A stretch of 64,000 nucleotides of DNA, taken from positions 1 to 64,000 of the forward strand of contig CACKNV010000004.1 in assembly GCA_902601705.1 (NCBI GenBank). Reading direction: 5' to 3'. The notes under the pieces are model-generated. The model made no database searches and was not told where the DNA came from. It saw only the letters and a program-made list of their open reading frames with translations. A program made the translations under genes and the position numbers. Positions within the stretch are counted from its first letter, which is position 1. Every line of letters begins with the position of its first letter. Source of the stretch: an uncultured Pelagibacteraceae bacterium. GTDB taxonomy: Bacteria; Pseudomonadota; Alphaproteobacteria; Pelagibacterales; Pelagibacteraceae. Positions 1-64,000 of this stretch are shown here, piece by piece.

Positions 1-383
1 ATATTTTATGTGGTCATTTTGAAGGTGTTGATCAAAGACTTTTAGAGACACGAAATATTGAGGAATACAGTATAGGAGATTTTATTTTATCTGGAGGTGA
101 GAGCGCATCATTTGTATTTGTTGATGCGTTAGTAAGACTTCTTCCAGGTGTCTTAGGCAATGCTAATTCTGCTAAAGATGAAAGTTTTGAGAATAATCTC
201 TTGGAGTATCCCCAATATACTAAACCAAGAGATTGGGAGGGCAAAAAAGTGCCAGAAGTCCTATTTTCGGGTGATCATGCTAAAATAAAGGGGTGGCGTT
301 TATCTAAATCTGAGGCTATAACACAACGCCAAAGACCTGATCTTTGGAAAAAATACTTAGAGAAAAAAAATGAAAAACATTGA
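1..383 (+). CDS. trmD: tRNA (guanine-N1)-methyltransferase TrmD, C-terminal part (5' end outside window)
   Basis: The open frame runs in from the window edge (first full codon at base 3) and ends with TGA at 383. TrmD methylates G37 of tRNAs that read codons beginning with C or with G at that site, which prevents +1 frameshifting. The visible residues include the TrmD signatures [23 protein letters not shown] and RLLPGVLGN, and a C-terminal [15 protein letters not shown]...WR segment that belongs to the tRNA-binding domain. The ORF track only lists the last 60 residues from an internal ATG. Its last 14 nt overlap rplS, the usual rpsP-rimM-trmD-rplS order. Confidence 0.96.
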
Positions 384-879
384 AGACATAAATAAAGCAG
401 CAATTCAAAAGATAACAGCTAACAAGAAAATTACTGAATTTTCCCCAGGTGATACAATTAAAGTTGGTGTTAAAATTGTGGAAGGTAAAAGGGAACGAAT
501 TCAATATTTCGAAGGTGTTTGTATTGCAAAGAAGAATAGAGATCTAAATTCCTCTTTCACAGTAAGAAAAATTTCTTTTGGTGAAGGCGTTGAAAGAACC
601 TTTGCTTTATATAGTCCCAATGTAGATTCTATTAAAGTAATTCGATCAGGAAAAGTTAGAAGAGCAAAACTTTATTATCTAAGAGATAGAAAAGGAAAAT
701 CTGCAAGAATTGCAGAAAAAATTAAAAAGAAGATTGGTGTTGATGTTTCTGTTAAACCAGAGGAACCCAAAGCTGTTTCAGTTAATCCTGTTGAAGAAGC
801 ACCTAAAACTGAAGAGCTCAAAAAAGAAGACAAAAAAGTCGAAGCTAAGGCTGAAAAGCAAACCAGCGAAAAAAAATAA
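370..879 (+). CDS. rplS: 50S ribosomal protein L19 with long charged C-terminal tail
   Basis: This is bL19, at the 30S-50S interface of the ribosome. The core matches the family ([29 protein letters not shown] and [26 protein letters not shown]). The family core is about 115 residues, while this protein has 169. The extra roughly 50 residues at the C terminus are a Lys/Glu/Val/Pro-rich low-complexity tail ([18 protein letters not shown]...). The start codon overlaps the end of trmD by 14 nt, implying translational coupling. The role of the tail is unknown. Confidence 0.97.
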
Positions 880-885
880 AATTAA

Positions 886-2284
886 ATGTCGAAAACACTA
901 TACGATAAGATATGGGAAAACCATCTTGTTCATGAACAAAATGATGGTACAACACTAATTTATGTTGATCGTCATCTAGTTCACGAAGTTACAAGCCCCC
1001 AAGCTTTCGAGGGATTGAGATTACAAAAAAGAAAAGTAAGAAGACCAGAATTAACTTTAGCTGTTCCTGATCATAATGTTCCGACAACTGATAGATCAAA
1101 AGGTATTGATGATGAAGAGTCAAGAATACAGGTAGAGACATTAAGAAATAATTGTAAAGAATTCGGTATAAAACTTTTTGATGTGAACGACAAACGTCAA
1201 GGTATTGTTCATATTATAGGTCCTGAGCAAGGATTCACTCAACCTGGAACAGTTATTGTATGTGGAGATAGTCATACAGCTACTCACGGAGCCTTCGGTG
1301 CATTAGCATTTGGAATTGGAACTTCAGAGGTAGAACATGTTCTTGCTACCCAAACTTTAATCCAAAAAAAATCAAAGAATTTTAGAATTAATGTTAATGG
1401 AGAATTACCCAAAGGAGTAACCGCTAAAGACGTAATTCTAAAAATTATAGGAACAATTGGTACAGCTGGAGGCACCGGATATGTAGTAGAATTTTCTGGT
1501 AACGTTATACGCAGCCTTAGCATGGAAGAGAGAATGACAGTATGTAATATGACAATAGAAGCTGGAGCTAGAGCAGGATTAATAGCACCGGATGAAAAAA
1601 CATTTGATTATCTAAAGAGCAAATCTATGTCACCCAAAGGAGAAAACTGGTTAAAAGCAGTTAAATTTTGGAAAACACTATACTCAGATAAAGAATGTAA
1701 ATTTGATAAAGAAATAAATATTGACGGTAAAGATATTGAACCATTAGTAACTTGGGGAACCTCTCCACAAGATGTATCTCCAGTGACTGGTGTTGTACCA
1801 GATCCTGAAAAAGAAAAAAAATGAGGATAGAAAAATGGCTATGAAAAGATCTCTCGAATATATGGGTCTTAAAGCAAATACTAAAATTTCAGATATTAAA
1901 ATAGATAAAATTTTTATAGGTAGTTGCACAAATGGAAGAATTGAAGATCTAAGAGAAGCAGCAGAACTTTTGAAAGGCAAAAAAATTGCTAATAATGTTA
2001 GTGCGATGGTTGTTCCTGGGTCAGGATTAGTTAAGGAGCAAGCCGAAAAAGAGGGGCTTGATAAAATTTTTAAACAGGCTGGATTTGAATGGAGGGAGCC
2101 TGGCTGTTCTATGTGTTTAGGAATGAACCCAGACCAATTGAAGCCAAAAGAAAGATGTGCTTCAACATCTAATAGAAATTTTGAGGGTAGACAAGGGCGA
2201 GGAGGGAGAACTCATTTAGTTAGCCCAGGTATGGCTATTGCCGCTGCAATTAATGGTCATTTAACAGATGTCAGAGAGATATAA
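886..2284 (+). CDS. leuC: 3-isopropylmalate dehydratase large subunit, interrupted by a +1 frameshift in an A8 tract
   Basis: LeuC with LeuD isomerises 2-isopropylmalate to 3-isopropylmalate in leucine synthesis and carries a 4Fe-4S cluster. Frame 886-1824 holds the N-terminal two thirds ([50 protein letters not shown]). The rest, including the cluster cysteines in GSCTNGR and [11 protein letters not shown], lies in the next frame up to 2284. The switch falls at the eight A residues at 1814-1821. Removing one A gives a continuous ...[23 protein letters not shown]... protein of 465 residues, the normal family length. It could be a sequencing error, a real mutation, or a slippage-rescued gene. 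leuD follows directly after the stop. Confidence 0.93.
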
Positions 2285-2893
2285 ATGCAAAAATTTTCTA
2301 ACTTAAAATCAATACCATCTTATCTATCACTTCAGAATATTGATACTGATATGATAATTCCAAAGCAATTCTTAAAAACTATTAAAAGAACAGGTTTAGG
2401 TAAAAGCTTATTTTATGAAATGAGATATGATGAAAATGGAAAAATTAACAACGATTTTATTTTAAATAAAGAACCTTTTAATAAATCAAGGATATTGTTA
2501 GCGGGTAAAAATTTTGGATGTGGATCATCAAGAGAACATGCTCCTTGGGCTTTGTTAGATTTTGGCATCAAGTGTGTGATTAGCTCTAGCTTTGCAGATA
2601 TTTTTTACAATAATTGTTTTAAAAATGGAATTTTACCAATAAAAATAGACGATAAAACAGTTCTAGAGCTTGCTGAATACTCAAAAAGAAAAGAAGAAAT
2701 CGAAATCAATTTAGAAAAGCAAGAAATTACATACGGAAACAAAGTTGTTAAGTTTGAAGTAGATGCTTTCAAAAAAAAATGTTTAATGGAAGGTTTAGAC
2801 GATATTGCTTTATCAATGGCAAAAATATCTCAAATAGATAATTTTGAAAAAACACTTTTTGAAGATAAGCCTTGGCTTATAAAAAATGATTAA
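2285..2893 (+). CDS. leuD: 3-isopropylmalate dehydratase small subunit
   Basis: The small swivelling-domain subunit of isopropylmalate isomerase, partner of LeuC. At 202 residues it has the normal LeuD length. The family motifs are [14 protein letters not shown] near the N terminus and [14 protein letters not shown] near residue 78, followed by [17 protein letters not shown]. The ATG begins right after the leuC stop, and the end overlaps leuB by 8 nt, so leuC-leuD-leuB form one operon. Confidence 0.97.
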
Positions 2894-3998
2894 AGTAAAA
2901 GATAGAAAACTTTTACTTCTTCCAGGTGATGGTATCGGCCCAGAAGTAGTAAGAGAAGTTAGAAAAATTATTGAGTGGTTTAATAAAAATAAATCATTAG
3001 ACTTTAAAATTGAGGAAGGTCTTGTAGGTGGGGCCTCATACGACAAATATAAAAATCCAATTACGGACGAAGTTTTTTACAAAGCTCTTGAAAGTGAAGC
3101 AGTAATTCTAGGCGCTGTTGGAGGGCCTAAATATGATAACTTAGAATTTTCTAAGAGACCGGAAAGAGCGTTATTAAAATTGAGGAAAGAATTAAAATTG
3201 TTTGCTAATTTGCGACCTGCAATATGTTTTAAACAATTAGTAGAAGCATCTTCACTTAAACCAGAAATAATATCCGGTTTAGATATTATGATAGTAAGGG
3301 AACTTACCGGTGGAATTTATTTTGGTGAACCCAGAGGTATTGAACCAATAGAAAATAATGAGAGAAAAGGAGTCAACACTCATACTTATACTACCAGTGA
3401 AATTCAGAGAGTAGCAAGAGTAGCTTTTGATTTAGCGAAGAAAAGAAAAAATAAAGTTACTTCATGTGAAAAATCTAACGTAATGGAGGCAGGTATTTTA
3501 TGGAGGGAAGAAGTTCAAGCACTTAAAGATAAAGATAAAGAATATAAAAATATCGAATTAAGTCACATGTTAGCTGATAACTGCGCAATGCAATTATTAA
3601 GAGATCCAAAGCAATTTGATGTAATTGTTACTGACAACTTATTTGGAGACATTCTTTCAGATGAAGCTGCGATGTTAACTGGGTCTTTGGGCTTACTACC
3701 CTCAGCCTCTTTGGGAGCTAAAGATAAAAATGGTAAAATTAGATCGATGTATGAACCTGTTCATGGATCTGCACCAGACATTGCTGGAAAAAATATAGCA
3801 AACCCTATAGCTACTATTTTAAGTTTATCTATGGCATTAAAATACTCTCTTGACTTAGATAAAGAGGCAGAACAACTAGATAAAGCTGTTCAAAGTGTTC
3901 TAGACGATGGATTAAGAACCAAAGATATAATGTCAAAAAATATGAAAGAGGTCTCTACTTCTGTCATGGGTGATGCAATTATAGCAAAATTAAAATAA
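2886..3998 (+). CDS. leuB: 3-isopropylmalate dehydrogenase
   Basis: LeuB oxidatively decarboxylates 3-isopropylmalate with NAD+, giving 2-oxoisocaproate. The 370-residue protein has the normal length. It shows [12 protein letters not shown] at the N terminus, the substrate-binding region [21 protein letters not shown], the metal-binding [22 protein letters not shown] segment, and [18 protein letters not shown] near the C terminus. It overlaps leuD by 8 nt. Confidence 0.97.
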
Positions 3999-4010
3999 AG
4001 TAATAATAAT

Positions 4011-5003
4011 ATGAATTTTGCAATTATTGGGGCATCTGGAAATGTAGGAAGAAAAACAATTGAAATATTAGAGAAATCTAAAATTTCTTTTAAAAAATTA
4101 TATTTAATTGCTTCAAAAAAAAGTGCTGGAAAAAAAATTAAATTTCGAGGGGAAGAAATAGTTATTAAAGATTTGGAAAGCTACGATTTTTCAAAAGCTC
4201 AAATAACTTTTTTTGCTGCAGGTAGCCAAATCGCCAAAGAATGGGTACCTAAAGCTGCAAAAAAAACTATAGTAATTGATAATTCAAGTTATTTTAGAAT
4301 GCAAAAAGATGTCCCTTTGGTAGTCCCAGAGGTAAACGCTGAAGATTTAAATAACCATAGTAATATTATTTCGAATCCTAATTGTTCTACAATGCAGATG
4401 GTACTTGCACTTAAACCTTTACATGATGAATATAAAATTAACAGGGTTGTCGTTTCGACTTATCAAGCTGTTTCTGGTGCTGGTAAAGCCCCAACGGATG
4501 AATTATTTGAGCAAACTCAAAAATATTTAGAAAATAAAAAAATTAATTCAAAAAATTTTACTAAACAAATTGCTTTTAACTTAATACCACACATCGATAC
4601 ATTTGATAAAGATGGTTATACAAAAGAAGAATTAAAAATGACAAACGAAACAAAAAAAATTCTTGACAATGAAATTGATGTTACCGCAACATGTGTAAGG
4701 GTGCCGGTTAGAACCGGACATTCTGAGTCTATAAATATTGAATTTGATAATTTATATGATTTTGAAAATGTTATAAAAATCTTAAGTAATGCACCTGGAT
4801 GTAAAGTTATCGATGAAAGAAAAGATGGTGGATATATTACACCAATTGAAGCAGAAGGAGATTATACAACTTACATTTCTCGAATCAGAAAAGATAATTC
4901 GAATGTTAAGGCTATTAATATATGGGTCGTTTCTGATAACTTATTAAAAGGAGCGGCTTTAAACACTGTTCAGATAGCTGAGCACTTAGTGAAAAAATTA
5001 TAA
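4011..5003 (+). CDS. asd: Aspartate-semialdehyde dehydrogenase
   Basis: Asd reduces aspartyl phosphate to aspartate semialdehyde, the branch point to lysine, threonine and methionine. The NADP-binding motif IGASGNVGRKTIEIL is at the N terminus. The catalytic cysteine lies in NPNCSTMQMVLALKPL near residue 126, and VRVPVRTGHSESI near residue 230 is the conserved substrate-binding segment. The 330-residue length is normal. It lies 12 nt after leuB, as in many Alphaproteobacteria where asd follows leuB. Confidence 0.96.
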   Translation: MNFAIIGASGNVGRKTIEILEKSKISFKKLYLIASKKSAGKKIKFRGEEIVIKDLESYDFSKAQITFFAAGSQIAKEWVPKAAKKTIVIDNSSYFRMQKDVPLVVPEVNAEDLNNHSNIISNPNCSTMQMVLALKPLHDEYKINRVVVSTYQAVSGAGKAPTDELFEQTQKYLENKKINSKNFTKQIAFNLIPHIDTFDKDGYTKEELKMTNETKKILDNEIDVTATCVRVPVRTGHSESINIEFDNLYDFENVIKILSNAPGCKVIDERKDGGYITPIEAEGDYTTYISRIRKDNSNVKAINIWVVSDNLLKGAALNTVQIAEHLVKKL

Positions 5004-5023
5004 CTTTAGTTTATAAATCTCAT

Positions 5024-5410
5024 ATGGAAGAAAAAAATAATCCTTTAAGTCCTCATCTTCAAATTTATAGATGGCAAATATCTTCTTTGCTTTCCATTAC
5101 ACATAGAATTGTTGGAGTGATAAATATTTTAGCTATTACGATAATTTGTTTCTGGAGTTTGTCTTTACTGCTTGGAGCAGAGAGCTACTTAATTATTAAT
5201 AATTTCCTTCAAAGTTTTTTTGGAAAATTTGTAGCTATTGGACTTTGTTGGACATTTAGCTTTCATATTTTAAATGAACTACGTCATTTATTTTGGGATT
5301 TAGGGTATGGTTTCGATTTAAAAATTTCAAAGATCACTGGGGTTCTTGCTTTATTAGGATCATTTGTTTTTACAATTTTAATTTATTTAATAGGGAAAAA
5401 TATTTTTTAA
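5024..5410 (+). CDS. sdhC: Succinate dehydrogenase cytochrome b556 subunit
   Basis: One of two membrane anchors of respiratory complex II; it helps bind heme b and ubiquinone. The N-terminal signature SPHLQIYRWQISSLLSITHRIVG is typical of SdhC. Three hydrophobic segments follow, and the FHILNELRHLFWDLG segment contains the likely heme-ligand histidines. The 128 residues are normal for the family. The start is 20 nt after asd. The sdhCDAB order is standard and the spacing within it is 0-2 nt. Confidence 0.95.
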   Translation: MEEKNNPLSPHLQIYRWQISSLLSITHRIVGVINILAITIICFWSLSLLLGAESYLIINNFLQSFFGKFVAIGLCWTFSFHILNELRHLFWDLGYGFDLKISKITGVLALLGSFVFTILIYLIGKNIF

Positions 5411-5411
5411 T

Positions 5412-5738
5412 ATGCATGTTTCTACGAAAAAATGGTTATTTACAAAAATAAGTTCTTTTTTACTTATTCCCTTTATGATTTGGTTTATTGTAAATTTTAT
5501 TTCTATTTATGAGAACGATTATCAATCAGTGGTCCTTTTCTTCTCACAACAACCTACAAAAATTTTATTTTCAATATTTATTGTAATAGCTTTCTTTTTT
5601 TCAGCTTTAACGATAAGTGAGATATTCGAGGACTATATTAAAGATCAAAAAATCAAAAATGTCGCAAATAAACTATTAAATATATTTGCTATAATTATGC
5701 CTTTAATAACTATTATAGGAATATATAATTTAACTTAA
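5412..5738 (+). CDS. sdhD: Succinate dehydrogenase membrane anchor subunit
   Basis: The second small membrane anchor of complex II, with 108 residues and three predicted transmembrane segments. The [12 protein letters not shown] stretch lies at the usual quinone- and heme-side region. Sequence similarity in this family is low, so the call leans on size, topology and position between sdhC and sdhA. The stop codon overlaps the sdhA start by 1 nt (TAATG). Confidence 0.9.
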
Positions 5739-7513
5739 TGAGCGCATATAAAATTATAGATCACGAATATGATGTTGTTGTTTTAGGAGCAGGAGGGTCT
5801 GGTCTTAGAGCAGCGGTTGGTTTATCAGAAGCTGGATTGAAAACAGCATGTATTTCAAAAGTCTTTCCAACAAGAAGCCATACATCTGCAGCTCAAGGAG
5901 GTATCTCGGCTGCACTTGGAAATATGGGAGAGGACGACTGGAGATGGCACATGTATGATACTGTTAAAGGTTCTGACTGGTTAGGCGATCAGGATGCTAT
6001 AGAATATTTATGTAAGGAGGCTCCAAGAGCAGTTGTCGAATTGGAGAGATATGGTGTTCCGTTTAGCAGAACAGACGATGGAAAAATTTATCAAAGACCT
6101 TTTGGTGGAATGACAAAAAATTACGGTAATGGAACAGCGCAAAGAACATGTGCTGCTGCTGATAGAACGGGCCATGCGATTTTACACACTCTTTATGGCC
6201 AGGCACTAAAACATAATACAGAATTTTTTATCGAATACTTTGCATTAGACTTAATAATGAAAAATGGAGAGTGCAAAGGAGTTATAGCTTGGAATTTAAC
6301 AGATGGCACCATTCATAGATTTAGATCGCACATAACAATAATAGCAACAGGTGGTTATGGAAAAGTTTATTATTCAGCTACCTCAGCTCATACATGTACA
6401 GGAGATGGTAACGCGATGGTATTAAGAGCTGGATTGCCCTTACAAGATATGGAGTTTGTTCAATTCCATCCAACTGGAATTTATGGAGTAGGATGTTTAA
6501 TAACAGAGGGCGCAAGAGGAGAAGGAGGATTTTTAGTAAACGGTAAAGGTGAAAGATTTATGGAGCGTTACGCACCAAACGCAAAAGATTTAGCTTCTAG
6601 AGATGTAGTAAGCAGATCAATGGAGATGGAAATTAATGAAGGTAGAGGTGCTGGTAAAGATAAAGATCACATCAATTTACACTTAGATCATTTGGATAAA
6701 CAGGTTCTGGAAGAAAGGCTTCCAGGTATAACCGAGGCTGCAAAGACTTTTGCGAATGTTGATGTGAATAAACAACCAATCCCAGTTGTGCCCACAGTTC
6801 ACTATAACATGGGCGGTATTCCAACGAATTATAAAGCGGAAGTTTTGACTTTAAATGGTTCAGAAAAAACAGTACCCGGGCTTATGGCTATCGGGGAAGC
6901 AGCTTGCGTATCAGTACATGGCGCTAATAGGTTAGGCTCAAATTCATTAATTGACCTAGTGGTATTTGGAAGAGCTGCTGCTAAAAGAGCAGCAGAACTT
7001 GTAAAGCCAGGAATGGCTCATGAGGAAGTTTCGAGTTTAGAGACGGATAAATGTTTAGATAGATTTGATAAAATTAGAAACTCTTCAGGCACAACTAAAA
7101 CAGCAGAATTAAGATTGAATATGCAAAAAACAATGCAATCAAAATGCGCTGTGTTTAGGACAGAAAAAACATTAAAAGAAGGAGTAGACCAAATACGAAA
7201 ACCTTACGAAGGTATGGAAGATATTTCAGTCAAAGACAAATCTCTTCTTTTCAATACAGAATTAGTTGAAACTCTGGAATTTGATAATTTAATAAGACAA
7301 GCTCTTACCACTATGGACTCAGCTTACAGCAGAAAAGAAAGCAGGGGTGCTCATGCAAGAGAAGATTACAGTAAGAGAGATGATAAAAACTTTATGAAAC
7401 ACACTTTAGCATGGCAAAATGATAAAAAAGTGCAGATAAAATATAGAGACGTTCATTCAAGAACACTAACTAACGATGTTCAATACTTTCCACCAAAGGA
7501 GAGAGTTTATTAA
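5738..7513 (+). CDS. sdhA: Succinate dehydrogenase flavoprotein subunit
   Basis: The catalytic subunit of complex II, which oxidises succinate to fumarate with covalent FAD. The 591 residues include the dinucleotide-binding [21 protein letters not shown], the FAD-linking histidine in [16 protein letters not shown] near residue 47, the active-site region [22 protein letters not shown], and the C-terminal [11 protein letters not shown]. Start TAATG overlap with sdhD suggests coupled translation. Complete and normal in length. Confidence 0.98.
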
Positions 7514-7515
7514 GA

Positions 7516-8292
7516 ATGTCACAGTTCAACTTACCGCAAAATTCAAAAATAGAAGTCGGTAAGTACTTTAAAGATGAAACAAATTCTAAAAATTTAAAAA
7601 AAGTAAATGTTTATAGATGGGACCCATCTACAAAACAAAATCCTAGAGTGGACACGTTCGAAGTTGATATGGATAACTGTGGGCCAAAGGTTTTAGATAT
7701 TTTATTCAAGATTAAAAATGAGATAGATCCGTCACTAACATTTAGAAGATCATGCGCTCATGGGGTTTGTGGATCGTGTGCGATGAACATAGATGGAGTG
7801 AACACTTTAGCTTGCATAAAGTCTCACACAGATATTAATGGAGATTTAAATGTTTATCCTTTGCCTCATTTAAAAGTAGTAAAAGATTTAATTGGAGATT
7901 TGACTACACTCTATAAACAGTATGAATCGATAAAACCATGGCTGCAAACTCAACAAACAGGAAAGGAAAAAGAGGAAATCAGACAGTCCCAAAAAGATAG
8001 AGAAAAATTAGATGGTTATTACGAATGTATATTGTGTGCCTGCTGCTCAACTTCATGCCCAAGCTACTGGTGGAACGGTGACAAATACCTGGGGCCCGCA
8101 GTTTTATTACAAGCTTATCGTTGGATTAATGATAGCAGAGATGAAGATAGAAAAGAAAGACTTAAAAAAGTAGCAGATGAATTGAAATTATATAGATGTC
8201 ATACGATTATGAATTGTACTAATTCTTGTCCAAAAGGATTAAATCCGGCAAAAGCTATTGGATCTATCAAGAAAATGCTTGCAACAAGTTAA
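7516..8292 (+). CDS. sdhB: Succinate dehydrogenase iron-sulfur subunit
   Basis: The electron-transfer subunit of complex II with three Fe-S clusters. The 2Fe-2S ligands are in [15 protein letters not shown]...LAC. The 4Fe-4S and 3Fe-4S ligands are in [16 protein letters not shown] and [22 protein letters not shown]. The 258 residues match the family. It follows sdhA with a 2-nt gap. Confidence 0.98.
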
Positions 8293-8315
8293 AAGCTTAT
8301 TTAATCAATATCATC

Positions 8316-9809
8316 ATGAAAACTATTGAACACTTTGTAGGCGGTAAATCATTCAGTGGAGACTCCAAAAGATTAAGTAAAGTTTTTAACCCAGCTACTG
8401 GTGAACAAAGCGCACAAGTAAAACTTGCTTCAGCAAAAGATGTAAATACAGCAATCGAAAATGCAAAAAAAACATTTGAAGAATGGTCTAACAAACCTCC
8501 TCTTCAAAGAGCAAGAGTCATGTTTAAGTTTAAAGAATTGATTGAAAAAAATTCAGATGAATTAACGAAAATTATAGTCGCTGAACATGGGAAAGTTTAC
8601 GAAGACGCAAAAGGTTCACTAACAAGAGGTTTAGAAGTAGTCGAATACGCTTGTGGTATTCCTCAAATGCTTAAAGGAGAATTTACAGAAAATGTAGGAT
8701 CTAATGTTGACAGTTGGTCCATACGTCAGCCATTAGGAGTATGTGCAGGAATTACACCTTTTAATTTTCCTGCAATGGTGCCTATGTGGATGTTCCCTAT
8801 GGCAATAGCATGTGGGAACACTTTTGTTTTAAAACCATCAGAAAAAGATCCATCATGTTCAATGCGATTAGCAGAATTATTGAAAGAGGCTGGCCTCCCT
8901 GACGGAGTTTTCAATGTTATTAACGGAGATAAAGAGGCCGTCGATGCTTTGATAAATAACAAAGATGTGGTGGCAATGAGCTTTGTAGGTTCTACTCCTA
9001 TTGCAAAATACATTTATGAAAACTGTGCTAAGAATGAAAAAAGAGTCCAGGCACTTGGAGGAGCTAAAAATCATTGTGTTGTTATGCCTGATTGTGACTT
9101 AGATCAAGCAGTGAACGGTTTAATGGGCGCGGCTTACGGTTCAGCAGGTGAAAGATGTATGGCTCAATCAGTTGCTGTTGCTGTAGGCGGTATTGGAGAT
9201 AAATTAGTCGACTCACTTGCAAAAAAAGTTGAAGCACTTAAGGTTGGACCGGGGATGGACAAACAATCTGAAATGGGACCGCTGGTAACAAAAGAGCATT
9301 TAGCAAAAGTAAAAAGTTATGTGGATATAGGTGAAAAAGAGGGAGCTAAATTAGTAGTCGATGGCAGAAATTTTAAAATGCAAGGGTATGAAAACGGATA
9401 TTATATGGGTGGATGTTTATTTGATCATGTAAAGAAAGACATGAGAATTTATAAAGAGGAAATTTTCGGTCCTGTTTTGTCAGTTATAAGAGCTAAAGAT
9501 TTTAATGAGGCATTAAAGCTTGTAAATGATCATGAGTTTGGAAACGGGGTAAGTATTTTCACAAGAGACGGAGATTCTGGAAGAACTTTCTCAAATAAAG
9601 CAAAAATAGGAATGGTTGGTATAAATATACCGATCCCAGTACCAATGGCCTTTCATAGTTTTGGAGGATGGAAAAGGTCTTTATTCGGAGATCAACATAT
9701 GCATGGTCCTGAGGGAGTAAGATTTTATACTAAATTGAAAACAATTACATCAAGATGGCCTTCAGGTTTAAGATCTGATCCAGAGTTCGTAATGCCAACA
9801 ATGAAATAA
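8316..9809 (+). CDS. mmsA: Methylmalonate-semialdehyde dehydrogenase (CoA-acylating)
   Basis: An aldehyde dehydrogenase that turns methylmalonate or malonate semialdehyde into propionyl- or acetyl-CoA, in valine and related degradation. Signature segments are GVCAGITPFNFPAMVPMWMFPMAIACGNTFVLKPSEKDP, FVGSTPIAKYIYE, and the catalytic cysteine in YGSAGERCMAQSVAVAVG. I chose the ATG at 8316 (MKTIEHFVGG, 497 residues). The ORF track start at 8226 lies inside sdhB and adds 30 residues with no family counterpart. Its position in the TCA block fits delivery of acyl-CoA into succinyl-CoA metabolism. Confidence 0.93.
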   Translation: MKTIEHFVGGKSFSGDSKRLSKVFNPATGEQSAQVKLASAKDVNTAIENAKKTFEEWSNKPPLQRARVMFKFKELIEKNSDELTKIIVAEHGKVYEDAKGSLTRGLEVVEYACGIPQMLKGEFTENVGSNVDSWSIRQPLGVCAGITPFNFPAMVPMWMFPMAIACGNTFVLKPSEKDPSCSMRLAELLKEAGLPDGVFNVINGDKEAVDALINNKDVVAMSFVGSTPIAKYIYENCAKNEKRVQALGGAKNHCVVMPDCDLDQAVNGLMGAAYGSAGERCMAQSVAVAVGGIGDKLVDSLAKKVEALKVGPGMDKQSEMGPLVTKEHLAKVKSYVDIGEKEGAKLVVDGRNFKMQGYENGYYMGGCLFDHVKKDMRIYKEEIFGPVLSVIRAKDFNEALKLVNDHEFGNGVSIFTRDGDSGRTFSNKAKIGMVGINIPIPVPMAFHSFGGWKRSLFGDQHMHGPEGVRFYTKLKTITSRWPSGLRSDPEFVMPTMK

Positions 9810-9819
9810 TTAGATATTA

Positions 9820-10773
9820 ATGAAAAAAATTACACTAATTGGAGCTGGGCAAATTGGAGGTACTTTGGCCCATCTAATTGCATTAAAAGGGTTAGCAGAT
9901 GTTGTATTATTTGATGTTGCAGCAGGGTTAGCCAAAGGTAAAGCTTTAGATATAGCTCAGTCTTCACCAGTAAATGGGTTTAATGTAAATTTGTCAGGAA
10001 CTGATAATTATAATGAAACAAAAGATTCTGATGTAATAATAATTACTGCGGGTGTTCCTAGAAAACCAGGTATGACTAGAGATGATCTACTTGGAATAAA
10101 TCTAAAAATTATCAAACAAGTTGCAGATGGAATAAAAAAAACTTCACCAAACGCTTTTGTAATATGTATTACTAATCCACTAGATGTTATCGTAATGGCT
10201 CTTCAAAAGTACTCAGGTCTTCCAAAAAATAAAGTTGTGGGAATGGCTGGAATTTTAGACTCATCGAGATTTATTTATTTTTTATCTCAAGAATTAAAAG
10301 TGCCAGTAAGTGATATAAAGTCATTTGTCCTTGGCGGGCACGGAGATAGCATGGTGGCAATGCTAGGAGCCACAGAGGTAAGAGGGGAAAAAATTAGAGA
10401 TTTGATAGTTAAAGGTAAGTTAAGTCAGAAAAAATTAGATGAAATTGTAGACAGGACTAAAAAGGGAGGAGCTGAAATTGTAAAATATTTGGAAAAAGGG
10501 TCAGCATTTTACGCCCCCGCTGCATCAGGTGTTGAAATGGCAGAATGTTACCTTAAAGATCTTAAAAAACAACTTCCATGTGCAGCGTATTTAAATGGGG
10601 AATATGATACAAGAAATATATATGCTGGAGTTCCAGTAATTATAGGTTCAGGTGGAGTTGAGAAAATAATTGAATTAGAGTTAAACACTGAAGAAAAAGA
10701 AAATTTTAAGAAATCAGTACAGGCAGTTAAAGAACTTTACAACGCTGCAAAAAAAATTGACACTAGTTTATAA
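9820..10773 (+). CDS. mdh: Malate dehydrogenase (LDH-like type)
   Basis: Oxidises malate to oxaloacetate with NAD+. At 317 residues it belongs to the alphaproteobacterial LDH-like MDH group. Motifs are the Rossmann [18 protein letters not shown], the substrate-binding [20 protein letters not shown] (Arg pair), and the catalytic histidine in [13 protein letters not shown] near residue 174. In this genome the accessory island begins 23 nt after its stop; sucC is 7.7 kb downstream. Confidence 0.97.
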
Positions 10774-10796
10774 TTTATTTTTCTAGAGTTCAATAA

Positions 10797-12200
10797 ATGA
10801 AAAAAAAAATATATGATATCTTAGTAGTAGGTTCTGGATTATCAAGTTTGTCATTTATAGATAGTTATTTGGAAAAAAATGATAAAATTGATATAATTTC
10901 ATTCAAAAAAACTAAAAAAATTTTTTCACAAATAAATAACAAGCACATTCTCAAAATCTTGCCACCTCAAATGATAGGTGAAGAAAAACAAGTTCTTGAT
11001 TATTTTTCAATTAATAAAATATTTATTAAGAATAAAACTAAAATTTTTGGCTCACTAGAATTTGGCGGTTTGTCGAACTATTGGGGTTTACAAATAGATA
11101 AAAATATCAAAAAAGATTTAATACATTATTCTACAAAAACACAAAAAAAGATTATAAACTCTTTTATTGAGATTTTTATTAAACAAAATTTACTAGGAGA
11201 GGTTGATAAAAACAATCAAAACTTATTTGAAAAAAATCCTTATATAGATGAAGAACTTTTAAAAAATAATAAATTTTTTAAAACGGAAGAACCAATTTTA
11301 GCCTTTCGAAAAAAAGCTAGAGGAAAAAAAATTAATCTTAATCTGATTAATGAGAAAAAAGAAAGCTTAACAGCTAATAATTTCTTTAAAAGAAATTTAA
11401 AAAATAGAAAGATAATTTTTCATAATTACTTTGTTGAAAAAATATCCAAATACAAAAAACAAATTATTTTACAATGTTCAAATGGATTTCAAAAAAAAAC
11501 ATTTATTACCAAAAAACTAGTTTTAGGTTGTGGTACACTAGTAACTACCAAATTAATAATGGATTATTTAAAAATAAATACTGAAATTAAAATTAATCAT
11601 CATCCTAGATTATTTTCACTTTATTTTTCAAAAAAAAAGTGGGTTAATAAAATGAATTTTCAACCATCGCATTTTCATTTAAAATTAAAAAATAATCCCT
11701 CTCTTTTTACTGCTGACTTTAGACCTGGAAATAAATTAATTATAGATGCATTAATTAAATTTAAGAAAATATTATTTCCTTTAAAATTTTTATTAAATTT
11801 CTTAAGAGAATATTTTATCTTTTCAAATATTTTTATTCATCCAAAATATAGCAATTTGTATATTAAAAAACAAAACAATCATTTTGTAGTATATTCAAAG
11901 AAAAATTATCAAAATAAACTTTTTAAAGAATTTGGTAAAAAAATTTATACTTTCCTAAAATCTTCAAAGAAGATATTTCCCTTATATATAAATTATTTTC
12001 CAGGATACGGTGCTGATTTTCATTACTTCGGAACTCTTTTGATGGGAAATTTAAAAAAATCAATTTTAAATGAAAATTGTCAGTTAAATAAAAATAAGAA
12101 TATCTATATTGTGGATGGCTCAGCTCTCAAATTCCAAAATAATAAATATCCTTTAGGAGTAATTATGGCTAATGCTCGAAGAATAGGAAAAGAAATATAA
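10797..12200 (+). CDS. GMC-family-like FAD-dependent oxidoreductase (island gene 1)
   Basis: The N terminus has an FAD-binding Rossmann motif (YDILVVGSGLSSLSF). The C terminus has the GMC oxidoreductase pattern: GADFHYFGTLLMG around residues 405-417 with the probable catalytic His, then YIVDGSALKF and MANARRIGKEI. The middle is very rich in Lys, Asn and Ile and has no recognisable motif. GMC enzymes oxidise alcohols, often on sugars; the substrate here is not known. It begins with an A10 tract right after ATG. Its stop overlaps the next gene by 1 nt. First gene of an accessory glycan-type cluster. Oxidoreductase family is fairly sure; the function is inference. Confidence 0.75.
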   Translation: MKKKIYDILVVGSGLSSLSFIDSYLEKNDKIDIISFKKTKKIFSQINNKHILKILPPQMIGEEKQVLDYFSINKIFIKNKTKIFGSLEFGGLSNYWGLQIDKNIKKDLIHYSTKTQKKIINSFIEIFIKQNLLGEVDKNNQNLFEKNPYIDEELLKNNKFFKTEEPILAFRKKARGKKINLNLINEKKESLTANNFFKRNLKNRKIIFHNYFVEKISKYKKQIILQCSNGFQKKTFITKKLVLGCGTLVTTKLIMDYLKINTEIKINHHPRLFSLYFSKKKWVNKMNFQPSHFHLKLKNNPSLFTADFRPGNKLIIDALIKFKKILFPLKFLLNFLREYFIFSNIFIHPKYSNLYIKKQNNHFVVYSKKNYQNKLFKEFGKKIYTFLKSSKKIFPLYINYFPGYGADFHYFGTLLMGNLKKSILNENCQLNKNKNIYIVDGSALKFQNNKYPLGVIMANARRIGKEI

Positions 12201-13441
12201 TGTTTAGAATATGGATTTATTTAAGTATCAAAAACTTCTTTTTAGCTTTTAAAAGTTCAAAAAAGATTGCTGAGAGAAAAAAATTTATAGAATATTATAT
12301 TAAAAAACAATCAAAAAAAAAAAAAGTTTTTTTATTTAGTCAATGTAGAGTAGCTTTTTTATTTATACTAAATTTTTTAAAAAAAAATAATAAAACAGGT
12401 AAAAATGAGGTTATATTTTGTGCTTATAACTTACCTGAGATGATTAATATTGCACATAATTTAAAATTAAAAATTAAATTTTGTGATTTGGATCATAAAT
12501 CAGGACTTATGGATCCTGAAAAAGTTAAAAAGCTGACCTCAAAAAAAACATTAGCAATTATTATGACAAATATGTTTAATGATTATCAAGCTGCAAAAAA
12601 AATCAAATCTTTATCAATAAGTAAAAAAATCCCATTGATTGAAGATAATGCAATATATTTCGATAATTTTTCAAAAAATAAGAACAAAAAATATTTTTCT
12701 GGTTCATTAGGAGATTATTCTATTTACAGTTTCAATATAATGAAAAATATATCCTCTTTTTACGGTGGAGCTTTATCTACAAACAATCATGAGTTTACAC
12801 AATTTTATTTAAGAGAGGAAAAAAAATTAAAAAAATTTCCATTTTTTTCATTATTTAAACAAATTTTAATTTTTTTTATACTTAAGGTAATGTCTATAAG
12901 TCAACTATATAAGGGCTTTTTTAGATACATAATAAAATATGTGCACCAATATAATATTAAATTTTTGTTAGAATTATTTTACCCCTCATTAAAATCTATT
13001 AGAAAAAAATTTCCTAAACTTTATTTTTCTAAAATAAGTAGTATTTCAATTAATGCTACATACCTCCAGCTTAAAAAAAAGGACAAGGACTTAATTTTTG
13101 ACTTACGAAAAAAAAAACATAAACTTTATTTAAAAATTTTTAGCCAAAATAAAAATAACAATTTTACATTAATAAATAAATCAGATGAAAATTATCAAAA
13201 TTTTTTGGATTTTCCTATTTTGGTGAAAAGAAAAGAAAACTTAAATAAATTTTTACTAAGCCATGGAATAGAAGTTCGCATGAAACACTATTATAATTGC
13301 GCTAAAATGTTTAATAATAAAAGTAGTAATGCTGTTGCTGAAAAATATGAGAAAGAGCTGATATGTCTACCTGTTCATCCAAAAATAACACCTTCATATA
13401 TAAGTTTTGTAGCGAAAAAAATTAATCAATTTTATGAATAA
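12200..13441 (+). CDS. DegT/DnrJ/EryC1/StrS-type PLP-dependent aminotransferase (island gene 2)
   Basis: Sugar aminotransferase-like protein of 413 residues. The PLP-contacting Asp lies in PLIEDNAIYFD (about residue 149). The likely Schiff-base lysine is K182 in DYSIYSFNIMKNISSFYGGAL, which resembles the family S(F/x)..K.....GG pattern in a diverged form. Family members transaminate keto-sugars in surface-glycan pathways. An A13 tract at 12313-12325 encodes the KKKK at residues 39-42 and could be prone to slippage. Starts on the last base of the preceding stop, so it is probably co-translated with the GMC-like enzyme. Confidence 0.75.
   Translation: MFRIWIYLSIKNFFLAFKSSKKIAERKKFIEYYIKKQSKKKKVFLFSQCRVAFLFILNFLKKNNKTGKNEVIFCAYNLPEMINIAHNLKLKIKFCDLDHKSGLMDPEKVKKLTSKKTLAIIMTNMFNDYQAAKKIKSLSISKKIPLIEDNAIYFDNFSKNKNKKYFSGSLGDYSIYSFNIMKNISSFYGGALSTNNHEFTQFYLREEKKLKKFPFFSLFKQILIFFILKVMSISQLYKGFFRYIIKYVHQYNIKFLLELFYPSLKSIRKKFPKLYFSKISSISINATYLQLKKKDKDLIFDLRKKKHKLYLKIFSQNKNNNFTLINKSDENYQNFLDFPILVKRKENLNKFLLSHGIEVRMKHYYNCAKMFNNKSSNAVAEKYEKELICLPVHPKITPSYISFVAKKINQFYE
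12313..12325 (+). repeat. A13 homopolymer inside the DegT-like gene
   Basis: Thirteen consecutive A bases near codon 39 of the aminotransferase gene. In the length given here the frame is open on both sides. A change of one base would truncate the protein early. It is the longest homopolymer I noticed inside a coding region of the window. Confidence 0.9.
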
Positions 13442-15026
13442 AATTATCAATTTTTTAAACCGTAATCATAAAATTTCAATCTTATTAGCTTTTACATGTG
13501 TATTTTCATTTTTAGTAAATTATATGGTGGGTTCAAACGGAGTTTATCCAGTAGACACATTCATACATTATGACAATGGCTATAGAATACTTTTAGGAGA
13601 TGATCCAATCAAAGACTATTGGATCGTTCATGGCTTACTTATAGATTACCTACAATCTATTTTTTTCTTCATTTTTGGAAATAATTGGATTTCATATTTA
13701 ATTCATTCATCTTTATTAAATGTTGCTATAGCAATTTTTTCAATTTATGTTTTTTTAACTTTAAAAATAAAATTTGAATACCTGATTATTATTTCAATAT
13801 CAGTTTCTTTACTTGCCTATCCTGTTAGCGGTAGTCCATTTTTAGATTTACATTCAACTTTTTTTTCATTATTTGCGTTTTACTTCATAATTTTATGGAT
13901 AATTAAAAAAAAAAATTATTTTTGGTTTTTTGTATCTTTCTTTCTGTGCTTAGCTTTTTTTTCAAAACAAGTTCCAGCAGCTTATTTTATACTTACTTTT
14001 AGTTTTTTGAACTTAATTTTTGCAGCAAATAATAAAGATTTGAAAATAGTATATTTTTATATATTCGGAGCATTTGCATTTTTGATTTTATTAATTTTTT
14101 TTTTATTTTTGAGAGAAGTCGATTTAGGGGATTTTATTTTACAGATTTTTTTATTTCCAAAAACAATTGGTTTAGACAGATATTCAAATTATATTTTAAA
14201 CTTTCACAATACTTTATCTGAATACAAGTTCGTATATATTGTTCTATTTGGTATAATAACTTTAAATATATTCTTTTTTAAAAACATAAAAAATTATTTC
14301 GCTTCGAATGAATTAAAGATATTAATAGCAGTTATTTTTTTTGTTATATCTAATATTGTTCACCAGTTTTATACTAAAAACCAAATTTATATATTTTATT
14401 TAATACCATTGCTAACTGGATTTTTAATATATTTTACAAATTCATTTAATATAAAAAAAAAGAAGATTATAATATACTCGTTTATATTTTTGTGTTTGTT
14501 CTCAACAATAAAATATTCAGAAAGATACAATCTGGACAGAAAATTTCACGAACTCGAATATGTTGAAAAAAATAATTCAATCAAAATTAGTTCTTTCAGT
14601 AAAAATTTTAAAGGCTTAAATTGGATCTCACCTTATTTTAAAAATCCTAACGAAGAATTAGAAATTATGAATAATTTATATGAAGCTCTTAAAAATGATC
14701 AAGCTAATAAAATGCTGATAACAGAATATAATTTTTTCTCTAGTATATTAGGTGAGAATTTGAATAGTCCAAGCAGAACATATGATGACATAAGTTATCC
14801 AAAAAAAAACACTTTATATTATGAGTCTTATAAAAATTTTTTAATAAATAAAATTGTATCTAAAAAAATTCAAAATCTATATGTATTTGAACCCAAAAAT
14901 ATAAATCAAGAAAGATTAGATCATTTAATTTTTGATTATGTTTCAAAAGATTGTTTTGAGATTAAAGATATAAATTCTTTTATAAAAAAATTAGTTGTAA
15001 GAAAATGTAATGAATTTAAAAATTAA
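13434..15026 (+). CDS. Polytopic membrane protein, GT-C glycosyltransferase-like (island gene 3)
   Basis: A 530-residue protein with about ten or more hydrophobic segments over residues 15-360 and a soluble C-terminal domain. The first periplasmic-side loop carries acidic residues (YPVDTFIHYDNGYRILLGDDPIKDYW), the arrangement seen in GT-C enzymes, which use polyprenyl-phosphate sugars as donors. No specific family could be assigned. It overlaps the aminotransferase by 8 nt and the GNAT gene by 17 nt. The role as a transferase is inference; it could also be an export or polymerase-type protein. Confidence 0.55.
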   Translation: MNKIINFLNRNHKISILLAFTCVFSFLVNYMVGSNGVYPVDTFIHYDNGYRILLGDDPIKDYWIVHGLLIDYLQSIFFFIFGNNWISYLIHSSLLNVAIAIFSIYVFLTLKIKFEYLIIISISVSLLAYPVSGSPFLDLHSTFFSLFAFYFIILWIIKKKNYFWFFVSFFLCLAFFSKQVPAAYFILTFSFLNLIFAANNKDLKIVYFYIFGAFAFLILLIFFLFLREVDLGDFILQIFLFPKTIGLDRYSNYILNFHNTLSEYKFVYIVLFGIITLNIFFFKNIKNYFASNELKILIAVIFFVISNIVHQFYTKNQIYIFYLIPLLTGFLIYFTNSFNIKKKKIIIYSFIFLCLFSTIKYSERYNLDRKFHELEYVEKNNSIKISSFSKNFKGLNWISPYFKNPNEELEIMNNLYEALKNDQANKMLITEYNFFSSILGENLNSPSRTYDDISYPKKNTLYYESYKNFLINKIVSKKIQNLYVFEPKNINQERLDHLIFDYVSKDCFEIKDINSFIKKLVVRKCNEFKN

Positions 15027-15630
15027 AGAATATAAAAACTCTATTGATGAGGTGACAAAATCAAAAATTATAAGCCTTTTGAGAGAGGAAAACTCAGACT
15101 CTATTTTAGCTAAATTGTCCTCAGATAATATAGATTCTTTCATTGAAATATTAGTAAGATCAAACAAGTTAAATTTATTCACTTGTGAATTAAATAACGA
15201 GGTTATCGGTTATGCAACTTTTGCGAATAAACCAAGTTTTCTTGTCTCAGAATTTTATGAAATTAAATATAAAATATTTTTAAATTTGTTAATTAACTTT
15301 CACTTCTTAACAATTTTGAATCTTTTAATCTCAATTGTGAGAGTTGACATAATTTTATTAAATAAGACTAATAAACAACTACTTGAAAGTAATTTTAATC
15401 TAAATCTTTTGGCAATCAAAAAAAAATATCAATCTAAAGGAATTGGAAAGTTATTTTTAGAAGAAATTTTAAAAAAAATCAAAGCTCAAAATTTAATTCT
15501 ATATATCACTTGCGAAACATACGATGATAGAGCTTTAGATTTTTATATTAAAAAATGTAATTTTGAAAAAATAGGAATAAAATTGAGGTTTTTTAAAAAT
15601 TTACATGTCTTAAGTAAAAAAATTAATTAA
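15010..15630 (+). CDS. GNAT-family N-acetyltransferase (island gene 4)
   Basis: A 206-residue GNAT-like protein. The acetyl-CoA pyrophosphate-binding motif is in AIKKKYQSKGIGKLFLEEIL (pattern Q-x-x-G-x-G), followed by ITCETYDDRALDFYIKKCNFEKIG, typical of motif B. Upstream is a hydrophobic insertion (about residues 80-118) that could be membrane-associated. In a sugar locus such enzymes commonly N-acylate amino sugars; this substrate is inferred from the neighbouring aminotransferase. Its 3' end overlaps the convergent GT2 gene by 8 nt. Confidence 0.75.
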   Translation: MNLKIKEYKNSIDEVTKSKIISLLREENSDSILAKLSSDNIDSFIEILVRSNKLNLFTCELNNEVIGYATFANKPSFLVSEFYEIKYKIFLNLLINFHFLTILNLLISIVRVDIILLNKTNKQLLESNFNLNLLAIKKKYQSKGIGKLFLEEILKKIKAQNLILYITCETYDDRALDFYIKKCNFEKIGIKLRFFKNLHVLSKKIN

Positions 15631-16492
15631 GAATTTTTTTATTTTTGATAAAATTTTGCCATTTACTCAACTCTTTAATATTATTTTTACCTTTAACGAA
15701 TAACAAAACGAAATTAAAAACAAATATAGAAATTGTTAAAAATAAAAATATTGAATTTTTAAAAAATATTGTCATTAAAATGAAAATTGATAAGTAAGAC
15801 AAAGAAAATAATATCACATTTAAGTGCAAGACACTTATAACTCTTAAAGAGTGTAAGACAAGGCCTAAAAAATTTACTTTAGATTGACCATAATATCTCT
15901 CTCTTCTTTTTGCGTAAACCCTTTTGATACGACAATTTAAAGACACCGCGCTAGAATAGGCTAGCCATGCCTTATTATTTTTTAAAATATTTGACAAATT
16001 TTTTGAATGGAAGCTGCTAAAGTTTCCATAACTAATCCAATGAGAAGATAAAACAAATGTAAGCAATTTATGAAACATATATAATATTTTAAATATTAAA
16101 CTTTCCTTTCTACTTGTTCTGTTTGAAGTAACAACGCAGTCCAGATTTCTTTCGGCTTCATTAATCATCTCATTAATTTTAGAAGGATCATCCTCTCCAT
16201 CTGAGTCCATAATTGTGATTATTTCAGATATGTTTTTATTTTCTAAATGTTTTAGTCCAATAGCAATACTTTTTTGGCTACCTAAATTTTTATTAAGGCT
16301 GAGCAATTCAATCTCTTTAATATTATCTAAATTTTCAATTGTAATATCAGGAGGTATTGTTGAACAATCATCGATAATTAAAATATGTCCAGTTTTTAAC
16401 GCAGATTGAAGTTCACTATTTAAATTTTTTAACAATAATCTTAAGGATTGCCAATCATTATAAACAGGAATTAAAAATGTATATTTTGTCAA
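15623..16492 (-). CDS. Family 2 glycosyltransferase with C-terminal membrane segments (polyprenyl-phosphate sugar synthase type)
   Basis: A 289-residue GT-A enzyme. It shows YTFLIPVYNDWQSL, LIIDDCS (about residues 38-44), LNKNLGSQKSIAIGL and the metal-binding DSDGEDDP (about residues 96-103). Two C-terminal hydrophobic segments follow at about 215-270. This architecture matches dolichyl/undecaprenyl-phosphate sugar synthases such as ArnC or DPM1-like proteins, which load a sugar on polyprenyl phosphate. It reads against the first four island genes and with the GT-C gene at 16757. The sugar is not known. Confidence 0.8.
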   Translation of the reverse strand: MTKYTFLIPVYNDWQSLRLLLKNLNSELQSALKTGHILIIDDCSTIPPDITIENLDNIKEIELLSLNKNLGSQKSIAIGLKHLENKNISEIITIMDSDGEDDPSKINEMINEAERNLDCVVTSNRTSRKESLIFKILYMFHKLLTFVLSSHWISYGNFSSFHSKNLSNILKNNKAWLAYSSAVSLNCRIKRVYAKRRERYYGQSKVNFLGLVLHSLRVISVLHLNVILFSLSYLSIFILMTIFFKNSIFLFLTISIFVFNFVLLFVKGKNNIKELSKWQNFIKNKKILN

Positions 16493-16505
16493 AATAAAAA
16501 TAATT

Positions 16506-16760
16506 CTACTTTAATTCTGATTTAATTTTATTAAAAAATTCTTTGATTAATTGTGCATCCTGTACATCTAAATAACGATCTCTTTTATTTGCAGAACTAA
16601 TTTCCTCTCTAATCTTTTTTTTTATAGCAATCACATTTTCTTCTGAGCTTAAAAAATAAACTTGTTTTTTAATTTCTCTGATAGTTGCTCCAATAGTAAT
16701 TTGAAATAGAATAAAAAAAAGAAAAAAAACAATCATACATTTATAAATAAATATTTTCAT
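16506..16760 (-). CDS. Small membrane-anchored or secreted protein of unknown function (island)
   Basis: An 84-residue protein with a hydrophobic N-terminal segment (about residues 7-25, signal peptide or anchor) and a charged helical remainder ending DVQDAQLIKEFFNKIKSELK. I do not recognise the family. It overlaps the upstream GT-C gene by 4 nt (ATGA arrangement) and lies 13 nt before the GT2 gene, so it is probably translated with them. It might be a partner of one of the glycosyltransferases; that is only inference from position. Confidence 0.6.
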   Translation of the reverse strand: MKIFIYKCMIVFFLFFILFQITIGATIREIKKQVYFLSSEENVIAIKKKIREEISSANKRDRYLDVQDAQLIKEFFNKIKSELK

Positions 16761-18400
16761 AGGTTATTTTTTTTATATATAGTATATAAAATAGCTCCGT
16801 CTATTTTAAGTTGGTAAAACTTACTAAAATTTTTAGGGATATCATATTTATCATTAAGTGTTTTATCAACCTCTGAAATGTTATTAGAAAATATTAAATC
16901 TGCTCTTTGAAAATCCTGCCCAACAAGTATTATCTTCTCTCTTTCTGATTTTTTAAAGATATCTAAAGTACGAATTAGTGGCGTCCATGATGCTGTTCCA
17001 ATAAAGATTTTCTCGTCATTCTTCTTTGACTCAAATATCCTCTCAAAAAAATGCCTTGCAGATAATGCAGTAAAATCTACTTCAAATTTATTTTTATAAT
17101 TATCTGAAACTAAACTGTTGAAATATAATCCTTGATATGGATGATATTTATACATTTTAAAAGCTATTAGAGTAAGTGATAAAATTAAAATATTTATAAA
17201 TAATACGACTTTATTTTTTTTTTTAAAAAAAATATAAATATTATTAAGCCCAAAAGATGCGATATAAATTAAATAAACGTTTATAAAGTATAGATGTTTC
17301 CAAGCATTCAATAACTTAATATTTAAAAAAATTACTAAGGTCATTAATATCAAAAAATTTAATGAAATAAAAACATCAAACTTTTCCTTAACACCCTTCC
17401 ATATATCATAGCTTAAATTATTTTGATCAATGCTAACGAGCCTTTGATAAAGTCTTTTGAAAATTAAAAAAAAACCAATTGTAAATAAAAAAATATGTAA
17501 AACTGGCGTAGATATTAAAATCCATAAAGGAATATAACTGAAAGGTAAAAAATCGTTTGGAATATAATTTCCATTAAAAAAAATGTGAATACTTGGAGAC
17601 CAATTATTAATCACAGCTAAAAAATTTTTTAAGGGTGATGACCACAAATACGGCCAAATAGCTATTAAAAATAAAAATGTAGCTATTGAATATAGAAAAA
17701 TTTTGCCAAAATATTTTAAGTCAGACTTTTTTGAAAGTATGGATAAAAGATAAAAAAAAATGAAAGATAGAGGCAATGCTAATCCAATAATCCTAGTCTG
17801 AATACAAATTGCAGATATAAATGATAGAAAAACTAGGTTCTTGATATCGTAAGTCAAGAAACATCTAAAGGAATAAAAATATCCCATTATTAGGAAAGTT
17901 AAAAATACTATATCTTTCATGTTATAAAAACTTTCGCCATAAATTCTTGGAGAAAGTATAAAGAGGACGCATCCAAAAAAACTAATTAGCCTGTTGAACC
18001 TGAGAGATAGAAGTCTATAAAAATAAATACATCCAACGAAATAAAAAATAAAATTTAGATAATGTCTTACTTCATAAAATTCTTTAGGATTATCTAATTT
18101 TAAAGCTAATTCAAGAATAGCAGCTGGCACATCAAAGATTATACTATATTTGTTATACTCGATGGTGGATGGAAGGGAAATATCAGATATTTGAGATAAT
18201 TTAATTTTAACTAAACTTTTTAAATCATTAAAATCGGTAAAAGATAATAAATAATCAAGCCAATAAAATCCATTCAGTCTATGAAATTTATCATCTATTC
18301 CAATACCGTAATCTCTGAATGTTAATGTTCCAATGACAAACAATAAAAAAAATAGTGCATAAATAAAATATTTTGAATTGAAAAGTGTATTTTCTTTCAT
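16757..18400 (-). CDS. GT39/ArnT-like polytopic glycosyltransferase (GT-C)
   Basis: A 547-residue integral membrane protein with about 10-12 hydrophobic segments. The first loop holds acidic residues (DYGIGIDDKFHRLNGFYWLDYLL). The segment LSPRIYGESFYNMKDIVFLTFLIMGY resembles protein mannosyltransferase/ArnT-type GT-C enzymes (S-P-R...F-Y-N-x-K-D). Such enzymes move a sugar from polyprenyl phosphate to a lipid or protein outside the inner membrane. First gene of the minus-strand half of the island; a 51-nt gap separates it from divergent sucC. Acceptor and sugar unknown. Confidence 0.7.
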   Translation of the reverse strand: MKENTLFNSKYFIYALFFLLFVIGTLTFRDYGIGIDDKFHRLNGFYWLDYLLSFTDFNDLKSLVKIKLSQISDISLPSTIEYNKYSIIFDVPAAILELALKLDNPKEFYEVRHYLNFIFYFVGCIYFYRLLSLRFNRLISFFGCVLFILSPRIYGESFYNMKDIVFLTFLIMGYFYSFRCFLTYDIKNLVFLSFISAICIQTRIIGLALPLSFIFFYLLSILSKKSDLKYFGKIFLYSIATFLFLIAIWPYLWSSPLKNFLAVINNWSPSIHIFFNGNYIPNDFLPFSYIPLWILISTPVLHIFLFTIGFFLIFKRLYQRLVSIDQNNLSYDIWKGVKEKFDVFISLNFLILMTLVIFLNIKLLNAWKHLYFINVYLIYIASFGLNNIYIFFKKKNKVVLFINILILSLTLIAFKMYKYHPYQGLYFNSLVSDNYKNKFEVDFTALSARHFFERIFESKKNDEKIFIGTASWTPLIRTLDIFKKSEREKIILVGQDFQRADLIFSNNISEVDKTLNDKYDIPKNFSKFYQLKIDGAILYTIYKKNNL

Positions 18401-18451
18401 TTTTAATTAATATATTAAATAACTCAAAATATATATATTTTCTTTAATAAA
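18401..18451. promoter_or_regulatory. Divergent intergenic spacer, sucC / island GT-C
   Basis: The 51 bases between two divergent start codons are almost pure A/T with only a few C residues and contain several TATAT and TAATAT stretches suitable as -10 elements. No clear -35 hexamer was found. It must hold the 5' signals for sucC, unless transcription comes from elsewhere, and probably those of the minus-strand island genes. Confidence 0.35.
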
Positions 18452-19615
18452 ATGAATATTCATGAGCACCAAGCTAAACAAATTTTAAGAGAGTTTAATA
18501 TTCCAGTATCAAAAGGTGTAGTGGTATTTTCAATCAACGAAATACGTGAAAAAATTTCTCAATTAAAAAGTAAAGAATTTGTTTTAAAAGCTCAAATTCA
18601 TGCAGGAGGAAGAGGAAAAGCTGGAGGGGTAAAACTTGTGACAAGTGTTGAAAATTTACTGAAAGAAGCAAAAATAATGATGGGTAAAACATTGATTACT
18701 CATCAGACTGGACCAGAGGGTAAACAAGTAAAAAGATTATATATTGAGGAAGCTTCGAAAATTTCTAGAGAGTTATATTTATCTTGTTTAATCGATAGAG
18801 AGACAGCAAAGATAGCATTTATAAGTAGTACAGAAGGTGGAATGGATATTGAAAAAGTAGCCGCTGAAACTCCTAACAAAATAATTACCAATAAAGTTGA
18901 TTTAAAAAAAGAAGGACCTTCAAAAGAGGAAATCGAAAATATAATTTCTATTTTTAATTTCAAAGATGAACAGAAAAATATTGCCTCTCAAATAATAAAG
19001 TCACTTTATGAAATAATCATAAAAAAAGATGCAAACCTAATCGAAATTAATCCATTAATTGTAACCAAATCAGATAAGCTAATCTGTCTAGATGCAAAGA
19101 TGAATTTTGATGATAACGCAATTTTTAGAAGGCCAGAAATAATTAAATTAAGAGATTTAAATGAAGAGGATCCTGCTGAAGTTGAAGCAAGCAAAAATGA
19201 ATTGGCTTATATTAAACTTAATGGATCAATAGGTTGTATGGTAAATGGCGCAGGACTGGCTATGGCTACAATGGACATAATTAAACTTTATGGCAAAGAA
19301 CCTGCAAATTTTTTAGATGTTGGAGGTGGAGCTTCAAAAGAAAAAGTAGCAGCTGCATTTAAATTAATATTATCTGATAAAAATGTAAAAGGTATATTAA
19401 TTAATATATTTGGAGGGATAATGAGATGCGATGTTCTCGCTCAAGGTGTTGTAGATGCTGCGAATGAAATTAAATTATCGATTCCTCTGGTAGTAAGACT
19501 GGCAGGTACGAACTTTGAAGAAGGAAAGGAAATATTAGAAAAGTCTAATTTAGAAATTTTATCTGCATCAGATTTAAACGATGCAGCTAAAAAAATTGTT
19601 GAGGCAATAAAATAG
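18452..19615 (+). CDS. sucC: Succinyl-CoA synthetase (ADP-forming) beta subunit
   Basis: The ATP-grasp subunit of succinyl-CoA synthetase, which makes ATP or GTP from succinyl-CoA. It starts with [15 protein letters not shown] and contains [16 protein letters not shown] (nucleotide-binding loop), IEINPLIVT and the C-terminal [16 protein letters not shown] and [12 protein letters not shown]. The 387 residues match the family. The stop overlaps the GTG start of sucD by 1 nt. Confidence 0.97.
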
Positions 19616-20490
19616 TGTCCGTTTTAGTAAACAAAAATACAAAAGTGATTTGTCAGGGATTTACGGGAAAGCATGGTACATTTCACTCAGAACAAGCTTT
19701 AAAGTATGGAACAAATTTAGTCGGAGGTGTTACTCCAAAAAAAGGAGGTCAAAAACATTTGAACCTACCAGTTTTTAATACCGTACAAGAGGCAAAAGAG
19801 AAAACTTCTGCTGATGCTACAATGATTTATGTGCCGCCAAAATTTGCTGGAGCAGCTATTATTGAAGCCATTGAGTCAGAAATTAAATTAATAGTTTGTA
19901 TTACAGAGGGTATACCTGTTTTAGACATGCTTAAGGTCAAACAGATTTTAAATAAAAGTAGATCAAGATTAATTGGACCAAATTGCCCTGGCATAATCAC
20001 CCCAAACGAATGTAAAATTGGTATTATGCCTGGTAGTATTCATAAAAAGGGAACTGTAGGAATAGTCTCAAGATCTGGTACGCTTACCTATGAAGCCGTT
20101 GCTCAAACTTCAGCGAATGGAATGGGACAGTCTACCTGTATAGGTATAGGCGGAGATCCAATCAATGGAACCAATTTTATTGATTGTTTGGAACTATTTT
20201 TAAAAGATGAAGAGACAAAATCAATTGTCATGATTGGAGAAATAGGAGGGTCTGCTGAAGAGGAAGCTGCAGATTTTTTAAAAAGAGAAAAAATAAAAAA
20301 ACCTATGGTTGGATTTATTGCTGGACTAACAGCTCCACCAGGTAGAAGAATGGGGCATGCTGGAGCAATTATCTCAGGGGGCAAGGGTGGAGCTGAAGGT
20401 AAAATAGAAACCATGAAATCTGCTGGAATTACTATTTCAAAATCACCTGCTGATATAGGTAAAACCCTTTATCAAAAACTAAGTGGTTGA
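19615..20490 (+). CDS. sucD: Succinyl-CoA synthetase alpha subunit (GTG start)
   Basis: The CoA-binding subunit, which carries the phospho-histidine intermediate. It shows [20 protein letters not shown] (CoA site), [10 protein letters not shown], and the active-site histidine in [22 protein letters not shown] near residue 246. The start is GTG at 19615, overlapping the sucC TAG by one base; this gives [14 protein letters not shown], the expected N terminus. The 291 residues are normal. Confidence 0.97.
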
Positions 20491-20522
20491 TTTTCAATAA
20501 TCTATGTTAGAATAAACTTTTA

Positions 20523-23417
20523 ATGTCTTCTTCAAATAACAACACTATATACAAGAAAACTTCCTTTTTAGCAGGAAATAATTCAGAATTTATTAACGAG
20601 TTTTATGCTGATTATTTATCAGATCCAAATTCTTTACCTGAAAGTTGGAGAAAATTTTTCGAGGGTCTAAGTGATGACGAAAAATTAGTATATGAAAATT
20701 TGAAGGGTCCTAGCTGGTCACCTGAAAAAAAAAATAAAAGGTCAAAAATATTATTTCAGGAAAAAAATAAAATTAAGAACACTGTAGAAAATGTAGATTC
20801 TACATCTATTAAACAGGCATCAAAAGACTCGGTAAGAGCAATTATGTTAATTAGGGCATATAGAATAAGAGGTCATTTAATTTCAAATTTAGATCCATTA
20901 TCAATACAAAAAAAAGAGGAACATTTAGAATTAAAACCAGAGAGTTATGGGTTCACAAAAAATGATTATGACAGAAAAATATTTTTAGATGGCGTTCTTG
21001 GTCTGCAATATGCAAATTTAACTCAAATTTTAAAGATTCTCAAAAAAACGTATTGTTCAAATATTGGCTATGAGTTTATGCATATGGGCGATCCAAGCGA
21101 AAAAGCATGGATAAGAGACAGAATCGAAGGCCCTAAGAAAGATATTACTTTCACAGAAAATGGAAAAAAGGCAATTTTGAACAAAATAATTCAAGCAGAA
21201 GGATTTGAAAAGTATTTACACGTAAAATTTGTAGGAACAAAAAGATTTGGTTTAGATGGTGGTGAGTCTTTAATCCCTGCTTTAGAACAAATTATAAAAA
21301 GAGGAGGAAATTTAGGAGCCAAAGAGATTAAGATAGGCATGCCTCATAGAGGGAGATTAAATGTTTTAGCTAATGTAATGGGTAAACCATTTCGAGCAAT
21401 TTTTAGTGAATTTTTTGGAAAAGCAGTAGGCTCAAGTAAAGATTTTGAGGGAGATGTTAAGTATCATCTAGGAGCATCCTCTAATAGAGAATTTGACGGA
21501 AATTCTGTGCACATTAGTTTAACAGATAATCCATCCCACTTAGAGGCTGTAAATCCAGTTGTTCTTGGTCAAGTGAGAGCAAAACAATTTTTTCATAAAG
21601 ATAAAAATAGAAAAAAAGTTATCCCAGTTTTGATGCATGGAGACGCAGCGTTTGCTGGACAGGGTATAGTTGCAGAATGTTTTGCGATGTCTGGTTTACC
21701 AGGACATAACATTGGTGGTACAATACATATAATAGTGAATAATCAAATTGGATTTACAACAGCACCTAGATTTGCAAGATCGTCACCTTATCCTTCAGAT
21801 GTCGCAAAAACCGCACAAGCTCCGATTTTTCATGTAAACGGAGACGATCCTGAGTCTGTTGTACATTGTGCTAAGATTGCTACTGAATACAGACAAAAAT
21901 TTAATAGAGATGTTGTTATAGATATGGTTTGCTATAGAAGGTTTGGTCATAACGAGGGAGATGAACCTTCTTTTACACAACCTATTATGTACAAAAAGAT
22001 TAGATCTCATCCGACTACCTTATCAATTTATGGCAAAAAACTTGAAGAAGAAGGTCTTTCCTCTGAAAAACATTTGGAGCAAGAGAAAATAAAATTTAAG
22101 AAATTTCTGGAGCAAGAATTTAATTCATCCAAAAACTATAAGTCTGAATTGAAATGGTTTGAAGGGGCGTGGTCTAGATTTAAACCAGGTCTTGGTAAAG
22201 ATAAGCGAGGAGTAAGCGGTGTAGAGAAGAAGAAATTAATTGATGTGGGTAAAAAAATTTCAAGCATTCCAGAGGGCTTTCACGTTCATAAGACTTTAAA
22301 AAAGATATTTCAGTTACGCATGAATGTTATTGAAAATGGTAAAAATATTGACTGGTCTACAGCGGAGAGTTTAGCTTTTGGTACTCTTCTTACTGAGGGT
22401 TTTTCGGTTCGATTATCAGGGCAAGACTCAGGAAGAGGCACTTTTAGTCAAAGGCATGCTGTTTTAAGAAATCAGGATAATCATCAGAGATATGTACCGT
22501 TAAATAATATATCAAACAAGCAAAAGAATTTTGAAATCATAGACAGCTTATTGTCTGAATTAGCAGTTTTAGGTTTTGAATTTGGATACTCTTTGTCTGA
22601 ACCAGAAACATTAGTTTTATGGGAAGCGCAATTTGGTGATTTTGCTAATGGAGCACAAATAATTATTGATCAATTTATTGCATCAGGTGAGTCTAAATGG
22701 GGAAGAGCAAGTGGCTTAGTAATGTTATTGCCTCATGGATATGAAGGGCAAGGACCAGAGCATTCGTCAGCTAGACTAGAGAGATTTTTACAATTATGTG
22801 CTGGAGAAAATTTACAAGTTGTTAATTGTACTACCCCATCTAATTATTTTCATGTGCTAAGAAGACAAATGCATAGAGAGTTTAGAAAACCTTTAATCAT
22901 TATGACACCGAAATCTTTATTAAGACACAAAAGATGTGTTTCTAATATTTCAGAATTTTCAAAAAAAAGCACGTTTCACAGAGTCTTGGAGGATGATGCG
23001 TATTCAGATGTAAGTAATTTACTTGAACTTAAGAAAAAAGATGACAAAATTAAAAAAGTAGTTATGTGCTCTGGTAAAATTTATTATGATTTACTGGAAG
23101 CCAGAGAAAAGTACCAAAATGATAAAATTACTTTTGTAAGGATTGAGCAACTTTATCCATTCCCTGTTAAAACTTTAGCAAATATTCTTAAAAGATACTC
23201 CAAGGCTAATTTTATTTGGTGTCAGGAAGAACCAAAAAATATGGGTGCTTGGAATACTGTTAGAAATTATATAGACAGGACTTTAGAAATAGTAAATTTT
23301 GGTGATAAATCTGTAAAATATGTTGGTAGAAATGCCTCTTCTACCACTGCGACTGGAAACCTTAACAAACATCTTGCACAACAAAAAGAAATATTAGAAA
23401 AGATACTTAAAGATTAA
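20523..23417 (+). CDS. sucA: 2-oxoglutarate dehydrogenase E1 component
   Basis: The thiamine-diphosphate-dependent decarboxylase of the 2-oxoglutarate dehydrogenase complex. The 964 residues cover the whole family. The N-terminal E2-binding segment (FINEFYADYLSDPNSLPESWRKFF) is followed by GMPHRGRLNVLANV, HGDAAFAGQGIVAE, VNNQIGFTT and, in the second half, WEAQFGDFANGAQIIIDQ and PHGYEGQGPEHSSARLERFLQL. sucB starts directly after the stop. Confidence 0.98.
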   Translation: MSSSNNNTIYKKTSFLAGNNSEFINEFYADYLSDPNSLPESWRKFFEGLSDDEKLVYENLKGPSWSPEKKNKRSKILFQEKNKIKNTVENVDSTSIKQASKDSVRAIMLIRAYRIRGHLISNLDPLSIQKKEEHLELKPESYGFTKNDYDRKIFLDGVLGLQYANLTQILKILKKTYCSNIGYEFMHMGDPSEKAWIRDRIEGPKKDITFTENGKKAILNKIIQAEGFEKYLHVKFVGTKRFGLDGGESLIPALEQIIKRGGNLGAKEIKIGMPHRGRLNVLANVMGKPFRAIFSEFFGKAVGSSKDFEGDVKYHLGASSNREFDGNSVHISLTDNPSHLEAVNPVVLGQVRAKQFFHKDKNRKKVIPVLMHGDAAFAGQGIVAECFAMSGLPGHNIGGTIHIIVNNQIGFTTAPRFARSSPYPSDVAKTAQAPIFHVNGDDPESVVHCAKIATEYRQKFNRDVVIDMVCYRRFGHNEGDEPSFTQPIMYKKIRSHPTTLSIYGKKLEEEGLSSEKHLEQEKIKFKKFLEQEFNSSKNYKSELKWFEGAWSRFKPGLGKDKRGVSGVEKKKLIDVGKKISSIPEGFHVHKTLKKIFQLRMNVIENGKNIDWSTAESLAFGTLLTEGFSVRLSGQDSGRGTFSQRHAVLRNQDNHQRYVPLNNISNKQKNFEIIDSLLSELAVLGFEFGYSLSEPETLVLWEAQFGDFANGAQIIIDQFIASGESKWGRASGLVMLLPHGYEGQGPEHSSARLERFLQLCAGENLQVVNCTTPSNYFHVLRRQMHREFRKPLIIMTPKSLLRHKRCVSNISEFSKKSTFHRVLEDDAYSDVSNLLELKKKDDKIKKVVMCSGKIYYDLLEAREKYQNDKITFVRIEQLYPFPVKTLANILKRYSKANFIWCQEEPKNMGAWNTVRNYIDRTLEIVNFGDKSVKYVGRNASSTTATGNLNKHLAQQKEILEKILKD

Positions 23418-24725
23418 ATGGCAGAAAAAATCACAGTACCAACTTTAGGGGAGTCAGTTACAGAGGCAACAGTCTCTAAATGGTTAAAGTCCCAAGGAGA
23501 AAAGGTCTCAGCTGACGAACCGCTCGTAGAATTAGAAACTGATAAAGTTAATGTTGAGGTGCCTTCACCGATTAGTGGAGTATTAGGTAGCATATCTGTA
23601 AAAGAGGGTGAAACAGTTAATGTAGGTTCTTTATTAGGTACTGTAGATAGCTCATCTACTAAAAAGGAAAAAAGTTCAAATGAAATAAGTAGTTACGATC
23701 CTCCGCCAAAAAATAAAGAACAAGAAAAACTTAAAATATTTGATGAAAATAAAGTGGAGAAGGTAAAAAAAATTAAATCCAAGAAAACTGAAGAGCCAAT
23801 ACTAAAATTAGAAGATGAAGAACCATTAATTTTGGAGGAGCCGCACTTTGAAAAATCAATACAAGAAAAAAAGCAAGTTTCACCTGCAGCCAGAAAAATG
23901 GCTAATGAGTCTAAAATTGACTTAAGTGAAATAGAAGGATCAGGAAAAAATGGCCTAATTTTGAAAGAAGATATTATGAGTTTAATGGGAGCCAAACCTG
24001 CTCCGTCAGAGAGGAAAATCCAGCACGGTCCTGAAGAGAGAGTCAAGATGACTAGGTTGAGACTTACAATTGCAAAAAGATTAAAAGAAGCGCAAGAAAA
24101 CGCAGCAATGTTAACAACTTTTAATGAAGTTGATATGAGCGAAGTAATGAAAATGAGAAGCCAATATAAAGAGGATTTTCAAAACAAATACGGAGTCAAG
24201 TTAGGATTTATGTCATTCTTCGTGAAAGCTTGCGTGATTGGTCTTAAAAATTACCCAGCGATAAACGCTGAAATTCAGGATGATGAAATTGTATATAAAA
24301 ATTATTACAATATAAGTATTGCTGTTGGAACCGATAGAGGGCTTGTTGTTCCAGTTTTGAGACAAACTGATGAAATGTCTTTTGCCGATATTGAGAAAAA
24401 TATTGTCAATCTTAGCCAAAAAGCTAGAGATGGTAAAATTACAATTGAGGATTTACAAGGTGGGACTTTTACTATTACTAATGGAGGTATTTACGGATCA
24501 ATGCTTTCAACTCCAATTTTAAATCCACCGCAATCTGCAGTTTTAGGTATGCACAATATTATTCAAAGACCAGTTGTAGTTGAAGGAAATGTTGAGGTGA
24601 GGCCAATCATGTATCTTGCTTTATCTTATGATCATAGAATTATTGATGGTAAAGAGGCTGTGTCCTTTTTAAAAATAGTAAAAGAATCTTTAGAACAACC
24701 TAGGAGACTTTTTTTAAATATTTAA
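23418..24725 (+). CDS. sucB: 2-oxoglutarate dehydrogenase E2 (dihydrolipoyl succinyltransferase)
   Basis: E2 core of the complex. Residues 1-75 form one lipoyl domain with the lipoylated lysine in [17 protein letters not shown] charged linker is followed by the E1/E3-binding domain ([33 protein letters not shown]). The catalytic domain ends with the active-site [16 protein letters not shown]. The 435 residues are normal for SucB. Start immediately abuts the sucA stop. Confidence 0.97.
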
Positions 24726-24727
24726 TA

Positions 24728-26134
24728 ATGGAAAATAATTTTGACTTGATAGTGATTGGTGGTGGGCCTGGAGGCTATGTATGTGCAATAAGAGCAGCCC
24801 AACTAGGTATGAAAACAGCATGCGTAGAGTCTAGAGGAGCCCTAGGCGGAACATGTCTTAATGTTGGGTGTATACCCTCAAAGAGCCTACTAAATTTGTC
24901 TGAAAATTTTCATAAAGCCAAAAAGGATTTTAATAATCAAGGAATAGAAGTTGAAGGTATAAAATTAAATATTGAAAAAATGATGTCCAATAAAAATAAG
25001 TCTATTCAAGTTCTTACAAAAGGTGTTGAGTTTTTGTTTAAAAAAAATAAAGTTGTATATTTTAAAGGTAAAGGAGTAATTTTTTCTAAAAATGATATTG
25101 TAGTTTATGAAAGTAATTCCAAGAGGACTAATTTAAAAACAAAAAATATCGTTATAGCTACAGGTTCAGAGGCAACATCTTTAGCCGGAATTAAAATTGA
25201 TGAAAAAAATATAGTTTCCTCTACAGGCGCTTTATCTTTTGATAAAGTACCAAAAAAATTAGCAGTTATTGGCGGTGGTTATATCGGTTTAGAAATGGGC
25301 TCTGTCTGGTCAAGGCTTGGATCAGAAGTGACAGTAATAGAGTATTTAGATTTTATTACTCCAGGAATGGATAGAGAGGTTTCTAATGAATTTCAAAAAA
25401 TTTTAACTAAGCAAGGTATAAAATTTAAAATGGGCTTTAAAGTAGAGTCAGTTAAGAATAAAGGTAATTTAGTCTCAATTAATTATACAAATGTAAAAAA
25501 TGCAAAAAAGGAAACAATTGAAGTGGATAAAGTATTAGTATCTGTTGGAAGAAAACCATATACCGAAGGATTAAATTTAACAAAAGTTGGTGTTCAGAAG
25601 GATGAGAAAGGTAGAATTCAAGTTAACAAAAAATTACAGACTACAGTTGATAACATCTATGCCATTGGAGATGTAATCAAAGGCCCTATGTTAGCTCATA
25701 AAGCTGAAGAGGAAGGTATTGCAGTCGCAGAGATATTGGCTGGTCAAGCTGGTCATGTTAATTATGATGTTATACCTGGAGTTATTTATACTTCTCCTGA
25801 AGTAGCAACAGTTGGAAAAACCGAGGAACAATTAAAAAAAGAAAATAAATCTTATAAAGTTGGAAAATTCCCTTTTCTTGCAAACTCGAGAGCGAAAGTT
25901 AACAATGAAACTGATGGTTTTGTTAAAATTCTTGCTGATAGCAGAACCGATAAAGTTTTAGGTGTACATATTATTGGACCCCATTGTGGAGACATGATAG
26001 CGGAAATGGCTTTGGCAATGGAATTTGGTGCTAGTTCAGAGGATATAGCTAGAACCTGTCATGCACATCCTACACATACTGAAGCCATTAAAGAAGCAGC
26101 ATTAGCTGTTGATAAAAGACCAATTCATTTTTAA
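24728..26134 (+). CDS. lpdA: Dihydrolipoamide dehydrogenase (E3)
   Basis: The FAD flavoprotein that reoxidises dihydrolipoyl groups of the 2-oxoacid dehydrogenases. It shows LIVIGGGPGGYVCAIRAAQLG, the redox-active disulfide in GGTCLNVGCIPSKSLL (about residues 42-47), the NAD-binding AVIGGGYIGLEMGSVW and the C-terminal HAHPTHTEAIKEAAL with the active-site His-Glu pair. It follows sucB by 2 nt, so this E3 copy belongs with the 2-oxoglutarate complex. Confidence 0.97.
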   Translation: MENNFDLIVIGGGPGGYVCAIRAAQLGMKTACVESRGALGGTCLNVGCIPSKSLLNLSENFHKAKKDFNNQGIEVEGIKLNIEKMMSNKNKSIQVLTKGVEFLFKKNKVVYFKGKGVIFSKNDIVVYESNSKRTNLKTKNIVIATGSEATSLAGIKIDEKNIVSSTGALSFDKVPKKLAVIGGGYIGLEMGSVWSRLGSEVTVIEYLDFITPGMDREVSNEFQKILTKQGIKFKMGFKVESVKNKGNLVSINYTNVKNAKKETIEVDKVLVSVGRKPYTEGLNLTKVGVQKDEKGRIQVNKKLQTTVDNIYAIGDVIKGPMLAHKAEEEGIAVAEILAGQAGHVNYDVIPGVIYTSPEVATVGKTEEQLKKENKSYKVGKFPFLANSRAKVNNETDGFVKILADSRTDKVLGVHIIGPHCGDMIAEMALAMEFGASSEDIARTCHAHPTHTEAIKEAALAVDKRPIHF

Positions 26135-26162
26135 ATAAATAAAATTCAACTACTATTAAAAT

Positions 26163-28112
26163 ATGAAAGCGCAAGTATTGCTTCCTAAAATATTTAATTT
26201 TTCATTTACATACAAAACAAAAAAAGAAAAATTAACTCCAGGCGAAATCGTCGAAGTTCCTTTTGGAAAAGAAAAGGTGATTGGTGTTGTGTGGCCAGGT
26301 GAAAGTTTTGCGCCAAAAGATATAAAGATTAAAAATATTCATAAAAAAATTGAGAAAATTTTTTTAAATAAAAATTTCATTAATTTTATAAAATGGTTTG
26401 CAATGTATAACGTAACACCCGTAGGGCTCGTTCTTAAAATGGTTATTGGAAGTAATAAAAATTTATTTATTAAAAATGATAAAAATTTTGATCTAAGAGT
26501 AATCAAAGCAAAAAAGTTCAACTTAAATCAAGAGCAAAATGATGCATTAAAATTTTTAAATTCAAAAAATAATAGATTTGATGTTTCTGTCCTTCAAGGA
26601 ACAACTGGTTCAGGTAAAACACTTGTATATTTTGAGAGAATAAAAAAAATTATTGCTGAAAATAAACAAGCTTTAGTTTTGCTTCCTGAAATTTTTTTAA
26701 CTAACGAATTTAAGACAAGGTTCTATGATTTCTTTGGTTTCGAACCTGCAATTTGGCATTCAAAAATAACACCAAAAAATAAAAGGATTATTTGGAATGG
26801 TATAATTAATAATAATATTAAATTAGTCGTCGGAGCAAGATCCTCTTTACTTTTACCTTTTAAAAAACTTGGAATTATAATTGTTGATGAAGAACATGAC
26901 ACTTCTTACAAGCAAGATGAAGGTGTAATATATCATGCAAGAGACATGGCAATAGCGAGAGCTTCTTTTGAAAAAATACCAATCCATTTAGTCAGCTCCA
27001 TACCATCACTAGAAACTTTTAATAATATTCAAAATAAAAAATTTAGACATTTTAAGATTAATAAGAGATATGCCGACTATCCTTTACCAAGAACAAAAAT
27101 TGTCAATTTAAATTTAAAAAAAATTAAAAATAGCTTTGTTTCTGATGAAAGCATTAAGATTGTTAAAAAATTTCTTGAGAAAGGGGAACAAGTTTTATTT
27201 TTTTTAAATAGAAGAGGTTATGCTCCATATTTAATTTGTAAAAATTGTGGATATAAACTGATCTGTAATAATTGCTCGATGTATTTAACATTCCACAAAA
27301 GTAAAAATAAAGCTGTCTGTCATCATTGTTCTTCTGAAAAAAAATTATCTAATAAATGTAAAGATGAAAAAAATTGTGATTTTATAATGTATGGGCCAGG
27401 TGTTGAAAAAATTTATGAGGAAGTAAGTAAATTATTTCCAACTAGCAAAATAGAAATTTTTTCAAGTGATTATATGAAAAAAAAAGATCATACGAATTCC
27501 TTGTTTAACAGAGTCAGAAATAATCAGGTGGATATTTTAGTTGGAACTCAGATGATTTCAAAAGGTTTTAACTTTCCTAAACTAAATTGCATAATTGTAA
27601 TTGATGCAGATTTTTCGGGAAGAGGTTACGACTTAAGAACTACTGAAAAAAATATTCAATTGTATAATCAATTAAGCGGAAGAGCTGGTAGATTTAGTTC
27701 CGAGTCTTTAATTGTTTACCAAACATTATCTCCAGAGAACATTACTTTAAATGAGTTGATAAAAAATAATCCTGATGAAATTTTAAAAAAAGAGCTTATT
27801 TTGAGAAAAGAAAATTCCCTACCTCCTTTTTGTAGACTTATCGCAATAATCATATCAGCCAATAATCAATCTTTAAGTATTGAAGGAGCTAGAGAAATTA
27901 AAACACGTCTTAGTAAGATTAATGGCTTAGAAATCATGGGCCCTGTAGATTCACCTTTTCTGAAGATAAAAAAAAAATTTAGATCAAGATTATTAATTAG
28001 GTTTAATGAGAAAAGCCTGAAGCAAAAAATGGTTTCCAATCTTCTAAATTCATTGAAAATTTCAAGCAAAATTAAACTTACGGTTGATGTCGATCCCGTA
28101 AATTTTGGTTAA
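26163..28112 (+). CDS. priA: Primosomal replication restart helicase PriA
   Basis: PriA restarts stalled replication forks. The 649-residue protein has an N-terminal DNA-binding domain, helicase motifs GTTGSGKT (about residue 147) and DEEHDTSYKQ, and a cysteine-rich zinc region CKNCGYKLICNNCSMYLTFHKSKNKAVCHHC (about residues 359-390). QMISKGFNFPKL and QLSGRAGR are the C-terminal helicase motifs. It is shorter than the Escherichia coli protein (about 730). It lies between lpdA and the F1 ATPase genes. Confidence 0.95.
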   Translation: MKAQVLLPKIFNFSFTYKTKKEKLTPGEIVEVPFGKEKVIGVVWPGESFAPKDIKIKNIHKKIEKIFLNKNFINFIKWFAMYNVTPVGLVLKMVIGSNKNLFIKNDKNFDLRVIKAKKFNLNQEQNDALKFLNSKNNRFDVSVLQGTTGSGKTLVYFERIKKIIAENKQALVLLPEIFLTNEFKTRFYDFFGFEPAIWHSKITPKNKRIIWNGIINNNIKLVVGARSSLLLPFKKLGIIIVDEEHDTSYKQDEGVIYHARDMAIARASFEKIPIHLVSSIPSLETFNNIQNKKFRHFKINKRYADYPLPRTKIVNLNLKKIKNSFVSDESIKIVKKFLEKGEQVLFFLNRRGYAPYLICKNCGYKLICNNCSMYLTFHKSKNKAVCHHCSSEKKLSNKCKDEKNCDFIMYGPGVEKIYEEVSKLFPTSKIEIFSSDYMKKKDHTNSLFNRVRNNQVDILVGTQMISKGFNFPKLNCIIVIDADFSGRGYDLRTTEKNIQLYNQLSGRAGRFSSESLIVYQTLSPENITLNELIKNNPDEILKKELILRKENSLPPFCRLIAIIISANNQSLSIEGAREIKTRLSKINGLEIMGPVDSPFLKIKKKFRSRLLIRFNEKSLKQKMVSNLLNSLKISSKIKLTVDVDPVNFG

Positions 28113-28190
28113 TCGATTATTTGGAAACTTGATCAAGGTAAACTCTTATGGTACGACACGCACATTACTTCATAATAATTTCAATAAAAA

Positions 28191-28748
28191 ATGAGCACAA
28201 ATAAATCTTTCTCAACAGAAACTTCTGAAAGATACTCTCGCGCACTTTTTGAAGTAGCGCAAGAAGCTAGTGAATTAGAGAAAATAGAAAATGATATCAA
28301 GAACTTTGCTTCTCTATTGATTAATAGTCTAGAGATAAAAAATTTTATACACAATCCAACTCAAAGTAAAGACAATCAAAATAACGTATTAAAATTATTA
28401 GCTGAAAAGCTAGACTTTTCAAAAAATTTAAAAAACTTTATGTTTTTATTAATTGAAAAAAGAAGAATATTTTTTGTTGAAAAAATTATTGATAGTTTTT
28501 TAAAATTATGTGCACAAAAAAGAGGAGAAGTTAAAGTGTCTTTAATATCTTCTAAAGAATTATCAGAAACCGAACTTGAGAATATAAGTAAAGAACTATC
28601 TTCTTCAACAAGCTCAACTATAAAATTTAACTACAAGGTTGATAAAGAACTTATTGGAGGATTAAAACTTCAACTTGGAAGCTTTATGATTGATGCCTCG
28701 ATTAAAAATAAATTAAATAGATACAAACAAAAAATGTTAGAAAGTTAA
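28191..28748 (+). CDS. atpH: F1F0 ATP synthase delta subunit
   Basis: The stator subunit that links F1 to the peripheral stalk. The 185 residues show the delta family pattern ([23 protein letters not shown] near the N terminus and [34 protein letters not shown] at the C terminus). A 78-nt spacer separates it from priA, and I see no convincing promoter pair there. It ends 1 nt before atpA. First gene of atpHAGDC. Confidence 0.95.
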
Positions 28749-28749
28749 T

Positions 28750-30271
28750 ATGTCTATAAACCCTTCAGAAATTACTAAATTACTTAAAGATCAAATTAAA
28801 AATTTTGGTGAAAAAGCAGAGATTTCAGAAATTGGAAAAGTTTTATCAGTTGGTGATGGAATTGCACGAGTTTACGGTTTGGATAGTGTTCAGGCTGGAG
28901 AAATGGTTGAGTTTGAAGATGGCTCAAAAGGTATGGCATTAAACTTAGAAAATGACAATGTTGGAGTTGTAATTTTTGGAGATGATAGAAAAATTAAAGA
29001 GGGCGATACAATTAAAAGAACCAATGCAATTGTTGATGTTCCAGTTGGAAAAGAATTATTAGGAAGAGTTGTTGATGGTTTAGGAAATCCAATAGATGGA
29101 AAAGGAGCTATCTCTTCTAAAGAAAGAAAAAGAGTTGAAGTTAAAGCCCCAGGTATAATTCCTAGGCAATCTGTTAGTGAACCAATGCAGACAGGTTTAA
29201 AATCTATCGACTCTCTTATACCTGTGGGCAGAGGCCAAAGGGAATTAATTATTGGAGACAGACAAACAGGTAAAACTGCAGTTGCAATTGATGCAATTAT
29301 TAACCAAAAAAAAATAAACGAGTCATCTGATGAGAAGAAAAAACTTTATTGTGTTTATGTGGCAATTGGACAAAAGCGTTCAACTGTAGCTCAAATAACA
29401 AAAACTTTAGAAGAAGCAGGCGCACTTAAATACACAACAATAGTTGCTGCAACAGCATCAGACTCTGCACCACTTCAGTTTTTAGCTCCTTACACTGGCT
29501 GCACAATAGGTGAATATTTTAGAGACAATGGAATGCATGCTTTAATAGTTTACGACGATTTGTCAAAACAAGCAGTAGCATACAGGCAAATGTCACTTTT
29601 ACTTAGAAGACCTCCAGGAAGAGAAGCTTACCCTGGTGATGTTTTCTATCTTCACAGTAGACTTTTAGAAAGATCTGCAAAATTAAGTGACGCTAAAGGA
29701 GGTGGATCATTAACTGCATTACCAATTATTGAGACACAAGCAGGTGACGTTTCTGCTTATATTCCTACAAATGTAATTTCTATCACTGATGGACAAATAT
29801 TTTTAGAAACTGAATTATTTAACCAAGGAATTAGACCTGCTGTAAACGTTGGTTTATCAGTATCGCGAGTAGGATCTGCAGCACAAACTAAAGCAATGAA
29901 AAAGGTAGCTGGCTCAATTAAATTAGAACTTGCTCAATATAGAGAGATGGCAGCTTTCGCTCAATTTGGGTCAGACTTAGACGCTTCTACTCAACAACTA
30001 TTAAATCGAGGAGCAAAATTAACAGAATTATTAAAACAAGACCAATATTCTCCAATGACTGTCGCAGAACAAGTAATTTCAGTTTTTGCTGGAGTAAAAG
30101 GATACTTGGATGACGTTGATTTAGGAAAAATTAAAGGATTTGAGAAAGATGTAATCGAAAAAATTAAAAATGATAAACCAAAGATTATTGAAGCTATTCA
30201 ATCATCAGGAAAATTAGATGAAGATACAGAAAATCAATTAAAACAAGTTATAGAGGAATATAAGAAAAAAA

Positions 30272-30279
<8 letters not shown>
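28750..30279 (+). CDS. atpA: F1F0 ATP synthase alpha subunit
   Basis: A regulatory nucleotide-binding subunit of F1. The 509 residues contain the P-loop [15 protein letters not shown] (about residues 170-183), the DELSD-like [42 protein letters not shown] and the conserved [13 protein letters not shown]. The end overlaps the atpG start by 8 nt. Confidence 0.98.
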
Positions 30280-32570
<2,291 letters not shown>

Positions 32571-32571
<1 letters not shown>

Positions 32572-32957
32572 TGTCAGATAAATTCACAGTTGAAATAATA
32601 AGTCCTGACCAAACAGTTTTGAAACAAGAGACTAAGGAAGTAATAATTCCTTCTTTTGAAGGTCAAATGGGAATTTTAAATAATCATATCCCTCTAATAA
32701 CATTTTTGAGACCTGGAATTATTACTATAAAAGCTGAAGGTGAAAAAAAATATTATGTAGAAGAGGGAACAGTTGAGTTTTCAAATAATAATTTATTGAT
32801 TTTAACTTCAACTGCAAGAGATCTAGCCAATTTTGATAAAAGTTCAATTAACGAACTTCTCCAAAAAGCTGAAGCAAACTTAAATACCGAGTCTACTGAT
32901 AAGGATAGATACATAGCATCATATAAAATAGAAACATTAAAAGAAATTAGCCAATAA
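32571..32957 (+). CDS. atpC: F1F0 ATP synthase epsilon subunit
   Basis: A small F1 subunit that couples the rotor and can inhibit ATP hydrolysis. The N-terminal beta domain has FTVEIISPDQTVLKQETKEVIIPSFEGQMGILNNHIPLITFLRPGII, typical of the family, and a C-terminal helical part follows. The 128 residues are normal. Its 3' end overlaps the convergent rppH by 11 nt. No F0 genes (atpB, E, F) follow, so they must lie elsewhere. Confidence 0.95.
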
Positions 32958-33417
32958 CAAGATTAATTTCTTTAAGAAGATTAAGATATAAATCTTTTTT
33001 AAAATTTACTATCACTTCAGGTAACAATTTAGGTTCAATCCATTTCCAGTCTATGAATTCGGCGTATTTAGTATTTAAATTTATCTCACTTTCTTCACCC
33101 AAAAATCTTGTAATAAACCATTTTTGTTTTTGCCCTCTGTATTTTCCTTTCCAAATTATACCAACTAAGTTTTTGGGTAATTCATATTGATAAATTTTCT
33201 CAATTTCTTTGATAATTTCAATGTTCTTAATACTCGTTTCCTCCATTAATTCTCTTTTCATTGCCGTGATATAATCTTCTCCTTCATCTACACCACCTTG
33301 AGGCATTTGCCATCTATCTCCAGGGTTATCTTTTCTTTTTCCTACAAAAATTTTATTTTGTTTATTTAAAACTATTATGCCAACTCCAGTTCTTAATGGG
33401 AGCTTTTGTTCTTTCAT
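32947..33417 (-). CDS. rppH: RNA pyrophosphohydrolase (Nudix family)
   Basis: RppH removes pyrophosphate from 5'-triphosphorylated RNA and starts RNase E-dependent decay. The Nudix box GGVDEGEDYITAMKRELMEETSIKNIEI matches GX5EX7REUXEEXGU. The N-terminal RTGVGIIVLNKQNKIFVGKR and the tryptophan-rich WQMPQGG and WKGKYRGQKQKWF are typical of the IalA/RppH group. Length 156, normal. Last gene of the rplU operon; 1 nt from ctpA; its end overlaps atpC. Confidence 0.94.
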   Translation of the reverse strand: MKEQKLPLRTGVGIIVLNKQNKIFVGKRKDNPGDRWQMPQGGVDEGEDYITAMKRELMEETSIKNIEIIKEIEKIYQYELPKNLVGIIWKGKYRGQKQKWFITRFLGEESEINLNTKYAEFIDWKWIEPKLLPEVIVNFKKDLYLNLLKEINLVIG

Positions 33418-33418
33418 C

Positions 33419-34553
33419 TTAAGAATTGAAAAGTTTTATAGCGTAATTTAATTGGTTATCTTTATCTGAATTTATTTTAAAATCATCTCCTACTTCTTCA
33501 ACTAAAATATCAGGTGTTACACCAACCTCCGAGATAGATTTACCAGATGGGAGGTAGTATTTGGAAATAGTAAGTCTCATACCTCCTCCATTTCTTAAAG
33601 GTATAATAGATTGCACTGATCCTTTTCCATAAGAGTTTTCTCCCAGAATTATAGCCCGTTTATGATCTTTAAGTGCACCAGCAAAAATTTCTGATGCAGA
33701 TGCAGAACCGTTATTAATTAAAACAACAACAGGTTTCCCTTTGGTTTCATCACCTTCTCTAGCAAAGAATTTTCTAGTTTCAGAAACTTTTCGACCTTTA
33801 GTAGACACAATTTCTCCGTCATTTAAAAAAAAATCCGTTATGTTTATTGCTTGAGTTAGTAAACCTCCAGGATTATTCCTTAAATCAATTACATAACCTT
33901 TTATTTTTGAATTTTTTTCAAAATTTTTAATTGATTTTAAAAATTGTTTATCACTATTTTCGTTGAAAGATTTGAGCCTGATGTAACCTATGTTTTTTTT
34001 TTTACTAATAGTTTCTGAATTCACTGATTGAACTTCAATTATTTTTCTCTTAATCTTAAATTCGAGAGGTTTTTTAACATTTTTTCTTCTTACAGTAAGA
34101 TCAATTGTTGTTCCTACTGGTCCTCTCATTAATTTTACGGCTTCCATTAAAGTTTTACCTTGTACCTGTTCGTCACCAATTTTAACAATGTAATCGCCTG
34201 ATTTTATTCCTGCTACCTCGGCAGGGGTCCCCTCAATAGGAGAAATCACTTTTACTACTCCAGCTTCCATACTAATTTCTATTCCTAGACCCCCAAACTT
34301 TCCACTCGTGTCTGTTTGCATCTCTTTGAACAATTCAGGAGTCATGTAAGCAGAGTAGGGGTCAAGAGATTGTAGTACACCATTAATAGCAGAGTCAATC
34401 ATTTCTGTTTGATCAACATCATCAACATATTCTTTTTTAATATTTTCTAAAACTTCTCCAAAAAGATCAATTTTTTCATATAGATTATTTTTTGAAAATC
34501 CATCAGTAATTATTAAATTAAAGAAAATTACTGATAATATAATTTTTTTTCAT
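33419..34553 (-). CDS. ctpA: C-terminal processing peptidase (S41), frameshifted within its signal peptide by an extra A
   Basis: Periplasmic serine protease with a PDZ domain (FGGLGIEISMEAGVVKVISPIEGTPAEVAGIKSGDYIVKIG) and the catalytic part VLINNGSASASEIFAGALKDHKRAIILGENSYGKGSVQSII (Ser and Lys). The ORF track begins at an internal Met (34402). The frame extends upstream through KIILSVIFFNLIITDGFSKNNLYEKIDLFGEVLENIKKEYVDDVDQTE, a signal peptide plus the usual N-terminal domain, but the only ATG (34553) is out of frame by one base in an A8 run (T8 at 34543-34550 on the plus strand). Removing one A gives a complete 377-residue protein starting MKKIILS. That ATG overlaps the rsfS stop as ATGA, supporting this start. 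Confidence 0.9.
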
Positions 34554-34897
34554 ATCATAGCCTTCTCTTTTGGTATTTCTTCAGACCACATTTTTTCTAA
34601 ATCATAAAACTCTCTTTTTTCAGGGTGAAATATATGAACAATTATATCTTGTGCATCAACTAGTTTCCAATCATTGCTCTCTCTTCCTTCAATCCTACAA
34701 TTATTCATTCCTAGTTTTTTTAGTTCTGCAACAAGAATTTCAGAGAGTGATTGAAGATGCCTTGAAGACCTGCCAGAAGCAATAATCATATAATCTGCTA
34801 TATAGGACTTATTTTTTAAATTTATAGATGAAATATTATGGGCTTTGTTGTTATCTAGTATTTTTTCAATATTTTTTTTAATATCAATTATTTCCAT
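34550..34897 (-). CDS. rsfS: Ribosomal silencing factor RsfS
   Basis: RsfS binds L14 and blocks subunit joining in slow growth. The 115-residue protein has the family pattern NISSINLKNKSYIADYMIIASGRSSRHLQSLSEILVAELKKLG and GRESNDWKLVDAQDIIVHIFHPEKREFYDLEKMW. It starts on the last base of nadD (TAATG) and its stop overlaps the ctpA start (ATGA). In many Alphaproteobacteria rlmH follows rsfS; here ctpA follows directly. Confidence 0.95.
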   Translation of the reverse strand: MEIIDIKKNIEKILDNNKAHNISSINLKNKSYIADYMIIASGRSSRHLQSLSEILVAELKKLGMNNCRIEGRESNDWKLVDAQDIIVHIFHPEKREFYDLEKMWSEEIPKEKAMI

Positions 34898-35436
34898 TAA
34901 TTAATTGATCTTGTTCGACTTTTTAATTGTGTTGATGAGATTGTAATAGGTTTATTTTTTATAAAGACGATTTTATTTTTGTAATTTTTTACCACAATTG
35001 ATTTCATTCCCTTTCTATCATATCCTTTTCTAGAAAAAACTACTAATTTTACCAATTTTACTATTTTTTTCCAGCTTTTCCACTTATGAAATCTGATTAA
35101 ATTATCAGAACCAATTATAAAATAGATATTCTTAATATTCTTTTTTTTTATAAAATAATTTATAATATCAATTGTTCTAGAAGATTTGACAATATTTTCT
35201 AGATGTATTGTAAAAATTTTTTTTTGCGATTTAGATATTTTATTTGCATAATTTACTCTTTCATCTAAAGAATAAAAGGTTTTATTTTTAAAAGGGTTTT
35301 GTTTGGTTATAACCCAATAAATTTTTTTTAATTTTAGTTTTTTAATAGCAATTTTTGATATACCTAAGTGTCCTTTATGTGGAGGATCAAAACTACCACC
35401 TAATAATCCGATGTATTTTTTTTGGAAACTTGCCAT
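34897..35436 (-). CDS. nadD: Nicotinate-nucleotide adenylyltransferase
   Basis: NadD adenylylates nicotinate mononucleotide in NAD synthesis. It shows the nucleotidyltransferase motif GLLGGSFDPPHKGHLGISKIA at the N terminus (HxGH type) and ISSTQLKSRTRS at the C terminus (ISSTxIR type). At 179 residues it is slightly short but complete. It sits 3 nt after proA and shares a base with rsfS, as in the alphaproteobacterial proA-nadD-rsfS order. Confidence 0.94.
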   Translation of the reverse strand: MASFQKKYIGLLGGSFDPPHKGHLGISKIAIKKLKLKKIYWVITKQNPFKNKTFYSLDERVNYANKISKSQKKIFTIHLENIVKSSRTIDIINYFIKKKNIKNIYFIIGSDNLIRFHKWKSWKKIVKLVKLVVFSRKGYDRKGMKSIVVKNYKNKIVFIKNKPITISSTQLKSRTRSIN

Positions 35437-35439
35437 TAA

Positions 35440-36681
35440 TTATGGTCTAATAATTCCTTTTCCAGAAACAAGATATTTGTATGAAGTTAGTTGGTTTATT
35501 CCTACAGGACCTCTAGGTGGAAGTTTGTTGGTAGAGATACCTATTTCACCACCGAAACCGAATTCACCGCCGTCAGCAAATTGAGTTGAAACGTTATGCA
35601 TGGCTATTGAACTATTAACTCCATTTAAAAAAATCTCTGCATTCTTTTTGTTATTAGTGATTATGCTATCGGTGTGCATTGTGCCATATTTTAAAATATG
35701 TTCGACAGCACCTTTTACATTTTTAACCACCTTTATAGAAATAATTGCATCCAGATATTCCGTTTTCCAATCTTTTTCAGTGGTTTTTTTTAATTTTCCT
35801 TTAAAAAGTTTATTAATTTTTTTATCAGCCCTTACTTCGCAGCCTGAATTTAGAAGAGCATTTATTATTTCTTTAGCATGTGAGTTTAAAGCTTTTTCCT
35901 CTATCAAAAGAGTTTCTACCGCACCGCAAATACTTGTCCTTCTCATTTTTGCATTAATAACTAAATCTTTCGCTATTTTTATATTTGAAGTTTTATCAAC
36001 ATAAATGTGGCACAATCCTTCAAGATGACCAATTACATGAACGTTAGAAAATTTTTGCACTTTTGCCACAAGTCCTTTCCCTCCTCTTGGTACAATTACA
36101 TCAATGTATGCACTCATTTTTGATAATAATTGATCTACTATTTTTCTACTTTTGTTTTCAATAAACTGAATACAGTTTTGATTGATATTATTTTTTTGCA
36201 GTTCATCTCTGAATAAATTAGCTAATAATCTATTTGAATTAAAAGCTTCAGATCCACCTCTTAAAATAGAGCAGTTTCCTGATTTTAAACATAATGCCGC
36301 AACATCAGCAGTAACATTAGGTCTGCTTTCATATATTACGCCTATGACACCAATTGGAGTTGTAACTCTTTTAATAGTTAAATTATTTGGTCTGCGCCAT
36401 GTTTCTAGAACTCTTCCAACTGGGTCTTTAAACTTTGCTATTTCATTTATTGAGTGTCTAATACCTTCTATTCTCTTTTTATTTAAAATAAGTCTGTCAA
36501 CTAAATGTTTTCTTTTAACATTTTTTACATCTTTTAAATTTTCTCTGATTATCTTATTTGAATTTTTTAGTAGAGATTGATTGTAATTATCTAAAACTTT
36601 TTTAATTTTTTTGTGCTTAACGTTCTTTAAATGCTCAAAGGCTTTTTTTGCGTTTTTTCCAATTGTTTCTAAATAATTCAT
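35440..36681 (-). CDS. proA: Gamma-glutamyl phosphate reductase
   Basis: The second enzyme of proline synthesis, NADPH-dependent reduction of glutamyl phosphate to glutamate semialdehyde. It shows VTTPIGVIGVIYESRPNVTADVAALCLKSGNCSILRGGSEAFNSN, the catalytic cysteine in MRRTSICGAVETLLI, and the C-terminal FGFGGEIGISTNKLPPRGPVGINQLTSYKYLV. The 413 residues are normal. It abuts proB with no gap. Confidence 0.97.
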   Translation of the reverse strand: MNYLETIGKNAKKAFEHLKNVKHKKIKKVLDNYNQSLLKNSNKIIRENLKDVKNVKRKHLVDRLILNKKRIEGIRHSINEIAKFKDPVGRVLETWRRPNNLTIKRVTTPIGVIGVIYESRPNVTADVAALCLKSGNCSILRGGSEAFNSNRLLANLFRDELQKNNINQNCIQFIENKSRKIVDQLLSKMSAYIDVIVPRGGKGLVAKVQKFSNVHVIGHLEGLCHIYVDKTSNIKIAKDLVINAKMRRTSICGAVETLLIEEKALNSHAKEIINALLNSGCEVRADKKINKLFKGKLKKTTEKDWKTEYLDAIISIKVVKNVKGAVEHILKYGTMHTDSIITNNKKNAEIFLNGVNSSIAMHNVSTQFADGGEFGFGGEIGISTNKLPPRGPVGINQLTSYKYLVSGKGIIRP

Positions 36682-37773
36682 TTATAATAATACCATATCA
36701 TCTTTATGAATGACCTCAGTTTTACTTAAATAACCAAGGATTGTTTCTATTTCTTTACTTTGTTTGCCTTTAATTTTATCTATTTCTACAGAGCTAAATG
36801 ATGATAACCCCCGAGCTAGCTGATTACTATTTTGATCTAGGATTATTACATTTTCTCCTTTTTTGAAGTTTCCATTAATCTTAGTTATGCCAGCTGCGAG
36901 CAAGCTTTTACCATTTGATAAAGCTTTAGCTGCTCCATTATCAATATAAATAGTTCCATTGTAATTAAGGGAACCGATAATCCATTTTTTTCTAGCGTCC
37001 AATGTAGAAATTTTTGGCAAGAAATGGGTATATTTTTTATTTTTAATCATATTTGCAATTGGATTATTTACTTTACCATTAGCAATAAACATATGGCTGC
37101 CTGAATTCATACAAATTTTAGCGGCATCCAACTTTGTAGCAATTCCTCCTGAACCAAATTTGTTTTTCTTGTTATCCATCAAAGATATTATTTTTTCATT
37201 AATTGAAGTTACTTGTCTTACAATTTTTTTTCCTTTCGATTTATCATATAGTCCATCAACATCAGAAAATAAAATCAGCATATCTGCACCAATAATTTGA
37301 GCTACACGTGCAGCTAGTCTATCATTATCTCCATATTTTATTTCACTAGTTGCTGTTGAGTCATTTTCATTAACCACAGGGATAGCTTTAAGCTTAAACA
37401 AGTTATCAAATGTCCTTCTTACATTAATAGCTCTTCTTCTTTGCTCGGTATCATCTGGGCTAATTAAAATTTGACCAGTTTTAATTTTATATTTATCAAA
37501 TAGTTTTTGAAATTCACCTGCTAGATGAATTTGGCCAACTGCTGCAATAGCTTGGCTCATTTCTAATTTAATTTTTCCTTTTTTTATTTTTAGATATTTT
37601 TGGCCAAGAGCGATTGCACCTGATGAGACAATTACAAAGTTTTTTCCTTTTCCGTATTTTCTTATATCTTTAATAAGAGAAGTTACCCATTTTTTTTTGA
37701 AAATACCTTTACTGTCAATTACAGTTGCAGATCCAAGTTTTAAAACTATTTTATTTGCATTTTTAATTAGCAT
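36682..37773 (-). CDS. proB: Glutamate 5-kinase
   Basis: First enzyme of proline synthesis. The amino-acid kinase domain shows IVLKLGSATV, VSSGAIALGQKYL, IPVVNENDSTATSEIKYGDNDRLAARVAQIIGADMLILFSDVDGLYDKS and GSGGIATKLDAAKICMNSG. The C-terminal part (from about residue 275) is a PUA domain. The 363 residues are normal for the PUA-containing form. The start overlaps obgE by 11 nt. Confidence 0.96.
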   Translation of the reverse strand: MLIKNANKIVLKLGSATVIDSKGIFKKKWVTSLIKDIRKYGKGKNFVIVSSGAIALGQKYLKIKKGKIKLEMSQAIAAVGQIHLAGEFQKLFDKYKIKTGQILISPDDTEQRRRAINVRRTFDNLFKLKAIPVVNENDSTATSEIKYGDNDRLAARVAQIIGADMLILFSDVDGLYDKSKGKKIVRQVTSINEKIISLMDNKKNKFGSGGIATKLDAAKICMNSGSHMFIANGKVNNPIANMIKNKKYTHFLPKISTLDARKKWIIGSLNYNGTIYIDNGAAKALSNGKSLLAAGITKINGNFKKGENVIILDQNSNQLARGLSSFSSVEIDKIKGKQSKEIETILGYLSKTEVIHKDDMVLL

Positions 37774-38746
37774 ATTTTATCAATAATTTTTTAATTTTTT
37801 GAAGATCTTTGTTAGAATAAACAGATACAATTTCATATTTATTTTTAATTTTTTTTTTAAATTCTTTTAATTTTTCATTAATCTCATTTTCATCTAATAA
37901 ATCTGACTTATTAAAAAAAATGATTTCTTTCTTTTTCATTAAATCTTTATCATAATTAGATAATTCTGATTTAATTTTCTTATAAGAATTTAATAAATCA
38001 TCTTCAGATAAGTCTATTAAGTGAAGTAAAATTTTACATCTTTCTATATGTCTTAAGAATTTATCTCCAAGACCAACACCTTTATGTGCACCTTCTACTA
38101 AACCAGGAATATCAGCTAAAGTAATCTCTTTTCCTCCATAGTATGACACCCCTAAGTTTGGATTTATTGTTGTGAATGGATAGTTTGCTATTTTTGGCTT
38201 AGCTCTTGTTAATGCTGCAAGCAAACTAGATTTACCAGCATTTGGCTTACCAATAATTCCAATGTCAGCAATTACTTTTAATTGAAGCCATATCCAAAAT
38301 TCTTCACCTAATTTTCCATTTGTTTTTTTTCTTGGTGCTCTATTTGTTGAACTTTTAAATCTTACATTACCCAGTCCACCCTTACCACCCGATGCTACAA
38401 GATATTTTTCTTTATTCTTGGTAAAGTCATAAATTAACGTATTATTATCTTCTTCATATATTTGAGTCCCTAAAGGAACTTTTAAAATCAAGTCTTCTCC
38501 ATTTGCTCCAGTTTTATTTCTTTTGCTTCCAGGTTTCCCATGTTGAGCTTTAAAATGCTGGGCATACCTGAAATCAATTAACGTATTGAGGTTTCTATCA
38601 GATTGAACAATTATAGACCCTCCGTCTCCACCGTCACCGCCATCTGGTCCACCATATTCCACAAACTTTTCTCTTCTAAAGCTTGCAGAACCTGAACCGC
38701 CATTTCCAGCTTTGATATAAATCTTTGCTTGATCTAAAAATTTCAT
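37763..38746 (-). CDS. obgE: Obg family GTPase (ribosome assembly)
   Basis: An essential GTPase that helps 50S assembly. Residues 1-155 form the glycine-rich Obg fold (KAGNGGSGSASFRREKFVEYGGPDGGDGGDGGS). The G domain shows IGKPNAGKSSLLAALTRAKPKIANYPFTT, DIPGLVEGAHKGVGLG and FFNKSDL. The 327 residues lack the longer C-terminal acidic domain of some homologues. It follows rplU-rpmA, a classic arrangement. Confidence 0.97.
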   Translation of the reverse strand: MKFLDQAKIYIKAGNGGSGSASFRREKFVEYGGPDGGDGGDGGSIIVQSDRNLNTLIDFRYAQHFKAQHGKPGSKRNKTGANGEDLILKVPLGTQIYEEDNNTLIYDFTKNKEKYLVASGGKGGLGNVRFKSSTNRAPRKKTNGKLGEEFWIWLQLKVIADIGIIGKPNAGKSSLLAALTRAKPKIANYPFTTINPNLGVSYYGGKEITLADIPGLVEGAHKGVGLGDKFLRHIERCKILLHLIDLSEDDLLNSYKKIKSELSNYDKDLMKKKEIIFFNKSDLLDENEINEKLKEFKKKIKNKYEIVSVYSNKDLQKIKKLLIKYAN

Positions 38747-38786
38747 TCTTATTATAGTATAAATAACGTAGGCTATTTATATAGAT

Positions 38787-39041
38787 TTAATTGGGGATTA
38801 CAGAAACAAAAGTTCTGTTTAATTTTGATTTTTTGAATTTTACTTTTCCTTTAATCAGAGAAAAAATTGAGTGGTCTTTACCCATACCAACATTATCACC
38901 AGGATGAATTTTGGTACCTCTTTGTCTAACTATAATGTTTCCAGGAATCACTACTTGATCACCATATTTTTTAACTCCAAGACGTCTACCTTTACTATCT
39001 CGGCCGTTTTTCGATGATCCACCTGCTTTTTTAGTTGCCAT
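38787..39041 (-). CDS. rpmA: 50S ribosomal protein L27
   Basis: bL27 near the peptidyl transferase centre. The sequence [62 protein letters not shown] is diagnostic. Length 84, normal. It is 8 nt after rplU. Confidence 0.98.
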
Positions 39042-39049
39042 TTAATTAC

Positions 39050-39457
39050 CTATTTTTTTATATCCTTTTTTATAACTTTTTTCTCTTTTTTAATAGGTTT
39101 CTTTTTTTCAATAATTTTAGCTTCATCTATAACTTTTCCGCCTTTTGCTAAAATTTTAGTTATTTGTATCTTAGAATGACGCTGTCTATGACCATTCTTT
39201 TTTCTTGAATGTTTTCTTCTTCTTTTATGGAAAATTAATACAGTTCTATCTTTAACATTGTCTAAAAGTTTAGCCTCTACTGTAGCTCCATCAACTTTAG
39301 GACTTCCAACCTCAGTGCTTTTATCGTCGTTTAAAAGTAAAACATTATCAAATTTAATAGTTTCACCAATTTTGGCGTTAAGTTTTTCAATTTCTAATAT
39401 TTTACTTGCGGTTACTTTATATTGTTTTCCACCTGTTTCAATTATAGCAAATGACAT
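39050..39457 (-). CDS. rplU: 50S ribosomal protein L21 with basic C-terminal tail
   Basis: bL21 of the large subunit. I chose the start at 39457 (MSFAIIETGGKQYKV), where the family begins; the ORF track start at 39481 adds eight residues that lie where the promoter's downstream leader should be. The core ends near GGKVIDEAKIIEKK, followed by a lysine-rich tail (KPIKKEKKVIKKDIKK) beyond the usual ~103 residues. First gene of the rplU-rpmA-obgE-proBA-nadD-rsfS-ctpA-rppH run. Confidence 0.95.
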   Translation of the reverse strand: MSFAIIETGGKQYKVTASKILEIEKLNAKIGETIKFDNVLLLNDDKSTEVGSPKVDGATVEAKLLDNVKDRTVLIFHKRRRKHSRKKNGHRQRHSKIQITKILAKGGKVIDEAKIIEKKKPIKKEKKVIKKDIKK

Positions 39458-39483
39458 AAAATTTCTTTTTTTAATTTTCACGC

Positions 39484-39511
39484 AATATAGCCCTCAGTGC
39501 TAGCAAGTCAA
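39484..39511 (-). promoter_or_regulatory. Sigma70-like promoter of the rplU operon
   Basis: On the minus strand TTGACT is followed by a 16-nt spacer and TATATT, each one mismatch from the consensus. It lies in the 41-nt gap between gloB and rplU, about 27 nt before the preferred rplU start. This is the best promoter match I saw in the window. Confidence 0.75.
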
Positions 39512-39522
39512 GATTATTGAAG

Positions 39523-40281
39523 CTAAAAAGAGTCCTTTAAATCTCGTAATTTTGAGAAAACTTCAATGTCAGATGAATCTTTTAAGCCCAGGTTATGCTT
39601 TATCTGAGGATCATCACACCTTAGAAAAATATTTGTTTTTATTTCATCAGCTATAGTAGACGGAATAGTTGGTTGACTAGAGCTTAGTTTTTTTTCGATT
39701 TCAATTTTTTTAGCTTTTAAATAAGTATTTTTTGGATCATGCTCTAAACAGAAATTTAAATTTGCGTTTGTGTATTCATGTCCACAATAGATTTTTGTAT
39801 CTGGAGGAAGATTTTTTATTTTATTTAAAGAATTAAACATTTCTTGATGAGTGCCTTCAAATACTCTACCACATCCTAAAGAAAATAATGTATCTCCAGT
39901 AAAAGCAATTTTTTCCTTTTTAAAGAAAAAAGCAATATGACCCTTAGTGTGACCTGGAATAGAAATTACCTCAAATTCTAAATTTCCAATTTTGTGCTTT
40001 TGATTTTCTTCAAGCAATATATCTATTCCTGGTATACGATTTTTGTCTGAATTTGAGCCTAATATCTTTGATTTATATTTTTTTTTTAGTTCTAGGTTAG
40101 CTCCAACATGATCAGCATGATGATGAGTATTTAAAATAAAATCTAACTTTTCATATTTATTGATTATTTTATCACAGGCGTTAAATTCAGAGGGATCTAC
40201 TATTGAAATTATGCCTGTTTCTTTTTCATGAATTAAATAACTGTAATTGTCACTTAAGCATGGAATAATTTCTACAATCAT
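39523..40281 (-). CDS. gloB: Hydroxyacylglutathione hydrolase (glyoxalase II)
   Basis: Metallo-beta-lactamase-fold enzyme that hydrolyses S-lactoylglutathione. It shows the metal-binding LNTHHHADHVGAN, ISIPGHTKGHIAFFF, FTGDTLFSLGCGRVFEG and YCGHEYTNANLNFCL. The 252 residues match GloB. It directly follows metW without a gap, as in many Alphaproteobacteria. Confidence 0.94.
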   Translation of the reverse strand: MIVEIIPCLSDNYSYLIHEKETGIISIVDPSEFNACDKIINKYEKLDFILNTHHHADHVGANLELKKKYKSKILGSNSDKNRIPGIDILLEENQKHKIGNLEFEVISIPGHTKGHIAFFFKKEKIAFTGDTLFSLGCGRVFEGTHQEMFNSLNKIKNLPPDTKIYCGHEYTNANLNFCLEHDPKNTYLKAKKIEIEKKLSSSQPTIPSTIADEIKTNIFLRCDDPQIKHNLGLKDSSDIEVFSKLRDLKDSF

Positions 40282-40875
40282 TTACCCTATTAAAAATATC
40301 CCTAATTTTGAAAAGAGATTTTTAATCTCTAAATTATTTTTTTTTATTAATGAAGTTTTATCTTCATTAACTCCAATAACTTGTTTGATATTTATATTCT
40401 TTTCATCACAAAACTTAAATAGATCTTTAATAGTACACATATGTAAGTTAGGAGTGTTATACCAAGTATTCGGCAATGTTTTTGTTACCGGCATTTCACC
40501 AAAAAATAAAAGTTTTATTCTTACTTTCCAAAAACCAAAATTTGGAATTGACACAATTACTGATTTACCTATTCTCAAAAGATTTTTTAAAACTTCTTCT
40601 GGGTCATAAAAAGCTTGTAATGTTTGGCTAAGCACAACATAGTCAAAAGATTGGTCAGGAAATTGATGAAGTTCAGTTTCAGCATTTCCTTGTATGACTG
40701 GTAAACCTTTGCGTATGCATTGTTGCACGTTATCTTGACTTAGTTCCAATCCACGAACTTCAATACTCTTTTCCTCTTTTAGGAAATTCATTAGAGATCC
40801 ATCCCCACAACCAACATCTAAAACTCTAGTGTTATTGGGTAATAAATCAGCAATTACTTTAAATTCTTTTTTCAT
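40282..40875 (-). CDS. metW: MetW-type methyltransferase-like protein
   Basis: A Rossmann-fold protein with SAM-binding VLDVGCGDGSLMNFL and the MetW segments DYVVLSQTLQAFYDPEEVLKNLLRIGK and SIPNFGFWKVRIKLLFFGEMPVTKTLPNTWYNTPNLH. In Proteobacteria without metA, MetW works with MetX in making acyl-homoserine; the exact role of MetW is not well settled. Overlaps metX by 17 nt. Confidence 0.95.
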   Translation of the reverse strand: MKKEFKVIADLLPNNTRVLDVGCGDGSLMNFLKEEKSIEVRGLELSQDNVQQCIRKGLPVIQGNAETELHQFPDQSFDYVVLSQTLQAFYDPEEVLKNLLRIGKSVIVSIPNFGFWKVRIKLLFFGEMPVTKTLPNTWYNTPNLHMCTIKDLFKFCDEKNINIKQVIGVNEDKTSLIKKNNLEIKNLFSKLGIFLIG

Positions 40876-41998
40876 TTTTAAACTTTTCGTACATTGAGTC
40901 TATAAAACCTTTAAGAGTTTTTAAGAATTCTGGTTCATTTAGCAAAAAGGAGTCATGTCCTTTGTCTGTTACTATTTCTGAATAAGAAACATCAGCACCA
41001 GATGCATTTAATGCAATAACTATGTCCTTGTTTTCTTTTGTTGTATAAAGCCAGTCAGAAGAAAATGATATTACTAAAAATTTTGTTTTTTGATTTTTGA
41101 AAGCCTCAACTAAACCACCTTTGAACTGCTTAGAGAGATCAAAATAATCCATTGCCCTAGTTATATAAAGAATTGAATTTGCATCAAATCTTTCAACAAA
41201 AGTATAACCTTGATGTCTCAAATAGCTTTCAACTTGGAAATCTGCATTAAAACTAAATTCGTAATCTGCTTTTTCTTGGAGTTTTCTTCCAAATTTTTCC
41301 TGCATACCTTGCTCTGATAAATAGCTTATGTGCCCTACCATTCTTGCCACAGCAAGACCGTTTTTAGGTTGAGTATTTTTTAAAAAGTATTTTCCATTAT
41401 CCCAAATAGGATCAGCCATTATTGCCTGACGCGCTAACTCATTAAGTGCAATATTTTGAGCACTATGACTAGAGCTACAAGCTATAGGAATTGCAGAAAA
41501 AGTTTTTTCCGGAAAAGTTGCGCAAAATTGTAAGAGCTGCATTCCTCCCATTGAGCCGCCTGTAGCACACAAAAGTTTTTTAATACCAAAATGATCTAGA
41601 AGAATTTCCTGTGCTCTTACAATATCTTTAATTGTTATCACAGGAAAATCTAAACCATAGGGTTGATCAGTTTCTTTATTAATATCACTTGGTCCTAATG
41701 AACCCATGCAGCCACCAATCACATTTGCACATATCACAAAATATTTATTTGTATCTATAGCTTTACCTGGGCCAACAGCTGTAACCCACCAACCATCTTT
41801 CTTTGTTATGGGGTTTGTTCCAGTAACAAATTGGTCACCTGTCAAAGCATGAAACACTAAAATTGCATTATTTTTATTCTCATTAAGTTTTCCATAAGTC
41901 TCATATGCTAGAGGAAAATCCTTAATAGTTTTACCACAATCAAGCTTGAGTGGTTTAGTAACAGTAATTTTATTTATATTCTCAATTTTTCTATTCAT
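40859..41998 (-). CDS. metX: Homoserine O-acetyltransferase (or succinyltransferase) MetX
   Basis: First committed enzyme of methionine synthesis. The alpha/beta-hydrolase fold shows YETYGKLNENKNNAILVFHALTGDQFV, the nucleophile in CATGGSMGGMQLLQF, and the C-terminal DKGHDSFLLNEPEFLKTL with the catalytic His. The acyl donor cannot be read here; many proteobacterial MetX proteins paired with MetW use succinyl-CoA. I prefer the ATG at 41998 (MNRKIENINKI). The ORF track start at 42028 would translate the terminator hairpin and its U tract (PSLAGLFFW). Expression should be controlled by the SAM-II riboswitch upstream. Confidence 0.94.
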   Translation of the reverse strand: MNRKIENINKITVTKPLKLDCGKTIKDFPLAYETYGKLNENKNNAILVFHALTGDQFVTGTNPITKKDGWWVTAVGPGKAIDTNKYFVICANVIGGCMGSLGPSDINKETDQPYGLDFPVITIKDIVRAQEILLDHFGIKKLLCATGGSMGGMQLLQFCATFPEKTFSAIPIACSSSHSAQNIALNELARQAIMADPIWDNGKYFLKNTQPKNGLAVARMVGHISYLSEQGMQEKFGRKLQEKADYEFSFNADFQVESYLRHQGYTFVERFDANSILYITRAMDYFDLSKQFKGGLVEAFKNQKTKFLVISFSSDWLYTTKENKDIVIALNASGADVSYSEIVTDKGHDSFLLNEPEFLKTLKGFIDSMYEKFKNEKRI

Positions 41999-42000
41999 CC

Positions 42001-42026
42001 AAAAAAAAAGCCCAGCTAAACTGGGC
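42001..42026 (-). terminator. Intrinsic terminator between SAM-II aptamer and metX
   Basis: On the minus strand GCCCAG-TTTAG-CTGGGC forms a 6-bp GC-rich stem, followed at once by nine T residues and then GG-ATG of metX. It lies 4 nt after the 3' end of the aptamer, so it could act as the expression platform or as a leaky attenuator. The stem and tail are read directly; the regulatory role is inference. Confidence 0.75.
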
Positions 42027-42030
42027 ATCT

Positions 42031-42082
42031 CCCTTTTTAGCTAAATTTATTATGCGCTTGCAATATGGTTAAATCAGCGCGA
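42031..42082 (-). ncRNA. SAM-II riboswitch aptamer upstream of metX
   Basis: The minus-strand sequence begins TCGCGCTGATTTAACC and continues through ATTGCAAGCGCATAATAAA to TTTAGCTAAAAAGGG, 52 nt. By memory this nearly equals the marine metX SAM-II aptamer used for structural work. It has the P1 pairing GCGCT/AGCGC and the H-type pseudoknot segments, with the AAAGG-type ribosome-binding segment at the 3' end. It senses S-adenosylmethionine and lowers metX expression. Position directly before metX confirms the call. Confidence 0.95.
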
Positions 42083-42086
42083 TATC

Positions 42087-42115
42087 TATTTACTAGATCA
42101 TCACAAACTTGTCAA
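42087..42115 (-). promoter_or_regulatory. Probable metX promoter
   Basis: On the minus strand a perfect TTGACA is followed by a 17-nt spacer and TAAATA. Transcription would begin about 7 nt downstream, at or just before the first base of the SAM-II aptamer. The -35 is consensus; the -10 is a weak match. Confidence 0.6.
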
Positions 42116-42174
42116 TTTTATATAAGATAAAGACTTCTAGAAAAACTCTAACAATTTAGATATTACATTAATTA

Positions 42175-43257
42175 ATGAGATTACCTAAACCAAATAACAT
42201 AATAACTGAAAAATACGTAGTAGGAATGAGCGTATTTAAGAATAGACTAGCTAAGATAAAATTATCAGCTAACGAGTCTGCACTTGGGCCTAGCCCGAAA
42301 GCAAAAAAAGAATATATAAAAGTATCAAAAAGTTTTGCGAGATATCCTGACACTAACGGAACCTTCTTAAGAGAAACTTTATCAAAGAAATTTAAACTGG
42401 ATAAAAATAGAATTATTTTGGGTTCAGGTTCAGATCAAATTTTTGAGTTAATTTGTAAAGCATACCTTAAAAAAGGTGATGAGGTAATTGTGCCTAAGTA
42501 TAGTTTCATTATCTATAGAATTTACAGTAAAATGAATGGAGCAAAAGTTATTTATTCAAAAGAAAATAACTTTACAGTTTCAGTAAAAGATATTTTAAAA
42601 AAAGTAAATACTAAGACAAAAGTTGTATTTTTGGCTAATCCTAATAATCCAACTGGAACCTATATTGAAAAAAAAGATTTATTGTTTTTACGAAAAAAAC
42701 TACGAAGCAATATTTTGCTAGTAGTTGATGATGCTTATTTTGAATATGTTAAACAAAAAAATTATACTTCAGCTTTAAAATTGTTTTCTAACTTTAAAAA
42801 TGTGGTAATGACAAGAACATTTTCAAAAATTTATGGCTTAGCAGGATTGAGAGTGGGGTGGGGATATGGATCAAAAGAAATTATTGATACGTTAAATAAA
42901 ATTAAGCCACCTTTTAATGTAAATAAAGCAGCTTTGTTTGCCGCTTCTGCCGCAATAAAAGATAGTGCTTGGTTAAATAAAGAAATTAAACACGTTAATA
43001 ATTGGAATAAAAAAATGTTTAATGAATTTAAAAAAATGAAAATTGAAACTAATAAAAGCTACAGCAATTTTTTATTAGTTAATTTTGATAAAGTAAAAAT
43101 TAATTCATCAAGAGTTTTTAAATTATTAGCGAAAGCAGGAATTTTAGTTCGTAAAATGGATGTTTATGGTATTAAAAATTCATTAAGAATTACGATCGGG
43201 AAAAGTGAAGAAAATAAAAAATTAATTTCCAAAATGAAAAGAATATTAAATGTTTAA
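42175..43257 (+). CDS. hisC: Histidinol-phosphate/aromatic aminotransferase
   Basis: A class I/II PLP aminotransferase of the HisC family, 360 residues. It shows IKLSANESALGPSPKAKKEY, RYPDTNGTFLRETLSKKF, ANPNNPTGTYI, and the Schiff-base lysine in RTFSKIYGLAGLRVGWGYG. Its neighbour is tyrA (overlap of 8 nt), so it may transaminate prephenate or phenylpyruvate-type substrates as well as imidazole acetol phosphate. Which activity dominates is not visible. Confidence 0.9.
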   Translation: MRLPKPNNIITEKYVVGMSVFKNRLAKIKLSANESALGPSPKAKKEYIKVSKSFARYPDTNGTFLRETLSKKFKLDKNRIILGSGSDQIFELICKAYLKKGDEVIVPKYSFIIYRIYSKMNGAKVIYSKENNFTVSVKDILKKVNTKTKVVFLANPNNPTGTYIEKKDLLFLRKKLRSNILLVVDDAYFEYVKQKNYTSALKLFSNFKNVVMTRTFSKIYGLAGLRVGWGYGSKEIIDTLNKIKPPFNVNKAALFAASAAIKDSAWLNKEIKHVNNWNKKMFNEFKKMKIETNKSYSNFLLVNFDKVKINSSRVFKLLAKAGILVRKMDVYGIKNSLRITIGKSEENKKLISKMKRILNV

Positions 43258-44146
43258 TAAAATAAGTATAATCGGATGTGGTTTAATTGGCTCTTCTATT
43301 TTGAGAGCAGTAGAAGAAAAAAAATTAGCATCTAAAATAAGCATTTACGATAAATCATCGAAAGTTATCGATTATTTGAAAAAGAATTTTTCGGCAGAAA
43401 TTTGTAACAACATTTCAGATGTTGTTAAGGATTCCGATTTAGTAGTAATTGCTTCTCCTTTAAGCAGCTATAAAGAAATACTTTTATCTATTCATACTAG
43501 TTTAAAAGAAAATGTAATTTTAACTGATACAGGTTCTGCAAAAAAAGAAGTGAATAAAATTATTAATAATTTAAATCTTAAAAATGTAAATTGGATTGCT
43601 TCACATCCTATAGCTGGAACAGAATACAGTGGTCCAGAGGCAGGTTTTGCAAGTTTATTTAAAAATAGATGGTGCATACTATCGGCGGATAAAAGGGTAG
43701 ATGAGAATAAGATAAAATCTTTAGAAAATTTTTGGTCCAAGCTTGGAAGTAAGACAAAATTCATGGCATTTGAAGATCATGACTATGTTTTATCATTAAC
43801 CAGCCATTTACCACATGCTGTAGCTTACAGCATTGTAAAAACAGCAATTAACAAAGAGGACAAATTTAAGGACGATGTCATTCAATATAGTGCAGGTGGA
43901 TTGAGAGATTTTACAAGAATAGCAGCATCAGACCCTTTAATGTGGAAAGATATATTTATAGATAATAGTGAAAACATCCTAAAAGTTTTGGATAATTACT
44001 CAAAGAATCTAAATGAAATTAAAGATGCTATAAAAAATAAGGATAGTAAAAAACTTTTAGAGATTTTTTCATCAACTAAAAAAGTAAGAAAAGAAATTAT
44101 CGAAGCTGGTCAAGATACAGACAAACCTGGATTTGGAAGAAAATAA
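43250..44146 (+). CDS. tyrA: Prephenate (or arogenate) dehydrogenase
   Basis: NAD(P)-dependent dehydrogenase of tyrosine synthesis with 298 residues. It shows ISIIGCGLIGSSILRAVEE, the conserved VILTDTGSAKKEV, NWIASHPIAGTEYSGPEAGFASLFKNRWCIL and the catalytic-region LTSHLPHAVAYSI. No ACT domain. It overlaps hisC by 8 nt. Its stop directly abuts the stop of the convergent plsC gene, leaving no space for a terminator. Confidence 0.93.
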   Translation: MFNKISIIGCGLIGSSILRAVEEKKLASKISIYDKSSKVIDYLKKNFSAEICNNISDVVKDSDLVVIASPLSSYKEILLSIHTSLKENVILTDTGSAKKEVNKIINNLNLKNVNWIASHPIAGTEYSGPEAGFASLFKNRWCILSADKRVDENKIKSLENFWSKLGSKTKFMAFEDHDYVLSLTSHLPHAVAYSIVKTAINKEDKFKDDVIQYSAGGLRDFTRIAASDPLMWKDIFIDNSENILKVLDNYSKNLNEIKDAIKNKDSKKLLEIFSSTKKVRKEIIEAGQDTDKPGFGRK

Positions 44147-44854
44147 TTAAGAGAACTTTCTTATTTCAGTGTAGATTTTATTTTCTATATCTTTTACAAA
44201 TTCTTCATTATCTTTATCTGACATGATTGGCTCCAAAAATGAAATATGAATATCGCCTGGGTATTTCATAAAACTGTTCTTTGGCCACACTTTGCCAGTA
44301 TTAAGAGCTACAGGAATACAAGGTAAATTTAGAGCTTTGTAAATTCTACCAACTCCTTTTTTAAAAGGTGGATTTTCATCAAGTTTTACTCTTGTTCCTT
44401 GTGGGAATATTAAAAGTGGTCTTTTACTTTTCTCAATTTTTTCTTTCACTTTATCAAAAAAATTTAAATTTTCTTTTGTTGTTGTCTCTCTAACTATTGC
44501 TATTGAACCTATTTTTCTCAAGTACCAACCAAATAATGGAATATTAAGAAGTTCTTTTTTTAAAATAAAAATTGGACCATCTAAGGGTATTTGTAGAGCA
44601 AAAGTTTCAAACATAGACTGATGTGCAGAAGCGACAAAATAATTTTCTACTTTTTTTAGATTTTCTACCCCATGAAAAATTACCTTTGTATTTAAGATAA
44701 TTCTCAAAATCAGCACTATATATTTTGCAGATAATCTACCAAAAAAAATTGTGAACTTACTTGGTAAAAATAAGGTTGGTATAGCTAAAATAAAAATTGT
44801 AATGAGACCAACGTATAAAAAAATATTAAAAATTAATGATCTAATTAATTGCAT
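44147..44854 (-). CDS. plsC: 1-acyl-sn-glycerol-3-phosphate acyltransferase
   Basis: Makes phosphatidic acid for membrane phospholipids. The 235 residues have an N-terminal hydrophobic anchor, the acyltransferase motif I as SAHQSMFETFAL (HX4E, a variant of HX4D seen in alphaproteobacterial members), IAIVRE and the FPQGTR motif. The start overlaps lysA by 1 nt. Confidence 0.92.
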   Translation of the reverse strand: MQLIRSLIFNIFLYVGLITIFILAIPTLFLPSKFTIFFGRLSAKYIVLILRIILNTKVIFHGVENLKKVENYFVASAHQSMFETFALQIPLDGPIFILKKELLNIPLFGWYLRKIGSIAIVRETTTKENLNFFDKVKEKIEKSKRPLLIFPQGTRVKLDENPPFKKGVGRIYKALNLPCIPVALNTGKVWPKNSFMKYPGDIHISFLEPIMSDKDNEEFVKDIENKIYTEIRKFS

Positions 44855-46083
44855 TAAGAATTAATCAATTTAAGTAAATTTTGTTTCTTTCTTATATATC
44901 TAAGTTTATTTTTATTGATTAAAATTTCAGCAACTAGCGGTCTTGTATTATAATTTGAGGATAAAGAAGAACCATAAGCTCCAACATTAGTTATAGCCAC
45001 AAATTCATTTTCATTTATTTTTGGATAATTTTTATAAACTCCGAATTTGCAAGTGGTTTCACATATTGGTCCAACAAACTCTATTTTACCTTTCATTCTC
45101 GATGATTTTTTAGAAATAGGAATAATTTTATGAAAAGCTTCATACAAAGCAGGACGCATAAAATCATTCATACCAGCATCTAATATAATAAAGTTTTTAT
45201 TAGCTCCTTTTTTAATAAATTGTATTTTACTTATTAGAAGACCAGTATTACCAATAATAGATCTTCCAGGTTCAAAGATTATTTTACAATTTAACTTTTT
45301 AGAAAAATTATGTACAAGTTTAGAATATTTACTTAGATTAATTGGTTTTTCTCTATCAGTATAATTAATACCAAAACCACCACCTAAATCGACATATTTT
45401 AAATTCAGTTTTAAATCTTTAATTAATTTACTCATTACATTTAAAGTTTTTCTAAAAGGTGTATCGTTTAAAATTTGACTACCAATATGCACACTCAATG
45501 CATCTAATTTTACGTTTTTAAAAGATTTTACTGTTTTTAGAAAAACCTTAAAATTTTTAATCGATAAGCCGAATTTATTTTCTGCTTTACCAGTTGATAT
45601 ATTTTTATGTGTTTTGGCATCAACATTTGGATTTAATCTAAATCCTATTGAAACTTTCTTTCTTAATTTTTTTGCTAAATTATTTACTAATTTGGCTTCG
45701 CTTTCAGACTCACAATTGATTAATAATATTTTTTTGTTAATTGCAATTTTAAGTTCCTCTTCAGTTTTACCCACCCCAGAAAAAACAATTTTATTAGGTC
45801 TTATACCTGCTTTTAAGGCTTTTAATAATTCACCTCCTGAAACTACATCGGCTCCAGCACCTAATTTACCAAGAACTCTTAGTATATTTAAATTACTATT
45901 AGATTTCGCTGCAAAGCAAATTAAAGGATCAGTTTTTTTAAATGTGTTGGTAAATTTTAAAAAATTTAAAGCAATTTGACTCTCCGAATAAATATAAAAA
46001 GGTGTTTTATTTTTTTTTAAAATATTCTTAATCGAAAGTTTTTCAACAAATAAATTATTTCCTACATATCTTAGATTTTGCAT
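44854..46083 (-). CDS. lysA: Diaminopimelate decarboxylase
   Basis: Last step of lysine synthesis, PLP-dependent. Shows the PLP lysine in PLICFAAKSNSNLNIL, GADVVSGGELLKAL, VHIGSQI, LDLGGGFGI-like YVDLGGGFGINY, EPGRSIIGNTG and the catalytic Cys region GPICETTCKFGVY. The 409 residues are normal. Lies 4 nt after a small lipoprotein gene downstream of argH. Confidence 0.97.
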   Translation of the reverse strand: MQNLRYVGNNLFVEKLSIKNILKKNKTPFYIYSESQIALNFLKFTNTFKKTDPLICFAAKSNSNLNILRVLGKLGAGADVVSGGELLKALKAGIRPNKIVFSGVGKTEEELKIAINKKILLINCESESEAKLVNNLAKKLRKKVSIGFRLNPNVDAKTHKNISTGKAENKFGLSIKNFKVFLKTVKSFKNVKLDALSVHIGSQILNDTPFRKTLNVMSKLIKDLKLNLKYVDLGGGFGINYTDREKPINLSKYSKLVHNFSKKLNCKIIFEPGRSIIGNTGLLISKIQFIKKGANKNFIILDAGMNDFMRPALYEAFHKIIPISKKSSRMKGKIEFVGPICETTCKFGVYKNYPKINENEFVAITNVGAYGSSLSSNYNTRPLVAEILINKNKLRYIRKKQNLLKLINS

Positions 46084-46087
46084 AAGA

Positions 46088-46198
46088 TTATGAAATTATA
46101 TTGACCTGATCTATTTGACCTTGGTATTTAGGTTCAGATTTTTTTCCGCAACTAGTTAAAATAAAAATCACCAGAAAAAAAGCAGTTATTAGTTTCAT
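46088..46198 (-). CDS. Small LptM-like lipoprotein (36 residues, not in the ORF track)
   Basis: An ATG at 46198 opens a 36-codon frame: a hydrophobic signal peptide MKLITAFFLVIFILTSC with lipobox LTSC, then GKKSEPKYQGQIDQVNIIS. The ATG overlaps the argH stop (TAATG) and there is a good upstream AAAAGGGA ribosome-binding site. In many Proteobacteria the tiny lipoprotein LptM (YifL family, C-G-x-K-G-P) lies next to lysA, and it supports assembly of the LPS translocon. The GKKSEP sequence fits only loosely, so LptM identity is inferred mostly from size, lipobox and place. Confidence 0.75.
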   Translation of the reverse strand: MKLITAFFLVIFILTSCGKKSEPKYQGQIDQVNIIS

Positions 46199-47577
46199 TA
46201 AATTTCCCTTTTATATTTTTTTATCATTGATTTAACATTAATTATAGATGTTCCTCCATGAGATTTTTTTGTATTCATAGAATTTTTTACATCAAATACT
46301 TTTAAAACACTTTTATCTAAATCTTTGTAAAATTTTTTGATTTCATCCAAATTTAATTCAGATAACATCTTTTTATTTTTTTCTGCATAATTCACAACTT
46401 TTGCTGAAATAGCGTAAGACTCTCTAAACGATAAATTTTTGTTTTTAACAAGATAGTCTGCAAAATCAGTTGCTGTTGTATATCCTTGGTTAGCCATAAA
46501 AAGCATATTTGCTTTATTAGCATTTACAGAATTTATTAATTCGGCGCTCATAGTTAGAGTATCTCTCAAAGTATCATAGCCACCAAAAACTAACTCCTTG
46601 TCATCTTGCATATCTTTAAAATATGACATGGGAAGACCTTTCATTATTGTCAACATTGCATTTAACTTTCCATAATTCATTCCAACTTTTCCTCTTATTA
46701 GTTCTGCAGGATCAGGATTCTTTTTTTGAGGCATGATTGATGATCCTGTAAGCATGCTATCTTTGAATGAAATTAAATTGAAAGCATCGGAATTATAAAT
46801 AATAAAGTCTTCTGCCAATCTAGATATGTGCATTGCACAAACAGCAGAAGCATATAAAAAATCAATTGCAAAATCTCTATCCGATACAGAGTCCATAGAG
46901 TTATCTGTAGGTTTTTTAAAACCAAGTTTTTTTGCAGTATAGTTTCTGTCTATTTTATAAGATGTTCCTGAAAGTGCCGCAGATCCAAGCGGACACTCAT
47001 TTAATAGCTCAAGATTATTTTCAAATCTTTTTTTATCTCTTTTTAACATCTCATAGTATGACAATAAATAATGTGCGAATGAAATAGGTTGTGCATTTTT
47101 TAAATGCGTTAATCCAGGCATGACCGTATCTGTATTTTTTTCAGCTTTTTTTATAAGATTTCTCATGACAACCGAAATGTCTTTTATAATTTCGTTTGAT
47201 GCTTCTTTAACCCATAATTTAAAATCAGTTACTACCTGATCATTTCTTGATCTTGCAGTGTGCAGAAATCCAGCTGATGGACCAATGATCTCAAATAATG
47301 CTTTTTCTATATTTAAGTGAATATCCTCGAACTTTTCTTTAAACTCAAAATTACCCTTATCTATCTGAGTTTTAATTTTTTTAAGCCCATTGATAATTTT
47401 GTTACCATTTTCACTTTTAATGATCTTTTGTTTCATTAGCATTTTTGTGTGCACAATTGATGCAGCGATATCTTGTTCATAAAGTCTTTTATCAATATGA
47501 ATAGAAGACCCAATCTTTTGAAAAGATTGAGACATTTTATTTTTGAATCTATTTGACCAAATTGTTTTATTTTTCAT
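46198..47577 (-). CDS. argH: Argininosuccinate lyase
   Basis: Final step of arginine synthesis. Shows GFLHTARSRNDQVVTDFKLWV, GLTHLKNAQPISFAHYLLSY, the fumarase-superfamily signature GSSIMPQKKNPDPAELIRGKVG (about residues 276-297) and GYTTATDFADYLVKN. The 459 residues match the family. Divergent from tlpA with a 30-nt gap; followed by the lipoprotein and lysA. Confidence 0.97.
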   Translation of the reverse strand: MKNKTIWSNRFKNKMSQSFQKIGSSIHIDKRLYEQDIAASIVHTKMLMKQKIIKSENGNKIINGLKKIKTQIDKGNFEFKEKFEDIHLNIEKALFEIIGPSAGFLHTARSRNDQVVTDFKLWVKEASNEIIKDISVVMRNLIKKAEKNTDTVMPGLTHLKNAQPISFAHYLLSYYEMLKRDKKRFENNLELLNECPLGSAALSGTSYKIDRNYTAKKLGFKKPTDNSMDSVSDRDFAIDFLYASAVCAMHISRLAEDFIIYNSDAFNLISFKDSMLTGSSIMPQKKNPDPAELIRGKVGMNYGKLNAMLTIMKGLPMSYFKDMQDDKELVFGGYDTLRDTLTMSAELINSVNANKANMLFMANQGYTTATDFADYLVKNKNLSFRESYAISAKVVNYAEKNKKMLSELNLDEIKKFYKDLDKSVLKVFDVKNSMNTKKSHGGTSIINVKSMIKKYKREI

Positions 47578-47607
47578 TTTACTGTGTTATTTCTAATTTA
47601 AATTAAT

Positions 47608-48135
47608 ATGAAAATTAGTAAATCGTTTAAAATCTATATTCACATAATCCTTCTATATCTGATTAGCCACAATCTTTACGGAGCAGAAGATTTTTCAAAA
47701 AATATAGTAATCCACGAAAAACCGTCTCAAATTAAAGAATTAAAATTCAAAGATTCAGATCTTAATGATGTCGATTTAACTAACAAAAAAGGCAACATCA
47801 TGATCTTGAATTTCTGGGCAACCTGGTGTGCTCCATGTAAAAGAGAGATGCCTTCCCTTGAAAGATTAACTAATCAATTTCCACAAGTTAAAGTTTATGC
47901 CATTAACATGGAACAACCTAATAAGCTAAAAGTTAGAGACTTTTTCAGAAGTATTGGTGTTGCTAGTTTAGATACTTACTATGATCCAAAGTTGAAATTA
48001 GTAAAGCAATTCAAAATGCGAGGACTTCCCACAAGTATTTTGATCGATAAAAATGGCGATGAATTTGGTAGAGTCATTGGTGAAGTTGATTTTGTGAGTG
48101 CTGACTTTATAAGTTTAATTAAAAAATATATTTAG
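47608..48135 (+). CDS. TlpA-like membrane-anchored thioredoxin
   Basis: A 175-residue periplasmic redox protein. The N-terminal hydrophobic segment (FKIYIHIILLYLISHNLYG) is a signal peptide or anchor. The thioredoxin motif is NFWATWCAPCKREMPSL with the WCAPC redox pair (about residues 72-76), and the cis-Pro is in MRGLPTSILIDKNG. TlpA proteins reduce apocytochromes or copper sites for cytochrome oxidase. TlpA next to argH and lysA is common in Alphaproteobacteria. Overlaps the convergent HIG1 gene by 4 nt. Confidence 0.9.
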   Translation: MKISKSFKIYIHIILLYLISHNLYGAEDFSKNIVIHEKPSQIKELKFKDSDLNDVDLTNKKGNIMILNFWATWCAPCKREMPSLERLTNQFPQVKVYAINMEQPNKLKVRDFFRSIGVASLDTYYDPKLKLVKQFKMRGLPTSILIDKNGDEFGRVIGEVDFVSADFISLIKKYI

Positions 48136-48332
48136 TTTTTAAAAAAATAGGCCATTAAAACCAGAACTATAATTGCAATAAACTGAAGCAAGACCCGTAA
48201 TTGCATTAATTTATTAGAATATTTTTTACTAGTACTACCACCCTTAAATAAAGTATATATACCCATTATTAAAACTATGGCTACAGCACCCAACAAAGTA
48301 AATCCTATAAAATTAAAAAAAAATTCAGACAT
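48132..48332 (-). CDS. HIG1-domain small membrane protein
   Basis: A 66-residue protein with two transmembrane segments (about residues 8-28 and 46-63) joined by a basic loop GGSTSKKYSNKLMQLRVLLQFIAII. The NKLMxxRVLLQFIAI part is the pattern of the HIG1 (hypoxia-induced) domain. Mitochondrial relatives stabilise cytochrome oxidase and supercomplexes; the bacterial role is not well known. Divergent from the esterase gene with a 16-nt gap. Confidence 0.8.
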   Translation of the reverse strand: MSEFFFNFIGFTLLGAVAIVLIMGIYTLFKGGSTSKKYSNKLMQLRVLLQFIAIIVLVLMAYFFKN

Positions 48333-48348
48333 TTAATATTCTACTATC

Positions 48349-49005
48349 ATGACCTATTCATTAAATACAATTGTTTTAGAACCACTTTCTAAAAATAAAC
48401 CGAAAAACGCCGTAATACTTTGCCACGGTTATGGTGGTGATGGTAACGATATCTCAATCCTTGCAAATTACTGGCGCGCTCATTTACCAGACACAATATT
48501 CATTTGTCCTGATGCTCCTGAGAAATGTGCAGCAAGCCCATCGGGTTTTCAATGGTTTGATTTAATGGATCAAACACCAGAGCAAGTTTTAGCTAAATCA
48601 CTAGTAGCAGAAAACAAATTAAATAAACTTATTGACGAAGTAAAAAAAAATAATAGTCTAAAAGCGGACCAGATCATCATTGGAGGATTTAGCCAAGGTT
48701 GTATGATTACTTTACAAGCTGGTTTAAAAAGAAAAGACATGGTGAATTCTGTAATTGGCTACTCAGGTAGAATTATAGACACCGAACATCTTTCAAAAAA
48801 TATTAATTCTAGACCAAAGATTATTTTAATGCATGGGGACATAGATCAAGTAGTTTCTATCGACTCATTATTAGAGGCTAAAGACTTTTTTAATAAAAAT
48901 AATTATGAAATAGAAACAAAAATTTTCAAAAACTGTGAACATCGTATACCAACAGAGGGGTCAAGTTTGGGCCTTCAATTTATAAAAAAACAATTTAATT
49001 CTTAA
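48349..49005 (+). CDS. Phospholipase/carboxylesterase family alpha/beta-hydrolase
   Basis: A 218-residue esterase. It shows the oxyanion region ILCHGYGGDGNDI, the nucleophile GGFSQGCMITLQAG (Ser about residue 118), the Asp in LMHGDIDQVV and the His in FKNCEHRIPTEG. Related to carboxylesterase YpfH/EstB. The substrate is not evident. Confidence 0.9.
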   Translation: MTYSLNTIVLEPLSKNKPKNAVILCHGYGGDGNDISILANYWRAHLPDTIFICPDAPEKCAASPSGFQWFDLMDQTPEQVLAKSLVAENKLNKLIDEVKKNNSLKADQIIIGGFSQGCMITLQAGLKRKDMVNSVIGYSGRIIDTEHLSKNINSRPKIILMHGDIDQVVSIDSLLEAKDFFNKNNYEIETKIFKNCEHRIPTEGSSLGLQFIKKQFNS

Positions 49006-49014
49006 TTTTTTGAG

Positions 49015-49052
49015 TGATACATAATTATAACTTGATATAATTTTTTGTATCA
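49015..49052. repeat. AT-rich inverted repeat upstream of the HNH gene
   Basis: TGATACA-TAATTATA, a 6-nt loop, then TATAATTT-TT-TGTATCA form an almost perfect 15-bp stem with a small bulge in the 61-nt gap between the esterase and HNH genes. It may be a transcription end for the esterase gene (although no long U tract follows), a regulator binding site or an RNA hairpin. Confidence 0.5.
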
Positions 49053-49066
49053 GTTAGCTTTAATGT

Positions 49067-49636
49067 ATGATTATTTCTTCTGTCGATAAAGTACCTCTTG
49101 AAAAATGTCCGGCGTTAGTGCTAAACGCTGACTTTAGACCGTTAAGTTATTACCCGCTTTCAATTTGGTGTTGGCAAGATGCAGTTAAATCAGTTTTTTT
49201 AGACAGAGTGAGCATTGTCTCAAACTATAAAAGAAAAATAAGAAGCCCCTCATTTGAAATGAATTTACCAAGTGTGATCGCGCTTAAAAATTTTATTCAA
49301 CCTTCAAAAAATCCAAACTTTACAAGATTTAATGTTTTTTTGAGAGATAAGTTTGCTTGCCAATATTGTGGCGACACAAAAGATTTGACCTTTGATCATT
49401 TGTTGCCAAAGTCGAGAGGGGGATTAACAGATTGGAACAATGTTGTAACAGCTTGTTCTAGCTGCAATGTTAAAAAAGGCGGAAAGCTTTATAGAGACTG
49501 TGATCTAAAATTAGCTAATAAACCTTACGCACCAACAGTCGAAGATTTACATCGCAACGGTAGACATTTTCCACCAAACTTTCTTCATGAAAGTTGGATG
49601 GATTATCTATATTGGGATATCGAGTTAGAACCTTAA
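49067..49636 (+). CDS. HNH endonuclease-domain protein
   Basis: A 189-residue protein. The N-terminal part (PALVLNADFRPLSYYPLSIWCWQDAVKSVFLDR) is shared by a conserved chromosomal HNH group in Alphaproteobacteria and cyanobacteria. The HNH part has zinc cysteines CQYCG...CSSC and the catalytic core FDHLLPKSRGGLTDWNNVV (about residues 113-131). Its biological role is not known. No restriction genes accompany it, so a housekeeping DNA-processing function is likelier than defence. Abuts coq7 stop to stop. Confidence 0.88.
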   Translation: MIISSVDKVPLEKCPALVLNADFRPLSYYPLSIWCWQDAVKSVFLDRVSIVSNYKRKIRSPSFEMNLPSVIALKNFIQPSKNPNFTRFNVFLRDKFACQYCGDTKDLTFDHLLPKSRGGLTDWNNVVTACSSCNVKKGGKLYRDCDLKLANKPYAPTVEDLHRNGRHFPPNFLHESWMDYLYWDIELEP

Positions 49637-50170
49637 TTAGACTTTTTCTGAAATCGTAATAGCTATTCTTGATGAAGTTTTAATAATTTTATCTAAGACT
49701 CCGTATAATCCTTTTTTTGTTGCTCCGTTATCATACGCTATATCTTTATGATCTAATTCGTCCTGCCTAAATTTCATTATTTTCTTTTTTAACTCTTCTT
49801 CATCTTTTCCAAGTTTATAGGTTTGATCTTTATAGTGACCATCAATTACCTCTTCAACCGATGCAGTACAAAGCATAGCTGCTTTTTCTCCTAACATTGC
49901 AGTTCCAAAACCAAGTGTTACACCCATTAGATCCCAGAGAGGTAATAGTTTTGTAGGTTTAATATTTCTTTTTTTTATTTCGTTATTAAAATATTCGTAG
50001 TGTTCTTTTTCATGCTCTTTCATTTCCTCTATTTTCTTTTTTAAAAATTCATCTTGTTTGAACGTTTTAAGAGCTAGAAGTTGTCCTTCATATATTTTTA
50101 TAGCCCCACGTTCACCAGCATGGTCAACTCTTATAATTTCTTCTAAAGTTTTTTTGTTAGTTTTTTCCAT
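49637..50170 (-). CDS. coq7: Coq7-type 5-demethoxyubiquinol hydroxylase
   Basis: A di-iron hydroxylase of ubiquinone synthesis. The 177 residues show RVDHAGERGAIKIYEGQ, KEHEKEHYEYF (EXXH), EEVIDGHY and RQDELDHKDIAYDNGA (EXXH), the ferritin-like metal ligands. Overlaps dsbB by 14 nt. Ubiquinone serves both SdhABCD and DsbB. Confidence 0.93.
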   Translation of the reverse strand: MEKTNKKTLEEIIRVDHAGERGAIKIYEGQLLALKTFKQDEFLKKKIEEMKEHEKEHYEYFNNEIKKRNIKPTKLLPLWDLMGVTLGFGTAMLGEKAAMLCTASVEEVIDGHYKDQTYKLGKDEEELKKKIMKFRQDELDHKDIAYDNGATKKGLYGVLDKIIKTSSRIAITISEKV

Positions 50171-50636
50171 AATTTTTTATAACTTTTATCATAATACCAC
50201 TAAGTATTAATGAGATAACTGTATTTATTGTAGCAAGTGAAAGCCCTAAAAATCTAAAAGTTACATCTTTACAGCTTACTATCTCTGTTTTTTTAAGCTG
50301 ATTTAGAAGCTCTTCTTTATTTAAGGGCCGGCTACTGCCTAAATCGCAAACTAAAGACTCGCTAAAAAAACCTTGTTCTATACCATAATGATAAAAAGAA
50401 ACTACAGCACCAAAAATAAAGAATACTAAAATGAGGCTTGAAATTATTTTTTGATATCTATTTAAAATAAAGATTAGTGAAATAAGTATTATTGCAGCAA
50501 TATAAGGAATTCTTTCAATTATACATAAATTACAAGGTTTGTGACCAAGTACATACTGTATGAAGTAAGCTATTGAAAGCGAGAGTATACAAAAGGCTAA
50601 AATACCATTTAGTAATAGCTTATTATTTAAAATCAT
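50157..50636 (-). CDS. dsbB: DsbB-type disulfide bond formation protein
   Basis: A four-helix membrane protein that passes electrons from periplasmic thiols to quinone. The 159 residues have a first cysteine pair in HKPCNLCIIERIPYI (about 34-37) and a second pair, C98 in SLVCDLG and C118 in IVSCKDVTF. Matches the DsbB pattern. Overlaps the DedA-like gene by 4 nt and coq7 by 14 nt. Confidence 0.9.
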   Translation of the reverse strand: MILNNKLLLNGILAFCILSLSIAYFIQYVLGHKPCNLCIIERIPYIAAIILISLIFILNRYQKIISSLILVFFIFGAVVSFYHYGIEQGFFSESLVCDLGSSRPLNKEELLNQLKKTEIVSCKDVTFRFLGLSLATINTVISLILSGIMIKVIKNYGKN

Positions 50637-51232
50637 TTAACGAAAATTATGTACAAGGCAGCCGCTAAAATTACAATAAATATTCCAGCAAGCGTAAACC
50701 ATAAAGCACCTTTTTTTTCAATAAATTCACCAAATTTTTTACCAAAAAGATAAGTTAAATAAGAAACTAACAAAAATCTAAGACCTCTTGTAAAAAGACA
50801 GATAAAAAAGAAAACAGTGAGATTAAAACCAATCACTCCACTTGTAATCGTAAATACTTTAAAAGGAAGAGGAGTAAAACCTGCTAAAAACATAATCCCA
50901 AGCCAAGCTAAAAAACCACCTCTGGTAGACATCTTATCTTGAATTTGAAAAACTTTTTCCTCATATCCATAAAACTCGATAATAACCATCGAAGCATCTA
51001 AAAAGAATACACCCAACATGTAACCAAACAATCCACCTAAAACTGAACCTACAGTAGCTATGAGAAATATTTTAAAATAATCCTCTCTTTTGGCTACAAC
51101 CATAGGAACTATCATTAGATCTGGCGGGACAGGAAAAAAGAAACTTTCGATAAAGGCCACAAAGCCGAGTAAAGGCTTAGAAAATTTATGCCTGGCAAGT
51201 TCTACACATCTGTCGTATAATTTTTTTAACAT
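50633..51232 (-). CDS. DedA/YqaA-family membrane protein
   Basis: An integral membrane protein of the SNARE-associated (DedA-like) superfamily with about five hydrophobic segments. Shows FVAFIESFFFPVPPDLMIVPMV and LGGLFGYMLGVFF, then FTPLPFKVFTITSGV. DedA proteins include polyprenyl-phosphate and phospholipid flippases. I chose the start MLKKLYDRCVELARHKF at 51232; the ORF track start is 15 nt upstream. The start overlaps the divergent start at 51231. Confidence 0.85.
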   Translation of the reverse strand: MLKKLYDRCVELARHKFSKPLLGFVAFIESFFFPVPPDLMIVPMVVAKREDYFKIFLIATVGSVLGGLFGYMLGVFFLDASMVIIEFYGYEEKVFQIQDKMSTRGGFLAWLGIMFLAGFTPLPFKVFTITSGVIGFNLTVFFFICLFTRGLRFLLVSYLTYLFGKKFGEFIEKKGALWFTLAGIFIVILAAALYIIFVK

Positions 51233-51416
51233 GAATTTAAAATGCACAATTCTTAGATACCTCGCAAGTTTAATTTTATCGACAGTTGTTATCTACGCTA
51301 TCGTAATAGTTGCGGGAATGTTTGGTGCAGATTATGGTTTTTCTCCGGGTGATACGTTTATCATTTGGATTTTGATGGCCATCCTTATTAATCAAAGCGT
51401 TACTTGGAATAAATAG
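51231..51416 (+). CDS. Small membrane protein, unknown
   Basis: A 61-residue protein with two hydrophobic segments (about residues 10-31 and 41-55) separated by GADYGFSPGDTF. No family recognised. I chose ATG 51231 because the ORF track's longer start reads through antisense DedA sequence. It lies 5 nt before the winged-helix gene and likely forms an operon with it. Confidence 0.65.
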   Translation: MNLKCTILRYLASLILSTVVIYAIVIVAGMFGADYGFSPGDTFIIWILMAILINQSVTWNK

Positions 51417-51421
51417 TATTT

Positions 51422-52444
51422 ATGAGCAATCCTGTAGATATAAAAATTGCTCGTATAAATAAAAGTGAGAATGAAGGCAGGAGCATAGAAAAAGATAAAG
51501 TTCATGAAGTTTTTCAGCGAAACATCAATGAAAAATTGAAATCATTTTATAGACTACAACAAGACTGGGTAAACCGCGCTTATAAAAACTTTAACGACTT
51601 CGACACATATTTAATTTTAATGTATTTAATGAACAAGGTTTACATTAATTATTCAGATCGATTTCATTATATGTCAATGGAAGCCTTTTATGGTCAAGAC
51701 AAAGTAGGTATCGAAAAACTAAATTTAATTGAGATATCTAAAGATCTTAATATTCCAAAAGAAACAGTCAGACGGAAAGTTAATTATCTTCAATCTAATG
51801 ACATTATTATAAGATCTGGAAAATCAATCTTTTTAAATTCCAAAGGATTGGAAATCCAAAAACCCATGAGTACAATTGAAAATCTGTCCGGACTATTATC
51901 CAAACTTTCGATGCACTTATCCGCCGAAGACTGGTTTGGTCAACCATTAGAAAAAGAGGATATTAAAAAATTTATTATAGAGCACTTTACTGTAAGTTGG
52001 GAGTATTGGTATAGATTTCAAATACCTTATTTAGTGAGACATAGATCTTTTTTTGGAGATTTAGAGTCTTGGAACGTGTGGGGGTCAATTGGCTTAGTTC
52101 AAATTAGAGATTTAATAGAATCTATTGAAAATGATGTAACAAGAAAACCTGAAACATATGGGGATTTCTTTTTAGCTACTCTAAAACATAAGTCTAAACG
52201 AGGAATTAATGCTTCTTCAATTTCAGATATATCAGCCATACCAAGAGCCACAGTAATTCGAAAACTTAAGTCTTTGGAGAAAAATAAACAAATTATTAGA
52301 AATAAAAAACTAGAATATTCAATTGGAAATAATAAAGAGCATATGAAAGTAATAGGGGAAAACTACAGGATCAGTCAAAGGTCATTCAGTGAATATTGTA
52401 CTACAATGTTTAATTTGATGAAATTTTCAAAATTTAGTATTTAA
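51422..52444 (+). CDS. Protein with two winged-helix-type DNA-binding segments
   Basis: A 340-residue protein, family not recognised. One helix-turn-helix pattern lies at about residues 101-138 (LNLIEISKDLNIPKETVRRKVNYLQSNDIIIRSG). A second, similar one is at about 255-300 (RGINASSISDISAIPRATVIRKLKSLEKNKQIIRNKKLEYSI). The middle is rich in aromatic residues (WFGQPLEKEDI, WEYWYRFQIPYL). Likely a transcription regulator with duplicated domains; the ligand and targets are not known. The BASS-type transporter gene downstream (54-nt gap) is a possible target. Confidence 0.7.
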   Translation: MSNPVDIKIARINKSENEGRSIEKDKVHEVFQRNINEKLKSFYRLQQDWVNRAYKNFNDFDTYLILMYLMNKVYINYSDRFHYMSMEAFYGQDKVGIEKLNLIEISKDLNIPKETVRRKVNYLQSNDIIIRSGKSIFLNSKGLEIQKPMSTIENLSGLLSKLSMHLSAEDWFGQPLEKEDIKKFIIEHFTVSWEYWYRFQIPYLVRHRSFFGDLESWNVWGSIGLVQIRDLIESIENDVTRKPETYGDFFLATLKHKSKRGINASSISDISAIPRATVIRKLKSLEKNKQIIRNKKLEYSIGNNKEHMKVIGENYRISQRSFSEYCTTMFNLMKFSKFSI

Positions 52445-52498
52445 TAATTTTGTAACAAAAAAATGTTAAGTTAAGTCTTTAAGGTTTTTTATAAAATT

Positions 52499-53344
52499 AT
52501 GGAAATAGCAAAAACAATAGCCCCGGTGTGTTTGGCCATAATAATGTTCGGATTAGGTCTTGGCCTAACCGTAGCAGACTTTAAAAGAATAATTACAATC
52601 CCTAGAGATTTTATAGTAGGTTTTTTTGGTCAAGTTATCATACTTCCGATTATCGCTTTTATCTTAATTCATCTTATTTCAATGCCACCGGAAATAGCTC
52701 TTGGTGTAATGATAATTGCAGCAGCTCCAGGTGGAGTTACATCAAATATATTAACTAAATTTGCTAATGGAGATGTAGCACTTTCTGTAACGTTAACTGC
52801 AGTTGTAAGTTTAATATCTGTGATAACAGTTCCTTTAATTGTCTACAATTCAGCAAGTTTTCTTGGTTTTGAAATAACCAAAGAAATATCCATGATTAAT
52901 ATTGCTGCTAAAATGTTTTTTGTAGTAACTATTCCTGTTATTTTTGGCATGATTGTAAGAAGTTTAATGACAGATTTCATCGTGTCCAAAACTCTGTTAA
53001 TTCAAAGATTGTCAGTAATATTGTTTCTAATTGTCTTTATTTCTATTTGGGTTGAAGAGTGGGATAGAATTATAAGTTTTATAACTAGAGCAGGTTTAGT
53101 AGCTTTTATTTTAAACATCACAATGATTTTTATAGGTTACTATGTGGCTAAATTTTTAGCTTCAGGATTAGAACAAAGAAAATGTATTTCACTTGAATGC
53201 GGTTTACAAAATGGAACTTTAGCTGTTTTTGTAGCCACACAATTATTTGATGATATTGTGTTTATGGTGCCTACAGCAGCATATGCACTAATTATGTTCG
53301 TTACCTCTATTATTTTTGTTCTAATAGTAAGAAAAATAAATTAG
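52499..53344 (+). CDS. Bile acid:sodium symporter (BASS) family transporter
   Basis: A 281-residue protein with about nine to ten membrane segments. It shows GLGLTVADFKRI near the N terminus, the conserved IIAAAPGGVTSNILTKFANGDVALSVTLTAV and the later SLECGLQNGTLAVFVATQLF. BASS proteins are Na+-coupled carriers of organic acids. The substrate is not visible. The tRNA-Leu gene begins 13 nt downstream. Confidence 0.9.
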   Translation: MEIAKTIAPVCLAIIMFGLGLGLTVADFKRIITIPRDFIVGFFGQVIILPIIAFILIHLISMPPEIALGVMIIAAAPGGVTSNILTKFANGDVALSVTLTAVVSLISVITVPLIVYNSASFLGFEITKEISMINIAAKMFFVVTIPVIFGMIVRSLMTDFIVSKTLLIQRLSVILFLIVFISIWVEEWDRIISFITRAGLVAFILNITMIFIGYYVAKFLASGLEQRKCISLECGLQNGTLAVFVATQLFDDIVFMVPTAAYALIMFVTSIIFVLIVRKIN

Positions 53345-53357
53345 ATTATTTTAAATT

Positions 53358-53444
53358 GGGCGAATGGTGGAACTGGTAGACGCGCCGGACTCAAAATCCG
53401 GTGGTAGCAATACCTTGAGAGTTCGAGTCTCTCTTCGCCCACCA
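53358..53444 (+). tRNA. tRNA-Leu (CAA anticodon)
   Basis: An 87-nt class II tRNA. The acceptor stem pairs GGGCGAA with TTCGCCC. The anticodon arm is CCGGA-CTCAAAA-TCCGG, giving anticodon CAA (reads UUG). A long variable arm (GGTAGCAATACC) is typical of tRNA-Leu. The T arm is GAGAG-TTCGAGT-CTCTC and the 3' CCA is encoded. It is 4 nt from the start codon of the following gene. Confidence 0.97.
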
Positions 53445-53448
53445 AGTT

Positions 53449-55125
53449 ATGGAAATAGATAAACTAAATAGTCTAGTAGAATTATACTTTAAAAAGTGTG
53501 AAGAGGTTGATCCTAATAAGCCTTTTTTAAAATGGTTAAAACCAGGAAAACCAACTTATAGTTGGGGGGAAATAAAAGATAGAATTTTTAAACTTTCATC
53601 AAAAATTAAATTACTAATTAAAGAGGGAGATCGCTGTTTAATATTATCTGAGAATAGACCTTATTGGTTGATATCAGATCTTGCCGTGATGAATGCAGGA
53701 GGAATATCTGTTCCAATTTTTACAACATATTCATCAAATGATTATGAGTATATTTTAAATGACTGTAAGCCATCTTTAATAATTGTTTCAAATAATGATC
53801 AATTTAAAAAAATAAAAAAACACGTTAATTTAAGTGAACAAAAATTAATCTCTTTTGAAGAGATAGATGCTGACAGTTTATTAATTCAAAATATACTTAA
53901 AGACAAAAATTATAAAAAAGAGATTAATAAAAAATTAAAAAGAAATATGCCTGCATGTATAATTTATACATCAGGAACATCAGGAAATCCTAAAGGAGTA
54001 ATTTTAAGTCACGGTGGTATCTTATCTAATTGCGAGGGAGCTGTTGAGTTACTTGAAACCTTGACTAAAAAAAAAGATCCTACTTTTTTAACTTGGCTAC
54101 CCTTATCACATTCTTATGAACACACTGTTCAATTTATACAAATTATCGTAGGTGCTAAAGTTTTCTATGCAGAAAGCTTAGAAAAATTAATTTCAAATAT
54201 GGGTGTTGCTAAACCAACTATAATGACTGCAGTTCCAAGATTTTACCAAAATCTTTTTACAAAAATAAACATGAATTTTGAAAAACAAAAAGGTCTCAAA
54301 AAAAAATTAATAAAACAAACCTTGAGTTTAGGCATCAAATTATTAAAAAAAGAGAAATTACGTGTAAGTGATGAAATAATAAATTTTTTTTGTGAAAAAC
54401 TAGTAAGAAAAAAAATTAGAGGTCAATTTGGAGGAAATCTTCAGGCCTTCGTTTCTGGTGGGGGAGCGTTAGATCAAAAAATAGGAGAATTTTTAAATGC
54501 TATAGGATTACCTACTTTACAAGGCTATGGTCTAACGGAAGCTTCTCCAGTTGTAAGTTGTAATTTACCTAATTTAGTTAAGGTTGAATCAGTTGGTCCT
54601 CCATTCAGAACAAATAAAGTAAAAATTGCTGAAGATGGAGAAATACTAATTAAGGGTGAAAATGTGATGCTGGGCTATTGGAATCTTAAAGAAGAGACAG
54701 AAAAAGTGATTAAAGATGGTTGGTTGCATACAGGAGATATTGGTGAGTTTGATGAAAATAATTATTTAAAAATAACAGATAGAAAAAAAGATATAATTGT
54801 AAATTTAGGAGGTGATAATATTTCACCAAGCAAGATTGAAAATATTTTATGTTTAAACGAATTTATCAAACAATCTTTTGTTTATGGAGACAAAAAAAAT
54901 TATTTAGTAGCAATAATAGTCACTGAAAAAGAAATTAATAAAGAAAAAATTAAACTTATAATTGAAAATATTAACAAAAGTTTAACTTTGATAGAAAAAA
55001 TTAAAAAATTTGTTTTAATTCATGAAGAATTTACAATTGAAAACAGAATGTTAACACCAACTTTAAAGTTAAAAAGAAAAGAAATAATTAAAAATTATAA
55101 ACAACAATTAGAAAATCTTTATTAA
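53449..55125 (+). CDS. AMP-forming long-chain acyl-CoA synthetase
   Basis: Adenylates a fatty acid and ligates it to CoA. The 558 residues show the AMP-binding motif IIYTSGTSGNPKGVILSH (about residues 171-188), the FVSGGGALDQKIGEF and QGYGLTEASPVVSCN segments, and the DGWLHTGDIGEFDENNYLKITDRKKDIIVNLGGDNISP C-terminal hinge region. Matches long-chain (FadD/FAA-like) synthetases. The ATG lies 4 nt after the tRNA CCA and no ribosome-binding site fits in between, so the mature message may be leaderless. Confidence 0.9.
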   Translation: MEIDKLNSLVELYFKKCEEVDPNKPFLKWLKPGKPTYSWGEIKDRIFKLSSKIKLLIKEGDRCLILSENRPYWLISDLAVMNAGGISVPIFTTYSSNDYEYILNDCKPSLIIVSNNDQFKKIKKHVNLSEQKLISFEEIDADSLLIQNILKDKNYKKEINKKLKRNMPACIIYTSGTSGNPKGVILSHGGILSNCEGAVELLETLTKKKDPTFLTWLPLSHSYEHTVQFIQIIVGAKVFYAESLEKLISNMGVAKPTIMTAVPRFYQNLFTKINMNFEKQKGLKKKLIKQTLSLGIKLLKKEKLRVSDEIINFFCEKLVRKKIRGQFGGNLQAFVSGGGALDQKIGEFLNAIGLPTLQGYGLTEASPVVSCNLPNLVKVESVGPPFRTNKVKIAEDGEILIKGENVMLGYWNLKEETEKVIKDGWLHTGDIGEFDENNYLKITDRKKDIIVNLGGDNISPSKIENILCLNEFIKQSFVYGDKKNYLVAIIVTEKEINKEKIKLIIENINKSLTLIEKIKKFVLIHEEFTIENRMLTPTLKLKRKEIIKNYKQQLENLY

Positions 55126-55131
55126 TTTAAC

Positions 55132-55184
55132 AAAAAAAGTTAAATAACTTGCTTAAAAAAACATTGATATTGCTAACTTTTTTT
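55132..55184 (+). terminator. Possible weak terminator after the acyl-CoA synthetase gene
   Basis: AAAAAAAGTTA at 55132-55142 can pair perfectly with TAACTTTTTTT at 55174-55184, an 11-bp AT-rich stem with a 31-nt loop and a T7 end. The GC content of the stem is very low, so it is only a weak candidate. Confidence 0.3.
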
Positions 55185-55255
55185 AAATTTTATTAAAATT
55201 AAAAAAATTAATAAAAAAATTAAATTTTGAATCTATTTCACAAATTAATTTATGT

Positions 55256-55283
55256 TTGACATGAATCTTTTAATAATTAATGT
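55256..55283 (+). promoter_or_regulatory. Candidate promoter of the 22-residue basic peptide gene
   Basis: Perfect -35 TTGACA, 16-nt spacer, then TAATGT as a poor -10. The only other TTGACA-type box before this gene was not found. It is about 50 nt before the peptide's start codon. Confidence 0.45.
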
Positions 55284-55333
55284 TTAATTAACAAACGAAT
55301 CATTAAGATTTGTTTAACAACAAGGGAGAAAAG

Positions 55334-55402
55334 ATGGCTAAAAGAAGAAAAAAAGCTAAGAAAAAGAAAAAAGCTAAAAAGAGAAGAAGAAAAAGAAGAT
55401 AG
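55334..55402 (+). CDS. 22-residue polycationic peptide (18 of 22 residues Lys/Arg)
   Basis: An ATG at 55334 opens MAKRRKKAKKKKKAKKRRRK-RR and a TAG stop at 55402; it is too short for the ORF track. Eleven Lys and seven Arg alternate with Ala as repeated K/R blocks. A strong AAGGGAG site lies 5 nt before the ATG, an apparent promoter is upstream, and a strong intrinsic terminator follows 14 nt after the stop. This makes translation likely despite the low complexity. It recalls other tiny basic ribosome-associated proteins such as eL41 or bS22 in composition only. Nucleic acid or ribosome binding is inference; I know no named family for it. Confidence 0.7.
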   Translation: MAKRRKKAKKKKKAKKRRRKRR

Positions 55403-55416
55403 TTTTCTCTTTTATT

Positions 55417-55456
55417 AAACGCCCTTTTTAACTATTTTAAAAAGGGCGTTTTTTTT
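55417..55456 (+). terminator. Strong intrinsic terminator after the polycationic peptide
   Basis: AAACGCCCTTTTTA at 55417-55430 pairs with TAAAAAGGGCGTTT at 55438-55451, a perfect 14-bp stem with a 7-nt loop, followed by T8 on the plus strand. The minus-strand tail is poorer in T. It also overlaps the end of carD. Confidence 0.9.
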
Positions 55457-56120
55457 ATTCTGCACTTTCTGAAATATTAGTTCTTCCTAAAGCTTTATCC
55501 ATTTTTTTTTGAACATCGTCTGAACTTATTTTTAGGACTGCTTCGAATTCTGATTTCAGTCTTTCATAGGCCTTTTCAAATAACTGTCTCTCAGAATAGG
55601 ACTGATCTGCAATGATATCCGTATTTTTATTTAGGTCTTTTACCACTTCGGCTAATTCATAGATTTTACCAGAATTAATTTTTTGATCATATTCTTGAGC
55701 TCTTCTGCTCCACATAGTCCTTTTAATTTTAGGTTTTGTTTTTAAAATCGAGATACATTTATTAATTTGATTTATAGAAGCAATAGGTCTTAATTTTGAT
55801 TGTTGATTTATAGGAACAGTTAAAGTTAATTTTTCTTTTTCAACTAATATTTTATAAAACTGAATATCTATCTCACCAATTTTTGCTTTTTCAATAGCTG
55901 TAATTTTACCAACCCCATGTTTTGGGTAAACTACAAAATCTTTCAAATTATAAATTCGCTTTTCAGTAGGCTGTTTCTTTATTTTTTTTATTTCCGGTTT
56001 TTCATCAGTGCCAGGAATAGCACTCTTTTTTTCAGTTATTTTTGAAGGAAGTTTTACTTTTGAACGTAATTTTACTTTTTTTATTTTTTTTACTTTTTTC
56101 GACTTTTTCTTTTTTGGCAT
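55455..56120 (-). CDS. carD: CarD-family transcription regulator with Lys-rich N-terminal extension
   Basis: A CarD/CdnL-type RNA polymerase-binding protein that stabilises open promoter complexes. The RNAP-interaction domain is KDFVVYPKHGVGKITAIEKAKIGEIDIQFYKILVEKEKLTLTVPI (about residues 59-103); the C-terminal helical DNA-binding part includes MWSRRAQEYDQKINSGKIYELAEVVKDL. The first 55 residues (PKKKKSKKVKKIKKVKLRSK...) form a lysine-rich, probably disordered extension. Last gene of the helicase-terB-fdxA-carD set, a typical alphaproteobacterial grouping. Confidence 0.92.
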   Translation of the reverse strand: MPKKKKSKKVKKIKKVKLRSKVKLPSKITEKKSAIPGTDEKPEIKKIKKQPTEKRIYNLKDFVVYPKHGVGKITAIEKAKIGEIDIQFYKILVEKEKLTLTVPINQQSKLRPIASINQINKCISILKTKPKIKRTMWSRRAQEYDQKINSGKIYELAEVVKDLNKNTDIIADQSYSERQLFEKAYERLKSEFEAVLKISSDDVQKKMDKALGRTNISESAE

Positions 56121-56122
56121 AT

Positions 56123-56464
56123 TTATTTTCCAGGTTTTTCTGAAAAGTATTTATCATACTTATCTTTTATATTTCTATATTTTTCATGTTCTTCCATAGG
56201 CTCTTTTTTTTTTGTGATATTAGGCCATATTGCAGAAAACTTTTTATTAAGCAACAACCATTTCTCTATGTCTTTTACGCTTTCGTCTGTATCAGCTTTT
56301 ATTGCATCTAATGGACACTCGGGTTCACAAACTCCACAATCAATACATTCATCAGGATTGATTGCTAAAAAATTTTCTCCCTCATAAAAACAGTCTACAG
56401 GACAAACCTCTACACAGTCAGTTAGTTTACATTTTATACATTCATCTTTTACAATATAAGTCAT
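56123..56464 (-). CDS. fdxA: Ferredoxin of the FdxA (7Fe/8Fe) type
   Basis: A 113-residue ferredoxin with two cluster-binding regions: [18 protein letters not shown] and [16 protein letters not shown]. The spacing in the first motif is that of 3Fe-4S/4Fe-4S ferredoxins. The C-terminal extension ([19 protein letters not shown]) is typical of alphaproteobacterial FdxA. Overlaps the upstream terB-like gene by 4 nt and sits 2 nt before carD. Confidence 0.95.
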
Positions 56465-56850
56465 TTGTTATTCATTATTTGAAGTTTGATTTCTGCACTC
56501 TCTTTGTCAGGAAAATATATGAGCCCGCATATTCTGCGCATCAAATTAGACTCGTATTGATCAACAGTGTTATCTGAAATAATTACTTTCCAAAGGTGAG
56601 CAATAATATCTTTTTTAATTTCTAAAGATTTTTGTTTTATAATATTGGTGTAATTTAAAAGTTGATTTGAGTTTCTTTCTATTTCTTCAGCTTTTTTTAA
56701 TATTTCATTAGAATCATCAGTTTCTAAATATGATTTAATAAAATCTTTAACCAACTCTTTCTCATGACTTGAATAGATCTCGTCTATATTTGCGGCATGC
56801 ACAAGTAATGCAGAAATTCCGATTACACTCTCTTTATCTAATTTTTTCAT
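56461..56850 (-). CDS. TerB-like helical protein
   Basis: A 129-residue all-helical protein with acidic residues: [31 protein letters not shown] near the N terminus and [30 protein letters not shown] near the C terminus. This resembles the tellurite-resistance TerB (DUF533-like) fold, which may bind metal. The biochemical role is not known. In related genomes an S4-domain RNA-binding gene is often found between the helicase and fdxA; here this gene takes that place. Confidence 0.72.
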
Positions 56851-59316
56851 TTATTTAATATTTAAAGAGAGAAGCTTATTAAATGGATTTTCTTTTTTGT
56901 CAAATCGTATTATTTTCTCTCTTTTCTTTTTTTCGCCTTTAAAAATGTAAGTATCTAAAGCCTTATCCTTTTTATAATTCATATAAGTCATAAGTTTATA
57001 AAAATTTTCCTTAGAGCAACCTACTAGATTCATCATTTCGGCATTAATTTTAAATTTTTTATCTTTTGTATTTTCAATAATTTTAAGAAATAATTTTTCT
57101 AAAATATCTATTCTGACAAAAAATTCTCTAAATTTTTCAAAACCGCATAACAAAAGAAAATTTTTATTAAAAGTGTTTCCAATTAAAAAATTTAATCCTG
57201 ATTTGGGGATTATATTCTTATCGGATAAATTATTAAATATTTTCCATAAACCAATCCTAAACTCGACTGCTTTTGGTTTAAGCATCTTAGGTAAATAAAT
57301 ATGATATCTTCCAATTTTTATACCCATCCCCCATAATTTTTTTCTTTCCTCGCTAGGGATTAATTTGACAATCTTATTTACCTCACTTCTTTTGACCACT
57401 CCATTATTCTCATATAGCTGAAATAATAACCCTCTTAAGTATTGATTGGATATTTTATGTTTATTTAATTTGATTAAATCACCTAATACGACATTTATGT
57501 GATTTGATAACCATTTATTTAAAAATATAATTAATTTTGATTTAGACTCTGCGTTTAATGATTCATCAGAAATGATATCAATATCTGGACTTAAATAATC
57601 ATTTCCCTTTTTCAATCTTGCTATTGGATTATTTTTCCAAATAATTTTTCCAGAGTTATCAAGCTCAATTTCAGCTTTAGTTAAAATTTCATTAACTCTT
57701 TTAACCAATTCTTCTTCTACACCTTTTCTGGCTGCTTTTTTAATTGATTTAATGTCAGTATCTAGTGTTTTAGAGGTAACCTCGATTAAAAATTTTAGGC
57801 CTTTAAGTTCACCTACTAACTGTCCATCAATAAAAATTTTGTTTTCATTATTTATTTCAGTATTTAAAATAAGGTCTTGTTTAAGACTTCTTGATAAAAT
57901 GCTGATTTTTTTGTCAATAAAACTTTTTGTTAATTCATCATGAAGTTTATCCGATAGCTTATCTTCTATACTTTTAGTTAGTTGAACCCAATAATCTGAG
58001 TTTTCTACCCAATTTTTTTTGTTTGCAACGTAGGACCAAGTTCTAACATTTGAAAGTCTGTGAGATAATAAATCTACATTACCGTGATCTTTCTCTAAAC
58101 CTTTTAATTGTTCTTTCATAAATGAGCTTGGTATCCTCTTTTTTCGAGTAGATAAGAATTGAAATACTTTATCAATAATATTTATGTGTTGACCGTATGC
58201 TTTCTTTTCAAAATCCGGTATTTGACAACATTCCCATAACAACTCTAAATTTTGATGATAAATAATATTGTTTGCTCCTTTTTTTAAGAAAAATCTTAAA
58301 ACACTTTCATCAAGTGAGTCATTAGTTCTTAAAAGATTTTTTCTAGGTGGTCTTAGTTCTAATGTAGCAATCAAATTTTTAGGATTTTTAAAGTCTAATT
58401 TGGAATTTCTCCAATAAATTGATTTAGTCTCTGGTAATTGATGTTTTTCAATCTTTTCTATTTCATCCGAATTCAAAGTTTCACAATCTCCTGTAGTACC
58501 AAATCCACCATCATTTTTATATCTACCAGCACGACCTGCTATTTGAGACATTTCAATAAGATTAAGTCTTCTAGTTTTTTTTCCATCAAATTTTTTTAAA
58601 TTTGAAAAATAAATTTCATTAATATCCATATTCAAACCCATACCTATAGCATCAGTTGCTATTAAATAGTCTACATCTCCTGATTGATATAAGCCAACTT
58701 GTGAATTTCTAGTTTTTGGGCTTAATGATCCCATTATTACAGCGGCTCCACCTTTTTGTCTTCTAACAAGTTCTGCAATCGCATAAACTTCCTCAATAGA
58801 AAAAGCTATAATTGCAACCTTACGCTCTAGTCTAGATATCTTTTTAATACCCGAGTAACTTAATTTTGAGTATCTTTCTTTATTTTCGAAATCAACATTG
58901 TCAACTAATTCTTTGATAATGTTAGCCATAACTTGAGAGCCAAGAAACATAGTTAACTTCTTTCCACGCGACTCCAATAATCGCTCAGTGAAAATATGGC
59001 CTCTTTCTCTATCTGCACACATTTGTATTTCATCAATTGCTATAAAATCTACTATTTTATCTTTAGGCATAGACTCCACAGTACAAATAAAATAACTGGC
59101 TGTGCTTGGGATAATTTTTTCCTCCCCTGTTATCAAGGCAACTTTATCTACTCCAACTTTAATTACACATTTATCGTATACTTCTCTTGCAAGAAGCCTT
59201 AATGGTAAACCAAAAATACCAGTTTCAAATTCCAACATTTTTTCAATAGCCACATAAGTCTTTCCAGTATTTGTTGGTCCTAATAGTGCTATGATTTTTG
59301 AAGAATAAGCATTCAT
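56851..59316 (-). CDS. Suv3-like ATP-dependent RNA helicase
   Basis: An 821-residue DExH helicase related to mitochondrial SUV3. It shows the Walker A motif ALLGPTNTGKTYVAIEKML, DEIQMCADRERGHIFTERLLESRG (Walker B variant), GSLSPKTRNSQVGLYQSGDVDYLIATDAIGMGLNM, and QIAGRAGRYKNDGGFG (motif VI). A long C-terminal region follows. Mitochondrial SUV3 works in RNA decay; the bacterial homologue is not well characterised. The terB-like gene abuts its stop. Confidence 0.92.
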   Translation of the reverse strand: MNAYSSKIIALLGPTNTGKTYVAIEKMLEFETGIFGLPLRLLAREVYDKCVIKVGVDKVALITGEEKIIPSTASYFICTVESMPKDKIVDFIAIDEIQMCADRERGHIFTERLLESRGKKLTMFLGSQVMANIIKELVDNVDFENKERYSKLSYSGIKKISRLERKVAIIAFSIEEVYAIAELVRRQKGGAAVIMGSLSPKTRNSQVGLYQSGDVDYLIATDAIGMGLNMDINEIYFSNLKKFDGKKTRRLNLIEMSQIAGRAGRYKNDGGFGTTGDCETLNSDEIEKIEKHQLPETKSIYWRNSKLDFKNPKNLIATLELRPPRKNLLRTNDSLDESVLRFFLKKGANNIIYHQNLELLWECCQIPDFEKKAYGQHINIIDKVFQFLSTRKKRIPSSFMKEQLKGLEKDHGNVDLLSHRLSNVRTWSYVANKKNWVENSDYWVQLTKSIEDKLSDKLHDELTKSFIDKKISILSRSLKQDLILNTEINNENKIFIDGQLVGELKGLKFLIEVTSKTLDTDIKSIKKAARKGVEEELVKRVNEILTKAEIELDNSGKIIWKNNPIARLKKGNDYLSPDIDIISDESLNAESKSKLIIFLNKWLSNHINVVLGDLIKLNKHKISNQYLRGLLFQLYENNGVVKRSEVNKIVKLIPSEERKKLWGMGIKIGRYHIYLPKMLKPKAVEFRIGLWKIFNNLSDKNIIPKSGLNFLIGNTFNKNFLLLCGFEKFREFFVRIDILEKLFLKIIENTKDKKFKINAEMMNLVGCSKENFYKLMTYMNYKKDKALDTYIFKGEKKKREKIIRFDKKENPFNKLLSLNIK

Positions 59317-59472
59317 ATTTGTGTTAGATAATTTTTTTTATACTATATGTAGATCAAAGTTGAGAACAAAATAGGATTAAAACATGACCGAATCGTTTTG
59401 TCAAATGTTCCGATTTTATAATTGATTTGACTTATAATACTTGGTCCCCGTATAGGTAATTTAAAGTTAAAA
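59317..59472. promoter_or_regulatory. Divergent intergenic region, helicase / aminotransferase
   Basis: 156 nt holding two TATAAT boxes on the plus strand (59417-59422 and 59433-59438), which could be -10 elements for the aminotransferase gene. Neither has a good -35 at the correct spacing. The short GC-rich segment TTGGTCCCCGTATAGG before the ATG would be the leader. No RNA gene was recognised. Confidence 0.4.
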
Positions 59473-60711
59473 ATGTCATCTAAAGTAAAAAAGAAAATTT
59501 TAAAGTTAAAAGAGTCATCTACGCTAGTCATAAACGAAAAGTCCAAAGAACTTATATCAAAAGGAAAAAAAGTATATCAATTTGGTTTTGGTCAATCCCC
59601 GTTCCCAGTGCCTGAAAAAATAGTAGAAGCACTTAAAAAAAATGCTCATAGAAAAGAATACTTACCAATTCAAGGATTATCTGGATTAAGAGAAAATATT
59701 TCAAAATATCTACTAAAGAGAACAGGTAATGATTATCCTAAAGAAAATATTTTAATTACACCTGGGTCAAAGGAAGCAATGTTATTAATACATATTGCTT
59801 TTAATGGAGAAATTATAATTCCAGCGCCTGGTTGGGTTTCTTATGAACCTCAAGCAGAAATAGGCTCGAACAAAGTCCACTGGCTGGAAACTACAAGAGA
59901 AAATAATTGGTTTCCCACAGCAAAAGAACTTGAAAAGAAAATTAAACTAGTAGGAAAAAACAAAAATTTAATTCTAATTCTTAATTCTCCAAATAACCCC
60001 TCAGGTACAACTTGTAATAATATGGAAGAGTTAGCTAAAGTAGCAAAAAAAAATAAAATTTTGATTTTGTCAGATGAAATTTATACTGACCTTACTTTTT
60101 CAAATAAATACAATTCGATTTCAAAATTTTATCCTGAATTAACTTTTATAACTGGAGGTTTGAGTAAATGGTGCGGAGCTGGGGGTTGGAGATTAGGTTT
60201 TTTAGCTGTACCAAAAAAGCTAACTGAATTTTTAAAAAGCTTAAAATCTCTTGCAAGTGAATCTTATTCAACAGTCAATACACCTACACAGTATGCGTCT
60301 GTAGAAGCTTATGCTCAAGATCATGACCTTTACAAACTTAAGGTTAGAGCAATTTTAAAAGCAGTAGGTAAATATGTTTACAATAATCTTAAATCAAATA
60401 AGATATTAATATCTCCTCCTCAAGGAGCATTTTATTTAATGCCAGAATTTAAAAATAAAAAATACAAAACTTCTGCTAAGTTATGTGAAGCAATTCTAAA
60501 TGAAACTGGAGTAGCAATGTTACCGGGCTCAGACTTCGGTTTTTCACCAAAAAAAATGCTAACAAGATTAAGCTATACTGATTTTGATGGATTAGAGTTT
60601 TTTAAAAACGTAACTAATTGCAAGATGGTAGATGATGAAATGATTAAAAAGTATGCCCCAAATGTAGTTGAAGGCATAAATAAATTATCAAATTGGGCCA
60701 AAAATTTATAA
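59473..60711 (+). CDS. Class I/II PLP-dependent aminotransferase (AspC-like)
   Basis: A 412-residue aminotransferase of the aspartate/aromatic type. It shows YLPIQGLSGLRENISKYL, the conserved LNSPNNPSGTTCNN, SDEIYTDLTF (PLP Asp/Tyr) and the Schiff-base lysine in TGGLSKWCGAGGWRLGFL (about residue 236). The substrate is not clear. It is followed closely by a TAXI-type TRAP transporter, which could import an amino or keto acid that it uses; that link is inference. Confidence 0.88.
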   Translation: MSSKVKKKILKLKESSTLVINEKSKELISKGKKVYQFGFGQSPFPVPEKIVEALKKNAHRKEYLPIQGLSGLRENISKYLLKRTGNDYPKENILITPGSKEAMLLIHIAFNGEIIIPAPGWVSYEPQAEIGSNKVHWLETTRENNWFPTAKELEKKIKLVGKNKNLILILNSPNNPSGTTCNNMEELAKVAKKNKILILSDEIYTDLTFSNKYNSISKFYPELTFITGGLSKWCGAGGWRLGFLAVPKKLTEFLKSLKSLASESYSTVNTPTQYASVEAYAQDHDLYKLKVRAILKAVGKYVYNNLKSNKILISPPQGAFYLMPEFKNKKYKTSAKLCEAILNETGVAMLPGSDFGFSPKKMLTRLSYTDFDGLEFFKNVTNCKMVDDEMIKKYAPNVVEGINKLSNWAKNL

Positions 60712-60719
60712 GATTCTCT

Positions 60720-60748
60720 TTGACCTCCATTCAATAACATAGTTAAAT
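60720..60748 (+). promoter_or_regulatory. Probable promoter of the TAXI binding protein gene
   Basis: TTGACC, 17-nt spacer, TTAAAT; then AAGAGGAG as a strong ribosome-binding site at 60762-60769 before the ATG at 60775. Suggests that the transporter is expressed from its own start, independent of the aminotransferase. Confidence 0.6.
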
Positions 60749-60774
60749 TCATCATTATAACAAGAGGAGTACAC

Positions 60775-61779
60775 ATGAAAAAAATGACGTCATTGATTTC
60801 TGCGGTACTAGTAATGTTTGCTTTTTCAAGCCCTATTACTTCAATCGCAAAATCAGCAGAGTTCTTTACAATAGGAACTGGTGGACCTACAGGAGTATAT
60901 TTCCAAACAGGTAACGCTATATGCAAAATGTTACACAAGTCAGCAATTAGTGCTGATCACGGTAGAAAAAAAGGTACAGCTAAAGCTTATAGATGTACTG
61001 CACCTTCAACAGGTGGTTCTAACTACAATATTGGACAAATCAAAGATGGTGAGTTTCAATTTGGTGTTGCTCAGTCAGACTGGCAGTACCATGCTTACAA
61101 CGGTTCAAGCAAATGGGAAGGAAAACAGTTTAGTAATTTAAGAGCTGTATTTTCTGTTCACAACGAACCTTTCCAAATTTGGGCAAGTAAAAAATCTGGA
61201 ATTAAAAATTTCAAAGGCCTAAAAGGGAAAACAGTAAACATAGGTAACCCAGGTTCTGGTCAAAGAGGAACTATGGAAGAACTTATGAAAGCAATGGGAG
61301 CAGATATGAGTATGTTCAAAGCAACTACTGAACTTACTTCTTCTGAGCAAGTGAAAGCTCTTTGTGATGGTAAAATAGATGCATTCGGGTATTCAGTTGG
61401 ATTCCCTAATGGTGCTATGGAACAAGCAGCTACTTGTAAGGCTAAAGCAAGCCCAATCAACTTAACTGGTGCGCCGGTTCAAGGATTAATTGATGGTGCT
61501 GATTATTATGCAAAAGCTGTAATTCCAAAAGGAACTTATTCTAATCAGAAAAAAGATGCTACAACGTTTGGTGTAAAAGCTACAGTTGTTACAAGCGCAG
61601 ATGTTTCTGAAGAACTTGTATACTTAGTAACAAAAGCGGTTATGGAAAACTTTGATGACTTCAGAGCTCAACATCCTGCTTTTGGACCTCTGGAAAAGAA
61701 AAACATGATAGCTGATGGTTTATCGGCTCCATTACATCCAGGAGCAATTAAGTACTACAAAGAAGCTGGATTAATGTAA
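60775..61779 (+). CDS. TRAP transporter solute-binding protein, TAXI family
   Basis: The periplasmic binding protein of a TAXI-type TRAP transporter. The N-terminal signal peptide (MKKMTSLISAVLVMFAFSSPITSIAKSAE, cleavage near residue 28) is followed by the TAXI start FFTIGTGGPTGVYFQTGNAICKML. Later segments include FGVAQSDWQYHAY, LKGKTVNIGNPGSGQRGTMEELM and the C-terminal HPGAIKYYKEAGL. The 334 residues match the family. A terminator lies between it and the permease gene. Substrates of known TAXI members include glutamate and related acids; here unknown. Confidence 0.95.
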   Translation: MKKMTSLISAVLVMFAFSSPITSIAKSAEFFTIGTGGPTGVYFQTGNAICKMLHKSAISADHGRKKGTAKAYRCTAPSTGGSNYNIGQIKDGEFQFGVAQSDWQYHAYNGSSKWEGKQFSNLRAVFSVHNEPFQIWASKKSGIKNFKGLKGKTVNIGNPGSGQRGTMEELMKAMGADMSMFKATTELTSSEQVKALCDGKIDAFGYSVGFPNGAMEQAATCKAKASPINLTGAPVQGLIDGADYYAKAVIPKGTYSNQKKDATTFGVKATVVTSADVSEELVYLVTKAVMENFDDFRAQHPAFGPLEKKNMIADGLSAPLHPGAIKYYKEAGLM

Positions 61780-61800
61780 TTCAACTTTTTAGTTTAATCA

Positions 61801-61834
61801 AAAAAGGCCCAATATTTTTTGGGCCTTTTTTTTT
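61801..61834 (+). terminator. Intrinsic terminator between TAXI binding protein and permease
   Basis: AAAAAGGCCC at 61801-61810, a 10-nt loop and GGGCCTTTTT at 61821-61830 followed by a run of T. Located 21 nt after the binding-protein stop and 22 nt before the permease ATG; it probably lowers permease transcription relative to the binding protein. Confidence 0.88.
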
Positions 61835-61856
61835 AGAATAATGTATCTTAAGTGAA

Positions 61857-64000
61857 ATGAATCAATCTATTCAAAGTAAGATTAAAGACAAAATTCAAGA
61901 AGATATTTCTCCTACTCGAAATTTATCTGGCATACATTTAAAAATAGTTTTTGGGATAGCTATTCTCTGGACATTATTTCAGCTTTGGTATGCTTCTCCT
62001 TTTCCTTTTTGGTTTAACTTTGGAATGTTCAAAGGTTTACCTGCTCGTGCAATACATCTAGGTTTCGCACTTACACTTACATTTTTAATTTTTCCTATTG
62101 TACGAGGTAAGAAAATATCAGTTTTTGATATTCTTATAAGTATTGTCGCTGCATTCTGTTGTCTTTATATTTATTTTTTTTATGATGATCTTGTTAATAG
62201 GGGTGGGATACTTTTAGTTAAAGAGATATTCGGATTTAAAGTTCCTGTAGAGCTTATTATTGGGGCAACAGGTATTTTAATACTTTTAGAGGCCACAAGA
62301 AGAGCTATCGGATTACCATTAGTAATAATTGCTATCTGTTTTCTTTTATTTTCTTATTTTGGTAAATATGCTCCAGAAATTATTTCTCACGGTGGTCTAT
62401 CTGTTAAAAGACTAGTTGGTTTTCAATGGTTTGATCAAGAAGCTATTTTTGGAATACCTATAGGTGTATCTGTTGATTTCATATTTTTATTTGTTCTATT
62501 TGGAGCTTTATTAGAAACTGCAGGTGGAGGAAAATATTTTTTAGATTTAGCTTTTGCAATGGTAGGTAAGATGCGAGGAGGGCCAGCTAAAGCTGCTATT
62601 TTAGGATCTGGGATGACCGGTATGATTTCAGGTTCTTCTATTGCAAATACTGTTACTACCGGAACTTTTACAATTCCTATAATGAAAAAAACTGGGTTTT
62701 CTCAAGAGAAAGCAGGAGCAATTGAAGTTTCATCATCTGTAAATGGTCAAATTATGCCACCAGTTATGGGAGCCGCAGCTTTTGTAATGGCAAGTTTTAT
62801 CGGTGTTACTTATTTTGAAGTTGTTAAACATGCTTTTTTACCAGCTATCATTTCATACATTGCATTATTTTATATATCCCATCTAGAGGCTCTTAAATTA
62901 GGACTTAAAGGAATGGATGATGCAGACGTTCCTCATCTTAAGAGAACTTTCTTATCTGGGCTACATTTTTTAATACCAATTTTTGTTCTAATTTTTCTAC
63001 TTGTTTACATGAGATATACAGCAGGTTTTTCAATTTTTTACGCAACCATTTCTTTGATCCTAGTGAATTTGATAAATCGTATAATTAAAAACTCAGATTT
63101 TAAAACTGGCTTAATCGAATGGTGGAACCAAACTATTGTTGGACTTCAAAAAGGAGCGATTAACATGGTGGGAGTTGGTATAGCTATCGCTACTGCAGGT
63201 ATAATTGTAGGAGCAGTTGGATCTACAGGACTTAGCACAAATTTAATTATAGTCATTGAGACAATAGCAAGAGATAATGTAATTATATTAATTTTATTAA
63301 CTATTATTCTTTGTTTACTTCTTGGAATGGGTCTTCCTACAACTGCAAACTATGTTGTAGTGGCTTCATTAATGGCTACAGTTTTAGTTGACGTTGGAAA
63401 TGCTTCTGGATTTATTTTTCCATTAATCGCGGTTCACTTATTTGTATTTTACTTTGGATTGATGGCCGATGTTACACCTCCTGTTGGTTTAGCATCATAT
63501 GCAGCAGCAGCAATTTCTGGTGGCGATCCTTTAAGAACAGGGCTTCAAGCTATTTGGTATAGTTTGAGAACAGGAATTTTACCCATAGTCTTTTTATTTA
63601 ATCATGAGCTTTTATTAATAGGTGTAGGTAGTATCTGGCAGGCCTTATTGGTAATAGCTACTTCATTAATAGGTATTTTAGTTTTCACTGCAGCAACACA
63701 ACAATGGTTCATAAATAAATTAAGGTGGTACGAGACTATAGCTTTCTTAATAATATCTTTATCTTTTTTAGCTCCAGATTATGTATTAGGTAAATTCTAT
63801 CCAAAATTTAATGAGCAAAATCTTTCAGCAGAAAGCATTCAAAATTTATCTTTTGATCCCTCAAAAGAAGTTCATATAAAAGTCACACGAGCTACTGAAT
63901 ATGGAGAAAGATATAAACTATTTGTTATTGATAAAGGTAAATTTGAAAATAATTATAATTTAGAAGAATATGGAGTGACATTAGTGGATCAGAATGATCA
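61857..64000 (+). CDS. TRAP transporter fused permease (4TM/12TM), 3' end outside the window
   Basis: Not in the ORF track because it runs off the window. From ATG 61857 the frame stays open for 714 codons to the last base. It begins MNQSIQSKIKDKIQEDISPTR and has many membrane segments. Hallmark segments of the large TRAP permease are FGALLETAGGGKYFLDLAFAMVG, GSGMTGMISGSSIANTVTTGTFTIPIMKK, SSSVNGQIMPPVMGAAAFVMA and MGLPTTANYVVVASLMA. The C-terminal part resembles the DUF3394-type extension after the last helices. It functions with the TAXI binding protein and a Na+ or H+ gradient. Confidence 0.93.
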   Translation, partial: MNQSIQSKIKDKIQEDISPTRNLSGIHLKIVFGIAILWTLFQLWYASPFPFWFNFGMFKGLPARAIHLGFALTLTFLIFPIVRGKKISVFDILISIVAAFCCLYIYFFYDDLVNRGGILLVKEIFGFKVPVELIIGATGILILLEATRRAIGLPLVIIAICFLLFSYFGKYAPEIISHGGLSVKRLVGFQWFDQEAIFGIPIGVSVDFIFLFVLFGALLETAGGGKYFLDLAFAMVGKMRGGPAKAAILGSGMTGMISGSSIANTVTTGTFTIPIMKKTGFSQEKAGAIEVSSSVNGQIMPPVMGAAAFVMASFIGVTYFEVVKHAFLPAIISYIALFYISHLEALKLGLKGMDDADVPHLKRTFLSGLHFLIPIFVLIFLLVYMRYTAGFSIFYATISLILVNLINRIIKNSDFKTGLIEWWNQTIVGLQKGAINMVGVGIAIATAGIIVGAVGSTGLSTNLIIVIETIARDNVIILILLTIILCLLLGMGLPTTANYVVVASLMATVLVDVGNASGFIFPLIAVHLFVFYFGLMADVTPPVGLASYAAAAISGGDPLRTGLQAIWYSLRTGILPIVFLFNHELLLIGVGSIWQALLVIATSLIGILVFTAATQQWFINKLRWYETIAFLIISLSFLAPDYVLGKFYPKFNEQNLSAESIQNLSFDPSKEVHIKVTRATEYGERYKLFVIDKGKFENNYNLEEYGVTLVDQND

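Follow-up and report, generated by a model that had tools for sequence, protein, structure and literature searches.

In this work, we analysed a Lys/Arg-rich micro-ORF located between an acyl-CoA synthetase gene and carD in a 64,000-nt stretch of DNA (hereafter the window), which belongs to a SAR11 genome of 1.08 Mb in 15 contigs (Table 1). The initial annotation had described here a gene for a peptide of 22 residues, 18 of them Lys or Arg and three Ala, preceded by an AAGGGAG site and set in a 208-nt spacer that follows the acyl-CoA synthetase stop at 55125, and each of these features was found in the sequence. The TTGACA box, placed about 50 nt upstream in that description, actually lies 78 nt from the ATG. 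As to the promoter of the gene, the -35 box persists across the order, the candidate -10 box is weak, and a promoter scan of the window did not list the promoter of the micro-ORF. The terminator is present, as a hairpin of 15 pairs with a loop of 5 (55417-55451) followed by a T run, but it is probably not dedicated to the micro-ORF: because it is located between the two convergent stop codons and abuts that of carD, it is probably shared with carD and ends the transcripts of both genes. The sole Rfam match at the gathering score was tRNA; matches with weak E-values on 55366-55463 (PyrR, PyrG leader, atoC and LhrC) fell far under the cut-offs, resembled terminator look-alikes and were rejected. 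As to the neighbouring carD product, CarD in the window has a Lys-rich N-terminal tail (MPKKKKSKKVKKIKKVKLRSK; start of carD, 56010-56120), and some other alphaproteobacterial CarD proteins (L128, L129) carry long H1-like tails; a link between these tails and the adjoining basic protein is possible.

Table 1. Features of the micro-ORF locus, with positions in the window.
Feature	Position	Strand	Basis
Acyl-CoA synthetase (AMP-binding), upstream neighbour, 558 aa	53449..55125	+	Pfam AMP-binding 6.5e-68
-35 box TTGACA	55256..55261	+	TTGAC at 38-42 nt before the start of CGAATC in 138/143 leaders
Candidate -10 box TAATGT, weak, spacer 16	55278..55283	+	Read from sequence alone
5' leader hairpin AAACGAAUC-AUUAA-GAUUUGUUU, 9 bp	55293..55315	+	-7.2 kcal/mol, z -3.17
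CGAATCA (TGATTCG on the minus strand), GANTC site with extended GcrA motif	55296..55302	+	Leader conservation and motif of PMC7987155
Ribosome-binding site AAGGGAG	55322..55328	+	GGGAG or a close form in 143/143 distinct complete leaders
Lys/Arg micro-ORF, 22 aa, MAKRRKKAKKKKKAKKRRRKRR, net charge +18	55334..55402	+	Read in sequence; frame conserved among relatives
Hairpin terminator with T run, probably common to micro-ORF and convergent carD	55417..55456	+	Hairpin kept in relatives
carD, convergent neighbour, 221 aa, Lys-rich N-terminal tail	55455..56120	-	Pfam CarD_C 6.4e-20, CarD_TRCF_RID 4.5e-12

The locus was surveyed in relatives using carD as bait, so that the presence of the ORF was not presupposed. 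A Lys/Arg ORF of 21-25 aa and of the same design was found in 75 of the 80 carD-selected Pelagibacterales loci, at a distance of 51-80 nt from where the carD match ends, and in the remaining five the contig stops before the position of the ORF. Furthermore, (i) in each of the 144 loci compared, the gene and carD are convergent, (ii) every covered locus has an open frame, a start codon, a ribosome-binding site and a hairpin terminator, (iii) codons 2-5 differ only synonymously (AGA/CGT/CGA) among 72 carD-selected loci, and AAA/AAG swaps, also synonymous, occur within the micro-ORF, and (iv) all length differences between orthologues are whole codons. The micro-ORF is a real gene under protein-level constraint. 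Conservation of the frame and of the ribosome-binding site in relatives had been proposed as a test of the gene, and both are kept, so that it was not refuted; the observation of a free-standing Lys/Arg peptide gene holds, and more strongly than first stated. Across Pelagibacterales the -35 box and a leader block, CGAATCA, persist together with the ribosome-binding site and the frame. The carD flanks of 24 other alphaproteobacteria contained no comparable Lys/Arg-rich ORF beside carD, and a search of the class outside Pelagibacterales with a strict pattern, too strict to exclude longer forms, gave no match.

CGAATCA is the sole block conserved at 98% or more over 90 nt in 71 diverse leaders; CGAATC was present in all 143 distinct complete leaders, 142 of which have the full CGAATCA; TTGAC was cut off or absent in the five leaders that do not show it at the range given in Table 1. 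The block is the exact reverse complement of TGATTCG, a form of the extended GcrA motif reported as YGAKTCK for Caulobacter (PMC7987155). As expected of a GcrA/CcrM-regulated promoter, this GANTC site with the extended motif lies near the promoter and is conserved in orthologues. The genome of the window encodes GcrA (6.5e-40) and a methylase of CcrM type (357 aa, N6_N4_Mtase 2.9e-68), assigned by family and of putative specificity. GANTC is under-represented in the window (98 sites observed against about 176 expected), and TGATTCG occurs genome-wide at 10 sites against 47 for the reversed pattern, which is a rough control; four of the 10 sites lie outside long ORFs, that of the micro-ORF leader among them. 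If transcription starts where the -35 box predicts, CGAATCA would occupy about +4 to +10, which is compatible with the GcrA coverage from -35 to +7 seen at ctrAP1 (PMC3667746). The micro-ORF shares with the GcrA/CcrM sigma-70 promoters of Alphaproteobacteria the same exact TGATTCG near a -35-type promoter, in a genome encoding both proteins; it differs from them in that the site, a putative target of methylation and GcrA binding, apparently falls within the initial transcribed region and also forms one arm of a hairpin. Taken together, these results suggest that transcription of the micro-ORF is probably under GcrA/CcrM control. Against this role, the candidate site lies after the predicted start and the hairpin by itself could explain part of the conservation of CGAATCA; moreover, GcrA of B. 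subvibrioides shows no preference for the extended motif (PMC7987155). The same promoter architecture or spacing was not found elsewhere in the genome. In P. ubique, a motif survey reported the fewest conserved orthologues and very few likely GcrA targets (PMC7987155), but a survey of annotated genes would miss the micro-ORF if it was unannotated.

Other occurrences of the motif were seen in passing. Two TGATTCG sites (L195:1501 and L199:1501, that is G000:C1:248092 and G000:C2:114213) lie directly at gene starts, one preceding a ClpX-like gene and the other between DUF-type and UbiA-like genes, and are candidate GcrA targets. The second family of the order, f2, carries a second conserved CGAATCA element (approximately GTCCGAATCAYYAAC...ATGTTC...AAATATTCTAAT) in an apparent spacer 1-2 kb from carD (L110:3151, L112:3177 on the minus strand, L115:3208, L116:3167 and L117:1784 on the minus strand), possibly another GcrA-type promoter or an unannotated RNA.

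The CGAATCA block is also the 5' arm of the leader hairpin, whose stem averages 8.3 bp in 97 unique leaders compared with 3.3 bp after shuffling. In group g1 the 3' arm lacks GATTC and G-U pairing is kept, and in g2, g4 and g5 the stem is rebuilt from other sequence, CGAAT being unpaired there yet unchanged (g2-g11 and f1/f2 are anonymous labels for genera and families of Pelagibacterales, respectively). Because G-U pairs are retained and stems rebuilt, the pairing appears to be selected as RNA, with the sequence of the 5' arm frozen in addition. These features, together with the z-score of the window hairpin (-3.17) and the presence of the stem in nearly all leaders, would also suit an element that acts only as RNA, either as a 5'-terminal stability hairpin or as an autoregulatory site bound by the peptide, with no part for GcrA/CcrM. 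We consider this a real possibility, although on the improbable side, since only the 5' arm is frozen, at a fixed distance from the -35 box and with a sequence equal to the GcrA motif, and since CGAAT stays unchanged where it does not pair. Most simply, the leader would keep both a DNA site and an RNA hairpin. Predicted folds of g2 and g5 leaders (L091, L092, L102, L105, L107 and L109) show a second hairpin, formed between CUCC and the GGAG of the ribosome-binding site, which suggests translational control in these genera, whereas the ribosome-binding site is free in the predicted fold of the window's own leader. The best of the other hairpin copies sought in the genome had three mismatches, near the control level.

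At the slot of the micro-ORF, deeper SAR11 lineages encode longer proteins rich in Lys, Ala, Pro and Arg. Lengths in other genera of the same family are 31 aa (g4), 36-38 aa (g2), 34-58 aa (g5) and, for some members of g3, 25-35 aa; f2 proteins such as MEELKVIFAKARKKAKKKAAPKKRRKAAKKKPAKKKKAAP... have 76-91 aa, apart from one of 40, so that the slot ranges from 21 to 91 aa in total, with 21-25 aa in the crown. The long forms (76-91 aa) contain 49-54% Lys, 22-26% Ala and 6-8% Pro, while the 22-mer of the window is Lys/Arg with 14% Ala, and Pro is lost in short forms. Forms of up to 25 aa have a mean Arg fraction of 0.31 and a net charge per residue of 0.79, compared with 0.09 and 0.56, respectively, in forms of 76 aa or more; both measures fall with length (Spearman -0.87 and -0.88, respectively, over 66 unique proteins, shared ancestry not corrected). 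On a carD tree rooted at its midpoint, length falls from f2, which has the longest forms, through deep f1 to the crown with the shortest; the direction would be shrinkage rather than expansion. Short and long forms do not align significantly; their common position, leader and terminator argue that they are homologous. The slot proteins are Lys/Ala-rich and of low complexity, with length variation driven by repeats, as H1-like proteins are, and the predicted product of the micro-ORF is the short form of a Lys/Ala/Arg-rich, H1-like family of Pelagibacterales spanning 21-91 aa. The long-to-short trend is that of an H1-type composition turning protamine-like.

The suggestion that a tiny basic protein had escaped every searched family model is borne out by these searches. 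With E values up to 1 considered (10 for the 23-mer), neither short nor long forms matched any family of Pfam or NCBIfam, a result to which low-complexity filters may contribute, or any solved chain; for the micro-ORF, this includes ribosomal family models and solved ribosomal chains, where sensitivity is low for a 22-mer. The gene is thus real, outside every searched family model and not an ordinary one, and its function is putative. The H1-likeness of the slot proteins is one of composition, and no membership of a named family is claimed. In the literature searched, we found no report on H1-like or lysine-rich histone-like proteins in SAR11, nor a relevant paper on the SAR11 nucleoid, and the main text of the survey of Pelagibacter structured RNAs by Meyer et al. 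2009 mentions neither carD nor acyl-CoA nor histone.

Several known systems offer comparisons. For animals, the origin of protamines from H1-like ancestors via Arg enrichment is a known idea. Protamines and protamine-like sperm nuclear basic proteins are likewise short and Arg/Lys-rich, whereas the SAR11 micro-protein is bacterial, vegetative and still about half lysine; the likeness is an analogy and no homology is claimed. The bacterial H1-like proteins (chlamydial Hc2, Bordetella BpH1 and the C-terminal domain of AlgP) are Lys/Ala(/Pro) low-complexity polycations whose length varies by repeats (PMC2848022, PMC9239181), and the long SAR11 forms share this composition. Hc2 and BpH1, however, measure 165-237 and 182-206 aa, respectively (PMC2848022), whereas the SAR11 forms (21-91 aa) are free-standing, Arg-rich when short, tied to one locus and one leader, and give no detectable sequence match to them.

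Of the two protein readings in the initial annotation, nucleoid-associated (histone-tail-like) and ribosomal, the tiny basic protein stands and the former is favoured, because the slot proteins of deeper lineages are longer, Lys/Ala/Pro-rich and H1-like. We propose an H1/protamine-type, DNA-packing nucleoid micro-protein, probably transcribed via GcrA/CcrM, a reading to which we assign roughly even weight for and against. Its DNA binding, its control by GcrA and its timing are what we infer from these patterns. As a disordered polycation it would bind DNA without sequence specificity and help to neutralise and compact the nucleoid. Its protamine-like 21-25-mer form in crown SAR11 would have arisen through loss of Ala/Pro/Lys repeats and gain of Arg. 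Transcription would depend on the consensus -35 box and on an initial transcribed region whose GcrA site (CGAATCA/TGATTCG) is invariant and open to methylation by CcrM; it would change when the replication fork passes and leaves GANTC hemimethylated. The hairpin near the 5' end may stabilise the mRNA and, where CUCC pairs with GGAG in deeper lineages, may block access to the ribosome-binding site. The full form of the proposal, an order-wide bacterial protamine in SAR11, shrunk from an H1-like ancestor, Arg-enriched, replication-timed via CcrM/GcrA and packing the genome, is doubtful as a whole.

Polycations also bind RNA and polyphosphate, which counts against a reading in terms of DNA. RNA or polyphosphate could be the main partner instead, the protein acting as an RNA chaperone or as a polyphosphate organiser in the way of AlgP, an H1-like protein that organises polyphosphate granules (PMC9239181). 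Sequence does not tell one polyanion partner from another; nevertheless, the neighbourhood contains no polyphosphate or RNA metabolism genes and the adjoining carD concerns transcription, and although evidence from neighbourhood is weak we consider this alternative unlikely. A ribosome-associated micro-protein, whose short basic helix would sit inside the rRNA close to helix 44, has precedents in eL41, mS38 and bS22, very short Arg/Lys-rich elements near h44 (PMC6582356), which the crown forms resemble in size and composition. It retains some probability because crown forms are uniform in length (21-25 aa), but a four-fold length variation with repeat-like expansion in the orthologous slot would be unusual in a buried ribosomal peptide, and the lack of matches among Pfam, NCBIfam and solved chains, ribosomal ones included, also makes this quite improbable. 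Finally, an ORF arisen by chance in A/G-rich spacer DNA, or a small RNA without any coding function, which an AT-rich genome with purine-rich stretches, the -35 box and the terminator would also suit, is hardly credible, given that all covered loci have an open frame with its start codon and ribosome-binding site, that lengths change by whole codons and that codon swaps are synonymous. As to the earlier idea of the coding part of a small RNA, the ORF is under coding constraint and the 5' hairpin resembles an mRNA leader.

If the nucleoid reading is true, few dedicated nucleoid proteins would be smaller than this micro-protein, which occurs across an entire, extremely abundant order of bacteria and which the searched family models do not recognise; it would help in packing the genome of very small cells, the most abundant in the ocean. 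The slot would provide a graded natural series in bacteria from H1-like to protamine-like, and its leader a candidate core GcrA/CcrM target in SAR11, in which very few such targets emerged when annotated genes were surveyed for the motif (PMC7987155).

A further observation concerns the assemblies themselves. About 24 of the 80 single-cell or metagenome contigs stop approximately 90-410 nt past carD, in or beside the micro-ORF (L004, L009, L015/L016, L018, L024, L025, L028, L035, L037, L038, L042, L045, L049 and others; L015 and L016 are two inverted ends of one contig), far more than the lengths of the contigs would give. Assemblies seem to break at the purine-rich ORF and hairpin, and this would help the gene to stay hidden.
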